Of a stretch of DNA of 64,000 bases, positions 1 to 64,000 are shown one piece after another. The stretch comes from Microbacterium halotolerans (GTDB lineage: Bacteria > Actinomycetota > Actinomycetes > Actinomycetales > Microbacteriaceae). The translations under genes were made by a program, and so were the position numbers. The notes under the pieces were generated by a model. That model had not been told where the DNA came from, made no database searches, and worked only from the letters and a program-made list of their open reading frames with translations. The stretch is from positions 1,749,953 to 1,813,952 of the forward strand of contig NZ_KZ984051.1 of the NCBI RefSeq assembly GCF_003569805.1, written 5' to 3'. The stretch's first letter is position 1; each line of letters starts with the position of its first letter.

Positions 1-181
1 ACGGAGGCGGTAATTCCGGGACCTGTCCCGCCACGCGCTATTCGACGAGCAAGTGCTTCAGGTACGCGGTGTGGGTCGGTTCTGTGACGATCAGTTCCGA
101 GATGGGAATGACCATCGCGACCAAGTAGCGGAGCGACTGGGCCGCACGCTGGCCGAGTGCGCGGCGTACTAGGACGCGTGT

Positions 182-225
182 GAGGCGGTCGGATCGGGTC
201 TATCTGGGAGCCGCCCGACCGCCTC
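182..225 (-). terminator. Probable terminator of the galactofuranosyltransferase gene
   Basis: A perfect 11-bp inverted repeat (182-192 with 215-225, loop 22 nt) starts 18 nt beyond the stop of the minus-strand glycosyltransferase gene. It has no T tract, as is common for GC-rich actinobacterial hairpins, so termination strength is inferred. Confidence 0.5.
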
Positions 226-242
226 TGGCGGTGAGCAGCGAC

Positions 243-2090
243 TCAGCTGCCTTGCTGTTCTAGCCGGAGCTTGTCGTTCCAGTAGGCGTTCGACGTCAGC
301 CCGTCGTAGCCGCGACTCCACTCGCGAAGCATCTTGGGATAGATGCGCCGCAGGCGCAGCGTGTTCTTCAGCAGTCGCAGGGTCTCCTTCCGGAAACGAC
401 GCGGATCGCGGCGCACGGTGTAGGCCTGCGTCTGATCGACGTTCAGGTGCGTGATCTCCTTCGCGCCGTAGATCAGTCGGAAGTCCTCACGTGACTCCGC
501 AGGCAGGACCACCTTCGCCATGCCGAGCGGCAGCAGATGACCGTTCAGGGTCAGCAGCAGCAGCGCGCGCACAGGTCGCGGGAGGAAGGTGCGTCTGGGC
601 TTCGGTGGCGAGGCGATCGGCTGCCAGACCTCCGTCGTGGTCATCGCCTTGATGTCGCCGCGGCGCTTTGCCATGTCGGCGTTCTTGTCGAAGAAGTCCG
701 GCCCGCGCATGACGTCCTCGAACGCCAGGTTGACCGCCGACAGCGTGTCGTAGTGGAAGCGAAGAGCGGTGCGCAGGTAGAAGTTCAGCACCATCCGCTG
801 CAGCTCTTTCCAGCTGCGCTTCTTCTCCGGCAGGCTCAGATGATGGATGAGGTGGCTGCGGAAATCAAGGTACCAGGTCTGAGGTGAGGCCTTGTCGACG
901 AAGCTCTCCTGCACTGAAGCGACGCCGGGCAGCGTGAACGTGTTGAAGTCGTTCACGAGAGAGAAGCTCACGTCATCGCCGCGGACGAAGAACGGGAACG
1001 GCAGGTGCTCGACCTGGGCGACCGGGAAGGCGAAGAACCACCAGCCGGCGTAGAAGTCACCCCTGGCCGGGGCCGTGGTTTCGTACTCCATCCGGAAGAC
1101 CTTCTTGCGCTGTCGCAGGTCGAGGCCGGCGTAGTGCGCTTTGCAACCGAGGTCGAAGTGCGCACCGTTCTCGCCGATCTGCCACCGCTTGGCGTCGTGC
1201 ACCATGGCGCCGGCCACTGCCGTGCGCGGGTCCTGAGCGTAAGCGAGGAACCACCAGGTGCGACTGACCGCCTCCATCTGGATGGAGGCGTCGTCGTCCA
1301 TGAAGAGAACGTGACTGGCGTTCGTCGCCCTGGCCTCAAGCAGACCACGGGTGAAACCGCCCGATCCGCCGAGGTTCTCGTTGGGGATGACGGTGACGCC
1401 GTCGCCGTCATCGACCGTCGCGGACTGACCGTTGTCGACGATCACCATGCGGATGTGCTCGTTGAGTTCAGACTCTGCACGGAACCGGCGGAAGCGTTCG
1501 GCCGTCGAGGCGACCTCCGCTTCGCGTCGGAACGTCGTGACCGAAAGCAGCAGATCCGGCGTGCTGCGGGGCTTCTCCGTGGTCGCCCAGGCGAAGTCCT
1601 CCAGCCGACCGTCCTCGAGAGCCGTGAGCTTGAAGAACACGATGGCATCGGACGATGCTTCTTCATAGGGGTCGAACGGCTGGCGGAGCAACCCGTCCAG
1701 TGTGACGACCTCGCTGAAGAGCTGCTGCGTCGAGCGATTCCGACAAGCCACGTGGATGGACAGCAGGAATCGCCCGTGGCCCGTCAGCTGCAGCTCCAGC
1801 GGCAGGTCGCCGGAGTTCCTGCGCCACTTGCCGAGGTTGAACAGGTTGTAGTAGGTGCCCGTCGCGAGCCGTCCGCCTTGTGCGAAGTCTGCGCCGCCCT
1901 CGGAAAGGGAGATCCCGACGGACCCTTTCAGAGCGAAGTGTGCCTCGGTCTCAGTCGAGATACCGGCTTGTGGCCAGATTGCGGCCTGCAGTGGGTACCC
2001 AGTGCGATCCGGGAGTTTCCCCAGCCCCATGGCGGATGCCTTCCTGCCGTTGACAGACGGCCCAATCGTGCTTGTTGCTGTCGTCGCCAC
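243..2090 (-). CDS. GlfT2-like galactofuranosyltransferase (GT2 family)
   Basis: 615 aa, GTG start. It should add galactofuranose from UDP-Galf to a lipid-linked or cell-wall glycan at the cytoplasmic membrane face. An N-terminal all-beta region (about 40-170) precedes a GT-A fold from about 175. Visible motifs are the acceptor/nucleotide loop NLGGSGGF (239-246), the metal-binding run MDDD (264-267), a WW pair (350-351) and the catalytic-type FVRGDDVSF (368-376). The beta-sandwich plus GT-A layout and these motifs match the mycobacterial GlfT2 type (about 640 aa). It follows the pyruvyltransferase-nitroreductase gene by 8 nt, so the two are co-transcribed, and glf, which makes the donor, is divergent just upstream. 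The acceptor and linkage cannot be read from the sequence. Confidence 0.85.
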   Translation of the reverse strand: MATTATSTIGPSVNGRKASAMGLGKLPDRTGYPLQAAIWPQAGISTETEAHFALKGSVGISLSEGGADFAQGGRLATGTYYNLFNLGKWRRNSGDLPLELQLTGHGRFLLSIHVACRNRSTQQLFSEVVTLDGLLRQPFDPYEEASSDAIVFFKLTALEDGRLEDFAWATTEKPRSTPDLLLSVTTFRREAEVASTAERFRRFRAESELNEHIRMVIVDNGQSATVDDGDGVTVIPNENLGGSGGFTRGLLEARATNASHVLFMDDDASIQMEAVSRTWWFLAYAQDPRTAVAGAMVHDAKRWQIGENGAHFDLGCKAHYAGLDLRQRKKVFRMEYETTAPARGDFYAGWWFFAFPVAQVEHLPFPFFVRGDDVSFSLVNDFNTFTLPGVASVQESFVDKASPQTWYLDFRSHLIHHLSLPEKKRSWKELQRMVLNFYLRTALRFHYDTLSAVNLAFEDVMRGPDFFDKNADMAKRRGDIKAMTTTEVWQPIASPPKPRRTFLPRPVRALLLLTLNGHLLPLGMAKVVLPAESREDFRLIYGAKEITHLNVDQTQAYTVRRDPRRFRKETLRLLKNTLRLRRIYPKMLREWSRGYDGLTSNAYWNDKLRLEQQGS

Positions 2091-2098
2091 GTACGATC

Positions 2099-4753
2099 TC
2101 AGTCGTCGGCGTGACGCTTGAGGACGTAGCCGGGCTCGATGCGCTTGGAGCGCGGAACGAGAACCGACCGGTCGAAGTGGCCGACAGCGATAAAGGAGAT
2201 GAACACTTCGGAATCGGGGATCCCAAGGATTTCACGAATGGCGGCTTCGCGTTCCTGACCCATCGCCGTGTTGAGGCTGACCGCGCCCAGACCTGTGTGC
2301 TCGAGCCCGAGCAGAAGGAGCATCATGAACAGTCCGCCATCGATGTAGGCCTGGTTGCGCTCGACGGCGGCGACGAAGGCAGCGTGATCGCTTGTCACCA
2401 GCAGCAGTTTCGGCGGGAGCTCATACCCGCGGAACCCTCCCTGCAGTTCCAGCACGGGTCCAAGTTTCGACTTGTCGTCGAACTGGTGCACGCGAACCGG
2501 CTGCCGGTTGCATACGGACGGCGCTTGCAGTGCGATCTGTACGGCACGCTCGATGTCCTCGTTCGCAACAGGGTCTGCGGTGAACTCACGTACGCTGCGC
2601 CGTGAGAAGACGACGTCCTCGAACTCCCGATCGGAGGGGGTCCAGGTCTCCATGTCGCGCTCAAGCGTCGCAGGCGTCGCGCCGCCGAGCCCAGGGTCGG
2701 CCTTCGTGATCAGCTCTTGCACCGGAGCGTCGAACAGCTTCCAGAAGTGTGACACGTCGGCGTCGAGCTGCCGGTGGCGCTCGAAGTAGTTGTGCATGAC
2801 GGCAGCCGCGATCTGGAAGAACGTGTCCTCAGGGTCGCGTCCGTTCGAGATCCACTTGTTCATCTCACCGGAGAGCAACGGCATGACGGCCTTGCCGAAG
2901 CCGGGCCGGAAGTTCGTCGTGCGGCTGAGCCCCTTCTCGAAGCCGTGCGCGTGATACATCAGGAGCGAGCGAGCGTTTTCGACGGTGCGGGAGACCCGAT
3001 GCTGCGCGTAGGACTCAATATAGCGGTTGTCATCGTTGTTCCCGAGGGCCCTTACAGCCCGTACCGGGTCGTTTCCCCTCACCGCTCCGGTTCTCTGCCG
3101 CCCGAGTGCCGAAGCGGCGATCGGACGGAGCGTGATCGATGCGATGTCGGCGCCGCCGTCCTTGCCGCCGAAATGGAGCGCTCCGAACATGATCTGTGAG
3201 AACGCGGGGTCCTCTACTGCGAACACAATCCGGTCGGTGCGGCGTTCGCCGGTCCTGATGCCGGTGTCGATCCCGCCCACAACCCTGAATTTCCCGGTTG
3301 TCGGGTTGCGCAAGTGCACGCTAATCGTTTGTGAGGAGCTGCGAGGTGTCCAGTCGAACTCGACCTCATAGGCGTTCCCCTCGCGCAGGGCCGAGGGGAA
3401 GGTGGTCCAGACGTAGTTGCCGCGCTGAGTTGCGTACGTGGGCCCGGCGACACGCAGCCTGGTCTCTCCTGCTTTGCTGCTGATCTGCCATGATTCGTTG
3501 TTGGCGAAGAACTTGGGTGCATCCATCCGCACGGTGCGAGGAGGGCGCTGGAGGCCCACTCGACGCACGACGCGCTTAGCGAATCGCACACCTCGGCGTA
3601 CCGTCGGGAGCAGCGCACGGGCAGGGGTGGGCAGTTCGGCGCGGACGGACCCCACGGTGCGGCGCACCGGCATCTCGAGCGCAGACTTGAGCCATTGCTT
3701 CGAGTCGTCGACGTGCTTGTCGAGCGCTGCTCTGATCTCGGTGTAGTCCAGCGGAGCCAGGAAGCGCTCGTCTTCAGAGACAATGTTCTCGGCCTCAAGG
3801 GTGAAGCGGTCTCGATGGCCGATCAGGCGGAACATCGAATCGAATCGTGCAACGCCGCGACGACGGTTCCCGATCGATGCGAACGGTTTTTCGAACTTGA
3901 GCGAGAACGCGGTGCCATGGAAGGAGTCCGTCACGACGTAGGAGCTGTTGTCGTACAGCTTCAAGAAGTCGTACGTGTCGATGTCGTCCTCGATGGCGTC
4001 CGGCATCGCCATTTTTTCCTTGTTCTCCTGGATGAGGTGTGGCCACGCATCGAGAATTACGCGGACCTTCAGGCCTTTTTTGGCCGCGATGTGCTCGATC
4101 GCTGCCTTCTTCTCGGGCGTCGGGTCGAGGATGTACGCGAGAAGGTAGGGGCCGGACACGTCGCGGTCGGAGCGCGACGCGAGCTTGCGGTACTCGTTGA
4201 CGTCAGTAAGGAAGATCGGCTCGGCAACTTGCTTCGCCGGCACTCCGTAGACTTCGCGAGCAATCCGGACGCCGGAGTCCTCGCGGACGGAGATCGCGTT
4301 GAATCGCTTCATCAGAACGGAGACCTTGGGAATCTCTTCTTCGGGCGCAAAATCCTTCGCGTGACCGAAAGACGCCGCGTATGAGATCTTCCGTTTGTCG
4401 TCATCGGCGAAATCGAGATAGAAAGCCTTCCCGAAATTCCGGGCGATTCCGAAGTTCCAGACCTGGTCGGATCCGATCACGAAGTTGTCCGCGATCTGGT
4501 TCAGGTCTCCGACGGTCTGCGTGCTGTACAGCTTGCTCAGGTTGTAGTGCTCGCGCGCGAAACGCATCGCGTGCGTGTCCTGAATCTCCGGATCGCTCGC
4601 ACTCGCACCGATCTTCGACACCATCAGAACCTTGTTCCCGAAGCCTTCGACAGTCTTGTACAGGCTGTAGTAGGTCAGCACGGACCCGTAGTTCGCGCCG
4701 ATGCCGACGCCGACGATCGCGGCATCATAGTGCTCGTTCGAGTGTGCAGTCAT
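2099..4753 (-). CDS. Polysaccharide pyruvyltransferase / beta-sandwich / nitroreductase fusion
   Basis: 884 aa, ATG start with AAGGA upstream. Residues about 8-345 are a polysaccharide pyruvyl transferase domain: GSDQVWN at 94-100 and TDSFHGTAFS at 275-284 are conserved family motifs. Residues about 410-545 look like an all-beta carbohydrate-binding type module (no family assigned). After a linker, 575-670 carries a segment with HGFEKGL (603-609), seen ahead of nitroreductases in polysaccharide loci. Residues about 705-862 are an FMN nitroreductase fold with RRSVREF (718-724) and QAPSVCNRQP (743-752). Family knowledge suggests transfer of pyruvate from PEP to a glycan; the redox role is unknown. 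Its partner downstream is the GlfT2-like enzyme. The reading frame is intact, so this is a true fusion rather than a frameshift artefact. Confidence 0.8.
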   Translation of the reverse strand: MTAHSNEHYDAAIVGVGIGANYGSVLTYYSLYKTVEGFGNKVLMVSKIGASASDPEIQDTHAMRFAREHYNLSKLYSTQTVGDLNQIADNFVIGSDQVWNFGIARNFGKAFYLDFADDDKRKISYAASFGHAKDFAPEEEIPKVSVLMKRFNAISVREDSGVRIAREVYGVPAKQVAEPIFLTDVNEYRKLASRSDRDVSGPYLLAYILDPTPEKKAAIEHIAAKKGLKVRVILDAWPHLIQENKEKMAMPDAIEDDIDTYDFLKLYDNSSYVVTDSFHGTAFSLKFEKPFASIGNRRRGVARFDSMFRLIGHRDRFTLEAENIVSEDERFLAPLDYTEIRAALDKHVDDSKQWLKSALEMPVRRTVGSVRAELPTPARALLPTVRRGVRFAKRVVRRVGLQRPPRTVRMDAPKFFANNESWQISSKAGETRLRVAGPTYATQRGNYVWTTFPSALREGNAYEVEFDWTPRSSSQTISVHLRNPTTGKFRVVGGIDTGIRTGERRTDRIVFAVEDPAFSQIMFGALHFGGKDGGADIASITLRPIAASALGRQRTGAVRGNDPVRAVRALGNNDDNRYIESYAQHRVSRTVENARSLLMYHAHGFEKGLSRTTNFRPGFGKAVMPLLSGEMNKWISNGRDPEDTFFQIAAAVMHNYFERHRQLDADVSHFWKLFDAPVQELITKADPGLGGATPATLERDMETWTPSDREFEDVVFSRRSVREFTADPVANEDIERAVQIALQAPSVCNRQPVRVHQFDDKSKLGPVLELQGGFRGYELPPKLLLVTSDHAAFVAAVERNQAYIDGGLFMMLLLLGLEHTGLGAVSLNTAMGQEREAAIREILGIPDSEVFISFIAVGHFDRSVLVPRSKRIEPGYVLKRHADD

Positions 4754-4807
4754 TCTGTGATGATCCTTGGGGTTGTGGTCCGGAGGCGTCGCGATCCGGT
4801 CAGCTAG

Positions 4808-6157
<1,350 letters not shown>

Positions 6158-6196
6158 GGGAGCGGCGAGTGCTCGCAGGCGGGGAGTGACAGCGAG

Positions 6197-8191
6197 ATGA
6201 CCTGGGGCGACTCATTCCTCGCACTCCTCGTGGCGGTCTTGTGCCTTATCGGTCCAGGGCTGATCGTCACAGCGCCGTTCCGTTTCGGCGCACTGGCTCG
6301 CACTGCCGTCTCCGGCCTGGTCGGGGTGTGCGTGGTCGCAAGCGCCGCGACGACGTTCGGGGCGTTCGGCCTCGCGTTCTCCTGGTGGCAGGTGCTCGCC
6401 GTGACGGTCATCGGTCTCACGCTCGCGCTGGCCGTGCGCCCGGCCGTGCCGCGGCTGGAACCGCGCCCCGATCGTCGTGTGCTCCTGCTGCTCGGGATGT
6501 GGCTCCTGTCCGTGCTCGCGATCGCCATCGTGATGTTCTGGCGGGTGCCCATTCCCAGCCGGATTGCGCAGACGCTGGACAACATCTTCCATCTCTCCGC
6601 AACGAGCGCGATCCTGAGCGGGCATTCCGCTTCACCGTTCGCGATCGGAGGATTGATCGACACGACGGGGGCGTTCACCTACTCGCCGTCCGGTTGGCAT
6701 TCGTTCGCCGCCCTCGTTGCGCAGACCACCGGTGTCCCGGTCGCCGTCGCCTTCAACGTGCTGTGGCTCGCGATGATCGCCGTTGTGTGGCTGCCGGGCA
6801 TCGCGTGGCTCGCACGCACGGTCGTGCCGACATGGGCCGCGGCGACGATCGCCCTTCCGCTCGGCGCCTCGTTCGGCTGGTACCCCTACGGATTGACGAC
6901 GGGCGGCGCGCTGTACCCGTCTGCGCTCGCCCACGCACTCCTGCCAGCGGCCGTGGCCATCGTCCTCGTCGCGGCACGAGCCGTGCTCGGCGAACGCGGT
7001 CGGGTATCGCGGGCCAGGCGATGGACGGCGGCCGTCGTCGGCGTCGCCCTGGCAGGCGGCGCGCTCGCTGCGGCGGACCCCCGCGCGATTGCGACCCTGT
7101 TCGTGATCGCCGCACCGTTCGTCTTCTGGCGACTCGTCGTCGTCCTCCGTCAGGCGCGCGAAGCCGCGCCGGAGGAGCTGCGTCGTGCCAGACGCATGCT
7201 GTGGGGGAGCCTCGGCGCCGCGGCGGTCGTGATCGTCGCAGGCATAGCGTTCGGCAACGCGGCCGTGCCGTTGACAGGGCACCCGGATGACACTTCGGAC
7301 CTGGTCGCGCAGACCGCGTGGCAGAGCCTGACGCAGGTGATGATGGCGCAGTCGCAGACGGGAGTCAACGGCGTGGTCACGATCGTCGCACCCCCGCTCG
7401 CACTTGCGGTCATCGGCGGGATCTTCATGGCGCTGCGACGTGCCACGACCCGCTGGGTGGTGGTTCCCTACCTGGTGCTCGCGGTGCTGTACGTGCTCGC
7501 GGCCGGTGAGGTCGGCCCGGTGTCGAGAATGCTCGCCGCACTCTGGCTCGGCGATCCGTACCGACTGGCGGCGGCCCTGGCGATCGTGGGTGTTCCTCTC
7601 GCCACGATCGGAATCGTTACGCTCGGTCGTCTGATCGTGCCGGCGCGGCGCGCTTTCGGGGCGGGTGCGGCTGTCGTCGCGGCGGTCATCGTCGGGGTGA
7701 CATCGACCGGTACGCTCGCTGCCACGGGAGTGAGTGAAGCGGCAGGCGTGGTGTTCCGTCAGCCCGTGCAGGCGAGCGACTGGGCCGTCGTCTCGTCTGC
7801 GCAGATGACGTTCATGCGGGATCAGGTGAGCGCGATCGTGCCGGAGGATCAACGGGTGCTCGGCGACCCCTGGGACGGGTCGGCGCTGGCCGGTGTCTTC
7901 GCAGGCAGGGAACCCGTCTTCCCCCACGTCCTCGGACGCTGGGACGACACGCGCCTGACGCTCGCCTACTCGCTTCCGTCGATCGATGAGACGTCAGAGG
8001 TGTGCACGGCTCTCGACGAGCTCCGCGTGCGGTACGTGCTCTACACGCCCGGCTCGTTCGGCGGAGGCGACGCTGAGGGCGATCTGTTCCTCGGCCTGCA
8101 TGCGGCGGTCGAGGCCGGTCTTTTCACCGAGGTCGCCACCGATGGCGAATCCTCCCTGTACCGGATCGACCAATGCGGTGACCTCGGATGA
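6197..8191 (+). CDS. Polytopic membrane protein, DUF6541-like, of the glycan locus
   Basis: 664 aa, ATG start with a GGGGAG site upstream and 39 nt after glf. About a dozen or more hydrophobic helices span the first 500 residues, followed by a soluble C-terminal domain (about 515-664) with DPWDGSALAG near 540. Topology and setting resemble the large integral membrane proteins (DUF6541 type) found beside galactan exporters in Actinobacteria; I recall the family but could not check it. The size would suit a lipid-phosphate-sugar dependent (GT-C like) transferase or a glycan ligase, but I see no diagnostic catalytic motif. It is probably co-transcribed with glf and the downstream exporter. Confidence 0.6.
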   Translation: MTWGDSFLALLVAVLCLIGPGLIVTAPFRFGALARTAVSGLVGVCVVASAATTFGAFGLAFSWWQVLAVTVIGLTLALAVRPAVPRLEPRPDRRVLLLLGMWLLSVLAIAIVMFWRVPIPSRIAQTLDNIFHLSATSAILSGHSASPFAIGGLIDTTGAFTYSPSGWHSFAALVAQTTGVPVAVAFNVLWLAMIAVVWLPGIAWLARTVVPTWAAATIALPLGASFGWYPYGLTTGGALYPSALAHALLPAAVAIVLVAARAVLGERGRVSRARRWTAAVVGVALAGGALAAADPRAIATLFVIAAPFVFWRLVVVLRQAREAAPEELRRARRMLWGSLGAAAVVIVAGIAFGNAAVPLTGHPDDTSDLVAQTAWQSLTQVMMAQSQTGVNGVVTIVAPPLALAVIGGIFMALRRATTRWVVVPYLVLAVLYVLAAGEVGPVSRMLAALWLGDPYRLAAALAIVGVPLATIGIVTLGRLIVPARRAFGAGAAVVAAVIVGVTSTGTLAATGVSEAAGVVFRQPVQASDWAVVSSAQMTFMRDQVSAIVPEDQRVLGDPWDGSALAGVFAGREPVFPHVLGRWDDTRLTLAYSLPSIDETSEVCTALDELRVRYVLYTPGSFGGGDAEGDLFLGLHAAVEAGLFTEVATDGESSLYRIDQCGDLG

Positions 8192-8246
8192 CAACACGCG
8201 TGTGATCGGTGGTCGAGCGCGTTTCTCCCGACCGTAGGATCAAGGG

Positions 8247-9056
8247 GTGAAGGTCAGGGCCACCTCAGGCGTGCGCGGGTACACCCACTCGTTGTGGCTG
8301 CTCTCTGCACGCGACCTCAAGGTGCGCTATGCGACGAGCTGGCTCGGCTACATCTGGAGCGTGTTGGACCCGCTCGTGATGAGCGCGATCTACTGGTTCG
8401 TGTTCACTCAGGTCTTCCACCGCACTGTGGGAGCCACCCCGTACATCCTGTTTCTGATCTCGGCGCTGCTTCCGTGGATGTGGTTCAACACCTCGATCTC
8501 CGACTTCACGAGAGCGTTCAAGATCGATGCGAAGCTGGTGCGATCGACCGCGATTCCTCGGTCGATCTGGGTATCGCGCACCGTTGTGTCGAAGGGCGTC
8601 GAATTCCTCTTCTCGTTGCCCGTTCTCGTGATCTTCGCCGTCGTCGCCGGGCTGACCGGTGAGGGCGGATGGACAGATGTCGCGCTGGGGTGGGGCGTGC
8701 TGTGGCTGCCGGTCGCTGTGGTGCTTCAAGCCGTGCTCCTGACCGGGCTCGGCCTCGTCATCGCGCCGCTGTGCGTGCTGTTCCGCGATCTCGAGCGCAC
8801 GACCAAGCTGATCCTGCGCGCGTTGTTCTACGCGACGCCGATCATCTACGGCATCCGCGACCTGCCTGACGGCTTCGCATGGCTCGAGTACGCCAACCCG
8901 CTCGCGGGGCTGTTCGTGCTGTACCGTGCAGGATTCTTCCCCGAAGAGTGGCAGACCGGGCCCGTGCTGTCGAGCGCTGCGATCAGCGTCGTGGTCTTCG
9001 TGATCGGGTGCCTGGTGATGCGCTCGCTCGAGCGCCCCGTGCTGAAGGAACTGTGA
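8247..9056 (+). CDS. Polysaccharide ABC exporter permease (Wzm type)
   Basis: 269 aa, GTG start preceded by AGGATCAAGG. Six predicted membrane helices of the ABC-2 type begin after an amphipathic N-terminal segment. The signature-like stretch DLKVRYATSWLGYIWSVLDP (about 24-43) is typical of O-antigen, teichoic acid and galactan exporters, as is the later LCVLFRDLERTTKLILR. It should move a lipid-linked galactofuranose-containing glycan to the outer membrane face. The stop codon overlaps the start of the ATPase gene (TGATG), so the two are translationally coupled. Confidence 0.9.
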   Translation: MKVRATSGVRGYTHSLWLLSARDLKVRYATSWLGYIWSVLDPLVMSAIYWFVFTQVFHRTVGATPYILFLISALLPWMWFNTSISDFTRAFKIDAKLVRSTAIPRSIWVSRTVVSKGVEFLFSLPVLVIFAVVAGLTGEGGWTDVALGWGVLWLPVAVVLQAVLLTGLGLVIAPLCVLFRDLERTTKLILRALFYATPIIYGIRDLPDGFAWLEYANPLAGLFVLYRAGFFPEEWQTGPVLSSAAISVVVFVIGCLVMRSLERPVLKEL

Positions 9057-9802
9057 TGGCTCACGACACAGGCAACGCGATCGACGTCACCGGGCTCGGC
9101 GTGCGCTTCCGGCGCAACCGCCGCGGGCGCAGCGGCATCCTGTCGATGTTCGCCAGCGCGAACCGGCGCACGCCGAAGGACGAGTTCTGGGCCCTTCGCG
9201 ACGTCTCCTTCTCCGTCGGGCGAGGCGAGGCGATCGGCGTCGTGGGCAGGAACGGGCAAGGGAAATCGACGCTGCTCAAGCTGGTCGCCAGGGTGATGCT
9301 CCCTGACGAGGGGAGCGTGAGAGTGAGCGCAGGCGTCGCTCCTCTGATCGAGCTGACGGGCGGCTTCGCGAACGATCTCACAGTGCGCGAGAACGTCCGC
9401 CTTGCCGCCGGGCTGCACGGCATGAAAAGAGCCGAAGTCGCGGCCAGGTACGACGAGATCATCGACTTCGCCGAGCTGCGCGACTTCCAGAACACCCCCT
9501 TCCGTCATCTGTCGAACGGCATGAAGGTGCGTCTGGCGTTCGCCGTCGTGTCTCGGCTCGACGAACCCATCCTCCTCGTCGACGAAGTGCTGGCCGTGGG
9601 AGACAAGGCCTTTCGCGAGAAATGCTATACGCGCATCGACGAGCTGCTCTCCGAGGAGCGCACCCTGTTCTTCGTGAGCCACAGCGAGCGCGACCTGCGC
9701 CGGTTCTGCACACGCGGTCTGTACATCCGGGACCACCGTCTGGTGATGGACGCCCCGATCGACGACGTGCTCGACGCCTACAACGAGGACAACGACACGT
9801 AG
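9056..9802 (+). CDS. Polysaccharide ABC exporter ATPase (Wzt type)
   Basis: 248 aa. Walker A is GRNGQGKST (about 64-72), the signature is LSNGMKVRL in place of LSGGQ, and Walker B ends in ILLVDEVLAVGD. The LSNGM variant and the DEVLAVGD ending are typical of Wzt-family ATPases for teichoic acid, O-antigen and galactan export. No C-terminal carbohydrate-binding extension is present, so chain-length recognition of the Wzt type is not expected. It overlaps the permease stop by one base and ends the glycan locus. Confidence 0.92.
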   Translation: MAHDTGNAIDVTGLGVRFRRNRRGRSGILSMFASANRRTPKDEFWALRDVSFSVGRGEAIGVVGRNGQGKSTLLKLVARVMLPDEGSVRVSAGVAPLIELTGGFANDLTVRENVRLAAGLHGMKRAEVAARYDEIIDFAELRDFQNTPFRHLSNGMKVRLAFAVVSRLDEPILLVDEVLAVGDKAFREKCYTRIDELLSEERTLFFVSHSERDLRRFCTRGLYIRDHRLVMDAPIDDVLDAYNEDNDT

Positions 9803-9808
9803 TGGCAG

Positions 9809-10042
9809 CTAGGGCGTCGACAGCTTGGCCGCGATCGGGCGCTCCCATGCTTCGACCGGACGGCTGCGGCTCCACGTCGTGTTCGAGCCGTCGAGCACGC
9901 TGTAGTGTTGCGGCAGCACATCGTCGCGCAGATGCGCCGAGTCGCGGTAGGGGAAGGCATCGAGCGGTTGGGCGCTGCTGTGCGCGAGCCACCCCGGCAG
10001 ATCACGGGTGAGATCGCTCAGCAGCTGGTCCACGCGTACCAT
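9809..10042 (-). CDS. Possible small protein downstream of the ABC-F gene
   Basis: A 77-aa frame with an ATG at 10042, 51 nt after the ABC-F stop, in the same frame as the ABC-F gene and on the same strand. Composition is protein-like: an acidic/leucine-rich start, then WLAHSSAQPLDAFPYRDSAH and a tryptophan-containing tail. I recognise no family, there is no clear ribosome-binding site, and it ends six bases from the convergent ATPase gene. It may be a small unknown protein or chance coding in GC-rich DNA. Confidence 0.35.
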   Translation of the reverse strand: MVRVDQLLSDLTRDLPGWLAHSSAQPLDAFPYRDSAHLRDDVLPQHYSVLDGSNTTWSRSRPVEAWERPIAAKLSTP

Positions 10043-10093
10043 CTTGCCGCAGAGCGCGGTGCGGTGGCATGCGCTCGCCTCATCGGAGCCTGA

Positions 10094-11883
<1,790 letters not shown>

Positions 11884-11884
<1 letters not shown>

Positions 11885-12381
11885 CAGACGCTCTCCACGC
11901 CGATGCTGAGGTGGCGCAGCAGGGCGACGAGCCTCGTGCGTTCGGTCGGGGAAAGGGAGTGCAACAAGTCGGCCTCTGCATCGATGAGTCGGGTGATGGC
12001 CGCATCCACGCGGATGAGGCCGGATTCGGTCAGGATGACGAGCACGCTGCGCCCATCGTCTGGGTCCGCTTCGCGGCGCACCAGCCCGCGATCGACGAGC
12101 TTGTCGATCCGGTTGGTCATGGTGCCGGATGACACGAGCGTCTGCTGCAGGAGCGTCTTCGGACTGAGCTGGTAGGGCTCTCCCGCACGGCGCAGTGCGG
12201 ACAGGACGTCCCACTCCCACGGCTCGATGTCTGTGCGGGCGAAGGCGGCGCGCCTGGCGTGCTCGAGGTGGTGCGAGAGCCTGTCGACGCGGGAGAGCAC
12301 CTCCATCGGGGAGAAGTCGAGATCGGGGCGCTGGGCGCGCCACGCGCCGACGATCCGGTCGACCTCATCCGCTTCTGCCAT
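11884..12381 (-). CDS. MarR-family transcriptional regulator
   Basis: 165 aa. The ATG at 12381 is chosen because GGAGGG lies five bases upstream; longer frames run into the tRNA region. A winged helix-turn-helix is visible: WEWDVLSALRRAG, then LLQQTLVSSGTMTNRIDKLV as the recognition region, and the wing GLVRREADPDDGRSVLV. The C-terminal helices would dimerise. It likely controls its own operon with the overlapping ABC-F gene in response to a small ligand, which the sequence does not identify. Confidence 0.9.
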
Positions 12382-12475
12382 CCCTCCAGTATCGCAGGGT
12401 GCGCCTCCTGGTCTGGGTTGAGGAGGCACTCGGCAGTGCATGGCAGACTGGGTGAGTGGTCCCATCCGACCGCAG

Positions 12476-12547
12476 TCCGCCATGGTGTAATGGCAGCACG
12501 ACAGCCTTTGGAGCTGTGAGGTCTAGGTTCGAGTCCTGGTGGCGGAG
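12476..12547 (+). tRNA. tRNA-Gln (anticodon TTG)
   Basis: 72 nt. Acceptor arms TCCGCCA (12476-12482) and TGGCGGA (12540-12546) pair perfectly, with discriminator G at 12547. The anticodon stem ACAGC/GCTGT (12501-12505, 12513-12517) encloses CTTTGGA, placing TTG at 12508-12510. The T loop is normal. No CCA is encoded. The glmU start codon follows within 5 nt. Confidence 0.95.
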
Positions 12548-12551
12548 CGTG

Positions 12552-14015
12552 ATGCACGAGAATCTTGCGATCGTAGTCCTGGCGGCGGGTCAGGGCACCC
12601 GGATGAAGTCGAAGCTTCCGAAGGTGCTCCATCCGATCGGCGGCCGTCCACTCGTGGGGCACGTGCTGCACACGGCGGACGCGCTCGGGGCGGCCGTGAT
12701 CGAGGTCGTGGTGAGACACGAGCGTGACCGCGTCGTCGAGGTGATCGGTGATCACCCCGGTCTCGTCGTCGTCGATCAGGACGATGTGCCCGGCACGGGG
12801 CGCGCCGCGCAGCTCGCGGTCGACGCACTGCCTCAGGATTTCTCCGGCGACGTGCTCGTGCTCTCCGGAGATGTGCCGCTGCTCGAGGCCGAGCAGCTCT
12901 CCGCACTCATCACCGAGCACCGCAACGCGCAGGCCGAGGCGACGATTCTCTCGGCCGAGCTCGAGGACGCGACGGGCTACGGCCGGATCATCCGTGACAC
13001 GGCGGGCGCTGTGAACCGCATCGTAGAGCACCGCGACGCCAGCGACGCCGAACGGGCCGTGAGCGAGATCAACGCGGGTGTCTACGTCTTCCGTGCGAGC
13101 ACGCTCAGGGAGCACCTGCCGAACCTCTCGTCCGACAACGTACAGGGCGAGCTCTACCTGACCGAGGTCGTCCGGATGCTCCGCGACGCACAACGCTCCG
13201 TTGCGGCGAGCGTGGCTCCGGATGCGCGGGTCGCCCTCGGAGTGAACGACCGCGTGCAGCTCGCTGAGGCCGGCGCGATCCTCAACGAGCGCGTCGTGCG
13301 TCGCTGGCAGCGCGAGGGCGTCACCGTCAAGGACCCGGCGACCACCTGGATCGACGACACAGTGACGCTGGCGCCCGACGTCACGATCCTCCCGAACACC
13401 CACATCCTGGGCGCGACCACGGTCGACGAGGACGCCACGATCGGGCCCGATACGTCACTCGTCGACTGCGAGGTCGGCCGGGGCGCGAACATCCGCCGCT
13501 CCGATGCTACGCTCGCGGTCTTCGGCGCGGAGAGCACCGTCGGGCCGTTCGCCTACGTGCGGGCGGGGACGACACTGGGAGACGGCGGCAAGATCGGCAC
13601 GTTCGTCGAGGTGAAGAACTCTTCCATCGGAGACGGCAGCAAGGTCCCGCACCTGTCGTACATCGGAGATGCGACGATCGGTCGCAGCGCGAACATCGGG
13701 GGCGGGGCGATCACAGCGAACTACGACGACGTGGATAAGCACCGCACCGAGATCGGCGATCAGGTGCACACGGGTACGCACAACGACTTCGTGGCGCCGG
13801 TTAGGATCGGAGACGGCGCGAAGACGGGGGCGGGGGCTGTGATCCGCAAGGACGTCAAGCCCGGCGCCCTGGCTCTGAGCGTTGCGCCGCAGCGCAACGT
13901 CGAAGGCTGGGTGGAGAAGAACAGGGCAGGTACCGAGGCGGCCGACGTGGCCGCACGGGCGCGTCGAGCAGAAGAGGCAGTCGGTGGGTCAGAAGCAGAA
14001 GCAGAAGCACGTTGA
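12552..14015 (+). CDS. glmU: Bifunctional UDP-GlcNAc pyrophosphorylase / GlcN-1-P acetyltransferase
   Basis: 487 aa. Makes UDP-GlcNAc from glucosamine-1-phosphate for peptidoglycan. The N-terminal uridyltransferase has LAAGQGTRMKSKLPKVLH (about 9-26). The C-terminal left-handed beta helix runs from about residue 270 and contains GGGAITANYDDVDKH and THNDFVAPVRIG. Length is typical. ATG at 12552 follows the tRNA-Gln discriminator by 4 nt; an in-frame GTG at 12549 is the alternative. Either way there is no room for a ribosome-binding site outside the tRNA. The 3' end overlaps prs by 32 nt. Confidence 0.95.
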   Translation: MHENLAIVVLAAGQGTRMKSKLPKVLHPIGGRPLVGHVLHTADALGAAVIEVVVRHERDRVVEVIGDHPGLVVVDQDDVPGTGRAAQLAVDALPQDFSGDVLVLSGDVPLLEAEQLSALITEHRNAQAEATILSAELEDATGYGRIIRDTAGAVNRIVEHRDASDAERAVSEINAGVYVFRASTLREHLPNLSSDNVQGELYLTEVVRMLRDAQRSVAASVAPDARVALGVNDRVQLAEAGAILNERVVRRWQREGVTVKDPATTWIDDTVTLAPDVTILPNTHILGATTVDEDATIGPDTSLVDCEVGRGANIRRSDATLAVFGAESTVGPFAYVRAGTTLGDGGKIGTFVEVKNSSIGDGSKVPHLSYIGDATIGRSANIGGGAITANYDDVDKHRTEIGDQVHTGTHNDFVAPVRIGDGAKTGAGAVIRKDVKPGALALSVAPQRNVEGWVEKNRAGTEAADVAARARRAEEAVGGSEAEAEAR

Positions 14016-15024
14016 GCTCGACCGCGACAAGGGCGTAGCGCCCGGTGTCGTGACCAAGACGAAGAAGCGCCTGGTGGTGGTCGCCGGCCGCTCGCACCCT
14101 GAACTGGCGACCTCCGTGGCCGAGCACCTCGGCATCGAGGTGGCGCCGACTGAGCACCGCACCTTCGCGTCCGGCGAGATCTACACGCGCTTCGAGGTGT
14201 CGATGCGCGGCTCCGACGTCTTCCTCATCCAGTCGTTCTCCCAGAACGTCAACGAGGAGCTGATGGAGCTTCTCATCATGCTCGACGCGCTCAAACGTGC
14301 CTCCGCCAAGCGCGTCACCGTCGTGGCGCCTTACTACCCGTATTCGCGCCAGGATAAGAAGGGTCGCGGCCGCGAGCCGATCTCGGCGCGACTCATCACC
14401 GATCTCATCGCGCAGGCCGGTGCGGACCGCATCATGAGCGTCGACCTGCACGCCTCCCAGATCCAGGGCTTCTTCGACGGCCCCGTCGATCACCTGTTCG
14501 CCAAGCCCGTCCTGATGAACCACTTCAAGGAGTCGTTCACCGAAGCGGAACGCGAGAACCTCACGGTCGTCTCGCCCGACATGGGCCGCGTTCGTGTGGC
14601 CGACCAGTGGTCGGAGTCGCTGGGGGCGCCGCTTGCGATCATCCACAAACGCCGCGACCCGAAGGTCGCCAATCAGATCACGGTGCACGAGATCGTCGGG
14701 CAGGTCGCCGGTCGAACCTGTCTCCTCGTCGACGACATGATCGACACGGCGGGCACCATCGTCAAGGCCGCGCAGGCGCTGAAGGCGAACGGCGCCGAGA
14801 AGGTCATCGTAGGTGCGACTCACGCGATCCTCAGCGGTCCTGCGGTCGAGCGGCTCGGCGATGACGCGATCGATCGCGTCGTCGTCACCGACACCGTTCC
14901 GGTCCCGCAGGATCGCCGCTTCGAGAATCTCACCGTGCTCTCCAGCGCACCGCTGCTCGCCCGAGCGATCCGCGAGGTCTTCGATGACGGCTCCGTCACG
15001 AGCATGTTCGACGGGGCCGCCTGA
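13984..15024 (+). CDS. prs: Ribose-phosphate pyrophosphokinase (PRPP synthetase)
   Basis: 346 aa with a GTG start inside the 3' end of glmU. Converts ribose-5-phosphate and ATP to PRPP for nucleotide, histidine and tryptophan synthesis. Family motifs are GRSHPELA, FASGEIYTRFEVS, YYPYSRQDKKGRGREPIS, the metal-binding VDLHASQIQGFF and the PRPP loop LLVDDMIDTAGTI. A start at the GTG at 14050 would give a more standard N-terminus. The longer form is kept because its lysine-rich lead (about 22 residues) ends in LDRDKGVAPG, which I recall from Microbacteriaceae homologues. The 32-nt overlap with glmU implies a shared transcript. Confidence 0.93.
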   Translation: MGQKQKQKHVELDRDKGVAPGVVTKTKKRLVVVAGRSHPELATSVAEHLGIEVAPTEHRTFASGEIYTRFEVSMRGSDVFLIQSFSQNVNEELMELLIMLDALKRASAKRVTVVAPYYPYSRQDKKGRGREPISARLITDLIAQAGADRIMSVDLHASQIQGFFDGPVDHLFAKPVLMNHFKESFTEAERENLTVVSPDMGRVRVADQWSESLGAPLAIIHKRRDPKVANQITVHEIVGQVAGRTCLLVDDMIDTAGTIVKAAQALKANGAEKVIVGATHAILSGPAVERLGDDAIDRVVVTDTVPVPQDRRFENLTVLSSAPLLARAIREVFDDGSVTSMFDGAA

Positions 15025-15076
15025 GCATCACAGGCGATTCATATCCGGATCCGATCCACGGTTCCGCGTTCGGCTC

Positions 15077-15082
15077 TAGTCT
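15077..15082 (+). promoter_or_regulatory. Candidate -10 box (TAGTCT) of the flavin operon
   Basis: TAGTCT lies 40 nt before the ATG of the FMN-binding lipoprotein and fits the TANNNT pattern seen before other genes here. I see no convincing -35 box at normal spacing. Confidence 0.3.
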
Positions 15083-15122
15083 GGCGGTACCGACTCACCG
15101 CGACGCCGACAAGGGGCCCACG

Positions 15123-15551
15123 ATGAACAGAACCGTACGCACAGGATCCGCAATCGCGGGAGCCGCAGGAATCGTCGTTCTCGCCGGGTGCGGGGCCGTC
15201 ACAGTCGGTTCTGGAGAGGCCGAGTCATCGACAGATGGCGACACTTCGTCCATCGAGTACTCTGACGGCACGTATTCCGCCGAGGGCACCTATCAGACGC
15301 CGGAGACCGTTGAGACGATCACAGTGACGGTCACACTGGAGAACGAGGCCGTCACCGAGGTGGAGGTGACGGGCGACCCGCAGGCGCCCGAGACGGAGCA
15401 GTATCAGGGCGAGTTCATCGACGGCATCGCCGATGAGGTCGTGGGCGTCGACCTCGACGATCTCGATGTGAGCCGTGTCGCGGGCTCGTCGCTGACGAGC
15501 GGCGGTTTCAACCAGGCGATCGATCAGATCAAGCAGGACGCCGCAGCCTGA
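15123..15551 (+). CDS. FMN-binding domain lipoprotein
   Basis: 142 aa. The signal peptide ends in a lipobox with Cys23 (LAGC), so the mature protein should be lipid-anchored on the outer membrane face. Residues about 45-142 form an FMN_bind domain. The usual flavin-acceptor motif SGAT-x-TS appears as AGSSLTS (about 120-126), with serine where threonine normally carries the flavin. ApbE enzymes attach FMN through a phosphoester bond to Thr or Ser, and apbE follows after one base, so this protein is its likely substrate. It would then act as an extracellular flavin electron carrier. Confidence 0.85.
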   Translation: MNRTVRTGSAIAGAAGIVVLAGCGAVTVGSGEAESSTDGDTSSIEYSDGTYSAEGTYQTPETVETITVTVTLENEAVTEVEVTGDPQAPETEQYQGEFIDGIADEVVGVDLDDLDVSRVAGSSLTSGGFNQAIDQIKQDAAA

Positions 15552-15552
15552 C

Positions 15553-16419
15553 ATGACGGGTGCAGCGTGGCGATTCGACGCGATCGGCACGTCGTGGGAG
15601 ATCGTCGCTCCCGCACCGCTCGGTGACGAACTCCGTCGAGCGGTCACGGAGGCCGTCGATCGCTTCGATGCCGAGTGGTCGCGCTTCAGGGCCGACTCGC
15701 TGGTCTCCCGCCTCGGTGCGCGAGGCGGTCAGGCACCCGCTCCGGCAGACGCCGAGGCCATGCTCGATCTGTACACCGAGCTGTCGTTCGCCACGGACGG
15801 TGCTGTGAACCCGCTTGTGGGGAAGTCGCTGGAGCGGCTCGGGTACGACGCGGCGTATTCACTGCGTGCGTCGGGGGATCCTCTCGCGGCTCCGGCGGGG
15901 TGGAGCGACAGGATGACTTGGCGCGGCGGCGCGCTGCGCATCGACGGCCCGGCCGTCGTCGACGTGGGCGCGCTCGGCAAGGGGCGTCTCGTCGACCGGG
16001 TCCTCGATCTCGTCCCGGACGCCGTTGTGATCGACGCGGGCGGCGACATCCGAATCGGATCGGAGCCTCAGCGCATCGCACTCGAGCATCCGTACGACGC
16101 GCGCAGGGCGGTAGGCCGCGTCACGGTGCGAGACGAGGCACTGTGCGCGTCGGCGTCGAACCGGCGGGCGTGGGGTGACGGACTGCACCACGTGATCGAC
16201 GCGCGCACGGGAGCGCCGGTGCGCACGATCGTCGCCAGCTGGGCGATCGCGGCGACCGCGATGACTGCGGACGCGGCGGCGACCTCCCTGTTCTTCGATG
16301 GAGGGCCGCGCTTCGCCCGCGATCATGACGTGCACTGGGTGCGCATGCTCTCCGACGGCGGAGCAGAATGGTCGCTGGGGGAGCGGATCGAGAAGGGCGA
16401 GGCGGAGCTGTTCATATGA
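15553..16419 (+). CDS. apbE: FAD:protein FMN transferase (ApbE)
   Basis: 288 aa. Transfers FMN from FAD to a Thr/Ser of an exported or membrane protein. Visible family features are the DGAVNPLVGKSLERLGYD segment, VDVGALGKGRLVD, the flavin-binding VIDAGGDIRIG, HHVIDARTGAP and the metal-site segment MTADAAATSLFF. I see no convincing signal peptide, so like several short actinobacterial ApbE proteins it may work by another export route or in the cytoplasm. It lies one base after the FMN-binding lipoprotein and overlaps the oxidoreductase gene by ATGA, so all three are one operon. Confidence 0.9.
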   Translation: MTGAAWRFDAIGTSWEIVAPAPLGDELRRAVTEAVDRFDAEWSRFRADSLVSRLGARGGQAPAPADAEAMLDLYTELSFATDGAVNPLVGKSLERLGYDAAYSLRASGDPLAAPAGWSDRMTWRGGALRIDGPAVVDVGALGKGRLVDRVLDLVPDAVVIDAGGDIRIGSEPQRIALEHPYDARRAVGRVTVRDEALCASASNRRAWGDGLHHVIDARTGAPVRTIVASWAIAATAMTADAAATSLFFDGGPRFARDHDVHWVRMLSDGGAEWSLGERIEKGEAELFI

Positions 16420-17975
16420 TCGGATCACTCAGGGCCTGGTACCTGTGGGCGGTGCGCCTGCTCGGCAGGGCGTCGATGTACCGGCTCACCCTGTTCGCGC
16501 TGGCCTCGCTCGTGGTCGTCGCCTTCATCGCGTCGGCATTCGGCCTGCTCGCTGCCACACCGGCATCCATCGCGCTCACCGCCGTGGTCCTCGTCATCGT
16601 CGGCTCCGGTGTCGACATGATGGGGCACCGCCTACGGGGAACACCGTGGCGCGCAGAGTCGACGCTGATCACCGCCGGCATCCTGCTGTTCGTGCTTCGT
16701 CCAGGCACGGATGCCGCCACGCTGGCCGGTGCGGCTGTCGGGGCCGCGATCGCCGTGGCTTCGAAGCACCTCGTCTCCTGGCGGGGCCGCCATCTGCTCA
16801 ATCCTGCGGCGGCCGGCGCCACGGGCGCGACGCTCGTGGCGCTCGCGCCGTGGATAAGCGGGGGCTCGGCCTGGTGGGTGGGCTCGCCCGTGATGTTCGT
16901 GCCCGTGCTGCTCGCGGGCTTCGTCGTGCTGTGGCGCACGGAGCGCGTCAGGGTCGTCGCGCTGTTCTTCCTCGTCGCGGTCGTCGTCTCGGTGGTGCGC
17001 ACGATCGTGCAGCTGAACGCCAGCGGCGCGTCTATGGCGCTGGATGACCTGCTCACAGCCGTCATCGTGCAGTCGCCGTATCTGTTCCTCGGCGCGTTCA
17101 TGCTTTCGGAGCCGTTGACGCAGCCGCCGCGGCGCTGGCAGCAGTACATCGTCGCCCTCATCGTCGGGGCCCTTGCCGGATGGCCGGTGTCCCTCGGCGT
17201 GATCACGCTCGGACAGGAGCGGGCGCTGCTGATCGGCAACCTCGTGGCGCTCTGCTTCGCCGCGCGCTCGGCTGTGCGGCTGACACTCGCGGATGCCAAG
17301 GACCTGACGCCCACCGTTCGTGAGCTGAGCCTCACCGTGGCGGGCGGCATCCGGTTCGTGCCGGGCCAGTATCTCGAGCTCGAGGTGCCGCACCGAGGCG
17401 CGGACGCGCGCGGCACCAGGCGCGAGTTCTCAATCGCCTCCGCACCGGAGGAGCTGCCGGAGCTGCGCATCGCGTATCGTGCCGCGGGCGGCCTGCCGCC
17501 GTCCACATACAAGGCGGCGCTCGCTCGGGCCGGCGCAGGGGAGAAGCTCCGCGCGACGGGAGTGTGGGGCGACTTCGTGCTGCCTCGCGACGCAGAGCAG
17601 CCCTTGCTGCTGGTCGCCGCCGGGATCGGCATCACGCCGTTCGTCTCGCAGCTGCGTCATCGTCGTATCGCAGGCCGGATGGGAGACATCGTGATCGTGT
17701 ACGTCGCGAGCACGGTGGATGAACTCGCCTACCGGGACGAGCTCGAGCGTGCCGGCGTTCGGGTGCACATCGTGACTCCCGATGATCCAGGCGGGTTGCC
17801 GGAGCAGTGGACGTGGCAGAGCGAACGGCTCACGGGAACCGCGCTCGCGGATGCCGTGCCGGGTCTGGACGAGCGCCGTGCCTACGTCTCTGGCCCTCCC
17901 GGCCTGATCGCCGGACTCGCGCCGACGCTGCGCAGAGCGCGATCCGTCACGACGGACGCGTTCGCCGGTTACTGA
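16416..17975 (+). CDS. NqrB/RnfD-like membrane domain fused to FNR-type flavin reductase
   Basis: 519 aa. The first about 280 residues form roughly nine membrane helices with the RnfD/NqrB-like stretch RGRHLLNPAAAGA and the cytosolic-edge motif FMLSEPLTQPPRRWQQ. Residues about 290-519 are a ferredoxin-NADP reductase fold: FAD-binding RREFSIASAP, NAD(P)-binding GIGITPFVSQL and the C-terminal YVSGPPGLI. It should take electrons from cytosolic NAD(P)H and pass them across the membrane, with the ApbE-modified lipoprotein as likely acceptor. The start overlaps the apbE stop (ATGA). No Rnf/Nqr partner subunits are present, so this is a stand-alone fusion. Confidence 0.85.
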   Translation: MIGSLRAWYLWAVRLLGRASMYRLTLFALASLVVVAFIASAFGLLAATPASIALTAVVLVIVGSGVDMMGHRLRGTPWRAESTLITAGILLFVLRPGTDAATLAGAAVGAAIAVASKHLVSWRGRHLLNPAAAGATGATLVALAPWISGGSAWWVGSPVMFVPVLLAGFVVLWRTERVRVVALFFLVAVVVSVVRTIVQLNASGASMALDDLLTAVIVQSPYLFLGAFMLSEPLTQPPRRWQQYIVALIVGALAGWPVSLGVITLGQERALLIGNLVALCFAARSAVRLTLADAKDLTPTVRELSLTVAGGIRFVPGQYLELEVPHRGADARGTRREFSIASAPEELPELRIAYRAAGGLPPSTYKAALARAGAGEKLRATGVWGDFVLPRDAEQPLLLVAAGIGITPFVSQLRHRRIAGRMGDIVIVYVASTVDELAYRDELERAGVRVHIVTPDDPGGLPEQWTWQSERLTGTALADAVPGLDERRAYVSGPPGLIAGLAPTLRRARSVTTDAFAGY

Positions 17976-18144
17976 GCGCCGGTTGCGTCCGACGAAGATT
18001 TCACGTGCGAGAGGTTGCGCGGATGGGGCTTCGGCGCCAGCGGCCCATCGACACGACCCCTGAGGTGCGATCGGACGTATGGGGCGATGCCCATCGCAGC
18101 TCTGTCGCCGTGAGCGATGAGGATGCGATCGTCTCGGCGGGACT

Positions 18145-19119
18145 TCACTCGGCGACGAGCACGTCCCCGTCCCAGCGGACCGCGAACGGTCCCATGATGC
18201 CTCCACGGAACGGCGCCTCAGCCGTCTCATCGCGGAACGCGAACATCAGCCATTGGTCGCCCTCGCGACGCCGGACGAGCCTCGCCGAGTACAGCCCCTG
18301 TGGGGTGATGGGATTGGCTCGGTCGAGCGCGAATCCGCCCACCGTCGATTCGGCCGGTGCCGTCCATGACCCCGCTCGCGCTCCGGCATGCGCAGCGGAC
18401 GCGTGGAACGGATTGCACGAGAACAGGAGAACGGAACGTCCGTCGACGACTTCGGTCTGGGGTACCTCGAGCTGACCGAACCCCGTCTCTGAAGGCTCGG
18501 TGATGGCAGGACGCAGGGTCCACGCGGTGAGATCGGGGGAGGTCGCATGGCCGATCACGCCTCGGCCGAATTTGGGGCCGTGTGGGGACCGCGCCGTGAA
18601 CAGCATGTGCCAGCCAACGCCATCCGGATCACGCACCACCCATGGATCGCGCAGCGTCGGGTCGTGCCAGTCATCCTCGTCTGCCCCGACGTACCAGCTC
18701 GGATCCGGTTCGAACAGCGGGCCCGGAAGCTTGTTCCAGGTCTCCAAGTCGTTCGAGATCGCGCACCCGATGCGCTGGATCGGTTGTCGATCCTGTGACA
18801 GGGATACTCCGGTGTAGAACATCAGCCATCTGCCATCAGGACGACGCGTGACTGATCCCGTCCACGTTGCGAGGTCGTCGAATGCAGGAGCGTCAGAACG
18901 CACCACCGCGTCCGAGACTCGTGTCCAGGAGGTCAGATTCTGTGAGACGGCGTGACCGATCGATGCGCGATGGTGGCGTCGTTCGGGCTCGTGAAGCGCG
19001 CGTGAGGCGTAGAGGAAGAACAGATGGTACTGCTCTCCGTCGTCGGCGAACCAGAAGTCCCATACCCATGAATCGGTCAGATCGAACACCGGTGGGCGGG
19101 TCGTGTCCAACGAGATCAC
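18145..19119 (-). CDS. Glycoside hydrolase, five-bladed propeller (GH32/43/68 type)
   Basis: 324 aa, GTG start, no signal peptide, so it probably acts in the cytoplasm on imported sugar. Candidate catalytic carboxylates in the family order are D21 in VWDFWFADDG (nucleophile or base), D158 in LRDPW (transition-state stabiliser, the RDP motif) and E218 in GQLEVPQTE (acid). Blade repeats such as WTGSVTRRPDGRWLMFYTG are clear. The RDP motif favours a beta-fructosidase-like enzyme, but GH43 activity on arabinose or xylose linkages cannot be excluded. It overlaps the upstream esterase stop (GTGA) and is the last gene of the importer operon. Confidence 0.75.
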   Translation of the reverse strand: MISLDTTRPPVFDLTDSWVWDFWFADDGEQYHLFFLYASRALHEPERRHHRASIGHAVSQNLTSWTRVSDAVVRSDAPAFDDLATWTGSVTRRPDGRWLMFYTGVSLSQDRQPIQRIGCAISNDLETWNKLPGPLFEPDPSWYVGADEDDWHDPTLRDPWVVRDPDGVGWHMLFTARSPHGPKFGRGVIGHATSPDLTAWTLRPAITEPSETGFGQLEVPQTEVVDGRSVLLFSCNPFHASAAHAGARAGSWTAPAESTVGGFALDRANPITPQGLYSARLVRRREGDQWLMFAFRDETAEAPFRGGIMGPFAVRWDGDVLVAE

Positions 19120-20078
19120 GACGCAGCCTCGCTCTGCGTGAGCACACGGCGCAGCCAGTCCACGCGCGCCGCGACGGCGTCGCGGCTGAGCGCGGCATCG
19201 GGCACGAGAACGTCGAACCCGTGCGCACCGCCCGGCCAGACGTGCAGTTCGGCGTCACCGCCGTCGGCCCAGATCCTCGCGGCGTACTCGACGCACTCAT
19301 CGCGGAACGTCTCGGCAGAACCGACGTCGATGAAAGTGCGCGGTACGCCTGAGAGGTCATCCGCGCGAGAAGGGGAGGCCGTCGGCGGCACGTGCTCGGG
19401 AGCCCCACCCAGGTAAGCGGTCCATGCGGTCTCGTTGGCAGAACGGTCCCATGCACCGTGACCGGCCATCTGATGCGCCGATCCGGATGCGTTGCGGTGG
19501 TCGAGCATCGGACAGATGAGCATCTGCCCGTACAGATCGGGGCCTTCGTCTCGGGAACGCAGAACCGCAGCTGCGGCAAGGCCACCGCCAGCGCTGACGC
19601 CTTCTACGACGATGCGATTCGCGTCGATGCCGAGGTCCGGTGCCTCTGCGGCGATCCAGACGAGCGCATCATGTACATCGTCGATCGCGGCGGGATAGGG
19701 GTTCTCAGGGGCAAGGCGGTACTCGACCGAGGAGACGGCCATTCCCGCCGTCGCCGCGATGCGTGCCACTGGAGCCAGCGCGTCATAGGCGGTCCCGGTG
19801 ACGAGGCCTCCGCCGTGCACATGGAACAGCAAAGGAACGGGACGAGTCGAGGCAGCGGGGCGAATCAGCGCGAGGTCGATCCTGCCGCCGTCGCGTCGCG
19901 GAATCCGGTGCACGGTGTGAGTCGCCTCACCGTCGCGGGTGAGTGCAAGGACGTCGGGTTGCTCACTGCGCGCACGCAGCGACTGGATCTGCTCTGGGGC
20001 GAGCATCGTCACGATGTCTTCGCGAGAGGCGAGCGCGATGGCGACTTCGGGATCAAAAGGAGGACGGGAACCGGGCAT
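19116..20078 (-). CDS. Alpha/beta hydrolase, HSL-type esterase
   Basis: 320 aa. Oxyanion motif HGGG (88-91), nucleophile elbow GVSAGG (Ser162), an Asp in the SAETFRDE region and His in GGAHGFD make the full hormone-sensitive-lipase triad. There is no signal peptide. It starts 3 nt after the second permease gene and overlaps the glycosidase gene, so it probably removes acyl groups (for example acetyl) from the same imported carbohydrate. The substrate is inferred from context only. Confidence 0.85.
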   Translation of the reverse strand: MPGSRPPFDPEVAIALASREDIVTMLAPEQIQSLRARSEQPDVLALTRDGEATHTVHRIPRRDGGRIDLALIRPAASTRPVPLLFHVHGGGLVTGTAYDALAPVARIAATAGMAVSSVEYRLAPENPYPAAIDDVHDALVWIAAEAPDLGIDANRIVVEGVSAGGGLAAAAVLRSRDEGPDLYGQMLICPMLDHRNASGSAHQMAGHGAWDRSANETAWTAYLGGAPEHVPPTASPSRADDLSGVPRTFIDVGSAETFRDECVEYAARIWADGGDAELHVWPGGAHGFDVLVPDAALSRDAVAARVDWLRRVLTQSEAAS

Positions 20079-20081
20079 TCA

Positions 20082-20906
20082 TCAGCCTTTCAAAGAGCCT
20101 TGGAGCAGAGCCTGTACGAAGTGTCGCTGGAAGATCAGGAACACGATGAGCGTCGGCGTGAGGATGAGCAGTGACCCGGCGCACAGCAGAGGAACATCAG
20201 TGCCCCACTGCCCCTGGAACGCGCCGAGCGCACCGGCCATGGTCCGCTTCGCGGGATCATCGACGAGGACGACCGCGAGGAGGAACTGGTTCCAGGTCCA
20301 CAGGAACAGAAGAATTGCAAGAGACGAGAGCGCCGGGACTGACAGCGGCACGTGCACGCGCCAGAACAGCTGCCACGTCGTCGCCCCGTCAACGCGTGCT
20401 GCTTCGGACAGATCGTGAGGCATGTTGACGAAGTGGGCGCGCATCCACATCACGGCGAAGGGAAGGTACAGCGCGATCAGCGGAAGGATCAGCGCCCAAC
20501 GTGTGTTCAATAGACCCAGATCGCGCATCTGGTAGTACAGCGGCACGATGATTCCTTCGAACGGCAGCGTGAGTCCGAGGATGAAGGCCACGAAGATGAA
20601 CCCGCCGCCAGGCGGACGCAGATGTCCGAGAGCGAACCCTGCGAGAGTCGCGATGAGCACGGCGACAGGCACGACGCCGAGTTCGATGAGAACGCTCGAC
20701 CACAGCAGCCGAAGCATATCGGCCGATTGGAAAGCGAGGGCGAAGTTCTCCCAGTGCGGTGTCTCAGGCCAGCTCAGGCCGCTCGGATAGGTGCCGGGCG
20801 GATGCAGCGCTGTGACGAACAGACTGATGAACGGTGCGACCGTTACGAGCAGAAGAGCGATGAGGAGCGAACGGCCGACGAGGCGATCACGGAGCGGGGC
20901 TTTCAT
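20082..20906 (-). CDS. Sugar ABC transporter permease (MalG type)
   Basis: 274 aa, six membrane helices. The cytoplasmic EAA loop that docks the ATPase is LSEAARVDGATTWQLFWRVH, close to the carbohydrate-uptake CUT1 consensus. ATG at 20906 overlaps the stop of the first permease (ATGA). It should form the channel with that permease. No ATPase gene is in the operon, so a shared MsiK-like ATPase encoded elsewhere is expected. Confidence 0.92.
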   Translation of the reverse strand: MKAPLRDRLVGRSLLIALLLVTVAPFISLFVTALHPPGTYPSGLSWPETPHWENFALAFQSADMLRLLWSSVLIELGVVPVAVLIATLAGFALGHLRPPGGGFIFVAFILGLTLPFEGIIVPLYYQMRDLGLLNTRWALILPLIALYLPFAVMWMRAHFVNMPHDLSEAARVDGATTWQLFWRVHVPLSVPALSSLAILLFLWTWNQFLLAVVLVDDPAKRTMAGALGAFQGQWGTDVPLLCAGSLLILTPTLIVFLIFQRHFVQALLQGSLKG

Positions 20907-21853
20907 GTGTCCTTCCCTCGCAGCAGGCGCTGCATCGGCAGTACGACGAGTAGGACCAGCGCCATGAGAATGACCGCGAGAGCCGACGCCGTACCGACGT
21001 CGCGTTGGAAGAAGGCGAGGTAGTAGATCTGCAGACCCGGCACCATTGTGGAACCGCCTGGCCCGCCCTGGGTCGAGATATAGATGATGTCGAACGCCGC
21101 CAGAGCCGAGATGACCGTGACCGTCACCGCCACTGTGAGCTCTTGGCGAACGCTGGGGAGGGTGATGGCGAAGAACTCTCGTATCGGGCCGGCTCCGTCG
21201 ATCCGCGCCGCCTCGTACAGCGACGGGTCGATTTTGGACATTCCTGCTAGGAGAAGTACGGTGCACAGACCCAGCTGCACCCACGCGCCGATCATGCCCA
21301 CTGCCGGGAGCGCGGTCGTGAAATCCCCGAGCCAGGCTCGTGCGAGATGACCGAGTCCGACTGCGCGCAGCAGCTCGTTGACGAGGCCGTCGCTGGCCAG
21401 CTGCCAGCTCCACATGATGCCGGAGGCGACAAGGGGAATCACCTGCGGAAGGAATAGCACGGTACGCGAGAAGCCGGCGAAACGCGATGCCGCGATGCCG
21501 CGGATGACGTTCGCGGCGAAGAGGCCGAGCACGACGGGGATCACGCTGAAGTAGATGATCAGCTCGAATGAGTTGAGTATCGCACCGACCAAGGCAGGGT
21601 CGCGGAACACGGCGGCATAGTTCGACACGCCCTCCCACGTCGCAGCGGAGAAACCGTCCCAGTCGTAGAACGAGTACTGAGCTGTCAGAGCGATCGGGCG
21701 CAGCACGAACGCGATGTAGAACGTCGCAGCCGGCAGGACGAGCAGATAGGCCCCAGCGGCGCGTGTGAATCTGCGTCGTCGGTCGAATCGTCGGCGTCTC
21801 GTGCGGGCCGCCGCGTCTGGGTCCACGGCGGCCCGTGTCATGGGGGACGTCAT
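20903..21853 (-). CDS. Sugar ABC transporter permease (MalF type)
   Basis: 316 aa with a basic N-terminus and six main hydrophobic helices. The EAA loop reads LYEAARIDGAGPIREFFAIT. The segment STQGGPGGSTMVPGLQIYY near the end is typical of CUT1 MalF-like permeases. It starts 2 nt after the binding-protein stop and overlaps the next permease by ATGA, so stoichiometric co-translation is likely. Confidence 0.92.
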   Translation of the reverse strand: MTSPMTRAAVDPDAAARTRRRRFDRRRRFTRAAGAYLLVLPAATFYIAFVLRPIALTAQYSFYDWDGFSAATWEGVSNYAAVFRDPALVGAILNSFELIIYFSVIPVVLGLFAANVIRGIAASRFAGFSRTVLFLPQVIPLVASGIMWSWQLASDGLVNELLRAVGLGHLARAWLGDFTTALPAVGMIGAWVQLGLCTVLLLAGMSKIDPSLYEAARIDGAGPIREFFAITLPSVRQELTVAVTVTVISALAAFDIIYISTQGGPGGSTMVPGLQIYYLAFFQRDVGTASALAVILMALVLLVVLPMQRLLRGKDT

Positions 21854-21855
21854 CG

Positions 21856-23226
21856 TCAGCCGTCGACCTCAGCCTCGTAATCGGTCTGGACCGAGCTGAG
21901 CACCTCGGCAGGGTCCTGCTGACCCTCCGCGAGCCGTTGCATCGCGGGGGTCCAGCTCTGAGCGTAGATCGAACCGGTGGCATTGGCGATGAAGTCCATC
22001 GCTCCGTCGGCCTCGCTGATGATCGAACCGGCGCTGAGCGTTTCCGCAGTCACGGACGCCGGATCGACGTCAGGCATGAATGCGTCTGCAGGTCCCATGG
22101 GGTGGGAGCCACCGACTTCCACCGTGATCGTCCGTGCCGTCTCGTCTGTCGCGATCCAGTTGAGGAAGTATGCCGCGCATTCCGGGTTCTCCGCGTATGC
22201 AGAGACTCCGTAGGTAAGCGGTGCAGACATCGCACCGAGCTGACCGTCTTCCTCGATCGGAGGCATCGGGAAGAAGCCGACCTCACCCGGCATCTGCTCG
22301 TCGAAGTTCCCCGATTCCCAGTCGCCGCTGAAGATGAACGCGCTCTCTCCATCGATGAACCGGGCGATCATCTGCGAGTAGTCGAGGGCGTTGATGTCGT
22401 CTGCGAAGTACTCCTCGTCGATCCAGCTCTGGAGGTGTGTCGTCGCGCGCAGGTTATCCGGAGTGTCGATCGTGGCGCCGGGCTTCTGGAAGACCCAGTC
22501 ATTGATCGGCGCCGTCTCTCCGTAGGATGCCATGAGCAGTTGGAGTGGGAAGAGCAGCCCACCTGTTGCACCGCCGTTGAACTGTGCGACGGGAGTGAGA
22601 CCAGCGTCTCGGGCGGCGCCGAGCTGTGCATCGAACTCGTCAAGGGTCGTGGGAGGGGAAACCATGCCGAACTCCGATGCAAGCGTCTTGTTGTAGTAGA
22701 CGCCTGTCATGGAGAAGTTCAGTCCCATGCCGTAGAGCGGCCCAGCGCCCCGCCTGCCCTCGTCATCGACGCGCAGTTGTTCGAGCTGAGCCTCGGGCCA
22801 ATCCGTCCAGCCGAACTGTTCAGCGTACGGATCGAGGTCGAGCAGAAGATCAGCGGACGCGAGTTCGGACATCTGGGGAAGGCGCATGAGGTCGGGCGGT
22901 GAGTCGCGAAGCACTCGTGGGGCATTCTGCGTGATGACGGCGAACTGGTCCTCGCGGATGTCGAACGTTACGTTCGGGTGCTGAGCGGTGAACTCGGCTG
23001 CGAGTTCCTTGGGGAGGGGGAAGCCTGTCTCGATGTACATGTCGAGCACGACATCGTCGTCGCCGCAGGCTGCTGTCTGCGGCGACTGCTGTGCGGGCGG
23101 GTCATCGTCGGGCGATGCGCCGCCTCCGGGTGGCGCGCACGCCGCAAGAGCGAGAACAGAAACTGACAGAGCGCCTATGACGAGTGGCGCGCTGCGTGCG
23201 GGGGTTGGTGAAGTGTGGCGAGACAA
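21856..23226 (-). CDS. Sugar-binding lipoprotein of the ABC importer
   Basis: 456 aa. The start is TTG, fixed by AAAGGAG a few bases upstream; no ATG or GTG fits. A lipoprotein signal ends LALAAC (Cys about 30). The rest is a family 1 extracellular solute-binding fold with acidic residues and tryptophans suited to an oligosaccharide site. It is the first gene of a five-gene operon with two permeases, an esterase and a glycosidase, under a promoter overlapped by a LacI-type operator. Confidence 0.92.
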   Translation of the reverse strand: MSRHTSPTPARSAPLVIGALSVSVLALAACAPPGGGASPDDDPPAQQSPQTAACGDDDVVLDMYIETGFPLPKELAAEFTAQHPNVTFDIREDQFAVITQNAPRVLRDSPPDLMRLPQMSELASADLLLDLDPYAEQFGWTDWPEAQLEQLRVDDEGRRGAGPLYGMGLNFSMTGVYYNKTLASEFGMVSPPTTLDEFDAQLGAARDAGLTPVAQFNGGATGGLLFPLQLLMASYGETAPINDWVFQKPGATIDTPDNLRATTHLQSWIDEEYFADDINALDYSQMIARFIDGESAFIFSGDWESGNFDEQMPGEVGFFPMPPIEEDGQLGAMSAPLTYGVSAYAENPECAAYFLNWIATDETARTITVEVGGSHPMGPADAFMPDVDPASVTAETLSAGSIISEADGAMDFIANATGSIYAQSWTPAMQRLAEGQQDPAEVLSSVQTDYEAEVDG

Positions 23227-23260
23227 CGGTGTCTCCTTTCGCGAAGGGTAATCGCTGGAA

Positions 23261-23276
23261 GCTAACGCGTGTTAGC
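23261..23276. promoter_or_regulatory. LacI-family operator
   Basis: GCTAAC-N4-GTTAGC is an inverted repeat in the divergent region between the importer operon and its LacI-type regulator. It covers roughly +1 to +16 of the importer promoter, the classic position for a repressor that releases when sugar is present. Confidence 0.65.
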
Positions 23277-23283
23277 ATTGACC

Positions 23284-23312
23284 AGTATGAGGAGTGCTCA
23301 CCTGCTTGTCAA
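23284..23312 (-). promoter_or_regulatory. Sigma-70 type promoter of the importer operon
   Basis: On the minus strand TTGACA (23312-23307) is followed after exactly 17 nt by CATACT (23289-23284). The start point would fall at about 23277, at the edge of the operator. The TTG start lies about 50 nt downstream with a strong ribosome-binding site. Confidence 0.6.
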
Positions 23313-23324
23313 CCCTCGTCGGTG

Positions 23325-23350
23325 TGGCATGCCCGTGACAGGGCATGCCA
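23325..23350. repeat. Perfect 10-bp inverted repeat in the lacI leader
   Basis: TGGCATGCCC and GGGCATGCCA are separated by GTGACA, ending 16 nt before the regulator GTG. Each arm contains the palindrome GGCATGCC. It could be a second operator for autoregulation or an RNA hairpin that limits translation of the regulator. Confidence 0.5.
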
Positions 23351-23366
23351 TGGAGAGGATCAAGAG

Positions 23367-24398
23367 GTGAAAGCCAGGCGAGTGACCCAGGCCGGTGTGG
23401 CGCACGCTGCGGGTGTCTCGCGTTCGACGGCTTCGCTCGTGCTCTCCGGACGGGGCGACGAGCTGCGCATTTCGGGCGAGGTGCAGAGGAGAGTACGCCA
23501 GGTCGCTCTCGAACTCGGGTACCGTCCCAATCTGGTTTCTGCTGGTCTTCGCGACGGAACGAGTCGAACCATCGGATTCCTCTCAGACACGATCGCCACC
23601 TCTCAGCTTGCCGGAGACATGATCCGAGGAGCTCTTGCTGAGGCGCATCGTGCCGGGTACATGCTGTTCATCGGTGAGAGCGAGGGCGACATCGCTGAAG
23701 AGGAGCGCCTCGTCGACGCGATGCTGGACCGTCAGGTGGACGCCGTCGTCATCGCATCGATGTTCACCCGCGAGCGGGGAGTATCGGAAGCGGCGCGCGG
23801 CCGTGCAGTACTTCTCAACGCGCTGCCGGAGCATGGAATCGACGTCGCGGCCGTGGTGCCGGACGAGTACGACGCAGGGCGCCGCTCCGCTGAGAGGCTG
23901 CTCGCCGCGGGCCACCGCCGGATCCATCTGATCGGTGTGGGGCTGGGCGAGGATGAGGTGCCACCTGAAACGGTCGCGGGAGTCGAGCGTCGGCGCGGCA
24001 TCCTCGACGCGCTGGGGGCCGTCGGTGTGACTCCTGAAAGCGGGCGGCTGTGCAGAATCTGGCTTCCTGACGACGGCTGGAAGGCTACCCGCGATCTGCT
24101 CGCATCTGGTGTCGACGGAGGGGCGCTGATCACGTTTAACGACCGTCTCGCATTCGGTGCATATCAGGCGCTCCACGAGGCGGGGCTCACAATTCCCGAT
24201 GACTTCTCGATGGTGTCGTTCGACGACCACCAACTGGCGGGCTGGCTGCATCCGGGACTGACGACGTTCGCGATCCCGCACTACGAGCTCGGTGAACGTG
24301 CAGTTCGGCGGTTGCTGACGGATGAAGGCCCCACAGGGGGCACAGAGCGGATCGCAATGCCGCTGGTGGAGCGCGGATCGATCGCCGAACACGGTTGA
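23367..24398 (+). CDS. LacI-family transcriptional repressor
   Basis: 343 aa, GTG start preceded by AGAGGA. The N-terminal helix-turn-helix is VTQAGVAHAAGVSRSTASLV with the hinge-side LELGYRPNLVSAGLR. The periplasmic-binding-protein-like effector domain runs from about 60 to the end, with TFNDRLAFGAYQALHEAG and MVSFDDHQLAGWLHPGLTT typical of the family. Divergent from the sugar importer operon, it should repress that operon through the operator at 23261-23276 and respond to the imported sugar or its breakdown product. Confidence 0.93.
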   Translation: MKARRVTQAGVAHAAGVSRSTASLVLSGRGDELRISGEVQRRVRQVALELGYRPNLVSAGLRDGTSRTIGFLSDTIATSQLAGDMIRGALAEAHRAGYMLFIGESEGDIAEEERLVDAMLDRQVDAVVIASMFTRERGVSEAARGRAVLLNALPEHGIDVAAVVPDEYDAGRRSAERLLAAGHRRIHLIGVGLGEDEVPPETVAGVERRRGILDALGAVGVTPESGRLCRIWLPDDGWKATRDLLASGVDGGALITFNDRLAFGAYQALHEAGLTIPDDFSMVSFDDHQLAGWLHPGLTTFAIPHYELGERAVRRLLTDEGPTGGTERIAMPLVERGSIAEHG

Positions 24399-24426
24399 GC
24401 CTCCGCCGTCCGTCGACGTGCAACGA

Positions 24427-25995
24427 CTATGTCAATGCGTCTTGATCGCCGTCCGGCACCGCGTCCAGGGGCTTCGCGGGCAGGCGCACCTCGAACGTCG
24501 TGTCGCCCGGTGAGCTGCGCATGCTGATCGTGCCGTGGTGCGCCTCGATGATGGCCTTTGCGATCGCCAGGCCGAGACCCGTGCCTCCCGTCTTGCGCGC
24601 TCGCGACACGTCGCCGCGCGCGAACCGCGAGAACATCTCCGCCTGCAGCCCATCGTCGATGCCAGGCCCGTTGTCGTGCACCTGCACCACGGCACGCGTG
24701 GCGCTGCCCTCGCCTTCGCGGTGCACGCGCAGCGTCACCTCAGTGTCTGCGGGGGTGTGCGTTCGCGCGTTGGCGAGCAGATTCACGAACACCTGGCTGA
24801 GCCTGGCACCGTCTCCTGCGACGATGAGCGGCTCCTCGTCGGCCTCCACGCTCCAGGCATGGTCCGGCGCGGCCACCTGCTGATCGACCAGCGCGTACAC
24901 GGCGACCTCGGTGAGATCGACCGCGTCGATGACCACTTCCTGACCCTCGTCGAGCCGCGCCAGCAGGAGAAGATCCTCCACCAGCCCCGTCATCCTCAGC
25001 GACTGCGCCTGAATGCGCTCGAGCGACTGCTCCGTGGTGTCGGACAGCGTGGGGTCCCGCAGCGACAGCTCCGAATAGCCCCGGATGGACGCCAACGGAG
25101 TGCGCAGCTCGTGGCTGGCATCGGCGACGAAGCGGCGCATGGTCGCCTCATTGCGCTCGCGCGCCGACAGGGAGTTCTCAACGTGGTCGAGCAGCGTGTT
25201 CAGCGAGGAGCCCACCTGTCCGACCTCGGTCGCAGGGTCGGCCTGGTCGTGCGGAACGCGCTCGGCGATCGACACGTCGCCCTGGTCGAGGCGCTGGCGC
25301 GAGACGCGTGTGGCGGTCTCAGCGATGTCGCGCAGCGGACGCAGGCCTCTCCGGATGATCACGCTGGTCGCGACCCCGAGGCCGACCATACCGCCCGCTG
25401 TGACCAGGCCGATCGCCCACAGCATCCGGGCCAGCGTCTCGCTCTCGCTGCTGGTCGCCAGTCCCAGCACTCCGAGCACTTTGCCAGAGGAGCCGTCGAT
25501 CAGCGCCTGCACTCTGAAGCTTCCGATGCCGGAGAGCTTCACCGTGTGCGGACGGACGTCCGTGATGACCGCAAGCACTTCGGATATCTGCTGCGCTGAC
25601 AGCGACTGTGCCGAGAAGTCCTCGGTGAAGTAGGCACCGGCCGCGCCGCCGGAACTCGTCCCGAAGATCAGCATCGTGCCTGGCGCGGCGCGTGAGTCCT
25701 GCAACTGACCGACAGGATCGCCGGCGGCTGCGTTCTTGCCGAACTCCGGCCCGAGGGATTCGCTCGTGTTCTTGAGGCGTTCGTCGACGCTCGCGTTGAG
25801 CACGGTGGTCAGCACGGCGCTCGTGACGAGTGCGACCACCAGCAGGATGCCGGCGACGATCGCGAACACCGTCGCCATCAGCCGCGACTGCATGCTCATC
25901 TTTCCGGTGAGCCGCCCCGGTGCGACCGACCCGGTCGGAGTCTCGTCGGTCGGTTGCTGCGGCGGTGGGGCACCCGTCGCCGGGATCCGGCTCAC
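24427..25995 (-). CDS. Membrane sensor histidine kinase
   Basis: 522 aa, GTG start overlapping the response-regulator stop (GTGA). A proline-rich cytosolic lead (1-32) precedes TM1 (about 41-66), an extracellular sensor region (67-190), TM2 (about 191-214), HAMP (about 216-270), and the dimerisation/phosphoacceptor helix with His295 in ASHELRTPLAS. The ATP-binding domain follows (VNLLANARTHT as N box, DNGPGIDD as G1, GGTGLGLAI as G2). The organisation is that of PhoR/TcrY-like EnvZ-class kinases; the signal is unknown. Confidence 0.93.
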   Translation of the reverse strand: MSRIPATGAPPPQQPTDETPTGSVAPGRLTGKMSMQSRLMATVFAIVAGILLVVALVTSAVLTTVLNASVDERLKNTSESLGPEFGKNAAAGDPVGQLQDSRAAPGTMLIFGTSSGGAAGAYFTEDFSAQSLSAQQISEVLAVITDVRPHTVKLSGIGSFRVQALIDGSSGKVLGVLGLATSSESETLARMLWAIGLVTAGGMVGLGVATSVIIRRGLRPLRDIAETATRVSRQRLDQGDVSIAERVPHDQADPATEVGQVGSSLNTLLDHVENSLSARERNEATMRRFVADASHELRTPLASIRGYSELSLRDPTLSDTTEQSLERIQAQSLRMTGLVEDLLLLARLDEGQEVVIDAVDLTEVAVYALVDQQVAAPDHAWSVEADEEPLIVAGDGARLSQVFVNLLANARTHTPADTEVTLRVHREGEGSATRAVVQVHDNGPGIDDGLQAEMFSRFARGDVSRARKTGGTGLGLAIAKAIIEAHHGTISMRSSPGDTTFEVRLPAKPLDAVPDGDQDALT

Positions 25996-26726
25996 GATTC
26001 CTTCTGAGGTGCCTTGATCATGTATCCGGCGCCGCGCACGGTGTGGATCAGCGGATCGCCGCCGGCGTCGATCTTCTTGCGCAGGTACGAGATGTAGAGC
26101 TCGACGACGCTGGAGCGCCCTCCGAAGTCGTAGTTCCACACGCGGTCGAGAATCTGCGCCTTGCTCAGCACGCGGCGCGGGTTGCGCATCAGGAAGCGCA
26201 GCAGTTCGAACTCGGTGGCCGTCAGCTCGATCTCGCGCCCGTCGCGATCGACCTCGTGGCTGTCCTCATTCAGGCTGAGGTCGCCCACGCGGAGCACCGG
26301 GTCCTCCTCCGCGGGCTGCACGCCGGTACGGCGCATCAGAGCGCGCAGGCGGGCGACGACCTCTTCGAGGCTGAACGGCTTGGTGACGTAGTCGTCGCCG
26401 CCAGCGGTGAGGCCGGCGACGCGGTCCGAGACCGCGTCCTTCGCGGTGAGGAACAGGATCGGCACGTCGTCGCCCGACTGGCGCAGTCGCTGCATCACCG
26501 CCATGCCGTCGAGATCGGGCATCATGATGTCGAGCACGACCGCATCAGGCGCGAACTCGCTTGCGGCGCGCAGCGCGTCGAAACCGCTCGCCTCTGCGCG
26601 CACTTCCCAGCCCTCCATCTTCAGCGCCATGGAGAGCAGATCGGTGAGCATCTGCTCGTCGTCGACGACGAGCACGCGAACGGGCGAGCCGTCGGGCCGG
26701 GCGAGGGGAGCGTGCGGATCGGTCAT
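25992..26726 (-). CDS. OmpR/PhoB-family response regulator
   Basis: 244 aa from the ATG at 26726, which has GGAG just upstream; ATGs at 26735 and 26744 would add 3 or 6 residues. The receiver domain has the acidic pocket VDDE and phosphoacceptor Asp66 in LDIMMPD, with LTAKDA and KPF completing the site. The C-terminal winged helix contains ELTATEFELLRFLMRNPRRV and GRSSVVELYISYLRKKID. It pairs with the overlapping kinase. Direct repeats upstream (26749-26779) look like its own binding site, so autoregulation is likely. Confidence 0.95.
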   Translation of the reverse strand: MTDPHAPLARPDGSPVRVLVVDDEQMLTDLLSMALKMEGWEVRAEASGFDALRAASEFAPDAVVLDIMMPDLDGMAVMQRLRQSGDDVPILFLTAKDAVSDRVAGLTAGGDDYVTKPFSLEEVVARLRALMRRTGVQPAEEDPVLRVGDLSLNEDSHEVDRDGREIELTATEFELLRFLMRNPRRVLSKAQILDRVWNYDFGGRSSVVELYISYLRKKIDAGGDPLIHTVRGAGYMIKAPQKES

Positions 26727-26748
26727 GTACTCCATTGTGCGCACGAAT

Positions 26749-26779
26749 CTATGCGTCCGCTATGGCGTGTGCTATGCGT
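26749..26779. repeat. Direct repeats, candidate OmpR-type regulator box
   Basis: CTATGCGT, CTATGGCGT and CTATGCGT start at 26749, 26760 and 26772, an 11-12 bp period equal to one helical turn. Another CTATGCGT lies at 26857-26864. OmpR-family regulators bind such tandem direct repeats. The array sits just upstream of the regulator start and next to a TANNNT box (TAGATT on the minus strand). Confidence 0.5.
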
Positions 26780-26955
26780 CGCCTGTGAAATCGGCGCGGG
26801 TGGCCGCCGCCGCTTCGCGACCTCACTCGTCGGGCCTTCCGGTGCGCCGATCTGCGCTATGCGTTCGTGCGCGTCGGATCCCGTGTGAGAAATTGCGCCA
26901 CGGTCATCCGGGAACCGCGTTCCGGCGCACCTGAGCACGGGACGCCTGGAACAGC

Positions 26956-26990
26956 AGCGGGCCGCCCCGGATCATCCGGATCGGCCCGCT
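26956..26990 (-). terminator. Terminator of gnd
   Basis: A 9-bp stem (AGCGGGCCG with CGGCCCGCT), whose loop holds a further CCGGAT/ATCCGG pairing, begins 13 nt after the gnd stop on the minus strand. It lacks a T tract. Confidence 0.55.
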
Positions 26991-27003
26991 GAGAGCGCTG
27001 AGA

Positions 27004-28443
27004 TCAGTGCGTGTCTTCGGCCTCGATCTCGGAGCGGTCGCCCGACCACAGCGTGTGGAAGGTGCCCTCCTTGTCGATGCGCTTGTAGGTGTGCGCACCG
27101 AAGAAGTCGCGCTGCCCCTGCACCAGCGCGGCCGGCAGGCGCTCCGCGCGGATGCCGTCGTAGTACGCCAGCGACGAACTGAACGCCGGCGAGGGGATTC
27201 CCGCCTGTGTGGCGGCGATGACGACGCGACGCCATGCGGCCTGGCCGCGGGTGAGCGCATCGGCGAAGTACGGAGCCGCGGCGAGCACGGGCAGATCCGG
27301 CTGCTCGGCGTAGGCATCGGCGATGCGGTTCAGGAACTGGGCGCGGATGATGCAGCCCTCGCGCCAGATCTTCGAGACGGCGCCGAGATCGATCGTCCAG
27401 CCGTACTCCTCGGCGCCTGCGCGGATCTCGTCGAAGCCCTGCGAGTACGCGATGATCTTGGAGGCGAACAGCGCCTGGGCGACGTCCTCGATGAACGCAT
27501 CGGCGTCATCGACCTGGAACTCCTCGCCGGGCCCAGGGAGCGTCGCCGCCACGGCGCGCTGCTCGGGGTGGGAGGAGAGGGAGCGGGCGAAGGTGGCCTC
27601 AGCGATGCCGGAGACGGGAACGCCGAGCGAGAGTGCGGTCTGCACCGTCCAGGCTCCGGTGCCCTTGGCGCCGGCCTGGTCGAGGATGACGTCCACGAGC
27701 GGCTTGCCCGTCGCCGCGTCGTTCTGGCGCAGCACCTCGGCGGTGATCTCGATGAGATACGACTCGAGCTCGCCGGTGTTCCACTTGGCGAACACATCGG
27801 CGATCTCGGCCGGGGTCTTGCCGGTGCCGCGCCGGATCAGATCGTAGGCCTCGGCGATCAGCTGCATGTCGGCGTACTCGATGCCGTTGTGCACCATCTT
27901 CACGAAGTGGCCGGCGCCGTCGTGGCCGACGTGGGTCACGCAGGGTTCGCCCTCTGCGACTGCGGCGATCGACTCGAGGATCGGCCCGAGCGTCACCCAC
28001 GACTCGTCGGAGCCGCCTGGCATGATCGACGGACCGTTGAGTGCGCCCTCTTCGCCGCCGGAGATGCCGGCGCCGACGAAGTTGATGCCCGTCTCGCGGA
28101 CGGCCTTCTCACGGCGGATCGTGTCGGGGAAGTAGGCGTTGCCGCCGTCGACGATGATGTCGCCGGGCTCGAAGACCTTGACGAGTTCATCGATGACCGC
28201 GTCCGTGCCACGGCCGGCCTTGACCATGATGATCGCCGCGCGGGGCTTCGACAGCGACGCGGCGAACTCCTCGTAGGAGAACGCGGGGATGAACCCGGCC
28301 TCGGGGTGCTCGCTCACCAGCGTGTCGGTCTTCTCACGACTGCGGTTGTACACCGCGACCGTGTTCCCTTCGCGGCTGGCAAGGTTGCGGGCCAGATTCG
28401 ACCCCATCACGGCAAGTCCGACGACTCCGATATTCGCACTCAT
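27004..28443 (-). CDS. gnd: 6-phosphogluconate dehydrogenase, decarboxylating
   Basis: 479 aa. Oxidises 6-phosphogluconate to ribulose-5-phosphate with NADP in the pentose phosphate pathway. The N-terminal Rossmann motif is GVVGLAVMGSNLARNLA; the substrate region has the GAGISGGEEGALNGPSIMPGG stretch (first residues GAGISGGEEGA), and KMVHNGIEYADMQLIAEAY matches the family; length is typical. On the coding strand a TAGCCT box (28456-28451) lies 7 nt before the ATG with no ribosome-binding site, suggesting a leaderless mRNA. The gene stands alone with its own terminator. Confidence 0.96.
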   Translation of the reverse strand: MSANIGVVGLAVMGSNLARNLASREGNTVAVYNRSREKTDTLVSEHPEAGFIPAFSYEEFAASLSKPRAAIIMVKAGRGTDAVIDELVKVFEPGDIIVDGGNAYFPDTIRREKAVRETGINFVGAGISGGEEGALNGPSIMPGGSDESWVTLGPILESIAAVAEGEPCVTHVGHDGAGHFVKMVHNGIEYADMQLIAEAYDLIRRGTGKTPAEIADVFAKWNTGELESYLIEITAEVLRQNDAATGKPLVDVILDQAGAKGTGAWTVQTALSLGVPVSGIAEATFARSLSSHPEQRAVAATLPGPGEEFQVDDADAFIEDVAQALFASKIIAYSQGFDEIRAGAEEYGWTIDLGAVSKIWREGCIIRAQFLNRIADAYAEQPDLPVLAAAPYFADALTRGQAAWRRVVIAATQAGIPSPAFSSSLAYYDGIRAERLPAALVQGQRDFFGAHTYKRIDKEGTFHTLWSGDRSEIEAEDTH

Positions 28444-28695
28444 GCGTACAAGGCTATCGCCCCGGGGAGCGTCAGAGAGACGCGAACGGTTCGACGACGC
28501 GATACGGAGTCGCACAGCGATTCTCTTTCGGATGATTCGTCGGGTACGATGGAGGCGACCTCGGCGAGGGATAGCCATGAACGGCATCCGTTATCGACGC
28601 GGGTGTGCGGGCCGCCATGCTCTCCTCACGTGTCGCGTTCGAGTCGAGAAGCTTAACCACCGTGGCAGCCACATGCCGCGAGTACGAGGAGAATC

Positions 28696-29307
28696 ATGAG
28701 CGACAAGAACACTCTCGCGGCGTCTGTCCGCACCGAGTTCGGCAAGGGCTACGCGCGCCGTCTGCGCGCGGCCGGCAAGATCCCTGCTGTCATCTACGGC
28801 CACGGCAACGATCCGACCCACGTCGCGCTGCCCGGCCACGAGACTGGCCTGATCGTTCGCCACGCGAACGCCGTCATCGACCTCGACGTCGAGGGCAAGA
28901 GCGAGCTCGTGCTCGTCAAGGATGTGCAGCGCGACCCGGTGCGCTCGATCATCGAGCACATCGACCTGATCTCGATCAAGCGCGGCGAGAAGATGCAGGT
29001 CGACGTGCCGTTCGTGATCGAGGGCGAGAGCTTCGCCGGCACGATCCACACGCAGTCGGCATCGGCCATCACGGTCGAGGCAGAGGCGTTCCACATCCCC
29101 GAGACCCTGACGGTTTCGATCGACGGTCTTGAGGACGGCACGTACGTCTACGCCAAGGACGTCGAGATGCCGGAGGGCGTCACGCTCGCCGACGACCCCG
29201 AGCTGCTGCTGGTGTCGATCTCGACGCCGCGCGGCGAGGAGGACGAGCTGGAGGAGGGCGAGGCCGCAGCCGAGGGCGAGGCCGCGTCGGAGGAGGCTGC
29301 AGAGTAA
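28696..29307 (+). CDS. rplY: 50S ribosomal protein L25, CTC type
   Basis: 203 aa, ATG start with GAGGAGAATC upstream. Residues 1-95 form the 5S-rRNA-binding L25 domain (RTEFGKGYARRLRAAGKIPAVIYGHG). Residues about 100-180 form the TL5/CTC beta domain with SIDGLEDGTYVYAKDVEMPEG nearby (first residues SIDGLEDGTY). A glutamate/alanine-rich tail ends the protein. A strong intrinsic terminator follows before pth. Confidence 0.95.
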   Translation: MSDKNTLAASVRTEFGKGYARRLRAAGKIPAVIYGHGNDPTHVALPGHETGLIVRHANAVIDLDVEGKSELVLVKDVQRDPVRSIIEHIDLISIKRGEKMQVDVPFVIEGESFAGTIHTQSASAITVEAEAFHIPETLTVSIDGLEDGTYVYAKDVEMPEGVTLADDPELLLVSISTPRGEEDELEEGEAAAEGEAASEEAAE

Positions 29308-29382
29308 GAGGTCGCACCGACGGACGTCGGTGACGCGAGTCAGGCGGCCTGTCGGCGCGAGCTCTGACACCACGACGTCTCT

Positions 29383-29421
29383 GCGAGGGGGTGCGATGAT
29401 GATCGCACCCCCTCGCTTTTT
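29383..29421 (+). terminator. Intrinsic terminator of rplY
   Basis: A perfect 15-bp stem (29383-29397 with 29402-29416) closes a GATG tetraloop and is followed by five T residues. It is the clearest rho-independent terminator in the window. Confidence 0.9.
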
Positions 29422-29436
29422 CGTGAAAGGAGAGCC

Positions 29437-30021
29437 GTGGTCGACACATGGCTGATCGCCGGGCTCGGAAACCCCGGCCCTCGCTACGAGCTGACCAGGC
29501 ACAACGTCGGCCAGATGGTCGTCGACGAACTGGCCGCCCGTCGAGGCGAGTCATTCGGGCAGCACAAGGCGAATGCACGCGTTGCCGAGACCTGGGTGCG
29601 CCCCGGCGCTGCGAAGCTCGTGCTGGCGAAGCCGAACTCGTTCATGAACGTCTCGGGCGGGCCGGTGTCGTCGCTGGCGAAGTTCTTCTCGATCGATCCT
29701 GGCCGGGTGATCGTCGTGCACGACGAGCTCGACATCCCGTTCGACTCGCTCAAGCTCAAGCTCGGCGGCGGCCACGGCGGGCACAACGGCGTGCGTGACG
29801 TGGCGAAGGCACTCGGCAGCGGCGAGTTCATCCGGGTGCGCGTCGGCATCGGCCGCCCGCCTGGTCGCCATGACCCCGCCGACTGGGTGCTCTCACCGTT
29901 CTCCGCCGGCGAGAGGCAGGATCTCGGGAACCTGCTCGTCGACGCCGCGGACGCGGTGGAGCGCATTGTGGAGGACGGCCTGGTCGCCGCCCAGCAGCGC
30001 GCACACGCGCCGCGACCGTAG
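29437..30021 (+). CDS. pth: Peptidyl-tRNA hydrolase
   Basis: 194 aa, GTG start with GAAAGGAGAG upstream. Recycles peptidyl-tRNA released from stalled ribosomes. Motifs are [17 protein letters not shown] with the catalytic His-containing [16 protein letters not shown] and [12 protein letters not shown]. Length is normal. It lies just beyond the rplY terminator, the usual actinobacterial order, so it needs either read-through or its own start between the genes. Confidence 0.96.
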
Positions 30022-30040
30022 CGCGCACAGGAACAGCGCG

Positions 30041-30071
30041 AGGCCCGTCACCTTCGGAAGGTGACGGGCCT
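30041..30071. terminator. Bidirectional hairpin between pth and a convergent gene
   Basis: A perfect 14-bp inverted repeat (30041-30054 with 30058-30071) with a 3-nt loop sits between the convergent pth and the minus-strand gene ending at 30091. There is no T tract on either strand. Confidence 0.65.
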
Positions 30072-30090
30072 CGCGGCATCCGGATGTGCG

Positions 30091-30648
30091 TCACATGGTG
30101 TCGAACGGGATGGACGACACGAAGGTGGCGACGTAGGTGATCATCACCGGCACGATTCCGACGACCGAGATCACGATCGCGGCGATGCCCCAGCCGCGGC
30201 CGCGGTTGAGCACGGTCGCGACGATGCCCTGGATCAGGCCCCACATGCCGAAGAGTCCGTAGACGCCGAACCCGGCGAAGATGCCGAACAGGTAGGGCAG
30301 GAACTCCGCATCCTCGAAGCCGGTGTAGCTGTAGTCGGAGCCGGCCGCATCGGAGACATATCCGGCGAGGGCTGTGGAGGCCACGCCGACGATCACGCTC
30401 CCCGCGATGACGGCGATCACGGAGGCGACGGCGGCGATGATGCCGAGCGTCGGCGATCCCTTCGGACGGGCGGGTCGCGGCTGCGGCGGTGCCGGGTAGT
30501 ACCCGGGCTGCTGCTGCTGCGGGTATCCCTGGCCCTGGTAGCCCTGGCCCGGCTGCTGCGGGTAGGCCTGTCCCGGCTGGCCCTGCGGCGGCTGGCCCGG
30601 GTGACCCGGCTGGTTGTTCGGCTGCGGAGGAACCGGTGGAGTCGACAT
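30091..30648 (-). CDS. Proline/glutamine-rich membrane protein (DUF4190-like)
   Basis: 185 aa, ATG start with AAGGGA upstream. The first about 60 residues are a low-complexity Pro/Gln/Gly/Tyr-rich tail (repeats like QQPGQGYQGQGYPQQ). Then about four membrane helices follow, the first near 68-95 and the last near 160-180. The same gene order and composition occur in many actinobacterial membrane proteins of unknown role, some with DUF4190. It lies 16 nt after a second protein of similar build, so the two are probably co-transcribed. Confidence 0.65.
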   Translation of the reverse strand: MSTPPVPPQPNNQPGHPGQPPQGQPGQAYPQQPGQGYQGQGYPQQQQPGYYPAPPQPRPARPKGSPTLGIIAAVASVIAVIAGSVIVGVASTALAGYVSDAAGSDYSYTGFEDAEFLPYLFGIFAGFGVYGLFGMWGLIQGIVATVLNRGRGWGIAAIVISVVGIVPVMITYVATFVSSIPFDTM

Positions 30649-30664
30649 GTGTCGTCCCTTTCTC

Positions 30665-31117
30665 TTAAGCGGCGGCGACGCCGACGGCAAGGGCAGCGCC
30701 CGTGAGCGCGGCGAGCAGGATGGGGGAGGAAGCGGCGACGACGATCGCCCACACTGCCGGGGCGCGGCCGCGCTGTCCTCGCAGCGCGATGATGCCCTGG
30801 GTCAGCGCCCAGACGCCGAGCGCGCTGCCGAGCCAGAAACCGACCTCACCGATGATGATCAGCGATCGCGCGGGTGCGAGGATCGCCCAGGTCCAGACTC
30901 CGGAATCCAGGAATGCGCTCGCGCCGATCGCCCTGCCGGAGCCATGGCCGGCGAACCAGAGGGGGACGGCCGCGAGGACGAACGCTCCGATCGCGAGCAC
31001 GATCGCGACTCGTCCGAGGCGGGGAGCTGTGCGCTTGGGCCGCGGCGCGACGACGGGCGCGTATCGAGGGTCGACGGGCGGCTGATACGGAGCCGCATAC
31101 CCTCCCTGATACGTCAT
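30665..31117 (-). CDS. Small membrane protein with tyrosine/proline-rich N-terminus
   Basis: 150 aa. A short Pro/Tyr/Ala-rich cytosolic lead with basic residues (PKRTAPRLGR) is followed by about four membrane helices. No motif points to a function. It resembles its downstream neighbour in layout (low-complexity tail plus helices), which suggests two related or co-working envelope proteins. It is divergent from mfd, with about 120 nt between them. Confidence 0.65.
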   Translation of the reverse strand: MTYQGGYAAPYQPPVDPRYAPVVAPRPKRTAPRLGRVAIVLAIGAFVLAAVPLWFAGHGSGRAIGASAFLDSGVWTWAILAPARSLIIIGEVGFWLGSALGVWALTQGIIALRGQRGRAPAVWAIVVAASSPILLAALTGAALAVGVAAA

Positions 31118-31224
31118 GCCTCCATGCTACGGTGCGCCCGGCGCGCTCGCAGTATGGCGTTCCCACCCATCCGCCGTCCGCGCGTCGCGCCCGCGGTGCC
31201 GTTCCGATGCGGTTCGGAGGCGCG

Positions 31225-31230
31225 TAGACT
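31225..31230 (+). promoter_or_regulatory. Candidate -10 box for leaderless mfd
   Basis: TAGACT lies 6 nt before the mfd GTG, with a weak TTCCGA 17 nt upstream (31202-31207). The start point would coincide with the start codon. Confidence 0.4.
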
Positions 31231-31236
31231 CGGGCG

Positions 31237-34200
31237 GTGACAGTTCACGGCATCGAGCGCGCCCTCGAACGTTCCGAAAGCTATCGTGATGCGCTCGCCG
31301 AGGCGGCCGTCGACGCGGAGCTTTCGTGTGCATCGGGGCTGGACGCGCCGCTGTTGGCCGCCATGCTGGAACGACGCGCGGCCGCCGGTCGTCCTCCCGC
31401 TCTGCTGGCGATCGCGCCGACGGGCCGCAGAGCCGACGCGCTCGGCGCCGCCATCGAATCTCTCGTTCCGGATGCGACCGTGCTGAGCTTCCCTGCGTGG
31501 GAGACGCTTCCGCACGAACGGCTCAGCCCCAGCCCGGAGACCGTCGGGCGTCGGCTGACGACCCTCCGCGCGCTCGCCGCGTGGAACGGCGATCACCCGA
31601 TCGTGGTCACCGCATCGGTGCGCGCCGCGGTGCAGCCGATCGTGCCGGGCCTGGCCGAGATCTCGTCGATCGACCTGCGGGTCGGCGAGCGCGCCTGCGA
31701 TCTCGACGAGCTCGTCGCCGGGTTGGTGGAGCGCGCGTATGCCCGTGTCGACATGGTCTCGCGCCGCGGCGAGTTCGCCGTGCGCGGCGGCATCGTGGAC
31801 GTCTTCCCACCCGTCGCCGATCATCCGTACCGCATCGAGCTGTTCGGGGACGAGGTCGACCAGATCCGGGCGTTCTCCGTTGCCGACCAGCGGTCGCTCC
31901 CCGGCGACATCGACGGCGTGGAACTGGTGCCGAGCCGCGAGCTGCTGCTGACCGACGAGGTGCGTGAACGTGCGCTCGAGTTGCAGGACTCCATGCCGGG
32001 CATCGCCCAGATGCTCGAGAAGATGTCGAACGGGATTCCTGTCGAGGGCATGGAATCGCTCAGCCCTGTGGTCGCCGGCCCGCTCGTGTCGCTGCCCGCA
32101 TATATGCCACCGGCCTCGTCGGTCGCTCTGGTCGATCCGGAGCGCGCCATCACTCGCGCGCTCACGCTCGGCGAGACGAACCGTGAGTTCCTCGAGGCGG
32201 CATGGGCCGTCGCAACCGGGGGCGGAGATGCGCCCGTCGACCTCGACGCGGGCGACTTCCTGCCGATCTCCCGCCTGCGGGAGGATGTGCGATCCGGCGG
32301 CGGCGTATGGTGGTCGCTCAGCCCGTTCGACGCCGGCATCGCCGAAATCAGTGCGGAACTCGCGGAGGCGGGGGAAGACGTCGTCCCGGACGGCGGAGCG
32401 ACCAGGGTGCGATCGGAGGCCGTTCCGTCGTTTCAGGGGAACGTCGAGGGCGCAACGGAGCACATCGCAGGCAGGCTGCGCGACGGCTGGGCCGTCGTCG
32501 TCGCCGCCGAGGGAGCGGGCCTCGTCGAACGGGCCAGGGACGTGCTCAGCGAACGAGGTCAAGCGGCGCGCATCGTCGAAGAGCTGACGGACGCGCCGGA
32601 GCCGGGAGTCGCCACGCTCGTGCGCGCCTCACTCGAGCGCGGCTTCGAATCCGCCGAGGCGCAGCTCTCCGTGCTCACCGAGAACGAGTTCTACGGCAGG
32701 GCGATCGGCGGAACGAACCTCGGCGCCAAGAAGCTCGCCTCGCGTCGGCGCAACGTCGTCGACCCGTTGCAGCTGAAGAAGGGCGACCACGTCGTGCACG
32801 CCACGCACGGCATCGGCCGCTTCGTCGAGATGGTCAAGCGCGAAGTGTCGACGGGCGGGCGGAACGCGGTCAAGAGCGAGCGCGAGTACCTCGTGCTCGA
32901 ATACGCGCCCAGCAAGCGCGGCCGTCCCGGTGACAAGCTGCACGTTCCCACCGACCAGCTCGACCAGCTCTCGAAGTACGTCGGCGGCGAGGACCCGCAG
33001 CTGTCGAAGATGGGCGGCAGCGACTGGGCGCAGGCCAAGAGCAAGGCGCGCAGGGCCGTCCGCGACATCGCCGTCGAGCTCGTCAAGCTCTATTCGGCAC
33101 GGATGGCGGCCAAGGGCCACGCGTTCGGTCCCGACACCCCGTGGCAGCGCGAGCTGGAGGAGGCGTTCCCGTTCGCCGAGACCCCCGACCAGCTGCAGAC
33201 GATCGACGAGATCAAGCGCGACATGGAGAGCCCGCAGCCCATGGACAGACTGCTCTCCGGCGACGTCGGCTTCGGCAAGACCGAGGTCGCCGTTCGCGCA
33301 GCGTTCAAGGCGATCCAAGACGGCAAGCAGGTCGCGATGCTGGTGCCGACGACCCTGCTGGTCAAGCAGCACTTCGAGACGTTCGCCGAGCGGTTCGCCG
33401 GTTTCCCCGTGCAGGTGCGGTCGCTCAGCCGCTTTCAGAGCGACAAACAGGCCCGCGAGGTCGTGCAGGGGCTGGCCGACGGCACCGTCGACATGGTGAT
33501 AGGCACGCACCGGATCCTCACCGAGCGTGTGAAGTTCAAGGACCTCGGCCTGATGATCGTCGATGAGGAGCAGCGCTTCGGCGTCGAGCACAAGGACGCG
33601 CTGAAGAAGCTGAAGACCAATGTCGACATCCTCGCGATGAGTGCCACGCCCATCCCGCGCACGCTGGAGATGGCCGTCACGGGCATCCGGGAGATGTCGA
33701 CTCTGCAGACGCCGCCCGAGGATCGCCACCCGATCCTGTCGTACGTCGGCCCGCGCAACGACAAGCAGCTCACCGCGGCGATCCGTCGAGAGCTGCTGCG
33801 CGAGGGGCAGGTGTTCTACGTGCACAACCGCGTGCAGTCGATCCAGCAGATCGCCAGTCGCATCGCGGAGCTGGTGCCGGAGGCCCGGATCGCGGTGGCG
33901 CACGGCCGGATGGGCGAGCAGCAGCTCGAACAGGTCGTCGACGACTTCTGGGAGCGCAAGTTCGACGTGCTCGTGTGCACCACGATCATCGAGACCGGGA
34001 TGGACATCACCAACGCGAACACCATCATCATCGACCGCGCCGACAGATACGGCCTCGCCCAGCTGCACCAGCTGCGCGGGCGGGTCGGGCGCGGCCGTGA
34101 GCGCGCATACGCATACTTCGTGTACGACGAGATGAAGCCGCTCAGCGAGACGGCCGCCGACAGGCTCGAGACGATAGCCGTGCACAACGACCTCGGCAGC

Positions 34201-34863
34201 GGTACGCAGGTCGCCATGAAGGACCTTGAGCTGCGCGGCGCCGGGAACCTGTTGGGAGCCGATCAGGCCGGGCACATCGCCGGAGTCGGCTTCGACCTGT
34301 ACCTCCGGATGATCGGAGAGGCCGTGTCGACCTTCCGCGGCGATGAGACCGAAGGGCCGACGGAGCTGCGGCTCGAGCTGCCTGTCGATGCGCGTGTGCC
34401 GGAATCGTACATCGACAGCGAACGGCTGCGCCTCGAGGCGTACCAGAAGCTCTCCGCCGCGGCCGCTGCCTCGGCGGAGGAGGATGCCATCGACCTCGTC
34501 GTAGAGGAGCTCGCCGACCGGTACGGCGGACCGCCTGCGGAGGTCATCGGACTTGTGCGCGTCGCGCGGCTGCGTCGCCGCGCCAGCCGTTCCGGGCTCA
34601 GCGACGTTGTGGCGATGGGTAAGAACCTCCGCATCGCACCGGCGAATCTGCCGGATTCCATGCAGGTGCGACTGAAACGCCTGTATCCGAACGCCAAACT
34701 GCTGGCGGGAGGAGAGGCGATGGTGGTGCCGCTGCCGACGAAGATCGAGCCCGGCCAGGACGAACTGCTGCTGGAATGGGTGGAGCAGCTCCTCGATGCC
34801 CTGTTCCCGCTCCCGAAGAAGGAGGACACTCCGGATGCGAGCGTTGATGCGCAGTCCGCGTAG
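31237..34863 (+). CDS. mfd: Transcription-repair coupling factor
   Basis: 1208 aa, GTG start. Removes RNA polymerase stalled at DNA lesions and recruits UvrABC. The UvrB-like N-terminal region carries YARVDMVSRRGEFAVRGGIV (about 168-187). The RNA-polymerase-interacting domain starts near 505 (KKGDHVVHATHGIGRF). The RecG-like translocase has Walker A GDVGFGKTEVA, the DEEQ box, the SATPIPRT motif III and the later RGRVGRGRERAYAYF. The C-terminal TRCF domain completes a full-length protein. No ribosome-binding site is evident, in line with a leaderless mRNA. Confidence 0.97.
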   Translation: MTVHGIERALERSESYRDALAEAAVDAELSCASGLDAPLLAAMLERRAAAGRPPALLAIAPTGRRADALGAAIESLVPDATVLSFPAWETLPHERLSPSPETVGRRLTTLRALAAWNGDHPIVVTASVRAAVQPIVPGLAEISSIDLRVGERACDLDELVAGLVERAYARVDMVSRRGEFAVRGGIVDVFPPVADHPYRIELFGDEVDQIRAFSVADQRSLPGDIDGVELVPSRELLLTDEVRERALELQDSMPGIAQMLEKMSNGIPVEGMESLSPVVAGPLVSLPAYMPPASSVALVDPERAITRALTLGETNREFLEAAWAVATGGGDAPVDLDAGDFLPISRLREDVRSGGGVWWSLSPFDAGIAEISAELAEAGEDVVPDGGATRVRSEAVPSFQGNVEGATEHIAGRLRDGWAVVVAAEGAGLVERARDVLSERGQAARIVEELTDAPEPGVATLVRASLERGFESAEAQLSVLTENEFYGRAIGGTNLGAKKLASRRRNVVDPLQLKKGDHVVHATHGIGRFVEMVKREVSTGGRNAVKSEREYLVLEYAPSKRGRPGDKLHVPTDQLDQLSKYVGGEDPQLSKMGGSDWAQAKSKARRAVRDIAVELVKLYSARMAAKGHAFGPDTPWQRELEEAFPFAETPDQLQTIDEIKRDMESPQPMDRLLSGDVGFGKTEVAVRAAFKAIQDGKQVAMLVPTTLLVKQHFETFAERFAGFPVQVRSLSRFQSDKQAREVVQGLADGTVDMVIGTHRILTERVKFKDLGLMIVDEEQRFGVEHKDALKKLKTNVDILAMSATPIPRTLEMAVTGIREMSTLQTPPEDRHPILSYVGPRNDKQLTAAIRRELLREGQVFYVHNRVQSIQQIASRIAELVPEARIAVAHGRMGEQQLEQVVDDFWERKFDVLVCTTIIETGMDITNANTIIIDRADRYGLAQLHQLRGRVGRGRERAYAYFVYDEMKPLSETAADRLETIAVHNDLGSGTQVAMKDLELRGAGNLLGADQAGHIAGVGFDLYLRMIGEAVSTFRGDETEGPTELRLELPVDARVPESYIDSERLRLEAYQKLSAAAAASAEEDAIDLVVEELADRYGGPPAEVIGLVRVARLRRRASRSGLSDVVAMGKNLRIAPANLPDSMQVRLKRLYPNAKLLAGGEAMVVPLPTKIEPGQDELLLEWVEQLLDALFPLPKKEDTPDASVDAQSA

Positions 34864-34944
34864 AATCGTGGCCGGTGTGCCGGGAAGTCTGGTCGGCGTC
34901 GCGGGCCCGACGGTCCGCGGGCAGTCGTTGACCGAAAGGACCCT

Positions 34945-36123
34945 ATGAAGCTGCTTCGTTCTGAGCGGTTCCCCGCCTTCCTGCTCCTCGGCGCTGCGGC
35001 GCTGGGGCTCCTCCTCGCGAACATGCCGTTCGGCGAAGAGCTCATCCATTGGAGCCACACCGAGATCGGCCCTGCCGCGATCGGCCTGAACCTGTCGCTC
35101 TCGCACTGGGTCGCCGACCTGCTGTTGGCGATCTTCTTCTTCACTGCGGCGGTGGAACTGCAGTTCGAGCTCACCAAGGGGCAGCTCAACAGCGTGCAGA
35201 AGGCCCTCAGGCCGGCTATCGCGGCGCTCGGCGGCGTGCTCGTGCCGATCCTCGCCTACGTGCTGATCGCCAACGATCGCGACACGATCAACGGCTGGCC
35301 GATCCCGACCGCCACGGACATCGCGTTCGCCCTCGGTGTGCTCGCGATGTTCGGCAAGGGACTGCCGAAGCAGGTGCGTGTGTTCCTGCTCGCGCTCGCG
35401 ATCATCGACGACATCGTCGGCATCCTGTTCATCGCGTTCCTGTTCACCACCGACATCGACCTGCTCAACCTCGTGATCGGCGTCGCGCTCATCGTGGTCT
35501 TCGCGATCCTGAGCCGTCTGCGCTCCGAGACGAACACCCGCATCGTCGTCGCGCTGATGATCATCGTGGCGCTCGCCGCATGGGCGTTCATCTACCTCTC
35601 CGGCGTGCATGCGACGATCGCGGGCGTCATGCTCGGGCTGGTCATCCGACAGGACGAGGGTCTGCGCGCCAGCCACGCGCTCGAACCATGGGTGAACGGC
35701 ATCGTGCTGCCGATCTTCGCGTTCTTCTCCGCGTTGGTGGCCGTTCCGGCTGTGCCGATCAGCGAGCTCTCTCCCGCGATGTTCGCGATCATCGTCGCGC
35801 TGCCTGTGGGGAAGATCATCGGCATCACACTGTTCGGCTGGCTGTCGAACTTCATCGGGCGGAAGAACGGCGATCCGGGGCTCAGCGTCGCCGACATGCT
35901 GCCGGCGGCCGCGCTCGGGGGCATCGGCTTCACGGTGTCGCTGCTGCTGTCGCGCCTCGCCTTCGCCGCGCACCCGATGGTCGCCGACGAAGCGGTTCTC
36001 GGCGTGCTCATCGGATCGTTCATCTCGCTCATCATCGCGGCCTTCCTGGTCTCGGCCAGGGCGCGCCACTACCGCCGTCTCGCGGCGCAGGGCGTCGGCT
36101 CTGCAGAGGACGAGAAGGCATAG
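34945..36123 (+). CDS. nhaA: Na+/H+ antiporter NhaA
   Basis: 392 aa, ATG start with GAAAGGA upstream. Twelve helices are expected. The ion-binding aspartates appear in TATDIAFALG (Asp125) and as the pair in IIDDIVG (Asp155, Asp156), matching Asp133 and Asp163/164 of the E. coli protein. The LLAIFFFTAAVELQFEL region corresponds to the conserved helix near the N-terminus, and GGIGFTVSLLLSRLAF to helix 11. It exchanges sodium for protons for pH and salt homeostasis. No riboswitch-like structure was recognised in the 80-nt leader. Confidence 0.95.
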   Translation: MKLLRSERFPAFLLLGAAALGLLLANMPFGEELIHWSHTEIGPAAIGLNLSLSHWVADLLLAIFFFTAAVELQFELTKGQLNSVQKALRPAIAALGGVLVPILAYVLIANDRDTINGWPIPTATDIAFALGVLAMFGKGLPKQVRVFLLALAIIDDIVGILFIAFLFTTDIDLLNLVIGVALIVVFAILSRLRSETNTRIVVALMIIVALAAWAFIYLSGVHATIAGVMLGLVIRQDEGLRASHALEPWVNGIVLPIFAFFSALVAVPAVPISELSPAMFAIIVALPVGKIIGITLFGWLSNFIGRKNGDPGLSVADMLPAAALGGIGFTVSLLLSRLAFAAHPMVADEAVLGVLIGSFISLIIAAFLVSARARHYRRLAAQGVGSAEDEKA

Positions 36124-36146
36124 AGGGGAACTTTCTTCTCCGAACG

Positions 36147-36173
36147 TGTCGATGTGCGGCACCCTCATCCGTC
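36147..36173 (+). promoter_or_regulatory. Candidate ECF42-type promoter
   Basis: TGTCGA (36147-36152) is followed after 17 nt by CGTC (36170-36173), about 80 nt before the YCII gene. As I recall, ECF42 sigma factors recognise TGTCGA at -35 and CG(A/T)C at -10 and drive their linked DGPF gene. The match supports autoregulation of the sigma operon. Confidence 0.6.
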
Positions 36174-36255
36174 AACATGGTGTCGGGCCGATCGGCTCGG
36201 CGCACACGAAGGGGCCGCACCGCACGGTCGCGGCAGACCGAACCGAGGAGACACC

Positions 36256-36603
36256 ATGAAGTACGCGATGCTGCTGATGGGACACCACAACGACCCCGAC
36301 TGCGGTGAGGACGGAGGAGCCGACCCCGAGGAGTTCTTCGCCTTCGACAAGGAGATCACCGAGGCCGGCGTCGTCGTCACGTCGTTCGCACTGGAGGATC
36401 AGGATGTCGCAGTGAAGGTGGCGAGCAACGCGGACGGCGGCCGGATCACGTCGTCCGGTCCGTTCGCCGAGGTGCAGGAGTTCGTCGGGGGTGTGTACAT
36501 CATCGACGTCGACGGAGTCGACGAGGCGATCGAGTGGGCGAAGAAGAGCCCGGGATCCGCCCCGGGCGGTCACGTCGAGCTGCGTCCCGTCGCGCCGTAC
36601 TGA
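36256..36603 (+). CDS. YCII/DGPF-domain protein linked to an ECF sigma factor
   Basis: 115 aa, ATG start with GAGGAGACACC upstream. A single YCII-type ferredoxin-like domain: MKYAMLLMGHHN start and SSGPFAEVQEFVGGVYII, the local version of the DGPF motif, followed by EAIEWAKKSPG. The family is known as a marker partner of ECF41/42-type sigma factors; its biochemical role is unsettled. It sits 3 nt upstream of the sigma gene and behind a matching promoter. Confidence 0.88.
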   Translation: MKYAMLLMGHHNDPDCGEDGGADPEEFFAFDKEITEAGVVVTSFALEDQDVAVKVASNADGGRITSSGPFAEVQEFVGGVYIIDVDGVDEAIEWAKKSPGSAPGGHVELRPVAPY

Positions 36604-36606
36604 GCG

Positions 36607-37890
36607 ATGAGCACTGAAGCGCCGGGCAAAGAGGCGGCGCGAGATGCGATCGACGGCGTCGATCGCGACGCGCAGTCACGGATCATCGCCGTCCTCGCCC
36701 GGCGGTTCGGCGATCTCGACCTCGCCGAGGACGTGCTGCACGAAGCGGTCGTGCGGGCACTGGAGCGCTGGCCGCGCTCCGGCGTACCGGATTCCCCGGC
36801 CGCGTGGCTCACGACCGCGGCCACGAGGCGTGCGATCGACATCGTGCGTCACGACGACATGCACGCGCGCCGACTCGCGCGCATCTCGGCTGAGCGAGAG
36901 ATGGAGCCCGTCTCCGCGGCGTTCCGCGACCCTGCGGACGCCGCGGCGGACGAAGACGACCTTTCTGATGACAGGCTCGGGCTGTTCTTCGCCTGTGCGC
37001 ACCCGGCGCTGGCTCCCGAGGATCGTCTCGCGCTCACGCTCCGTTTCGTCGGCGGGCTGTCGACCAGCGAGGTCGCCCACGCCCTGCTCGTGCCCGTGCC
37101 GACCATGCAGCAGCGCATCACCAGAGCGAAGCGGCGCATCCGGACGATGGGCATCCGGTTCATTCCGCCCGCCGTCGGACGGGCACGCGACCGGCTGCCG
37201 GTGGTGCGACAGGTGGTCTACCTGATCTTCGCCGAGGGATTCGCCGCCTCCAACGGCAGTACGCACACTCGGGACGATCTCACCGAGGAGGCGATCCGGC
37301 TCGCGCGGATTCTGCACCAGCTGACTCCGGGGTCTGCCGAGAGCACGGGGCTGCTCGCACTCCTGCTGCTCACACACGCACGTCGGCCGGCGCGCGCCGA
37401 TGCTGACGGGCATCCGGTCGCGCTCGCCGATCAGGACCGTTCGCGTTGGAACCGAGCACTGATCCGGGAAGGGCTCGCGCTCGCTGCCCGCGCCGCTGGC
37501 AGCCCTGGTGCGGGCCCCTTTGCCATTCAGTCGGCGATTGCGGCGGTGCACTCGGAGGCGCCGAGCTTCGACGCCACCGATTGGGCGCAGATCGCGGTGC
37601 TGTACCGGATGCTGGCCGCGCACGATGATGGGCCGGTCGTCCGATTGGGAGAGGCTGTCGCGCAGGGGCGGGCACAGGGCCCGAGCGAGGGCCTGCGCCG
37701 CCTCGACGCGCTCGCCGCAGATCCGGTCCTCGCCCGGTTCCGTCCGTTCCACACGGCCCGAGCCGTGACGCTCGAGGAACTCGGCGAGCACGCGGCCGCC
37801 GCTGAGGCATACCGCCGTGCGCTGGAGCTGCCGGGCAATGAGGCCGAGGACGCGTATCTGGTTTCCGCGCTCGACGGGCTGTGCACCTGA
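36607..37890 (+). CDS. ECF RNA polymerase sigma factor, ECF42-like
   Basis: 427 aa. Sigma region 2 is near residues 25-85 (FGDLDLAEDVLHEAVVRALE; AAWLTTAATRRAIDIVR) and region 4 near 135-185 (LTLRFVGGLSTSEVAHALLV). A long helical C-terminal extension (about 190-427), TPR-like and ending in an EAYRRALELPGNEAE repeat, distinguishes the ECF42 group. In that group the extension takes the place of an anti-sigma factor in controlling activity, and none is encoded here. It follows the DGPF gene by 3 nt. Confidence 0.9.
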   Translation: MSTEAPGKEAARDAIDGVDRDAQSRIIAVLARRFGDLDLAEDVLHEAVVRALERWPRSGVPDSPAAWLTTAATRRAIDIVRHDDMHARRLARISAEREMEPVSAAFRDPADAAADEDDLSDDRLGLFFACAHPALAPEDRLALTLRFVGGLSTSEVAHALLVPVPTMQQRITRAKRRIRTMGIRFIPPAVGRARDRLPVVRQVVYLIFAEGFAASNGSTHTRDDLTEEAIRLARILHQLTPGSAESTGLLALLLLTHARRPARADADGHPVALADQDRSRWNRALIREGLALAARAAGSPGAGPFAIQSAIAAVHSEAPSFDATDWAQIAVLYRMLAAHDDGPVVRLGEAVAQGRAQGPSEGLRRLDALAADPVLARFRPFHTARAVTLEELGEHAAAAEAYRRALELPGNEAEDAYLVSALDGLCT

Positions 37891-37921
37891 CGGACGGGGT
37901 CAGCTCACTCCCGCGTCGTAG

Positions 37922-38170
37922 ACCGCGACGAACGCGACCGCTTCGCGGACGCTCGACGTGGCAGCGCAGATCACCGTGCCGGTGCACGTGATGGCGGGGG
38001 AGCGCAGCCCCGCGTCGCCGCATCAGGTAGCCGTCGCGCTCGCTGAGGTGATTCCCGGTGCAACGCACGAGCCGCTTGCGGGCCAGGGCCACATGGTGTC
38101 AGCGAAGCTCCTCCTGCCACGATTCGTGCACCACCTTTCGAACCGGGATCCTCACGCGCTCGACTCCTGA
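37922..38170 (+). pseudogene. C-terminal relic of an alpha/beta hydrolase
   Basis: The frame is open from just after a stop at 37919-37921 to 38170. It encodes about 80 residues that match only the last third of RsbQ/haloperoxidase-type hydrolases: ITVPVHVMAGE (strand 7), LAEVIPGATHE and the catalytic-His segment GQGHMVSAK. The nucleophile half is missing, and no other part lies upstream. Translation could start at GTG 37958, but a stable enzyme is impossible. Confidence 0.6.
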
Positions 38171-38274
38171 CACGCTCCGCGGAGCGCAGCTGTTTAGATC
38201 TCCCGCATCTCCGCAGCTGCCAGCGGAAGAGAATCCGGAGACTTGAGGAGTTGGCGGAGTGTCAGAATGGGCAC

Positions 38275-38940
38275 GTGAGCGAACGGGGCGATGCGCTGCG
38301 GCGTGCGGCAGATGTGATGGATGAGGTGCACTCTGAGTGCGTGTGGTCGAAAGCCATGACGCACGAGGAGCTGGCGCCGTACCTGCAGGAGGAATCGGCT
38401 GAACTGATCGACGCGATCGAGACCGGTGACCGTGCCGGGCTGCGCGAGGAGCTCGGTGACGTGCTCTGGCAGGTGCTGTTCCACTCGGCGGTCGCTTCCG
38501 ACTTCACGATCGACGACGTCGCCGGCGACCTCGTCGACAAGATGGTGCGTCGTCATCCGCACGTGTTCGCCGGTGAGACCGCCGAGACGCCGGAGCGCGT
38601 GCTGGAGCTGTGGGGCGCGGCGAAGGCTGCCGAGAAGCGCGACCGCACGTCGGTGCTCGACGGGGTTTCGCACGCGATGCCCGCGCTCGCACTGGCGCAG
38701 AAGGTGCTCGGAAAAGGTGAGAAGGTCGGCGTCGGGCTCGAGCTGATCGAGGCGACGGCGGCGTACGAGGCGCTCGAGGCCGATGCGGAGGAGCCGCTGC
38801 TGCCCGCCAGCGAGGAGGAGCTGGGCGAGACGATCCTCGGCCTGGTCGCCCTCGCCCGTGCCCGCGGCTGGGACGCCGAGCGCGCACTGCGCAGCAGCGT
38901 CCGCACCGTCGAGTCGGATATCCGCGACACGGAGGCGTGA
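38275..38940 (+). CDS. mazG: MazG-type nucleoside triphosphate pyrophosphohydrolase
   Basis: 221 aa from GTG 38275; an in-frame TTG at 38251 is possible. Hydrolyses NTPs/dNTPs to monophosphates. The N-terminal MazG fold has the metal-binding EESAELIDAIE and EELGDVLWQVLFHS helices (the ExxE...ExxD pattern), preceded by MTHEELAPYLQEE. The C-terminal about 100 residues are less conserved and helical. It is shorter than E. coli MazG (263 aa), as in many Actinobacteria. CAGAAT lies 6 nt before the GTG, so a leaderless mRNA is likely. Confidence 0.88.
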   Translation: MSERGDALRRAADVMDEVHSECVWSKAMTHEELAPYLQEESAELIDAIETGDRAGLREELGDVLWQVLFHSAVASDFTIDDVAGDLVDKMVRRHPHVFAGETAETPERVLELWGAAKAAEKRDRTSVLDGVSHAMPALALAQKVLGKGEKVGVGLELIEATAAYEALEADAEEPLLPASEEELGETILGLVALARARGWDAERALRSSVRTVESDIRDTEA

Positions 38941-38965
38941 CGCGGGCACGGTCTGCGCCCCGCTG

Positions 38966-39024
38966 CTCAGGTGCGGAAGAATGCCCCTATGGGTGGTGCG
39001 GAGCGGCAGTTCGCCGCACCTGAG
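38966..39024. repeat. 11-bp inverted repeat between mazG and hisS
   Basis: CTCAGGTGCGG and CCGCACCTGAG are perfectly complementary with a 37-nt loop, 25 nt after the mazG stop and ending 56 nt before hisS. It is probably a terminator or a leader structure; I saw no T-box hallmarks. Confidence 0.4.
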
Positions 39025-39080
39025 CCACGATGCGCGGCCTGACGGGGGCACGCGCCGGGTTCTGGAAGAATGGGGACGCT

Positions 39081-40346
39081 ATGGCTGCCGTTAACGCTCC
39101 GCGCGGAATGCGCGACTTCCTCCCCGCCGACAAGAATCGTCGTGAGCGCGTGCTCGCGATCATCCGGGACCGCTACCGCGCCCACGGGTTCGATGAGATC
39201 GAGACCCCGGTGATGGAGGAGTACTCGCGGCTGCATGCGGGTATCGGCGGGGATAACGAGAAGCTGGCGTTCAACGTGCTGCGTCGTGGGCTGACGCCCG
39301 AGAAGATCGCCGCGGCGGCCGACGATCAGTCGGCGCTGACCGATCTCGGCCTGCGCTACGACCTGACGGTGCCGCTGTCGCGCTTCTACGCGTCGAACCG
39401 CGCCGATCTGCCCGGCGTCTTCCGCTCGGTGCAGATCGCGCCGGTGTGGCGCGCGGAGCGGCCGCAGAAGGGTCGCTACCGCCAGTTCGTGCAATGCGAC
39501 ATCGACATCATCGGCGACGCGTCCTCGCGTGCCGAGGCAGAGCTGCTGGCCGCATCGCTCGACACCTTCGACACGCTGGGCCTGGGCGACGTCGTCATCC
39601 GGATCAACGACCGCCGCGCGCTCGACGCGATGCTCGACGTGTTCGGCTTCCCGGTAGACGAGCGCCCCGGCGTTCTCATCACGATCGACAAGCTCGACAA
39701 GATCGGACCGGACGGCGTGGCCGCCGAGCTGCGCGAGCGAGGCGCGTCCGCCGCGGCGGTCGACGCGTTCGAGACGTTCCTCGGGCGCGAGACATCCGAG
39801 CAGCCGGTGTTCGGTGAGGCGCAGATCCGCGCGGGGCTTCCCGAGGGCGTTCCGGATGACGTGGTCGCGCACCTGGTCGGCATCGGCCACGCCGTCGGCG
39901 CGGCGGCGAGCCTCGAGTTCGACCCGTTCCTGGTGCGCGGCATGGGGTACTACACCGGCACCATCTTCGAGGTCGCGCACGCCAGCGTCGGGTACTCGCT
40001 CGGCGGCGGGGGCCGCTATGACGGCATGATCGGACGCTTCCTCGGGCAGGACGTGCCGGCTGTCGGCTTCTCGATCGGGTTCGAGCGCATCGTCGACCTG
40101 GTGGAGCTGACCGAGGCGGAGGCCGCGGAAGCTGTCGTGCTCGTGCACGACAAGGATGTCCCGGTTGCGGATCTGGTGGGGCTGAAGGCCGCGCTCATCG
40201 CCGAGGGCAAGCGCGTGCGGCTCGAGCAGCGCACCAACAACCTCAAGAACCTGCTCGCCCGCGCCGCGTCCGACGGGTACACGGCGTTCGCCGCGGTGCG
40301 CGCCGGCCAGGCCCGCGCCGACCTGGAGCTGAAGCCACTCGGCTGA
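39081..40346 (+). CDS. hisS: Histidyl-tRNA synthetase
   Basis: 421 aa. Class II synthetase motifs: APRGMRDFLP at the start, motif 1 region ETPVMEEYSRL, motif 2 FRSVQIAPVWRAERPQKGRYR with the stretch RQFVQCDID after it, histidine-binding GMGYYTGTIFEVAH, and motif 3 VGFSIGFERI. The C-terminal anticodon-binding domain is short. The ATG at 39081 gives the normal N-terminus. It appears to be transcribed alone. Confidence 0.95.
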   Translation: MAAVNAPRGMRDFLPADKNRRERVLAIIRDRYRAHGFDEIETPVMEEYSRLHAGIGGDNEKLAFNVLRRGLTPEKIAAAADDQSALTDLGLRYDLTVPLSRFYASNRADLPGVFRSVQIAPVWRAERPQKGRYRQFVQCDIDIIGDASSRAEAELLAASLDTFDTLGLGDVVIRINDRRALDAMLDVFGFPVDERPGVLITIDKLDKIGPDGVAAELRERGASAAAVDAFETFLGRETSEQPVFGEAQIRAGLPEGVPDDVVAHLVGIGHAVGAAASLEFDPFLVRGMGYYTGTIFEVAHASVGYSLGGGGRYDGMIGRFLGQDVPAVGFSIGFERIVDLVELTEAEAAEAVVLVHDKDVPVADLVGLKAALIAEGKRVRLEQRTNNLKNLLARAASDGYTAFAAVRAGQARADLELKPLG

Positions 40347-40490
40347 GCGCGCGGCGCCCTGCAGCGCCGAGTCGGGGGCGCCGAGCCGCGGCGCCCCGCG
40401 CGATGCTGAGCTGCGGCAGATTCGCCGGCCCGCGGCAGAATCCGGGTGGATATGCCGCGGGTCGGCGATTGTGCAGTGTCTCGGGGCGGG

Positions 40491-41786
40491 TCAGCGCGCT
40501 CGGCGCAGCCGGATGACGCGATACGCCAGGCCCAGCGCGATGACGATGACGCCGCCGAGAATGCTCTGCCACGGCAGGCTCGCCGCGATCACCACGCACA
40601 GCACGGCGCCGAGCACCTGCAGCCAGCGCGGGTAGCGGCGCGCATCGCGCCCCTGGCGGAGCGCTGCGAGGTTCGCGACGAGGTAGTAGAGCATGATGCC
40701 GAACGACGAGAACCCGATCGCGCCGCGCAGGTCGACGAATGCGACCAGCACGATCACCACGATGCAGACGGTGATCTCAGCGCGATGCGGCACACCGGTG
40801 CGCGTCGAGACGGCCGAGAGGAAACGCGGCAGATCGCCTTCTCGCGCCATCGCGAGCCCGGTTCGGCCGAGACCGGCGAACAGCGCCAGCAGTGCGCCCA
40901 ACGACGCGAGGGCCGCACCGACCCTGACCGCGGGTTCCGCCCACGTCCATCCGGCTGCGCTGACGACATCGGCCAGGGGAGCGCTCGAATCCGCCGCGCC
41001 CTGGGGCCCGAGCGCCCACAGCACGACGGCGGCGAGCACAGCGTAGACGACCACCGCGCCGGTCAGTGCGGCAACGATCGCCCGCGGGATCGTGCGGCGC
41101 GGGTCGCGCACCTCCTCGCCCATCGTGGCGATGCGCGCGTAGCCGGCGAAGGCGAAGAAGATCAGTCCCGCCGACTGCAGGATTCCGTGCCATCCGGATG
41201 CCCAGAGCCCGTCGCCGAGGAACGTCGGGGGCGCGCCGCTGACCAGAACTGCCGCATCGCCCGGAGCGGCGACGGACGGATTGTCGAGCCCTGCTGTCAC
41301 TCCCGCGGCGACGACGACGGCCAGCACCACGAGCACGAGTGAGACGATGATCTTCGTCGCCAACACCGTGCGCGTGACACCGGCGAGGTTGATCGCGCAC
41401 AGCAGCACGACCGCCGCGATCGCGACCGGGCGTTCCATACCCGGCCAGGCATATGCGGCGAACGTGAGTGCCATGGCGGCGCAGCTCGCCGTCTTGCCGA
41501 TCATGAAGCACCACCCGGCGAGGAAACCCCACCAGTCGTTCAGCTCGGCGCGGCCGTACGCGTAGCTGCCGCCGGAGACCGGATGCACCGCAGCGAGCTG
41601 AGCGGAGCTCGTCGCGTTCGCGAAGGCGACGACGGCTGCCAGTGCGAGCCCGATCAGCAGGCCGGATCCTGCGGCGGCGGACGCAGGGGCGAACACCGCG
41701 AACACCCCGGCTCCGATCATTGAGCCGAGTCCGATCGCGACGGCGTCGCCCAGACCGAGTCGGCGAGAGAGCGAGGGAGAGGCCAT
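40491..41786 (-). CDS. APC-family amino-acid permease
   Basis: 431 aa with about twelve membrane helices. The substrate-binding unwound helix GLGSMIGAGVFAVFAPA (about 19-35) is diagnostic of the APC superfamily, and HPVSGGSYAYGRAELNDWWGF follows in helix 3 (first residues HPVSGGSYAYG). The best overall resemblance is to YhdG/cationic or neutral amino-acid transporters, but specificity cannot be read. It is convergent with hisS and divergent from the GntR gene. Confidence 0.88.
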   Translation of the reverse strand: MASPSLSRRLGLGDAVAIGLGSMIGAGVFAVFAPASAAAGSGLLIGLALAAVVAFANATSSAQLAAVHPVSGGSYAYGRAELNDWWGFLAGWCFMIGKTASCAAMALTFAAYAWPGMERPVAIAAVVLLCAINLAGVTRTVLATKIIVSLVLVVLAVVVAAGVTAGLDNPSVAAPGDAAVLVSGAPPTFLGDGLWASGWHGILQSAGLIFFAFAGYARIATMGEEVRDPRRTIPRAIVAALTGAVVVYAVLAAVVLWALGPQGAADSSAPLADVVSAAGWTWAEPAVRVGAALASLGALLALFAGLGRTGLAMAREGDLPRFLSAVSTRTGVPHRAEITVCIVVIVLVAFVDLRGAIGFSSFGIMLYYLVANLAALRQGRDARRYPRWLQVLGAVLCVVIAASLPWQSILGGVIVIALGLAYRVIRLRRAR

Positions 41787-41918
41787 GAGCGGATCGTACA
41801 GTTTGCCGGTGACGCGGCAGTGCGATGCGCGTGGTCCGACCGGCAGGGGTCTGAGGGTGCCCGTCTCATCCGGCCAGGCAGCTGCGACGAGGATCTAGGC
41901 GGGATATCGGATCAATAG

Positions 41919-41942
41919 TTCTAATTGAGCTAGAATATACGT
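41919..41942 (+). promoter_or_regulatory. Overlapping operator and -10 box of the gntR operon
   Basis: TTCTA (41919-41923) and TAGAA (41931-41935) form an inverted repeat 7 nt apart. The right arm is also the -10 box TAGAAT (41931-41936), 6 nt before the ATG. Binding of the encoded YtrA-type regulator here would block its own leaderless transcript. Confidence 0.5.
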
Positions 41943-42329
41943 ATGCTCATCCGGATCGACCCGGCGCGTGAGGCCCCCGTCTTCACACAGATCGCTGCGT
42001 CGATCCGGGGCGACATCGTCGCAGGCGCCGTCGGCGAAGGGGACAGGCTCCCCTCGGCGAAGCAGGTCGCCGCCTCGCTCGGCGTGAACCTGCATACCGT
42101 GCTGCATGCGTACCAGCAGCTGCGCGACGACGGCCTCGTCGACATGCGCCCTGGCAGGGGAGCGGTTGTCACCGCCGCGGCAGGCCAGGTCGCAGAACTG
42201 CGCGACGACATTCGAGCGCTCATCGATCGTGCCTCGGCGCTCGGCGTCTCGACGGAGGTGCTGGCCGGGCTCGTCCGCGACGACCCGCATCCGGTGCAGA
42301 AGCGAACCGTCCCTCCACGAAAGGACTGA
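41943..42329 (+). CDS. GntR-family regulator, YtrA type
   Basis: 128 aa, ATG start. The winged helix spans about 10-75 (DPAREAPVFTQIAASIRGDI; the recognition region PSAKQVAASLGVNLHTVLHA). Only a short C-terminal dimerisation helix follows, as in the YtrA subgroup, which usually regulates linked membrane proteins or ABC transporters. The two genes downstream encode membrane proteins and begin 1 nt after its stop, so it probably controls this three-gene operon through the operator at 41919. Confidence 0.9.
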   Translation: MLIRIDPAREAPVFTQIAASIRGDIVAGAVGEGDRLPSAKQVAASLGVNLHTVLHAYQQLRDDGLVDMRPGRGAVVTAAAGQVAELRDDIRALIDRASALGVSTEVLAGLVRDDPHPVQKRTVPPRKD

Positions 42330-42330
42330 C

Positions 42331-43389
42331 GTGACCAATACATACGACGCGCTGCGCGCGAGGGCCGTTCGCCGGTTCCGCTGGGTGGGACTGATCCTGC
42401 CGTTGGGCGTGATCGCGGTGCTCTCCCTGGTCCTCGTCGTACTGCTGCCGCACATGCCCGACCCCGCGGCTATCCATTGGGGACTCACCGGCGGGCCCAA
42501 CGGGTTCGGGCCGGCGTGGACGATCCCGGCGACGATCGCAGGCATCGGCGGCGGGCTCGTCGTGCTGCTCGCGACGCTGGTGCTCTCCGGCATCCGGACG
42601 AACTCCGGTGGGCGTGTCTCGTACAAGCTGATCGCCGCGATCGTGTGGGGCGAGGTCTCGCTCCTCGGGCTGAGCCAGTTCGCCTCGGCGGTCGCGCAGA
42701 TCGGCCTCGACGACGCGCGCGACGCGCCGGGCACCGGCTGGTCCCTCCTGGGAGGTGTCGTCGTCGGCGTGCTGCTCGGGTTCGCCGCATGGAAGCTGTC
42801 TCTCTCCGTTCCCGCAGATGAGGAGGGCGGCGAGGCGCCGGAGGCGCTCGAACTCGGGTCGGGCGAGCGCGCCGTATGGATCCGCAGCGTGTCGATCGCC
42901 CGGGCCGGACTCATCGTGCTCGGAGTCGGCGTCGCAGTGCTGGCCGGCCTCGCCCTCACCATCACGATCCTCGACGTCAGGCTCAGCGGCGCCATGAGCG
43001 TCGGCACCTGGATCACGTACGCGGCGCTGGCACTGGTCACGGCCGCCGTCATGCTCAGCTTCGTGTTCGTCGTGCGCGTCGACGACGACGGCCTCACCGT
43101 GCGCGCCCCGCTGGGCTGGCCGCGCAAGCATGTGCCGCGCGAGAGCATCCGGTCGGTCGATGTGGTCCAGGTCAGTCCGATGGGCGAATTCGGCGGGTGG
43201 GGGTGGCGCTACGGAGTCGGAACGGGGCTCGGCATCGTGATGCGCGCGGGAGAGGCGATTCGCGTCACGACGGATGCGGGGAAGAGGGTCACCGTTACGG
43301 TCGACGATGCGGCCACAGGTGCCGCCCTGCTGGCAGCCATGATTCCGGATGACGACGATGGACGAGACGAAGAAGGAAGCAGATCATGA
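42331..43389 (+). CDS. DUF1648-type membrane protein
   Basis: 352 aa, GTG start right after gntR with GAAAGGACTGAC upstream. The N-terminal helix plus MPDPAAIHWGLTGGPNGFGP segment is the DUF1648 motif (pattern H-W-x2-x-G-x-x-x). About six helices are followed by a cytosolic PH-like region (about 235-345, VRVDDDGLTVRAPLGWPRKH and VPRESIRSVDV). Such proteins are typically encoded with YtrA regulators; related ones (SdpI/SdpC-type immunity systems) link to peptide stress, but that function is not shown here. Confidence 0.75.
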   Translation: MTNTYDALRARAVRRFRWVGLILPLGVIAVLSLVLVVLLPHMPDPAAIHWGLTGGPNGFGPAWTIPATIAGIGGGLVVLLATLVLSGIRTNSGGRVSYKLIAAIVWGEVSLLGLSQFASAVAQIGLDDARDAPGTGWSLLGGVVVGVLLGFAAWKLSLSVPADEEGGEAPEALELGSGERAVWIRSVSIARAGLIVLGVGVAVLAGLALTITILDVRLSGAMSVGTWITYAALALVTAAVMLSFVFVVRVDDDGLTVRAPLGWPRKHVPRESIRSVDVVQVSPMGEFGGWGWRYGVGTGLGIVMRAGEAIRVTTDAGKRVTVTVDDAATGAALLAAMIPDDDDGRDEEGSRS

Positions 43390-44375
43390 CGGACACCACG
43401 GAAAACGACAGCACGCGGCGCAGAGACAGCGGCATTCCACGGGTCGGATGGGGCCCCATCACGGTATTCGTCCTCGTCGCATTGGCGCTCGCATGGGCCG
43501 TGGCGATCCCGCTGTGGCTCGGGCCGGTGCCGCCGCTGGTAGGGCAGGTGATCGCCGTGGCGATGATGTTCACCCCCGCGCTGGCGGTGCTCGTGGTCAC
43601 CCTCGTGATGCGGGCTCCGCGCCGCGGCGCACTGCGCTTCCTCGGCATGTGGCCGCTGAAGCCCGTCGGGCGCACCGTCTGGTTCTGCGTGATCGGCCTG
43701 TTCGGTCCGCTCGTGCTCACCATGGTGGGCATCGCGCTCTCCGGAATGCTCGGCTTCGTCGAGCTCGATCTGCAGGACCTCTCGGGCTTCACCGCCCAGA
43801 TCGAGGCTGCGGGAGCCGATCTGGCAGGTGTCAGCCCCTGGGCCATCGTGATCACCCAGCTCGCGACGGTTCCGTTCGTCGCCGTCGTGCCCAACGCGAT
43901 CGCCGCCTTCGGGGAGGAGATCGGCTGGCGCGGATGGCTGACCGCGGCGCTGCGGCCGCGCGGCGTATGGCCGACGCTGCTCATCACAGGGGTGGTCTGG
44001 GGGCTGTGGCACGCGCCGCTCATCCTGCTCGGTCACAACTACGGGCGCACCGACGTCTCAGGCGTTCTGATGATGGTCGTCGCATGCGTGCTGCTCGGGG
44101 TGCTGTTCGGCTGGCTCCGGCTGCGCACCGGATCGGTGTGGCCGGCCGTGTTCGCACACGGCGCGCTCAACTCCGTCGGCCAGGCGACGCTTCTGTTCAC
44201 AGCGGCGGGCACGGAGCCCGATCCCGCGCTGATCGCACCAATGGGCGTTCCGATGTGGATCGTGCTCGCCGTAGTCATCATCGTGCTCATGGTGACGGGG
44301 CAGTTCCGTTCCGACAGACTCACCGGATTCGTGCCGCAGCATCCGGATGCTGGATCGTCGGTGCGATCCGGATAG
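43386..44375 (+). CDS. CPBP-family intramembrane metalloprotease
   Basis: 329 aa, ATG overlapping the DUF1648 stop (ATGA). About eight helices. The CPBP (Abi/Rce1) motifs are complete: GEEIGWRGW (Glu177/178, Arg182), GVVWGLWHAPL (His209) and FAHGALNS near 255. Family members cleave membrane or prenylated substrates and some give bacteriocin self-immunity. Its link with a YtrA regulator and a DUF1648 protein supports an envelope-stress or immunity role, which is inference. Confidence 0.88.
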   Translation: MTDTTENDSTRRRDSGIPRVGWGPITVFVLVALALAWAVAIPLWLGPVPPLVGQVIAVAMMFTPALAVLVVTLVMRAPRRGALRFLGMWPLKPVGRTVWFCVIGLFGPLVLTMVGIALSGMLGFVELDLQDLSGFTAQIEAAGADLAGVSPWAIVITQLATVPFVAVVPNAIAAFGEEIGWRGWLTAALRPRGVWPTLLITGVVWGLWHAPLILLGHNYGRTDVSGVLMMVVACVLLGVLFGWLRLRTGSVWPAVFAHGALNSVGQATLLFTAAGTEPDPALIAPMGVPMWIVLAVVIIVLMVTGQFRSDRLTGFVPQHPDAGSSVRSG

Positions 44376-45731
<1,356 letters not shown>

Positions 45732-45763
45732 TCACGCACAAGCACTGACGGAAGGGGGAGCGG

Positions 45764-46216
45764 ATGAGCACATCGGCTCCCCCTTCCCGTTCGTCAGCGC
45801 GCGAGTGGCTCGCTCGGCTCCGGCTGTCGGGTTTCACCATGATCATGCTCGCGCTCGTGGTGCTGGGTGCGCTCGTACTCGTGCCGACCGTGTCGACCTA
45901 CGTCGAGCAGCGTCAGAAGATCGCCGCACTCGAGGAGTCGGTGCAGCTGACGCAGAGCGAGATCGATGCGCTCGAGGACGAGCAGCAGCGCTGGGGCGAC
46001 GAGGCGTACATCATGGCGCAGGCCCGTGAGCGGCTGTACTACACCAAACCGGGCGAGGTGCCGTATCTGATCGTGAACGACCTCGACGAGTCCGAGCAGC
46101 CGCGGGATGCGGAGCCTGTCAGCGATGAGGTCGAGGAAGCCCGCAGCGACTGGGGCGGGCAGCTGCTGCGCTCCATCACCGAGGCCGGTCTCTCGGAGCG
46201 AGCCGCAGCGGAGTAG
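45764..46216 (+). CDS. Septum formation protein, FtsB/DivIC family
   Basis: 150 aa, ATG with GAAGGGGGAGCGG upstream. A cytosolic basic N-terminus, one membrane helix (about 24-44) and an extracytosolic coiled coil (about 45-80, VEQRQKIAALEESVQLTQSE) define the family. QARERLYYTKPGEVPYL is the conserved post-coil motif. It should join FtsL/FtsQ in the divisome. It follows eno by 32 nt. Confidence 0.88.
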   Translation: MSTSAPPSRSSAREWLARLRLSGFTMIMLALVVLGALVLVPTVSTYVEQRQKIAALEESVQLTQSEIDALEDEQQRWGDEAYIMAQARERLYYTKPGEVPYLIVNDLDESEQPRDAEPVSDEVEEARSDWGGQLLRSITEAGLSERAAAE

Positions 46217-46360
46217 TGCGGCTGCGCCGACGACGCGGGGCGACCGAACAAGCCGACGCGACCTCTTGTCGTCTGGTCGCTGCGACGTCGAGATGCGGCG
46301 GCCGACCGGCGGCTTCTGTGGTTCGAGTCGTTTGTCAGCCGGTCTCGATACCCTGGACGC

Positions 46361-46906
46361 GTGACGACTCCGCCCTTCGCTCCAGCAACGGCCGCCGACA
46401 TCCGGGTCGTGTCCGAGCAGCTCGGGCGCGAGGCCCGCGGAGTCGTCGGGATCTCCGCGCGCTGCGTCTGCGGCAATCCGACTGTCGTGTCGACCGCACC
46501 GCGACTCGAGAACGGCTCGCCGTTCCCGACCTTCTACTATCTGACCCACCCGGCGGCCACCGCTGAGATGTCCCGGCTCGAGGCCGGTCAGGTCATGGTC
46601 GAGATGAACCGGCGCCTCGCCGAGGACGACGAGGCGAGGGAGCAGTACACCGCGGCGCACGAGGCGTTCTTGGCCGACCGCGCGCAGTTCGGGGAGGTCT
46701 CGGAGATCGACGGCATCTCCGCCGGCGGGATGCCGACGCGAGTGAAGTGCCTGCACGCTCTCGCCGGTCACGCGCTCGCAGCGGGTCGGGGTGTGAACCC
46801 GTTCGGCGACGAAGCGCTGCGCCGCTCCGCATGGTCACCCGAGCGCTGCGAGTGCGTCGACCCCGGTGCCGCGCTGCGCGATGAAACCGCGGGAGCCGCC
46901 GGATGA
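46361..46906 (+). CDS. DUF501 family protein
   Basis: 181 aa, GTG start. Conserved features are GISARCVCGNPTVVSTAPRL near 30-50, FPTFYYLTHP, and the C-terminal VKCLHALAGHALAAG with the Cys/His pattern repeated in RCECVD; the cysteines and histidines suggest a metal site. Function is unknown, but it is nearly always found next to the eno-DivIC pair in Actinobacteria. TACCCT lies 6 nt before the GTG and no ribosome-binding site is seen, so a leaderless mRNA is likely. It overlaps the protease gene (ATGA). Confidence 0.88.
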   Translation: MTTPPFAPATAADIRVVSEQLGREARGVVGISARCVCGNPTVVSTAPRLENGSPFPTFYYLTHPAATAEMSRLEAGQVMVEMNRRLAEDDEAREQYTAAHEAFLADRAQFGEVSEIDGISAGGMPTRVKCLHALAGHALAAGRGVNPFGDEALRRSAWSPERCECVDPGAALRDETAGAAG

Positions 46907-48222
46907 TCGCCGGCGCTGTCAGGCGTGCGAGCGCGGTGATCGCGGGTACGATCGCCGCCGTCGTGCTGCTCAGCGGTGCAGCGGTGGCGGAGGATCACAA
47001 GGACGAGGACGAAGAGCCGAAGGAAGATCCGATCAGGGCAGCCGAGTACTGGCTCGACGAGTACGGCATCAGCGATGCATGGGAGACCACGCGCGGCGAG
47101 GGTACGACGATCGCCGTCATCGACACCGGCATCGGCACCGGCGCGGAGGAGGTCGACACTGCGGTCTCGGCCGGAACAGACGTGTCGGGAAGCGGTTCGG
47201 ATGACGGTCGCACGCCGGTCGGAGTGCTCAATCGCAACCACGGCACGCTCGTCGGTTCGATCGCGGCGGCCCGCGGCACGGGCGAGGATGAAGGCTTCAT
47301 CGGTGTCGCACCGGAGGCTGATCTCCTGTCCATCTCGGTCGGGTTCGAGGCATCCGTCGCCGTTCCCTTCGTCGACCAGGTGCCGGAGGCGATCCGGTGG
47401 GCCGTCGACAACGGCGCAGACGTGATCAATCTCTCGTGGACGACCAATACGCTCAGCTGGGACGAGTCGTGGGACGACGCATTCCTGTACGCCTTCGACC
47501 ACGACGCGGTCGTCGTGGTCGCGGCGGGCAACCGCAGCAGCGGCACGGAATCCGTCGGCGCGCCGGCGACGATTCCCGGCGTGCTGGTCGTCGGCGGCGT
47601 CGACCGCGAAGGCGACATCAGCAAAGACGCCTCGACACAGGGCATCACGATCGGCGTCACGGGCCCCAGCGAGGAGCTGCTGGGCCTCGCTCCGGATGGC
47701 ACGCTGATGCAGTGGGAGGGCACGAGCGGCGCGGCACCGATCGTGGCGGGCATCGCCGCCCTGGTGCGCTCGGCGCATCCGGAACTCGATGCGGACAACG
47801 TCATCAACCGGATCGTGAAGACCACCAGCAGCGTCGACGGCGTCGACCTGCCCGATGCGGACTACGGCTACGGCATCGTCGATGCCGAACGTGCTGTGGA
47901 GAGCGATGTGCCGATCGTCGCGGAGAACCCGGTCGCAGAGACGACCCTCGAGGAATGGATCCGGCTCCATCGCCGCGCCGACTCCGATGCGCAGACGCAG
48001 CCGGAAGTCGGCGACGTCGAGCTGCCCGCGCTGCCGCCTGCTGAGCCACCGACGGAGGCCGGATCGCCGTGGCTGCCCACGCCGGAATCGCTGCGCGAGG
48101 GGACGCTGCCGATCGTCGCGCTCAGCGGCGCTGGTATCCTGATTGCGCTCGGCCTCGTTGCTGTCGTCCGACGCACTCGCTCTGCGCGCTCTGAGAGCCG
48201 CACGCCCAGCACATCCGATTGA
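46903..48222 (+). CDS. Membrane-anchored S8 serine protease (mycosin-like)
   Basis: 439 aa. Signal peptide 1-29 (ends VAE), acidic lead, then a subtilase domain with the full triad: Asp74 in VIDTGIG, His113 in NRNHGTLV and Ser275 in GTSGAAPI, with oxyanion Asn210 in AAGN. A proline-rich stretch (about 365-405) leads to one C-terminal membrane helix (about 410-430) and a basic tail. Build and sequence resemble mycosins of type VII secretion, but no ESX genes are in the window, so another envelope substrate is more likely. It overlaps DUF501 by ATGA. Confidence 0.9.
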   Translation: MIAGAVRRASAVIAGTIAAVVLLSGAAVAEDHKDEDEEPKEDPIRAAEYWLDEYGISDAWETTRGEGTTIAVIDTGIGTGAEEVDTAVSAGTDVSGSGSDDGRTPVGVLNRNHGTLVGSIAAARGTGEDEGFIGVAPEADLLSISVGFEASVAVPFVDQVPEAIRWAVDNGADVINLSWTTNTLSWDESWDDAFLYAFDHDAVVVVAAGNRSSGTESVGAPATIPGVLVVGGVDREGDISKDASTQGITIGVTGPSEELLGLAPDGTLMQWEGTSGAAPIVAGIAALVRSAHPELDADNVINRIVKTTSSVDGVDLPDADYGYGIVDAERAVESDVPIVAENPVAETTLEEWIRLHRRADSDAQTQPEVGDVELPALPPAEPPTEAGSPWLPTPESLREGTLPIVALSGAGILIALGLVAVVRRTRSARSESRTPSTSD

Positions 48223-48237
48223 AGGAGTTCCTCACTC

Positions 48238-49692
48238 GTGCCCAAGATTCTTATCGTCGGCGGCGGTTACGCCGGCTTCTACACCGCGTGGAAGCTCGAG
48301 AAGCACCTGCGCAAGGGCGAGGCGGAGATCGTCGTAGTCGACCCGCTGCCGTACCTGACCTACCTTCCCTTCCTGCCGGAGGTCGCGGCCGGATCGATCG
48401 AGCCCCGCCACACGGTCGTCTCGCACCGACGCCACCTCAAGCGCACGAAGGTGATCAACGCGAAGGTCACCGGCATCGACCACGCCAACAAGGTCGCCAC
48501 GATCGCACCGAACGGCGGCGAGGAGTACGACTTCGAGTACGACCACGTCGTCGTCACCGCTGGATCGGTCTCGCGCACGTTCCCGATCCCGGGCATCGCG
48601 GACAACGCGATCGGGCTGAAGTCGGTCGAGGAAGCGATCGCCGTGCGTGATCGCCTGATCGCGAACTTCGAGCAGGCGGCGTCGCTCCCCAAGGACAGCG
48701 AGCTGCGCAAGCGGCTGCTGACCGTCGTCGTCGTCGGAGGCGGGTTCGCTGGGATCGAGACGTTCGGGGAACTGCGTTCTGCGGCCTCGGCGCTGCTCAA
48801 CAAGTTCCCGGAGATCACGTTCGAGGAGACTCAGTTCCACCTCATCGAGGCGATGGGACGGATCATGCCCGAGGTGTCGCTTCCGACGAGCGAGTGGGTG
48901 CTGAAGGATCTCGCCAAGCGCGGCGCCTACGTGCACCTCGACACCCAGGTCGCCGACGCGACCGACGGCGTCGTGAAGACGAACACGGGAGAGGAATACC
49001 CCAGCGACCTCATCATCTGGACCGCAGGCGTGATGGCGAACCCGCAGGTCGTGGGCGGCAGCGACCTGCCCCGCGAGCCGCGCGGTCGCATCACGACGCA
49101 GGCCGACCTGCGCGTGATCGACGCTGACGGCGGCCTCATCGAGGGCGCTTGGGCGGCCGGTGACGTGGCGGCCGTGCCGGACAAGACCGGCGGTCTGCCC
49201 GACGGCACCTGCGTGCCGAACGCCCAGCATGCCGTGCGTCAGGCCAAACGCCTCGCGAAGAACCTCGTCGCCGTGCTGCGCGGCGAAGACACCGTCGACT
49301 ACTTCCACAAGAACCTCGGTGCGGTCGCGGGCCTCGGCCTCGGCACCGGTGTGTTCCAGTCGGGCAAGTTCGCGCTGAAGGGCTTCCTCGCCTGGGTGGC
49401 GCACCGCGGCTACCACGGCCTGGCGATGCCCACGTGGGAGCGCAAGTGGCGCGTGCTGTGGGGCTGGTGGCACAACCTCTTCCTGGGGCGCGACCAGGTG
49501 CAGCTGCAGACGTCGCAGAACCCGCGCGGGTTCTTCGAGGAGTTCGCCTCGCGGCCCAAGCCCAAGGTCGAGGAGCCGAAGCCGGCACCGGTCGAGCCGA
49601 AGCCCGAGCCGGAGGCCGAGAAGGTCGAGTCATCTCCGGCGGAGCCGGACGCTGAGAACGTCGACGCTGAGAAGGCCGAAGCAGCGCAGTAG
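48238..49692 (+). CDS. ndh: Type II NADH dehydrogenase
   Basis: 484 aa, GTG start with GAAGGAG 10 nt upstream. Non-proton-pumping NADH:menaquinone oxidoreductase on the inner membrane face. FAD-binding GGGYAGFYTAWKLE at the N-terminus, NADH-binding VVVGGGFAGIETFGEL (about 163-178), and WAAGDVAAVPD with QHAVRQAKRLAKN near the C-terminus. Two amphipathic segments around 370-420 would hold it to the membrane. A Pro/Glu/Lys-rich tail of about 45 residues is unusual. The tRNA-Leu gene follows. Confidence 0.93.
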   Translation: MPKILIVGGGYAGFYTAWKLEKHLRKGEAEIVVVDPLPYLTYLPFLPEVAAGSIEPRHTVVSHRRHLKRTKVINAKVTGIDHANKVATIAPNGGEEYDFEYDHVVVTAGSVSRTFPIPGIADNAIGLKSVEEAIAVRDRLIANFEQAASLPKDSELRKRLLTVVVVGGGFAGIETFGELRSAASALLNKFPEITFEETQFHLIEAMGRIMPEVSLPTSEWVLKDLAKRGAYVHLDTQVADATDGVVKTNTGEEYPSDLIIWTAGVMANPQVVGGSDLPREPRGRITTQADLRVIDADGGLIEGAWAAGDVAAVPDKTGGLPDGTCVPNAQHAVRQAKRLAKNLVAVLRGEDTVDYFHKNLGAVAGLGLGTGVFQSGKFALKGFLAWVAHRGYHGLAMPTWERKWRVLWGWWHNLFLGRDQVQLQTSQNPRGFFEEFASRPKPKVEEPKPAPVEPKPEPEAEKVESSPAEPDAENVDAEKAEAAQ

Positions 49693-49756
49693 CGCTCGTT
49701 TCATCCGCCGAGGGCGCCCCACCCGATACCGTGGTGGGGCGCCCTCGGCGCATCCC

Positions 49757-49830
49757 CCCCCCATAGCCCAACCGGCAGAGGCAGCCGACTTAAAATCGGC
49801 ACAGTGTGGGTTCGAATCCCACTGGGGGGA
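49757..49830 (+). tRNA. tRNA-Leu (anticodon TAA), short variable arm
   Basis: 74 nt. Acceptor CCCCCCA (49757-49763) pairs with TGGGGGG (49823-49829), discriminator A at 49830. The anticodon stem GCCGA/TCGGC (49784-49788, 49796-49800) encloses CTTAAAA, giving TAA at 49790-49792 shifted to loop positions 34-36 at 49791-49793 (T-A-A). T arm GTGGG/CCCAC is perfect. The variable region is only ACAGT (5 nt), class I rather than the long class II arm usual for tRNA-Leu. No CCA is encoded. Confidence 0.88.
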
Positions 49831-49890
49831 CGAATCGGGCCCACAATCGCGCAGGCGTAAGCGGCCCCATCGGGGCGTAGAGCGAGGGCG

Positions 49891-50508
49891 TCAGATGCGC
49901 GTCACCGGCTGCCGGAGCAGTGTGCGCATCCGGTCGGGCGCGACCCGGCGAACGTCGCTGAAGTACACCTCATGGTGGGCTCCGCTCATCCGGAGCCCGT
50001 TCGCGGGAATGAACTCGTCGTGCATGCGCGCCAGGACCGGCCCTTCGTCATCGAAGGAGCCGACGTGAAGGGTCTGCACGCAGGTTCCCTCGGACAGCGT
50101 CTCGATGCGGATCCTATGCAGGCGTGCCGGAGGGTCGCTGCGCCCGACGAGTTCCACGGCTGCGTCGACCATCTCAGAGTCGATCCAGTCGGGAATCATC
50201 AGCATCATGGTCCAATGCCACCGGCTCTTGTCGCGAGCGGTCGTGAACGCACTCATGTCGTCAGCCCACCACAGCCCTTCCAGGGGCGGCACGACATAGT
50301 CTCGTCCATCCGACTTGCTGGCGAACTTCAGTCTGTAGGCGACCGGATAGAGCGCTGCGAGGGCATCGGCATACTCCGGCGACGAGTTGGGGTCGCCGTG
50401 ACCGTCGATCGCCAGGTACCGCAAGTCGGGCACTTCGACCAGGCGGAAAGCCTCGCGCGGCGCACTGTAGGCGTCGAGCGCTTTCTTGAAGTCGATCTTG
50501 TCGGCCAC
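49891..50508 (-). CDS. GyrI-like small-molecule-binding domain protein
   Basis: 205 aa from GTG 50508; ATG 50529 would add 7 residues. A stand-alone GyrI-like (SOUL/Rob effector fold) protein: DKIDFKKALDAYSAP start, LAIDGHGDPNSSPEYADAL and the later PARLHRIRIETLSEGTCVQT and GLRMSGAHHEVYFSDVRRV are typical of this family. Members bind or hydrolyse small cationic compounds or act as effector modules. It is divergent from the pseudouridine synthase gene. Confidence 0.8.
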   Translation of the reverse strand: MADKIDFKKALDAYSAPREAFRLVEVPDLRYLAIDGHGDPNSSPEYADALAALYPVAYRLKFASKSDGRDYVVPPLEGLWWADDMSAFTTARDKSRWHWTMMLMIPDWIDSEMVDAAVELVGRSDPPARLHRIRIETLSEGTCVQTLHVGSFDDEGPVLARMHDEFIPANGLRMSGAHHEVYFSDVRRVAPDRMRTLLRQPVTRI

Positions 50509-50569
50509 GATCCGACCAGCGTAGGGCATCCGGGCGTCCGTCAGCGGGCGCCGGTAGACTCTCGTTCTC

Positions 50570-51595
50570 GTGAGGCTTCGGGGAGAACGGATGCTGCCGC
50601 CGCGAGACGGCATCTCCGCGGCGCGCCTGCGGGCGCCGGGCGGCCGGGAGACGCACGCCGCAGCGGGCGATGCGGTGCCAGGGACGATTCGGGAGTGGCT
50701 CGAGACCGTTGTGATCCCGCGGACGCTCGGGAGGGAAGAGGCGTTCGACGACCGGGCGTTGGAGCCGGAGTTCTTCACGAGCGACGACGGTTCGCTCACC
50801 AGCGCATTCGGCGAACGGGTATCGCTCGACGACCCCGTCGCGCCGGGCGGCTTCTACTTCTTCCACAAGCCGTACCCGCCGGAGACTCGCGTACCGTTCG
50901 AGGTCGGCATCCGACACGAGGACGCCGACCTGCTCGTCGTCGACAAGCCGCACTTCCTCGCTTCGACGCCGAACGGCCGGTTCGTGCGCGAGAGCGTCGT
51001 GACGCGGCTGCGGGCGGAGCGCGGCGAGGACGATATCGTCGCGATCCACCGGCTCGACCGCGTCACCGCGGGGCTGCTCGTGCTCTCCCGGCGTCCGGCG
51101 ACGCGGGGCCGGTACCAGGTGCTGTTCCAGGAACGCCGGATACGCAAGACGTATCGGGCGCTGGCATGGCTGCCGGACGGGTGGCGCCCAGACGATCCGC
51201 TCCCGCTGGGGCTCGAGCCGGGTGGCCCGGTGGTCGACATTCGGAGCAGGCTCTATAAGGCCGATGGCGTGCGCGCCGTGAGCGAAGTGCCGGGGGAGCC
51301 GAACGCGCACACCTCGGTGCGGCTGGACAGCATCGGCGAGCACGCTGGCCGCGCGATCGGCGAGTTCACACTCACACCGCACACCGGCAAGACGCATCAG
51401 CTCCGCGTGCATATGAACGCGCTCGGCATGCCGCTGCTGGGCGACCCCGTCTACCCGATCGACCTGGGCCCCGACCGCTATGACTTCTCGCACGCCCTGC
51501 AGCTGCTCGCGGACCACCTCGAGTTCGACGACCCCATCACGGGGGAACCGCGTGCCTTCACCTCGGCGCTCTCCCTTGACGCCGCCGCGTCCTGA
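50570..51595 (+). CDS. RluA-family pseudouridine synthase
   Basis: 341 aa, GTG start; an ATG at 50591 is an alternative. The catalytic motif is HRLDRVTAGLL with its Asp (about 163), preceded by EDADLLVVDKPHFLAS and followed by the TYRALAW and KTHQLRVHMNALGMPLLGDP motifs. No S4 domain is present. It should modify uridines of rRNA or tRNA; the target site is not predictable. TAGACT (50555-50560) lies 9 nt before the GTG. Confidence 0.92.
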   Translation: MRLRGERMLPPRDGISAARLRAPGGRETHAAAGDAVPGTIREWLETVVIPRTLGREEAFDDRALEPEFFTSDDGSLTSAFGERVSLDDPVAPGGFYFFHKPYPPETRVPFEVGIRHEDADLLVVDKPHFLASTPNGRFVRESVVTRLRAERGEDDIVAIHRLDRVTAGLLVLSRRPATRGRYQVLFQERRIRKTYRALAWLPDGWRPDDPLPLGLEPGGPVVDIRSRLYKADGVRAVSEVPGEPNAHTSVRLDSIGEHAGRAIGEFTLTPHTGKTHQLRVHMNALGMPLLGDPVYPIDLGPDRYDFSHALQLLADHLEFDDPITGEPRAFTSALSLDAAAS

Positions 51596-51604
51596 GCGGG
51601 TTCT

Positions 51605-51664
51605 TCTTCATTTCTGGCACATCTCCGGGGGTGCACAGCATCCGAAATGTGCCAGAGATGAAGA
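51605..51664. terminator. Bidirectional terminator-like hairpin
   Basis: Arms 51605-51622 and 51647-51664 pair over 18 bp with one G-T wobble, loop 24 nt. It lies between the convergent pseudouridine synthase and acetyltransferase genes. The arms are unusually AT-rich for this genome. Confidence 0.65.
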
Positions 51665-51675
51665 GATAGTGCGGG

Positions 51676-52206
51676 TCAGAGGGATTTGCGCAGCTCCTCG
51701 AAGGCGAGGTCGTCCCGGCGGGGGACGCCGAAGCGCTCGTCGCCGTAGGGGAACGGACTGATGACGCCGGTGCGGTGGTAGCCGCGGCGCTCGTACCAGG
51801 CGATGAGGTCCCCGCGGGCGGTGATCACGGTCATCCGGATCTCGGGGCGCCCCCAGGCGGCGGCGACGCGCTCGGCCTCGGCGAGCAGTGCGCGGCCGAT
51901 GCCGCCGGACTGCGCGTCGGGGGAGACGGCGAACATGCCGAAATATGCGTGGTCGCCGCGGTTCTCGAGGTGGCAGCAGGCGAGTGCGGCGTCACTGCGG
52001 CATGCGAGCATGACGCGCGAGACATCCGGATCTCCCGATACGAGCGGGGCGACCTCGCGGGCATCTGTGCGCTGGCCATCGAGCAGATCGGCCTCGGTCG
52101 TCCATCCTGCGCGGCTCGCGTCGCCCCGGTACGCCGATTGCACGAGACCGACGATCCGGTCCACGTCCGTGAGGGCGGCTGTGCGGAAGATCAGCTCGTC
52201 AGTCAC
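51676..52206 (-). CDS. GNAT-family acetyltransferase
   Basis: 176 aa, GTG start (another GTG six bases upstream). The acetyl-CoA-binding loop SPDAQSGGIGRALLAEAE matches the Q/R-x-x-G-x-G/A pattern. IRMTVITARGDLIAWYERRGYHRTG completes the C-terminal fold (first residues IRMTVITARGDL; WYERRGYHRTG is the family end motif). Substrate unknown. It is convergent with the pseudouridine synthase gene and divergent from lemA. Confidence 0.88.
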   Translation of the reverse strand: MTDELIFRTAALTDVDRIVGLVQSAYRGDASRAGWTTEADLLDGQRTDAREVAPLVSGDPDVSRVMLACRSDAALACCHLENRGDHAYFGMFAVSPDAQSGGIGRALLAEAERVAAAWGRPEIRMTVITARGDLIAWYERRGYHRTGVISPFPYGDERFGVPRRDDLAFEELRKSL

Positions 52207-52303
52207 ACTGACACAGTACCGGGCGATGACGAGGGGAAGATCTTCACGGTTCGCACCCTGCTTGTGCTCGTACACTGGGAGCAGCAATCGAGGGGGTTTT
52301 CAC

Positions 52304-52870
52304 ATGGAGTGGCTCATTCCGGTCGGGATCGTCGTTGTCCTGCTCGTCGTCGTCGGCATCTATCTGTGGGCGACGTACAACTCGCTCGTGCAGCTCGGCG
52401 TTCGTGTCGATGAGGCGTGGAGCGACATCACGGTGCAGCTCAAGCGCCGTGCCGATCTCGTCCCGAACCTGATCGAGACGGTCAAGGGCTACGCTTCCCA
52501 TGAGAAGGCCGTGTTCGAGAACGTCACGCGTGCGCGGGCGGAGACTCTGCAGGCGGCATCGCCGCGCTCAGCCGGGGCCGCGGAGGGGCACCTGGAGCAG
52601 GCGCTGAAGAGCCTGTTCGCCGTCGCCGAAGCGTATCCGCAGCTGCAGGCGAGCCAGAACTACCTCGAGCTGCAGAAGGATCTCGTCGACACGGAGGACA
52701 AGATCCAGGCGTCGCGCCGGTTCTACAACGGCGGCGTGCGGGACCTGAACACGAAGATCAAGGTGTTCCCCAACAACATGTTCGCCCGTGGGCTCGGTTT
52801 CACCGAACGCGAGTTCTTCGAGGTCATCGACGGCGCGGCTATCTCGGAGCCGCCCCGCGTGCAGTTCTGA
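52304..52870 (+). CDS. LemA family protein
   Basis: 188 aa, ATG start with an AGGGGG site. One N-terminal membrane helix (about 3-25) and a helical bundle: YNSLVQLGVRVDEAWSDITV, LKRRADLVPNLIETVKGYA, and FPNNMFARGLGFTEREFFEV. LemA proteins are commonly followed by an M48 protease or TPM-domain gene; here no such gene follows, and the next 294 nt (52871-53164) hold no gene I can support, only a frame that stays open after the lemA stop. Confidence 0.93.
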   Translation: MEWLIPVGIVVVLLVVVGIYLWATYNSLVQLGVRVDEAWSDITVQLKRRADLVPNLIETVKGYASHEKAVFENVTRARAETLQAASPRSAGAAEGHLEQALKSLFAVAEAYPQLQASQNYLELQKDLVDTEDKIQASRRFYNGGVRDLNTKIKVFPNNMFARGLGFTEREFFEVIDGAAISEPPRVQF

Positions 52871-53164
52871 CGGGCACCGATCGCGAGAGCCGCTTCCTCG
52901 GCACAAGAGCGTCGAGTCGAGGAGCTGGCCGCGGATGAGGACGTCGTGCTCGCGCTGATCGGCGACCGCGCGCAGAGCGGCGGCGCGGACGGCCATCCGC
53001 ACGAGGTGCAGCCGTACCGCTTCGCGTCGCAGGGGCGCTTGAGGGCTGCCAGGCGGATCACTGTCGTTCGGAGCGCGTCCCATAGCGGGACCGGGCGATC
53101 ACAGTGCGACGGAGCGGAGCTGTTCTCGGTTCGAGTTCGCTTCCTCTTAGTCCGCGCTGCCGCC

Positions 53165-53734
53165 CTAAGACACGGCGACGGGTGGGGCGATCCGGTCTCC
53201 GTGCGGGCCGAAGAAGTGCAGGATCTCGACCGCGAGGTCGTCGGCAGGCCCGAACCAGTGCGGGGTCGCCGCGTCGAACTCGGCCGACTCACCGGGCCCC
53301 AGCCGGATGTCGTCGTCGCCCAGCAGCAGGCGGAGGTCGCCGGCGAGCACATAGAGCCACGCATGGCCCTCGTGCGTCTTCATGAGCGGTTTGCGCGGCC
53401 CCAGCACGTGCTTGAAGATCTGAACCCGACTGGGGCGGCGCGTCAGCGGGACGATCACGCCCGATCCGCCGATGCGGTGCGGTTGGAGGTGCGCACGCGG
53501 ATCGCCCGTGGCAGGCGCCCCGACGAGGCGGTCGAGCGCGACGGAGTACACCCTCGCGAGGGGGAGGAGCGCGTCGAGCGTGGCCCGGCGCCGGCCAGTC
53601 TCGAGGCGTGAGAGCAGGCTGAGCGACAGGCCGGAGCGCTCGGCGACCTCGGCGAGCGTCCAACCGCGGGAGCGCCGGATGCCGCGAAGGCGCGGCCCGA
53701 TCGCGTCGATGATGCCGTCGAGGTCGTCTGCCAT
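53165..53734 (-). CDS. XRE-family regulator with C-terminal cupin domain
   Basis: 189 aa, ATG at 53734. The N-terminal helix-turn-helix is about 10-65 (LRGIRRSRGWTLAEVAERSG; LSLLSRLETGRRRATLDALL). The C-terminal half is a cupin (KTHEGHAWLYVLAGDLRLLLG and PGESAEFDAATPHWFG) that would bind a small ligand or metal. It is divergent from the MFS gene, with an operator-like repeat between them, so it likely controls the pump. Confidence 0.9.
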   Translation of the reverse strand: MADDLDGIIDAIGPRLRGIRRSRGWTLAEVAERSGLSLSLLSRLETGRRRATLDALLPLARVYSVALDRLVGAPATGDPRAHLQPHRIGGSGVIVPLTRRPSRVQIFKHVLGPRKPLMKTHEGHAWLYVLAGDLRLLLGDDDIRLGPGESAEFDAATPHWFGPADDLAVEILHFFGPHGDRIAPPVAVS

Positions 53735-53741
53735 GCACCCA

Positions 53742-53760
53742 GTTTGCAGGATCTGCAAAC
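53742..53760. promoter_or_regulatory. Operator-like inverted repeat between XRE-cupin and MFS genes
   Basis: GTTTGCA (53742-53748) and TGCAAAC (53754-53760) are perfect inverted repeats 5 nt apart, starting 8 nt upstream of the regulator's ATG in the 95-nt divergent gap. The most likely ligand is the XRE-cupin protein. Confidence 0.6.
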
Positions 53761-53829
53761 CAGCTCGGCCTGACGGCTCCGTCCCAGGAGAATCGACGGT
53801 GCAGCTTTCGGCACGAAGGGACTCACCGC

Positions 53830-55212
53830 ATGACACAGATCGCCTCCGTCGATCCGCCGATACTGAGCACTCGTCGTCGCTGGACCGTCCTCGTCGTCTG
53901 TGCCATGGCGCTGTTCCTCGTGGGCCTGGATACGACGATCGTGACGACCAGCCTCCCGGCGATCGCCGAGGGCACCGGCGCGGGTGCCGGGGGTCTTGCC
54001 TGGGTGGCCGACGCCTACACGATCCCGTTCGCCAGCCTGCTCATCACGGCGGGTGCCCTCGCCGACCGCTTCGGCCGGCGGCGCGTGTTCCGGATCGGTC
54101 TGGTCGTCTTCGCGCTCGCCTCCGTCGCCTGCGCCGCGGCGCCGTCACTCGAACTCCTCATCGCGGCACGGGCACTGCAGGGAGTCGGGGCGTCGATGCT
54201 GTCGCCGGTCGCTCTGGCCATCGTCGTGAATGCGATGCGGGATCCGCGCGAGCGCGCGCTCGCGATCGGTGTGTGGGGAGCGATGTTCGGGGTGAGCATG
54301 GCTGCGGGGCCCGTGACGGGCGGGGCGCTTGTAGCGGCGCTCGACTGGCGTGCGGTGTTCTGGGTGAACGTTCCGATCGTCGCCGTGGTGCTCCTCGCCG
54401 TCGCAGTCGTCGTGCCGGAGTCCCGCGGCTCGGTCGCTCGACGCCTGGACGCTCCAGGCCAGCTGCTGCTGGTCGTGCTGTTGGCGGTGAGCGTGAGCGT
54501 GATCATCGAGGGGCCGCACATCGGTTGGGGAGCACCGTGGTCACTGACCGCCTACGGAATCGCGCTCGCCGTGGGGACGACGTTCGTGATCGTCGAACGA
54601 CGCCGCGCCGCGCCGCTCATCGATCCCGCGCTGTTCCGTGTGCCGACGTTCGCCGGTGCGATCGCCGGGGCCGTCGCGGTCTTCGTCGCCTTCAGCGCGA
54701 CGCTCGTGATCACGACGTTCCTGTTGCAGGAGATCGAGGGATGGCCTCCGGTCGCGGCAGGCGCGGCCACGCTCGCGATGGCGGTGCCGGCCGCGCTGTT
54801 CGCACCGGTGTCCGGTGCGCTCGTCGGCAGGGTCGGTCCGCGCATTCCTCTGCTCATTGCGGGCGTGGGGCTTCTCGCGGGCGGATGGATGCTGTTCCGG
54901 GTGATCGGCGGCATGCACTTCTGGCAGCTGGTCGTCGCGTACCTGCTGGTCGGCATCGGCATCGGATTCGCGAACGCTCCGATCACTAACACGGCCGTCG
55001 CAGGGCTTCCTGTCTCGCGCGCCGGCGTCGCCGGAGGCATGGCCTCGACGGCGCGTCAGATCGGCGTGGCGGTGGGGGTAGCGCTGGCGACGAGCCTGCT
55101 TGCGGGCCCCGGCCCGAGTAGCGCGGAGTTCGCCGCGGCGGCCGTGCCAGTGGTCGTGGTGATCGTCGTGTGCGGTGCTGTTGTGCTTGGCGTGGCCGCC
55201 ATTCGGCGGTGA
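53830..55212 (+). CDS. MFS drug/metabolite exporter (DHA2-like)
   Basis: 460 aa, about 14 membrane helices. Motif A is GALADRFGRRRVFRIG, and motif D1-like LDTTIVTTSLPAIA sits in helix 1, both typical of the DHA2 group (EmrB/QacA). ARALQGVGASMLSPVALAIV contains motif B. It should export a toxic compound with proton antiport. The gene is divergent from the XRE-cupin regulator and shares its operator region. Confidence 0.92.
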   Translation: MTQIASVDPPILSTRRRWTVLVVCAMALFLVGLDTTIVTTSLPAIAEGTGAGAGGLAWVADAYTIPFASLLITAGALADRFGRRRVFRIGLVVFALASVACAAAPSLELLIAARALQGVGASMLSPVALAIVVNAMRDPRERALAIGVWGAMFGVSMAAGPVTGGALVAALDWRAVFWVNVPIVAVVLLAVAVVVPESRGSVARRLDAPGQLLLVVLLAVSVSVIIEGPHIGWGAPWSLTAYGIALAVGTTFVIVERRRAAPLIDPALFRVPTFAGAIAGAVAVFVAFSATLVITTFLLQEIEGWPPVAAGAATLAMAVPAALFAPVSGALVGRVGPRIPLLIAGVGLLAGGWMLFRVIGGMHFWQLVVAYLLVGIGIGFANAPITNTAVAGLPVSRAGVAGGMASTARQIGVAVGVALATSLLAGPGPSSAEFAAAAVPVVVVIVVCGAVVLGVAAIRR

Positions 55213-55242
55213 CGGCGATTCGCAATGGCCGTGCGTCGCTCG

Positions 55243-55310
55243 CGAGATGCGCACTTCTTCGACAGCCGGGCGTCAAAACCGGCGCATCTCGGCGATATGT
55301 GCGCATCTCG
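55243..55310. repeat. 12-bp inverted repeat plus short direct repeat between convergent genes
   Basis: CGAGATGCGCAC (55243-55254) pairs with GTGCGCATCTCG (55299-55310). GCGCATCTCGG also occurs at 55282-55292 and 55301-55311, giving alternative foldings. Lying after the MFS gene, it may serve as its terminator. Confidence 0.45.
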
Positions 55311-55328
55311 GCAGCCTTCGTACGGGGG

Positions 55329-55369
55329 AGCGGTGGTGCGGCGTCCGAAGCGGACACCGCACCACCGCT
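55329..55369 (-). terminator. Terminator of the LPXTG phosphoesterase gene
   Basis: Arms 55329-55346 and 55352-55369 pair over 18 bp with a single C/T mismatch and a GAAGC loop, directly after the minus-strand stop at 55373. The stem is very stable even though no T tract is present. Confidence 0.75.
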
Positions 55370-55372
55370 GTG

Positions 55373-57979
55373 TCAGGACTGGTCGGCGCGGCGGCGCAGG
55401 CGCAGGACGGCGCCGACGCCGAGGGCGATCAGACCGGATGCGAGCACGAGCCAGACCAGCGGCGTCAGGCCGGTTGCCGGCAGCATGTCGCCGTCGGTCG
55501 CGGCGGTGTCGTCGTCCGTGGTCGCGCCGTCCGTCGCTGTGCCTCCGTCCGAGACCCCGTCGCCGGATGTGCCTCCGTCTGTCGCATCGGTCGAACCGTC
55601 GGCGCTCCCGTCAGACGCGCCGTCCGTTCCGCCGTCGGTGCCGTCAGAGGAACCGTCCGCCTCGATCGCGAACTCCAGTGCGACTGCGGCGCCGTCACGA
55701 GTGCCGATGCTCGGCACCACCGACAGCTCGTACGCTCCGGCCTCCGCGATGGCGGAGTCGAGCTGCAGGCTCCACGTGCCGTCGTCGGACACGGTCGTCG
55801 CCCCGAGAACGCTTTCGCGCGATGCGTCGGACGTCGAGACGGCCGCTGCTGCACCGGTTGCGGCACTGTCGGCGACGCGCACGTCGGTTCCGGGTCGTCC
55901 GGTGCCCTCGAGCTCGGTCAGCTGAGCACCGGCTGGCAGGTCGCCCGTCGGCGCGTCGACGACGGAGAAGTCGCCGTCGATGTCGACCCGGTTGTACAGG
56001 AACTGGCTCGGGTCGACGGCGTGGTCGACGATGCGGGTCTCGCCCACGCATCCGTTCCACCCGTTGGAGGCCTCGTCATAGTTGAACACCGTGCCGATCA
56101 CCCACGGGTAGCCCGGAGCGAACGTCATGCCGTCGAGGTCGGTGGCGTTGCGCAGCACGGGCACGCCGTCGACGTACATCGTGGTGGTGTGCGCGTCGGG
56201 GTCGTTCACGGCGGCCACGTGGTACCACGTGCCCGTCATGATCTCGCCGGACCAGAGGGAACCGGTGTTGGCCCACGGGGTGCCGTTCGTCGTCGCCCAC
56301 TGGAACTCTCTGAGATTCGACACCGAGAAGAACGCGGGGCCCATTTCGTAGTCGTATCGCTCCGGCGTAACCGGAAGAGCCGAACGGCGCCCGGTGCGGG
56401 AGAACCAACCGCCCCACTGGTTGTCCTCGACGGTCCAGTCGTCTGCGAGGTAGACGAACGATTCGATCGTGTACCCCTCGTCGAAGGAGGCGTGGGTCAC
56501 CGGAGTCTCGTACTCCGTGGTGAGGTAGTTCAGCTTGCCCGTGTTCCGTGAGCTGTCGGCGAAGCAGACGGCTCCGGCATCCGCCGAGAGGTTCGAAGCG
56601 TCGCTGTGCGTGATCGTGACGTCCTCGACCTCGGCCGGCGCGTTGATCTGGTCGACCGGAAGCCGGTACATCGGGTTGTCGCCGGTCTCGTCGGTGATCT
56701 CCGCGTTCTCCGGGAGCACGCCCTCGTCCTGGTCGCCGAAGCGCCAGTGCGCGAGTGTTCCCGGAACCTCGACGTAGTCGCCGCGGCTGCCTGCAACGGC
56801 CGCTTCGGTGCCGCCGTCGCCGCCGTCCCAGCCTTCGCTGACGATCTCCTTCGCCCGCTCGGAGAGGTCGCCGTAGGCGCCGTCACCGGGACCGAAATCA
56901 GGGGAGAAGGAGAACCGCTCGGAGAAGTCGATCTCGAGCGAGAAGTCGGCTTCCGGCGTCGACACGACGGGGGTGTCGGACGGGGTGAGCGTCTCTGGAT
57001 CCTTCTGAGTCACCCAGGGCGAGACGGTCGCGAAGTCGATGCGGTCGTTCTCGAGGTCGAACTCCATCATTCCCATGATCCCGTTGCCGCCGTCCGCGGC
57101 CATCTGGGAGTCGAGCAGGATCTGGTGCACGTCATGCCCCGCGTCGTTGGTCACGACGCGGCGGGTCTGCCCGTGGGAGTGGCCGTTGAGCGTGACGAAG
57201 ATCTGGTCGTTCGACCGGATGAGGTTCTCCCACATCTCCTGGCCGAATGCCGTGTCCGCCGCTTCGCCCGTCTCCTTGTCGATGTCGATGATCGAGTGCG
57301 AGGTGAGGACCGTCGGAAGCGTCGGGTTCGCATCGAGCACCGACTGCGCCCAGTCCCAGGTGCCGGGCTCGGCGTTCCAGCCGATTGCGAGCACGAGGAA
57401 CTCCTGCCCCTCAGCGGTGAACACGTGCGCATTCGAGTAGCCGTTCTGATGCGACGACACGAGCGTGTCGCTCGAGAGCCGGTCGGCGGAGAAGTGCGAC
57501 AGGTAGTTCTGCGCGTTTCCCTCTGAGCTGCGCGCGTTCCAATCGGAGACGTCGTGATTGCCCGGCAGCACCGAGTAGTCCATGCCTGCCTCGTCGAGCA
57601 CGCTCATCGCGCGGTCACCGGCGTCCCATTCGCCTGACACCCATTCCTGGTCGACCACGTCGCCGAGATGGGTCGTGAACCGGACGTTCAGCTCGTCTGC
57701 GTTGTCGGCGAGCCAGTTCGTCTGGACCTCGAACGGATCGGTCCCGTACCGGGGGAAGAACTGATCGGCCGAGTACCGCGAGTAGAACTGCGTGTCGGGC
57801 AGCACCGCGAGGGTGAAGCGCGATGCGGTGTCCTCGGCGGCCTCGGCCTCTGGTGCTGTGATGGGCACGGCGAGCGCACCGGCGGTCACCGCCGCGCCGA
57901 CGACCGCGGTCAGCCGCACCGCGGCGGATCGGCGCGGGGAACGGGAAGAGGCCGGTGTGCTGTATCGCTGCGCGTTCAC
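55373..57979 (-). CDS. Cell-wall anchored metallophosphoesterase with LamG-like domain
   Basis: 868 aa. Signal peptide 1-48 (ends AEAAE). A calcineurin-like phosphoesterase follows: PDTQ (61-64), HLGDVVD (104-110), LPGNHD (138-143) and LNGHSHG (264-270) supply the two-metal site. Residues about 380-660 contain a concanavalin-like/LamG domain (YTIESFVYLADDWT; TWYHVAAVNDPDAHTTTMYV). A beta domain (about 690-770), a Thr/Asp/Gly/Ser-rich stalk (about 775-830) and the sortase signal LPATG (833-837) with helix and basic tail close the protein. It is a surface enzyme. Its start overlaps the partner gene (ATGA). Confidence 0.9.
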   Translation of the reverse strand: MNAQRYSTPASSRSPRRSAAVRLTAVVGAAVTAGALAVPITAPEAEAAEDTASRFTLAVLPDTQFYSRYSADQFFPRYGTDPFEVQTNWLADNADELNVRFTTHLGDVVDQEWVSGEWDAGDRAMSVLDEAGMDYSVLPGNHDVSDWNARSSEGNAQNYLSHFSADRLSSDTLVSSHQNGYSNAHVFTAEGQEFLVLAIGWNAEPGTWDWAQSVLDANPTLPTVLTSHSIIDIDKETGEAADTAFGQEMWENLIRSNDQIFVTLNGHSHGQTRRVVTNDAGHDVHQILLDSQMAADGGNGIMGMMEFDLENDRIDFATVSPWVTQKDPETLTPSDTPVVSTPEADFSLEIDFSERFSFSPDFGPGDGAYGDLSERAKEIVSEGWDGGDGGTEAAVAGSRGDYVEVPGTLAHWRFGDQDEGVLPENAEITDETGDNPMYRLPVDQINAPAEVEDVTITHSDASNLSADAGAVCFADSSRNTGKLNYLTTEYETPVTHASFDEGYTIESFVYLADDWTVEDNQWGGWFSRTGRRSALPVTPERYDYEMGPAFFSVSNLREFQWATTNGTPWANTGSLWSGEIMTGTWYHVAAVNDPDAHTTTMYVDGVPVLRNATDLDGMTFAPGYPWVIGTVFNYDEASNGWNGCVGETRIVDHAVDPSQFLYNRVDIDGDFSVVDAPTGDLPAGAQLTELEGTGRPGTDVRVADSAATGAAAAVSTSDASRESVLGATTVSDDGTWSLQLDSAIAEAGAYELSVVPSIGTRDGAAVALEFAIEADGSSDGTDGGTDGASDGSADGSTDATDGGTSGDGVSDGGTATDGATTDDDTAATDGDMLPATGLTPLVWLVLASGLIALGVGAVLRLRRRADQS

Positions 57980-58587
57980 TGCTCCGGCCCCCAGACCTCG
58001 AGCTCGGCGAGTCGCATCCAGGAGGAGTCCGACTTGTTCTCGAAGACAGCGCGGAACCCGGTTGCCGTGACGACATCGAACTCCGCCGTGAGCGCGAGCC
58101 GGTCATCCTCGTTCGTCAGCGTTCCGACCGAGGTGTCCTCCCATCCGCCGCGCATGTTCCGCCACTGGAAAGTGACCGCTCCGACGTTGTCCGCCTCGAC
58201 CGGCTCGTAGAGCGCGGCGCCGTCGACCGGTGTCGGGCGCTCGAAGTAGTAGGCCACCCAGTTCGGGTCGACTCGGTTCTCTGCGCCGCCGGAGCGCCAG
58301 TCGTCGAAGCCCTCGACATCGCGGTCGCCGTCGGTGAGACCTGACATGTCTTCCGATCCGGAGAGGCGCCACGAGCGCGTGTTCGTGGTCTGGAGCACGT
58401 TCACACCGCTCAGCTCCGCAGCGCTTTCGAGCTGCTCGGTCTGCGCGTCTTCGGCGATGGTCGCGTCGTCAGCGGGGGCGGCCGCCGCCGGTTCGCCGCC
58501 TGCCGGGTTTCCCAGTCCCACCGCCACGAGGGAGAGGCCGAATGCGGCCGCTCCCCACGCGCGAAGGGAACCAGTGGTCACAGTCAT
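57976..58587 (-). CDS. Secreted discoidin-like (F5/8 type C) domain protein
   Basis: 203 aa with a signal peptide (1-about 38, ends AAA). A galactose-binding-like/discoidin domain covers about 60-200: NTRSWRLSGSEDMSGLTDG, WVAYYFERPTPVDGAALYEP, WRNMRGGWEDTS and MRLAELEVWGPE at the end. No anchor or catalytic motif is seen. The gene overlaps the LPXTG phosphoesterase gene by ATGA, so the two proteins are probably made together and may act on the same surface carbohydrate. Confidence 0.75.
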   Translation of the reverse strand: MTVTTGSLRAWGAAAFGLSLVAVGLGNPAGGEPAAAAPADDATIAEDAQTEQLESAAELSGVNVLQTTNTRSWRLSGSEDMSGLTDGDRDVEGFDDWRSGGAENRVDPNWVAYYFERPTPVDGAALYEPVEADNVGAVTFQWRNMRGGWEDTSVGTLTNEDDRLALTAEFDVVTATGFRAVFENKSDSSWMRLAELEVWGPEQ

Positions 58588-58799
58588 GTCGCTCCTCGGA
58601 GTTCATCGGTCGCTGTGCCGAAGCTGTGCCTGTGCACGGCAGAGCCCCGTGCGCAGGCCGGCATCGGCCGGAAGATCGCTGCGACGGCTCGGGCGCCGGA
58701 CGCAGCGGTTCACAAGCTACGAGGGCCGGATGAACGTCCGAGTGTCCTGTCGGACACCTTTCGGCCACCGAGATGAACAGCGGCCGAAGAGTCGATTTC

Positions 58800-59576
58800 T
58801 CAGTGCATCGTCATGCCACCGGTGACGTTGATCCCCTGGCCGGTCATGTAGGAGGCGAGATCGCTGGCGAGGAAGAGGGCGACGCCCGCGACGTCTTCCG
58901 GGGTGCCCGTGCGGCCCAGCGGCACCTGCGAGGAATCCTCCGCCTCGATGTCGGCTGCGGTGAGTCCGCGCAGCTCGGCGCCCTCGACCCGCTCGCGGTG
59001 CTTCATGGCCGTCTCGATGATGCCGGGGCAGATCGCGTTGACCAGGACGCTCTTCGGTGCCAACTCGACCGCCATGGTCTTCGTCAGCCCCATCACGGCG
59101 TGCTTCGACGCGACATAGCTGGTCATCGCGCGGTACCCGTTCTTCCCCGCCTGCGAGGCGAGCAGGATGATCCGGCCAGGCCTTCCGGTCTCGACCAGCT
59201 GCTGCGCGACAGCGCGCGCCACGAGGAACGAGCCCGTCGCGTTGACATCGATCGTCTTCTGCCAGTCGGCATACGTCGCATCGACGGCGAAGTCCATCGT
59301 CGAGATGCCGGCTGCATGCACGACGGCGTCCACGGGGCCGACCTCGAGAGCGATCGCGCCGACGGCGGCAGCCACGGCGGCCTCATCGGTCACGTCGAGC
59401 CGCACCCGCCACAGGCGCTTGCCCGCGGCCTTCGGCTCGACGGGCTCGAATGCGAGGTCGGCGGAGATCACCCGTGCCCCCTGTTCGAGGAACGCGGCCG
59501 CGGTCGCGGCGCCGATTCCGCTGGCGGCTCCCGTGATCAGGACGACGCGATCGGCGAGTTCGGGGAACGATGCCAT
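58800..59576 (-). CDS. Short-chain dehydrogenase/reductase
   Basis: 258 aa, ATG overlapping the luxS stop (TGATG). Classical SDR: TGAASGIGAATAA (cofactor motif TGxxxGxG), VHAAGIS for NAAG, catalytic Ser in LLASQAG, Tyr-Lys in SYVASKHAV, and PGIIETAM. The Asp after beta 2 (ISADLAF) favours NAD. It is the last gene of the metQNI-aminotransferase-luxS operon. Substrate unknown; location right after luxS suggests a product of the activated methyl cycle or an AI-2-like compound, which is inference. Confidence 0.88.
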   Translation of the reverse strand: MASFPELADRVVLITGAASGIGAATAAAFLEQGARVISADLAFEPVEPKAAGKRLWRVRLDVTDEAAVAAAVGAIALEVGPVDAVVHAAGISTMDFAVDATYADWQKTIDVNATGSFLVARAVAQQLVETGRPGRIILLASQAGKNGYRAMTSYVASKHAVMGLTKTMAVELAPKSVLVNAICPGIIETAMKHRERVEGAELRGLTAADIEAEDSSQVPLGRTGTPEDVAGVALFLASDLASYMTGQGINVTGGMTMH

Positions 59577-60046
59577 CAGACGACCCGAGAGAAGGCGTCG
59601 CGGCTGATTCCCTGCGCGACGATCTTCGCGGCCCACTCACGCGCGCCGTGCAGGCTGTGGTCGCGGTAGTTGCCGCACTCGACGGCGCTGACGCCCGGCA
59701 CGTCCGCCCATGTCGCCTTCTCGGCGATGAACTGCAGCGCCGATGTCAGCGCCGAGGCCACGTCGTCGATGCTCGGCTCTCCCCACACGATGAGGTGGAA
59801 CCCGGTACGGCAGCCGAACGGCGAGCAGTCGATCACCCCATCGAGGTGATCACGCAGCAGGCTCGCGAGCAGATGCTCGATGGTGTGCAGCGCACCTGTG
59901 GGGATGTCGCTCTCATTCGGCTGCGTCAGCCGCAGATCGAAGTTGCTGATGGTGTCGCCCGCCTGGCCGTGCTCGGCGGCGATGCGACGCACGTAGGGGG
60001 CGTGCACCGCGGTGTGATCGAGCGCGAAGCTCTCGACGTCTGCCAT
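59576..60046 (-). CDS. luxS: S-ribosylhomocysteine lyase
   Basis: 156 aa, ATG at 60046. Cleaves S-ribosylhomocysteine to homocysteine and DPD, the AI-2 precursor. The metal ligands are His54 and His58 in HTIEH and Cys124 in ECGNY; the catalytic Cys79 sits in PFGCRTGFH. Length and positions match characterised LuxS. It stands 54 nt after the aminotransferase, with a hairpin in the gap, and overlaps the SDR gene. No SAH nucleosidase gene (its usual partner) is in the window. Confidence 0.95.
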
Positions 60047-60065
60047 GGGTCTCTCCTCAGAACAG

Positions 60066-60090
60066 CGGGCCGGCATCCGGATGCGGCCCG
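60066..60090 (-). repeat. Hairpin in the aminotransferase-luxS gap
   Basis: CGGGCCGGCATCC and GGATGCGGCCCG pair with one bulged G around the palindrome CATCCGGATG. It may tune luxS translation or stabilise the upstream message. Confidence 0.4.
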
Positions 60091-60100
60091 GACGAACGGG

Positions 60101-61255
60101 TTACGGGGTGCGTGGGGCGGGGAAGCGCTCGATCGCCCGCAGCAGCGTCTCTTCATCATGCACGAGGCTGAGGCGCACGAAGCCGGCCCCACCTGTGCCG
60201 AAGCCGCTGCCGCTGGCGACGGCGACGCCGTGCGAGGCGAGCAGCTCCTGCGCGAACGCGATGTCGTCGTCGCCGACGCGCAGCCAGACGAAGAAAGTCC
60301 CCCTCGTGTGGCGCACGTTCCATCCGGATGACCGCAGTGCGCTCACGACGAGGTCGCGGCGGCGCCGATACACATCGACGAGTCGCCTGGCTGGGGCCTG
60401 ATCGCCCGCGAGTGCGGCGGCTGCCGCATCGTGCATCGCACCGAACACCGAGCTGTACGCGGACTCCTGAAGCGCGCGCATCGCGGCGATGACCGACGGG
60501 TTCCCCACGGCGTACCCGATGCGCCATCCGGCCATGTTGTACGTCTTCGAGAGGGTCGAGATCTCGACTGTGCGCTCGAAGGAGCTGTCGACGGCCAGCG
60601 CCGACAGCGGCGGCTCGTCGAAGCCGATCGAGCCGTAGGCGAAGTCGTGCAGAAACACCGCACCGAGACGCTCCGACACGGTCAGCGCCGTCTCGAACGT
60701 GTCGGCGTCGGCGACCGCGCCCGTCGGGTTGTGCGGATAGTTCAACAGCATCGCCGCTGCGCGCTCCGCGCCCACCCTGGCCGGGTCGGGCGCGTGGCCC
60801 CGCTCTGCGTCCAACCCGATGGTCGCGAGTTCGGCGCCGGCGAGGGAGGCGGCCTCGCGGTATGCGGGGTAGCCGGGGTCGGGCACCACGAGCGTGTCGC
60901 CGGGGTTCACGAGCGCGAGCACCGCGGACATGAACCCCTCGGACGAGCCGTGGAAGACGGCGATGTCCTCGGCGGGGTCGACCTCGACGCCGTGATCGAT
61001 CCGGTAGCGTGCGGCGATCGCGTCACCGAGATCGGGCAGCGCCTCGAACGGCCCATAGCGGTGATGTGCCGGGTCGGCGACGGCCCGCTGCGCCGCACGC
61101 ACGATGTGATCCGGCGTCGGCAGATCCGGATTGCCCTTCGACAGATCGATCACGTCGGTGCCCGAAGCACGGGCAGAGGCGATGCGACGATCGAGGTCGG
61201 CGAAGAAGTTGCCTGGCAGGTCGGACACGCGGGTGGCGGGGGAGAATGTGGCCAC
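60101..61255 (-). CDS. Class I/II PLP aminotransferase
   Basis: 384 aa, GTG start 3 nt after metI. Fold-type I PLP enzyme: DLSKGNPDLPTP start, NYPHNPTGA with the cofactor Asn, DFAYG with the pyridine-binding Asp, and the Schiff-base Lys in STLSKTYNMAGWRIG. The C-terminal Arg for carboxylate binding is in GFVRLSLV. Best fit is the LL-DAP/aspartate-type or MtnE/methionine-type group; the operon points to methionine or 4-methylthio-2-oxobutyrate transamination (inference). Confidence 0.88.
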   Translation of the reverse strand: MATFSPATRVSDLPGNFFADLDRRIASARASGTDVIDLSKGNPDLPTPDHIVRAAQRAVADPAHHRYGPFEALPDLGDAIAARYRIDHGVEVDPAEDIAVFHGSSEGFMSAVLALVNPGDTLVVPDPGYPAYREAASLAGAELATIGLDAERGHAPDPARVGAERAAAMLLNYPHNPTGAVADADTFETALTVSERLGAVFLHDFAYGSIGFDEPPLSALAVDSSFERTVEISTLSKTYNMAGWRIGYAVGNPSVIAAMRALQESAYSSVFGAMHDAAAAALAGDQAPARRLVDVYRRRRDLVVSALRSSGWNVRHTRGTFFVWLRVGDDDIAFAQELLASHGVAVASGSGFGTGGAGFVRLSLVHDEETLLRAIERFPAPRTP

Positions 61256-61258
61256 GCG

Positions 61259-61927
61259 TCAGCGCCTCCGCACCCGGCGGGCCAGGGAGTTGCCGAGCCA
61301 CTGCACGAGCTGCACGATGACGATCAGTGTGATGACCGTGACGAGCATCGCGACGCCGTCGAAGCGCTGGTAGCCGTACGAGATGGCGAGGTCGCCGATG
61401 CCGCCGGCGCCGACGGTGCCCGCCATGGCGGTGGCGTCGATGAGGCCGATCGACGCGGTCGTCAGCGCGAGGATCAGGGAACCGCGGGCCTCAGGCAGCA
61501 GGAACCGGATGAAGATCTGCCACGGCGTCGCACCCATCGAGCGCGCCGCTTCGATGACGCCTGCCGGCACCTCGAGCAGGGAGTTCTCGACGAGCCGACC
61601 GATGAACGGCGCGATCATGATCGTCAGCGGCACGATCGCCGCCGTCGTGCCGATCGAGGTACCCGCCAGCAGTCGCGTGAAGGGCAGGATCGCGACCAGC
61701 AGGATGATGAAGGGCAGCGACCGCACCAGGTTCACCGCCGTGTTCACCACGAGGTAGACGGGGCGGTTCGGCAGGATGCCGCCGCGGCGGGTGAGTACGA
61801 CAGTCGTGCCGAGCAGAAGGCCCAGGACGGAGCCGATGGTGAGCGCGACACCCGCCATGTACAGCGTGGCGACGAGCTCCTGGAGGAACTGGTCCGCCGT
61901 GATCAGGGTGATGCGGTCGTCGTTCAT
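61259..61927 (-). CDS. metI: Methionine ABC transporter permease
   Basis: 222 aa, ATG at 61927 overlapping metN (ATGA). Five membrane helices with the EAA loop VIEAARSMGATPWQIFIRFL and the family-typical AGTVGAGGIGDLAISYGYQR. Forms the channel of the D-/L-methionine importer with MetN. Confidence 0.94.
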   Translation of the reverse strand: MNDDRITLITADQFLQELVATLYMAGVALTIGSVLGLLLGTTVVLTRRGGILPNRPVYLVVNTAVNLVRSLPFIILLVAILPFTRLLAGTSIGTTAAIVPLTIMIAPFIGRLVENSLLEVPAGVIEAARSMGATPWQIFIRFLLPEARGSLILALTTASIGLIDATAMAGTVGAGGIGDLAISYGYQRFDGVAMLVTVITLIVIVQLVQWLGNSLARRVRRR

Positions 61928-62973
61928 GCCGCCACCTCCGAAACGGAGACGACTTCGTTCTCCAGGTAGGAGCGCGCAGCGGAGAGCCGCTCCGCGTCTC
62001 CCTCGAGCTGGATGACCATCTGCCCGACCGTGTGCCGCTGCACTTCGGTCATGTCGGCGTGCAGGATGTTCACGCCGACGCCGATCTCCGCGATCAGCGT
62101 CGAGATGATCGGGGCGGTGACCTGATCGTCGAGCAGGAGCAGCTGCAGCAGGTTGTGCTGATCGAGGCGGTCGCTCACACGCTCCGGCAGCTCGTTCGGG
62201 ATCACTGTGCCGACGAAGGCTCGGGAGACCGCGTGACGGGGGTGCACGAACACGTCGAGAACGCTGCCGCGCTCGACGACGCGGCCGGCCGACATCACAG
62301 CGACCTCCTCGCAGAGGTCCTTGATGACGTCCATCTCGTGCGTGACGACGACGATGGTCGTTCCGAAGTCGGCATTGATGCGTCGGAGCAGGTCGATGAT
62401 CTGCGTCGTCGTGGTCGGGTCGAGGGCGCTGGTCGCCTCGTCGCACAGCAGCACGCGGGGGCGCCGGATGATCGCCCGTGCGATGCCGACGCGCTGCTTC
62501 TGCCCGCCGGAGAGGTCGGCGGGGTGCGCTCCGGCCTTGTCCGCGAGGCCGACGAACTCGAGCACCTCATCGGCGCGTCGGACCGCCTCGGCGCGCTTCA
62601 CTCCGTCGAGTCGCAGCGGCATCGCGACGTTGTCGCGCACCGTGATGGTCTGCAGCAGCTCGAACTGCTGGAAGATCATGCCGGTCTGTTTCTGTGCCTG
62701 GCGGAGCGTGCCGCCGGCCAACGATGCGATGTCGACGCCGTCGACGGTGACGGTGCCCGAGGTGGGTGCCTCGAGGCCGTTGATCATCCGGATCAGCGTG
62801 CTCTTTCCCGCACCGCTGTGGCCGATCACGCCGAAGATGCTGCCGCGGGCGATCTCGAGCGAGACGTCGTCAACGGCAGCCGCCGCGGCTTCGCCCGTGC
62901 CGAACACGCGAGAGGCCGCGGCGAACTCGACGATGGCCTCCGTGGGCTCGTCGTCGCGGGGGAACAGCGTCAT
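61924..62973 (-). CDS. metN: Methionine ABC transporter ATPase
   Basis: 349 aa, ATG at 62973 overlapping metQ (ATGA). Walker A GHSGAGKST, signature LSGGQKQRV, Walker B LLCDEATSALD. The extra C-terminal region (about 265-349) is the NIL/ACT-like domain that binds methionine and inhibits transport (HILHAD-type core, here VNILHADMTEVQRHTVGQ). Starts upstream in the same frame would add about 38 residues but lack support. Confidence 0.95.
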   Translation of the reverse strand: MTLFPRDDEPTEAIVEFAAASRVFGTGEAAAAAVDDVSLEIARGSIFGVIGHSGAGKSTLIRMINGLEAPTSGTVTVDGVDIASLAGGTLRQAQKQTGMIFQQFELLQTITVRDNVAMPLRLDGVKRAEAVRRADEVLEFVGLADKAGAHPADLSGGQKQRVGIARAIIRRPRVLLCDEATSALDPTTTTQIIDLLRRINADFGTTIVVVTHEMDVIKDLCEEVAVMSAGRVVERGSVLDVFVHPRHAVSRAFVGTVIPNELPERVSDRLDQHNLLQLLLLDDQVTAPIISTLIAEIGVGVNILHADMTEVQRHTVGQMVIQLEGDAERLSAARSYLENEVVSVSEVAA

Positions 62974-63821
62974 TCCGCGGCTGCCTGTAGTTCGGCCGGA
63001 ATGGTGTAGCCGTCGTACTGCGGGTCGCCGGCGATGTACTCGGCGAACTCGGGTGAAGTGAACGCGTCCTTCAGCGCCTGAGCCCATGGGGTGTCGAGGT
63101 TCTTCTCGTCGACCGAGACGCCGACCGTGAACTCCTCGCCGAGATCTTCGAGCGCGAGGGCGTCGGTCAGGTCGAGTCCGCCCGAGATGATGAAGTTGCC
63201 CTGGATCGCCGAGAAGTCGACGTCGGAGAGCGAGGAGACCTGCTGCGCGTTCTCCATCGGCACGAGTTCGATGCCCGCAACGTTCTTCGTGATGTCTGCG
63301 GGCGACGCAGTGGCCGCGTCGATCGAGTCGCTGAGTTCGACCCAGCCGACCTTCTCCAGAACGTTGAGCGCCCGGTACATGTTCGCCGGCTCGCTCGGCA
63401 CGGCGACGGTGGACCCTTCGGCGGCGTCGTCGAGTGACGAGGCGGCACCGCCGAACAGTCCCATCGGCGCTGTCGGCACGAGCACGAGGATGCGGTTGCT
63501 CAGCCCCTCCTGCTCATTGATCGAACTCTGGTAGATCTCGTGCTGCATGATGATGGCGTCGACTTCGCCTTGGCCCAGCGCGGCGTTCGTCGTGATGCCG
63601 TCGGTGAAATCCATCGACTCGGTGGTGAAGCCGTCGTCCTCGAGCAGCGGCACGATGCCGCCCTCGAAGTACTCGCGATACGGCCCGGGGTTGAAGCCCA
63701 CGCTGATGTTCGTCTTGTCGTCGCTCGGAGCGTTGTCGTCGCTCGACGCACCGCACGCCGTCGCGCTGAGAGCGATGCCGACGATGGCGGCTGTGGCAAG
63801 GATTCGGGCGGGGATGCGCAT
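62970..63821 (-). CDS. metQ: Methionine-binding lipoprotein (MetQ/NlpA)
   Basis: 283 aa. Lipoprotein signal with Cys23 (ATAC). The NlpA-type fold shows NISVGFNPGPYREYFEGGI, TTNAALGQGEVDAIIMQHEIY, VAVPSEPANMYRALNVLEKVG and DTPWAQALKDAFTSPEF near the end. It captures methionine or related compounds outside the membrane. First gene of a six-gene operon; a promoter and operator-like repeat lie just upstream (63852-63880). Confidence 0.94.
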   Translation of the reverse strand: MRIPARILATAAIVGIALSATACGASSDDNAPSDDKTNISVGFNPGPYREYFEGGIVPLLEDDGFTTESMDFTDGITTNAALGQGEVDAIIMQHEIYQSSINEQEGLSNRILVLVPTAPMGLFGGAASSLDDAAEGSTVAVPSEPANMYRALNVLEKVGWVELSDSIDAATASPADITKNVAGIELVPMENAQQVSSLSDVDFSAIQGNFIISGGLDLTDALALEDLGEEFTVGVSVDEKNLDTPWAQALKDAFTSPEFAEYIAGDPQYDGYTIPAELQAAAE

Positions 63822-63851
63822 GAGGACTCCTGAAGGTCTGGAACCCTCCGA

Positions 63852-63880
63852 AGATAACTATGGGGATAGTGCCTGTCGAA
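63852..63880 (-). promoter_or_regulatory. Promoter and operator-like repeat of the metQ operon
   Basis: On the minus strand TTCGAC (63880-63875) and TTATCT (63857-63852) are 17 nt apart. The spacer holds the perfect inverted repeat ACTAT-CCCC-ATAGT (63870-63857). A repressor there would block the promoter; a methionine or SAM-responsive regulator is the natural guess. Confidence 0.5.
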
Positions 63881-63920
63881 TTCGTGTTACGCCCTGAGTC
63901 GCACCCGGGCCGCTGACCTG

Positions 63921-64000
63921 CTATCCATCGCGTGGTGCGCGCGGATGCTCGTGGCGTGCGGGGCGGCCGAGCACCGAGGCCAGCTCGTCGGTCGCGTCGC
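63921..64000 (-). CDS. C-terminal end of a gene running off the window
   Basis: A minus-strand frame is open from the window edge to a TAG at 63923-63921. It encodes about 25 residues starting DATDELASVLGRPARHE, with mostly G/C third positions as in the neighbouring genes. Too short to identify; a partial gene is likely but not proved. Confidence 0.4.
   Translation of the reverse strand, partial: DATDELASVLGRPARHEHPRAPRDG

Follow-up and report, generated by a model that had tools for sequence, protein, structure and literature searches.

The locus described here raises a testable question: when is flavin attached to an exported protein if the ApbE enzyme predicted to attach it carries no leader? 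Within the window (the whole stretch of DNA analysed, 64,000 nucleotides of a Microbacterium chromosome), three coupled genes span positions 15123–17975 of the forward strand, with the following features.

15123–15551, + strand: gene for an FMN_bind lipoprotein (142 aa; PF04205 at 23.4 bits, cut-off 22)
15123–15191, + strand: its signal peptide and lipobox LAGC (residues 20–23; Cys23 presumed lipidated)
15483–15500, + strand: acceptor motif G121-S122-S123-L124-T125-S126, following A120 (from sequence)
15489–15491, + strand: codon of Ser123, the residue predicted from sequence to bear FMN
15553–16419, + strand: gene for an ApbE-family FAD:protein FMN transferase (288 aa; PF02424 at 119 bits, cut-off 25.6)
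16416–17975, + strand: membrane-FNR fusion gene (519 aa)
16416–17267, + strand: N-terminal NqrB/RnfD-like membrane domain of the fusion (PF03116 matches of orthologues and a VIA fold match)
17268–17975, + strand: C-terminal FNR/NqrF-type NAD(P)H:FAD reductase domain of the fusion (PF00175 at 33 bits, cut-off 22)

The trio, as noticed in an earlier note on this DNA, is confirmed, and the three identities proposed there are borne out by Pfam (PF04205, PF02424, PF00175), sequence, orthologues and fold. The note began the locus at 15077; the genes are indeed present, but the first start codon lies 46 bases further downstream. Its description of the genes as tightly overlapped holds for apbE and the fusion gene, which overlap by 4 nt, but not for the lipoprotein gene and apbE, which are 1 nt apart. 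No sigma-70 promoter or terminator pattern was detected within 14900–18300, and Rfam gave no match at the operon and two tRNAs in other parts of the window.

This arrangement is not due to chance, because the complete trio recurs in the same order in 49 of the 51 Microbacterium loci compared (the window plus 50 relatives, out of 54 that have the membrane protein; G030, G044, G046 and G055 were left out). This search for the exact gene trio had been proposed in the earlier note, and the system proves to be already published. The two loci that deviate are L080, in which neither FMN_bind nor ApbE is matched within the 2.7 kb upstream, and L083, which is cut by a contig end. In 48 of 49 genus loci the FMN_bind and ApbE genes are separated by −4 to +35 nt. 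With the fusion protein in 55 of 59 Microbacterium genomes (in one of them in part), a compact candidate path for electrons from NAD(P)H to the surface is placed in nearly every member of the genus sampled. Outside this family, all 12 loci examined in the class also have the three genes, including L108 with approximately 2.6 kb between FMN_bind and ApbE and L113 with an internal stop in the membrane gene. In addition, FMN_bind and ApbE genes were found in 60 of 64 named trio-type loci (L115–L178; in L178 ApbE follows the membrane gene), which form part of the best 80 of at least 289 relatives, the other 16 (L179–L194) matching in the FNR half only; the genome sets overlap in species.

Of all the genes in the 64 named loci, those of the trio families are shared most widely, with 17, 16 and 13 genus labels as compared to seven for the next family (unlabelled loci taken as one label). 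Neighbouring genes were considered as a clue to the electron acceptor and rejected, since no family apart from the trio exceeds those seven labels. Two neighbours outside the core, identified by Pfam and with start codons as picked by the gene caller, are:

24427–25899, − strand: sensor kinase
25992–26675, − strand: response regulator

In relatives this pair is usually next downstream and convergent, and in the window a sugar-uptake island intervenes. The kinase family is present in 46 and the regulator family in 40 of the 51 loci, and among the 64 named loci both are confined to Microbacterium and unlabelled loci. In 14 of the 51 loci the trio adjoins a P-type ATPase (named from sequence), and a metal ATPase with DUF305 occurs in one Saccharibacteria locus; both observations are suggestive only.

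The first gene product is predicted to act on the outer side of the membrane as an electron carrier with covalent FMN, and a lipobox pattern is present in all 49 Microbacterium lipoproteins. AlphaFold block means are 87–97 from residue 41 and <50 before it. The best VIA match is the covalent-FMN domain SaFMN3-D2 (8p2a, Z 10.7, rmsd 2.1, 87 residues), with NqrC at 8.7 and RnfG at 8.1, yet the unrelated IscU scores 8.8 too. Comparison of the lipoprotein alignment with E. coli RsxG using hhalign gave nothing of note, and a PDB sequence search with the lipoprotein returned no match at E up to 1. The earlier note had reported Ser in place of Thr at the acceptor, which does read Ser (A120-G-S-S-L-T-S). 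A review gives the minimal ApbE motif as seven residues and reports that a Thr-to-Ser acceptor change lowers flavinylation by 10–55% (PMC12052999). The full canonical motif D-x-x-[S/T]-G-A-[S/T] is absent from the window lipoprotein, which reads S-R-V-A-G-S-S and thus retains the Gly and the final Ser with the three other fixed positions changed. GSSLTS is found in 49 of 49 Microbacterium trio lipoproteins and GSS in all 60 of the wider set, which overlaps the genus set in species. GAT or GAS is found in 30 of 30 other actinomycete FMN_bind domains, a comparison that leans to canonical members because these are from loci of the best-scoring genomes. As judged from sequence, the putative acceptor is better described as an invariant GSS variant than as a plain Thr-to-Ser swap.

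The ApbE enzyme, the sole ApbE match in the genome, shows no signal peptide or lipobox in the window copy, and the 19 in-frame codons upstream of its start include no ATG, GTG or TTG. Its peak N-terminal hydropathy is 0.83 versus 2.19 for the window lipoprotein; across the genus the peak over the first 40 residues of ApbE ranges from −0.19 to 1.47, whereas the controls gave 1.89–2.59 (49 lipoproteins) and 1.99 (E. coli ApbE/Ftp), on a measure that captures signal peptides only crudely and is not the output of a trained predictor. Any extension ahead of the window ApbE's residue 1 could span <18 residues in 34 of 49 genus copies (49 of 50 rows used, L083 left out because of the contig end) and in 48 of 61 ApbEs of the wider set, the truncated L157 and L122, for which no start was found, both counted; the maximum hydropathy among the 58 of these with a value was 1.32. 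By the same proxy 30 further actinomycete ApbEs, which come from best-scoring genomes and so are biased towards canonical members, look leaderless too, and an ApbE-like ORF lies in 19 of 30 other loci (L229 and L235 partial; highest value 1.73, in L250), although these other actinomycete peaks, up to 1.53 and 1.73, come near the control range. Residues S200, H213 and D240 are invariant in 49 of 49 copies and plausibly correspond to the Ser/His/Asp triad named in PMC12052999. The enzyme seems to stay in the cytosol. Most characterised ApbEs are lipoproteins and a Klebsiella ApbE is reported to be cytosolic; growth of the knock-out was reportedly not restored by Salmonella ApbE expressed in the cytosol (PMC12052999), which means that ApbE location can matter. 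Neither the GSS motif nor a leaderless ApbE paired with an exported substrate is discussed in excerpts from the literature on NQR/RNF-like systems and ApbE (PMC8238504, PMC11334425, PMC12052999, PMC9973259, PMC10339131, PMC8082313). Both features, along with the prior publication of the system, were missed in the earlier note.

The third protein was described there as an NqrB/RnfD-FNR fusion, and this stands. The window membrane domain has no Pfam match to NqrB/RnfD (PF03116) at E up to 1, the very result named in the note as counting against its reading, but matches were obtained for 29 of the 51 aligned orthologues, a set that includes the window copy, with a best E of 7.2e-7. Since the window copy is unmatched, homology of the membrane domain rests on the orthologues and on fold, with VIA matches to RnfD (9eri_D, Z 22.8, rmsd 5.5, 255 residues) and NqrB (8evu_B, Z 22.1, rmsd 3.5, 252 residues). 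PF03116 exceeds its cut-off in 14 of 59 Microbacterium genomes (the window genome has no match) as compared to the 55 carrying the protein, and PF03116-based surveys can therefore miss this path. The FNR half is matched by PF00175 at E up to 1 in 51 of 51 fusion proteins and by VIA to 4eh1_B (Z 25.1) and NqrF 8ad0_F (Z 23.0); the C-terminal Tyr519 is invariant in 51 of 51. When the fusion alignment was used as a profile against the PDB, the 60 matches listed out of 168 cover the FNR half only, and the 50 Foldseek matches listed are mostly FNR-type, RnfD and NqrB emerging in the second look with VIA. A weak hhalign alignment to E. coli RsxD (probability 23.5, E 8.6e-4) places the covalent-flavin S-G-A-T opposite Q-S-P-Y and its Thr opposite Tyr222, which suggests, less firmly, that the covalent-flavin Thr has been lost from the membrane domain. 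The membrane part, with one invariant His and no invariant Cys, shows no obvious haem pair or set of Fe-S ligands.

Other outlets for the flavin transferase were sought in the genome. Only one FMN_bind gene exceeds the cut-off, namely that of the exported lipoprotein, making it the sole recognised ApbE substrate; the known substrate classes DUF2271 and DUF3570 have no match over cut-off (the search covered these two and FMN_bind; newer substrate classes are Flavodoxin_4 and FMN_red). A second FMN_bind match of 15.1 bits, under the cut-off, was rejected, the ORF being a two-G-domain GTPase that resembles Der/EngA. The EetB-type FAD exporter family PF07456 has no match in the 59 Microbacterium genomes. 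An RR pair occurs in the signal-peptide n-region of 1 of 49 genus lipoproteins (RR, RK or KR in 9 of 49), so twin-arginine export is not supported as a general route, and with its signals not conserved neither is export of a folded, flavin-loaded protein. Nor did we find a published case of a flavinylated chain being exported by Sec.

On balance we lean slightly towards a two-subunit NQR/RNF-like transmembrane NAD(P)H oxidoreductase whose lipoprotein precursor is flavinylated by a cytosolic ApbE before export. Using FAD from the cytosol, ApbE would attach FMN to the precursor at Ser123, after which the precursor would be exported and lipid-anchored outside. Electrons taken from NAD(P)H by the FNR domain would pass by way of its FAD to one or more non-covalent flavins in the NqrB/RnfD-like domain and cross the membrane; the lipoprotein's covalent FMN would receive them and reduce an acceptor in the envelope or outside the cell. 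The earlier note's path from NAD(P)H to the surface is the likeliest role, although its claim of a complete path is not borne out by the sequence, and its interpretation as a whole is partly supported. A wider proposal, that leaderless ApbEs throughout the Actinomycetes load FMN onto precursors in the cytosol for export with flavin in place, with GSS as a dedicated variant, is tentative and in our view somewhat short of an even prospect. If FMN is loaded before export, no FAD exporter would be needed.

It is also conceivable, but unlikely, that the electron path is the same with ApbE acting outside, reaching the exported lipoprotein by non-classical secretion or piggy-backing and supplied with FAD by an exporter of another kind. 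The lipobox in all 49 genus substrates, the lipoprotein nature of most characterised ApbEs and the failure of the cytosolic Salmonella form to complement (PMC12052999) point this way, but no ApbE examined has a leader by position or hydropathy and EetB is unmatched in the 59 genomes. Another reading concerns the flavin itself, which could be non-covalent, or the GSS a degenerate acceptor, with ApbE serving another, unrecognised cytosolic target. The departure from the canonical motif at three positions and the poorer performance of Ser in one reported system (PMC12052999) are consistent with this; set against the invariance of GSS (49 of 49 and 60 of 60), the close spacing of apbE behind the lipoprotein gene and a genome in which FMN_bind, DUF2271 and DUF3570 give no further match over cut-off, we consider it decidedly improbable.

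Electrons might instead flow mainly to oxygen or to cytosolic partners, the fusion being an NAD(P)H oxidase or feeding a cytosolic enzyme such as a MOSC protein. A MOSC-type gene does lie between ApbE and the fusion in five Microbacterium loci and, by its gap, a sixth (PF03473 checked in L052), and SpNOX, a bacterial NADPH oxidase, figures among the matches to the FNR domain. Nevertheless, the other 43 spaced loci, window included, have no such insert, 49 of 51 loci retain the exported lipoprotein, and the single invariant His of the membrane domain argues against a NOX-type bis-haem, which makes this a very doubtful account.

As regards known systems, the trio agrees with the NQR/RNF-like flavinylation system outlined in excerpts of Meheust 2021 (eLife, PMC8238504) and Huang 2024 (mSystems, PMC11334425), and is of a kind already described. 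Shared features are an extracytosolic FMN-binding protein near ApbE, a membrane protein with an NqrB/RnfD-like N-terminus and a PF00175 C-terminus, and occurrence in Actinobacteria and CPR. The published membrane domain also lacks the covalent Thr, which may hold here too, judging by the weak RsxD alignment. In contrast, the published motif is [S/T]GA[S/T] rather than GSS, and the 2021 criterion of PF03116 misses the window copy. Unidirectional electron transfer from NAD(P)H to the outside has been proposed for such systems, not measured (PMC11334425).

The Na+-NQR and RNF complexes share the NqrB/RnfD-like, NqrC/RnfG-like and NqrF-like modules, but the window membrane domain has no visible covalent flavin site on the weak RsxD alignment and the fusion no ferredoxin-like Fe-S domain in the Pfam scan. 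PF02508, which we take to be the RnfA/E and NqrD/E family, has no match over cut-off in the genome (99.42% complete; best 12.2 bits). No other NQR/RNF membrane subunit was found, the scanned flanking genes having other functions, and PF03116 matched nowhere in the genome in a search that also misses the window's own copy.

In Listeria extracellular electron transfer (PplA, FmnB, EetB/FmnA) an ApbE enzyme likewise serves a flavoprotein on the surface of a Gram-positive cell, but there FmnB acts outside on FAD exported through EetB/FmnA (PMC9973259), whereas in Microbacterium ApbE is leaderless and PF07456 unmatched. The cytosolic Klebsiella ApbE also lacks a signal peptide, but its substrate is a soluble, cytosolic fumarate reductase (PMC12052999) and that of the window an exported lipoprotein. 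If the Microbacterium enzyme works before export, this would be an alternative way for an exported flavoprotein to gain its cofactor.

All three genes lie on the forward strand between positions 15123 and 17975, with 1 nt separating the lipoprotein gene from the ApbE gene and an overlap of 4 nt between the latter and the membrane gene:

15123–15551, forward strand: FMN_bind lipoprotein gene, 142 aa (Pfam FMN_bind, 23.4 bits; cut-off 22)
15553–16419, forward strand: ApbE gene, 288 aa (Pfam ApbE, 119 bits)
16416–17975, forward strand: gene for a membrane protein that ends in a reductase domain, 519 aa (Pfam NAD_binding_1, 33 bits)

The genome holds one ApbE match and one FMN_bind gene over the cut-off, and no match over the cut-off to DUF2271 or DUF3570. 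A second, weak FMN_bind match reads like a GTPase and was set aside.

The membrane protein is present in 55 of 59 Microbacterium genomes; matches were obtained in 56, but genome G043 matches in the FNR half only and is not counted, and the copy in G055 is cut. Across a conservation set of 51 loci (50 of 54 relatives plus the window), the complete trio occurs in the same order in 49, window included, the exceptions being L080, where nothing upstream matches FMN_bind or ApbE, and L083, which is cut by a contig end. In 48 of these 49 loci the gap before ApbE lies between −4 and +35 nt, and in the remaining one it is 198 nt; the gap after ApbE lies between −4 and +93 nt for 43 loci and between 552 and 614 nt for the other six. 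Five of these six long-gap loci (L040, L047, L050, L052, L054) have a MOSC-type gene called between ApbE and the membrane-FNR gene, confirmed by Pfam as PF03473 in L052, the one locus checked, and the sixth has a gap of matching size.

An earlier note had assigned the membrane domain to the NqrB/RnfD family, a claim that fails at profile level for the single window sequence, which does not match PF03116 at E up to 1, but holds for the family and the fold. PF03116 is matched by 29 of the 51 aligned membrane proteins (E up to 1; best 7.2e-7) and lies above the cut-off in 14 of 59 Microbacterium genomes. Searching an AlphaFold model of the fusion (mean pLDDT 87.4) with VIA returned RnfD (8rbq_D, Z 23.4, rmsd 7.5, 265 residues; 9eri_D, Z 22.8, rmsd 5.5, 255 residues) and NqrB (8acw_B, Z 22.4, rmsd 3.9, 256 residues; 8evu_B, Z 22.1, rmsd 3.5, 252 residues), and for the C-terminal half FNR (4eh1_B, Z 25.1) and NqrF (8ad0_F, Z 23.0). 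With E. coli RsxD, hhalign gives a weak alignment (probability 23.5) in which the RsxD SGAT falls on a Thr-free stretch (Tyr222 in the window). One His (H126) and no Cys are invariant in the membrane part, a pattern that speaks against haem bound by two His or an Fe-S cluster bound by Cys. A search of the genome with PF02508 for further membrane subunits of NQR/RNF gave nothing over the cut-off.

A lipobox pattern is present in all 49 Microbacterium lipoproteins and in 57 of 60 from the wider set of named genomes, where L161 has a plain membrane anchor and L160 and L166 were not resolved; the L161 FMN protein has no PF04205 match. All 49 Microbacterium copies carry GSSLTS as the acceptor motif, and all 60 of the wider set carry GSS. 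Thirty other actinomycete FMN_bind domains, the best-scoring loci from one search, carry GAT in 29 cases and GAS in one. The top VIA match of the lipoprotein model is a covalent-FMN domain (8p2a, Z 10.7), and as IscU folds score up to 8.8, the predicted fold alone is only moderate evidence.

The window ApbE has no start codon in the 19 in-frame codons upstream, and 34 of 49 Microbacterium ApbEs have room for fewer than 18 additional N-terminal residues. Within the first 40 residues, hydropathy peaks at −0.19 to 1.47 in the Microbacterium ApbEs, compared with 1.89–2.59 in the lipoproteins and 1.99 in E. coli Ftp; 58 of 61 ApbEs in the wider set gave a value, at most 1.32. Peaks stay at or below 1.53 in thirty other actinomycete ApbEs (L195–L224) and at or below 1.73 in 19 ApbE-like ORFs beside canonical SGAT proteins (among L225–L254), and the missing leader thus looks general across the sampled Actinomycetes rather than peculiar to the trio, hydropathy being a crude proxy. 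Extracytosolic ApbEs require a source of FAD outside the cytosol, according to a Listeria paper (PMC9973259). EetB (PF07456), the ECF component of the FAD exporter in Listeria, has no match in the 59 Microbacterium genomes, against matches in 2 of 14 control genomes.

We posit that the trio would act as an NAD(P)H-driven transmembrane reductase on a surface lipoprotein predicted to be flavinylated, with FMN joined to the lipoprotein ahead of export. Only 1 of 49 signal peptides carries RR, indicating that Tat is not the general route; export by Sec would require a flavinylated chain to pass through Sec. Bonardi in 2011 reportedly described Sec as able to pass bulky adducts. Counting against pre-export loading, a cytosolic form of Salmonella ApbE failed to complement its knock-out, as stated in a review (PMC12052999).

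Gene neighbourhoods gave no shared pointer to the electron acceptor, as no non-trio family occurs with more than seven genus labels among 64 named trio-type loci (from the best 80 of 289 relatives). Within Microbacterium, 46 of 51 loci have a sensor kinase in the vicinity and 40 of 51 a response regulator, for the most part downstream in convergent orientation; among the same 64 loci they occur only in Microbacterium and unlabelled ones. In the window, a sugar-uptake island (18145–24398; a GH32-type protein, an alpha/beta-hydrolase-like ORF, two ABC permeases, a solute-binding protein and a LacI-type regulator) separates the trio from the kinase/regulator pair that usually follows in relatives. 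Of the 51 Microbacterium loci, 14 (L039 among them) have a cation P-type ATPase gene, named by sequence, between prs and the FMN_bind gene.

Beyond the genus the membrane protein is patchy: a set of 296 genomes from the class has it in 19, of which seven are Microbacterium, and at phylum level 10 of 396 genomes match, two in the FNR half only. All 12 distant loci examined have all three genes, although in L108 FMN_bind and ApbE stand ~2.6 kb apart and in L113 the membrane gene contains an internal stop. The 64 trio-type loci listed include hosts such as Arthrobacter, Aeromicrobium, Agreia, Cellulomonas and Nocardioides, and a single Candidatus Saccharibacteria. FMN_bind and ApbE are both present in 60 of the 64 named loci; L151 and L152 are without either, and L172 and L157 are cut. 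Two frames per locus match the trio's FMN_bind profile in L122 and L147. In the tree, the window groups within a starred set with 25 rows, of which 20 carry a Microbacterium label. On the Candidatus Saccharibacteria contig (L161:1880–9485), all three genes of the trio are present next to those for a heavy-metal P-type ATPase and a DUF305 protein; this locus sits on a long branch and its tree placement is unsure.

Neither the available portions of PMC8238504 and PMC11334425 nor a literature search yielded discussion of a leaderless ApbE with an exported substrate or of a GSS acceptor motif. In those portions, Meheust 2021 describes 127 NQR/RNF-like clusters in 127 genomes, chiefly Actinobacteria and CPR, with the combination of PF03116 and PF00175 as the definition (PMC8238504), and Huang 2024 models a two-subunit complex, noting the covalent site as lost (PMC11334425). 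Unlike clusters meeting the Meheust 2021 definition, the window copy escapes the PF03116 profile; as far as those portions go, the locus otherwise agrees with the NQR/RNF-like descriptions of both studies.
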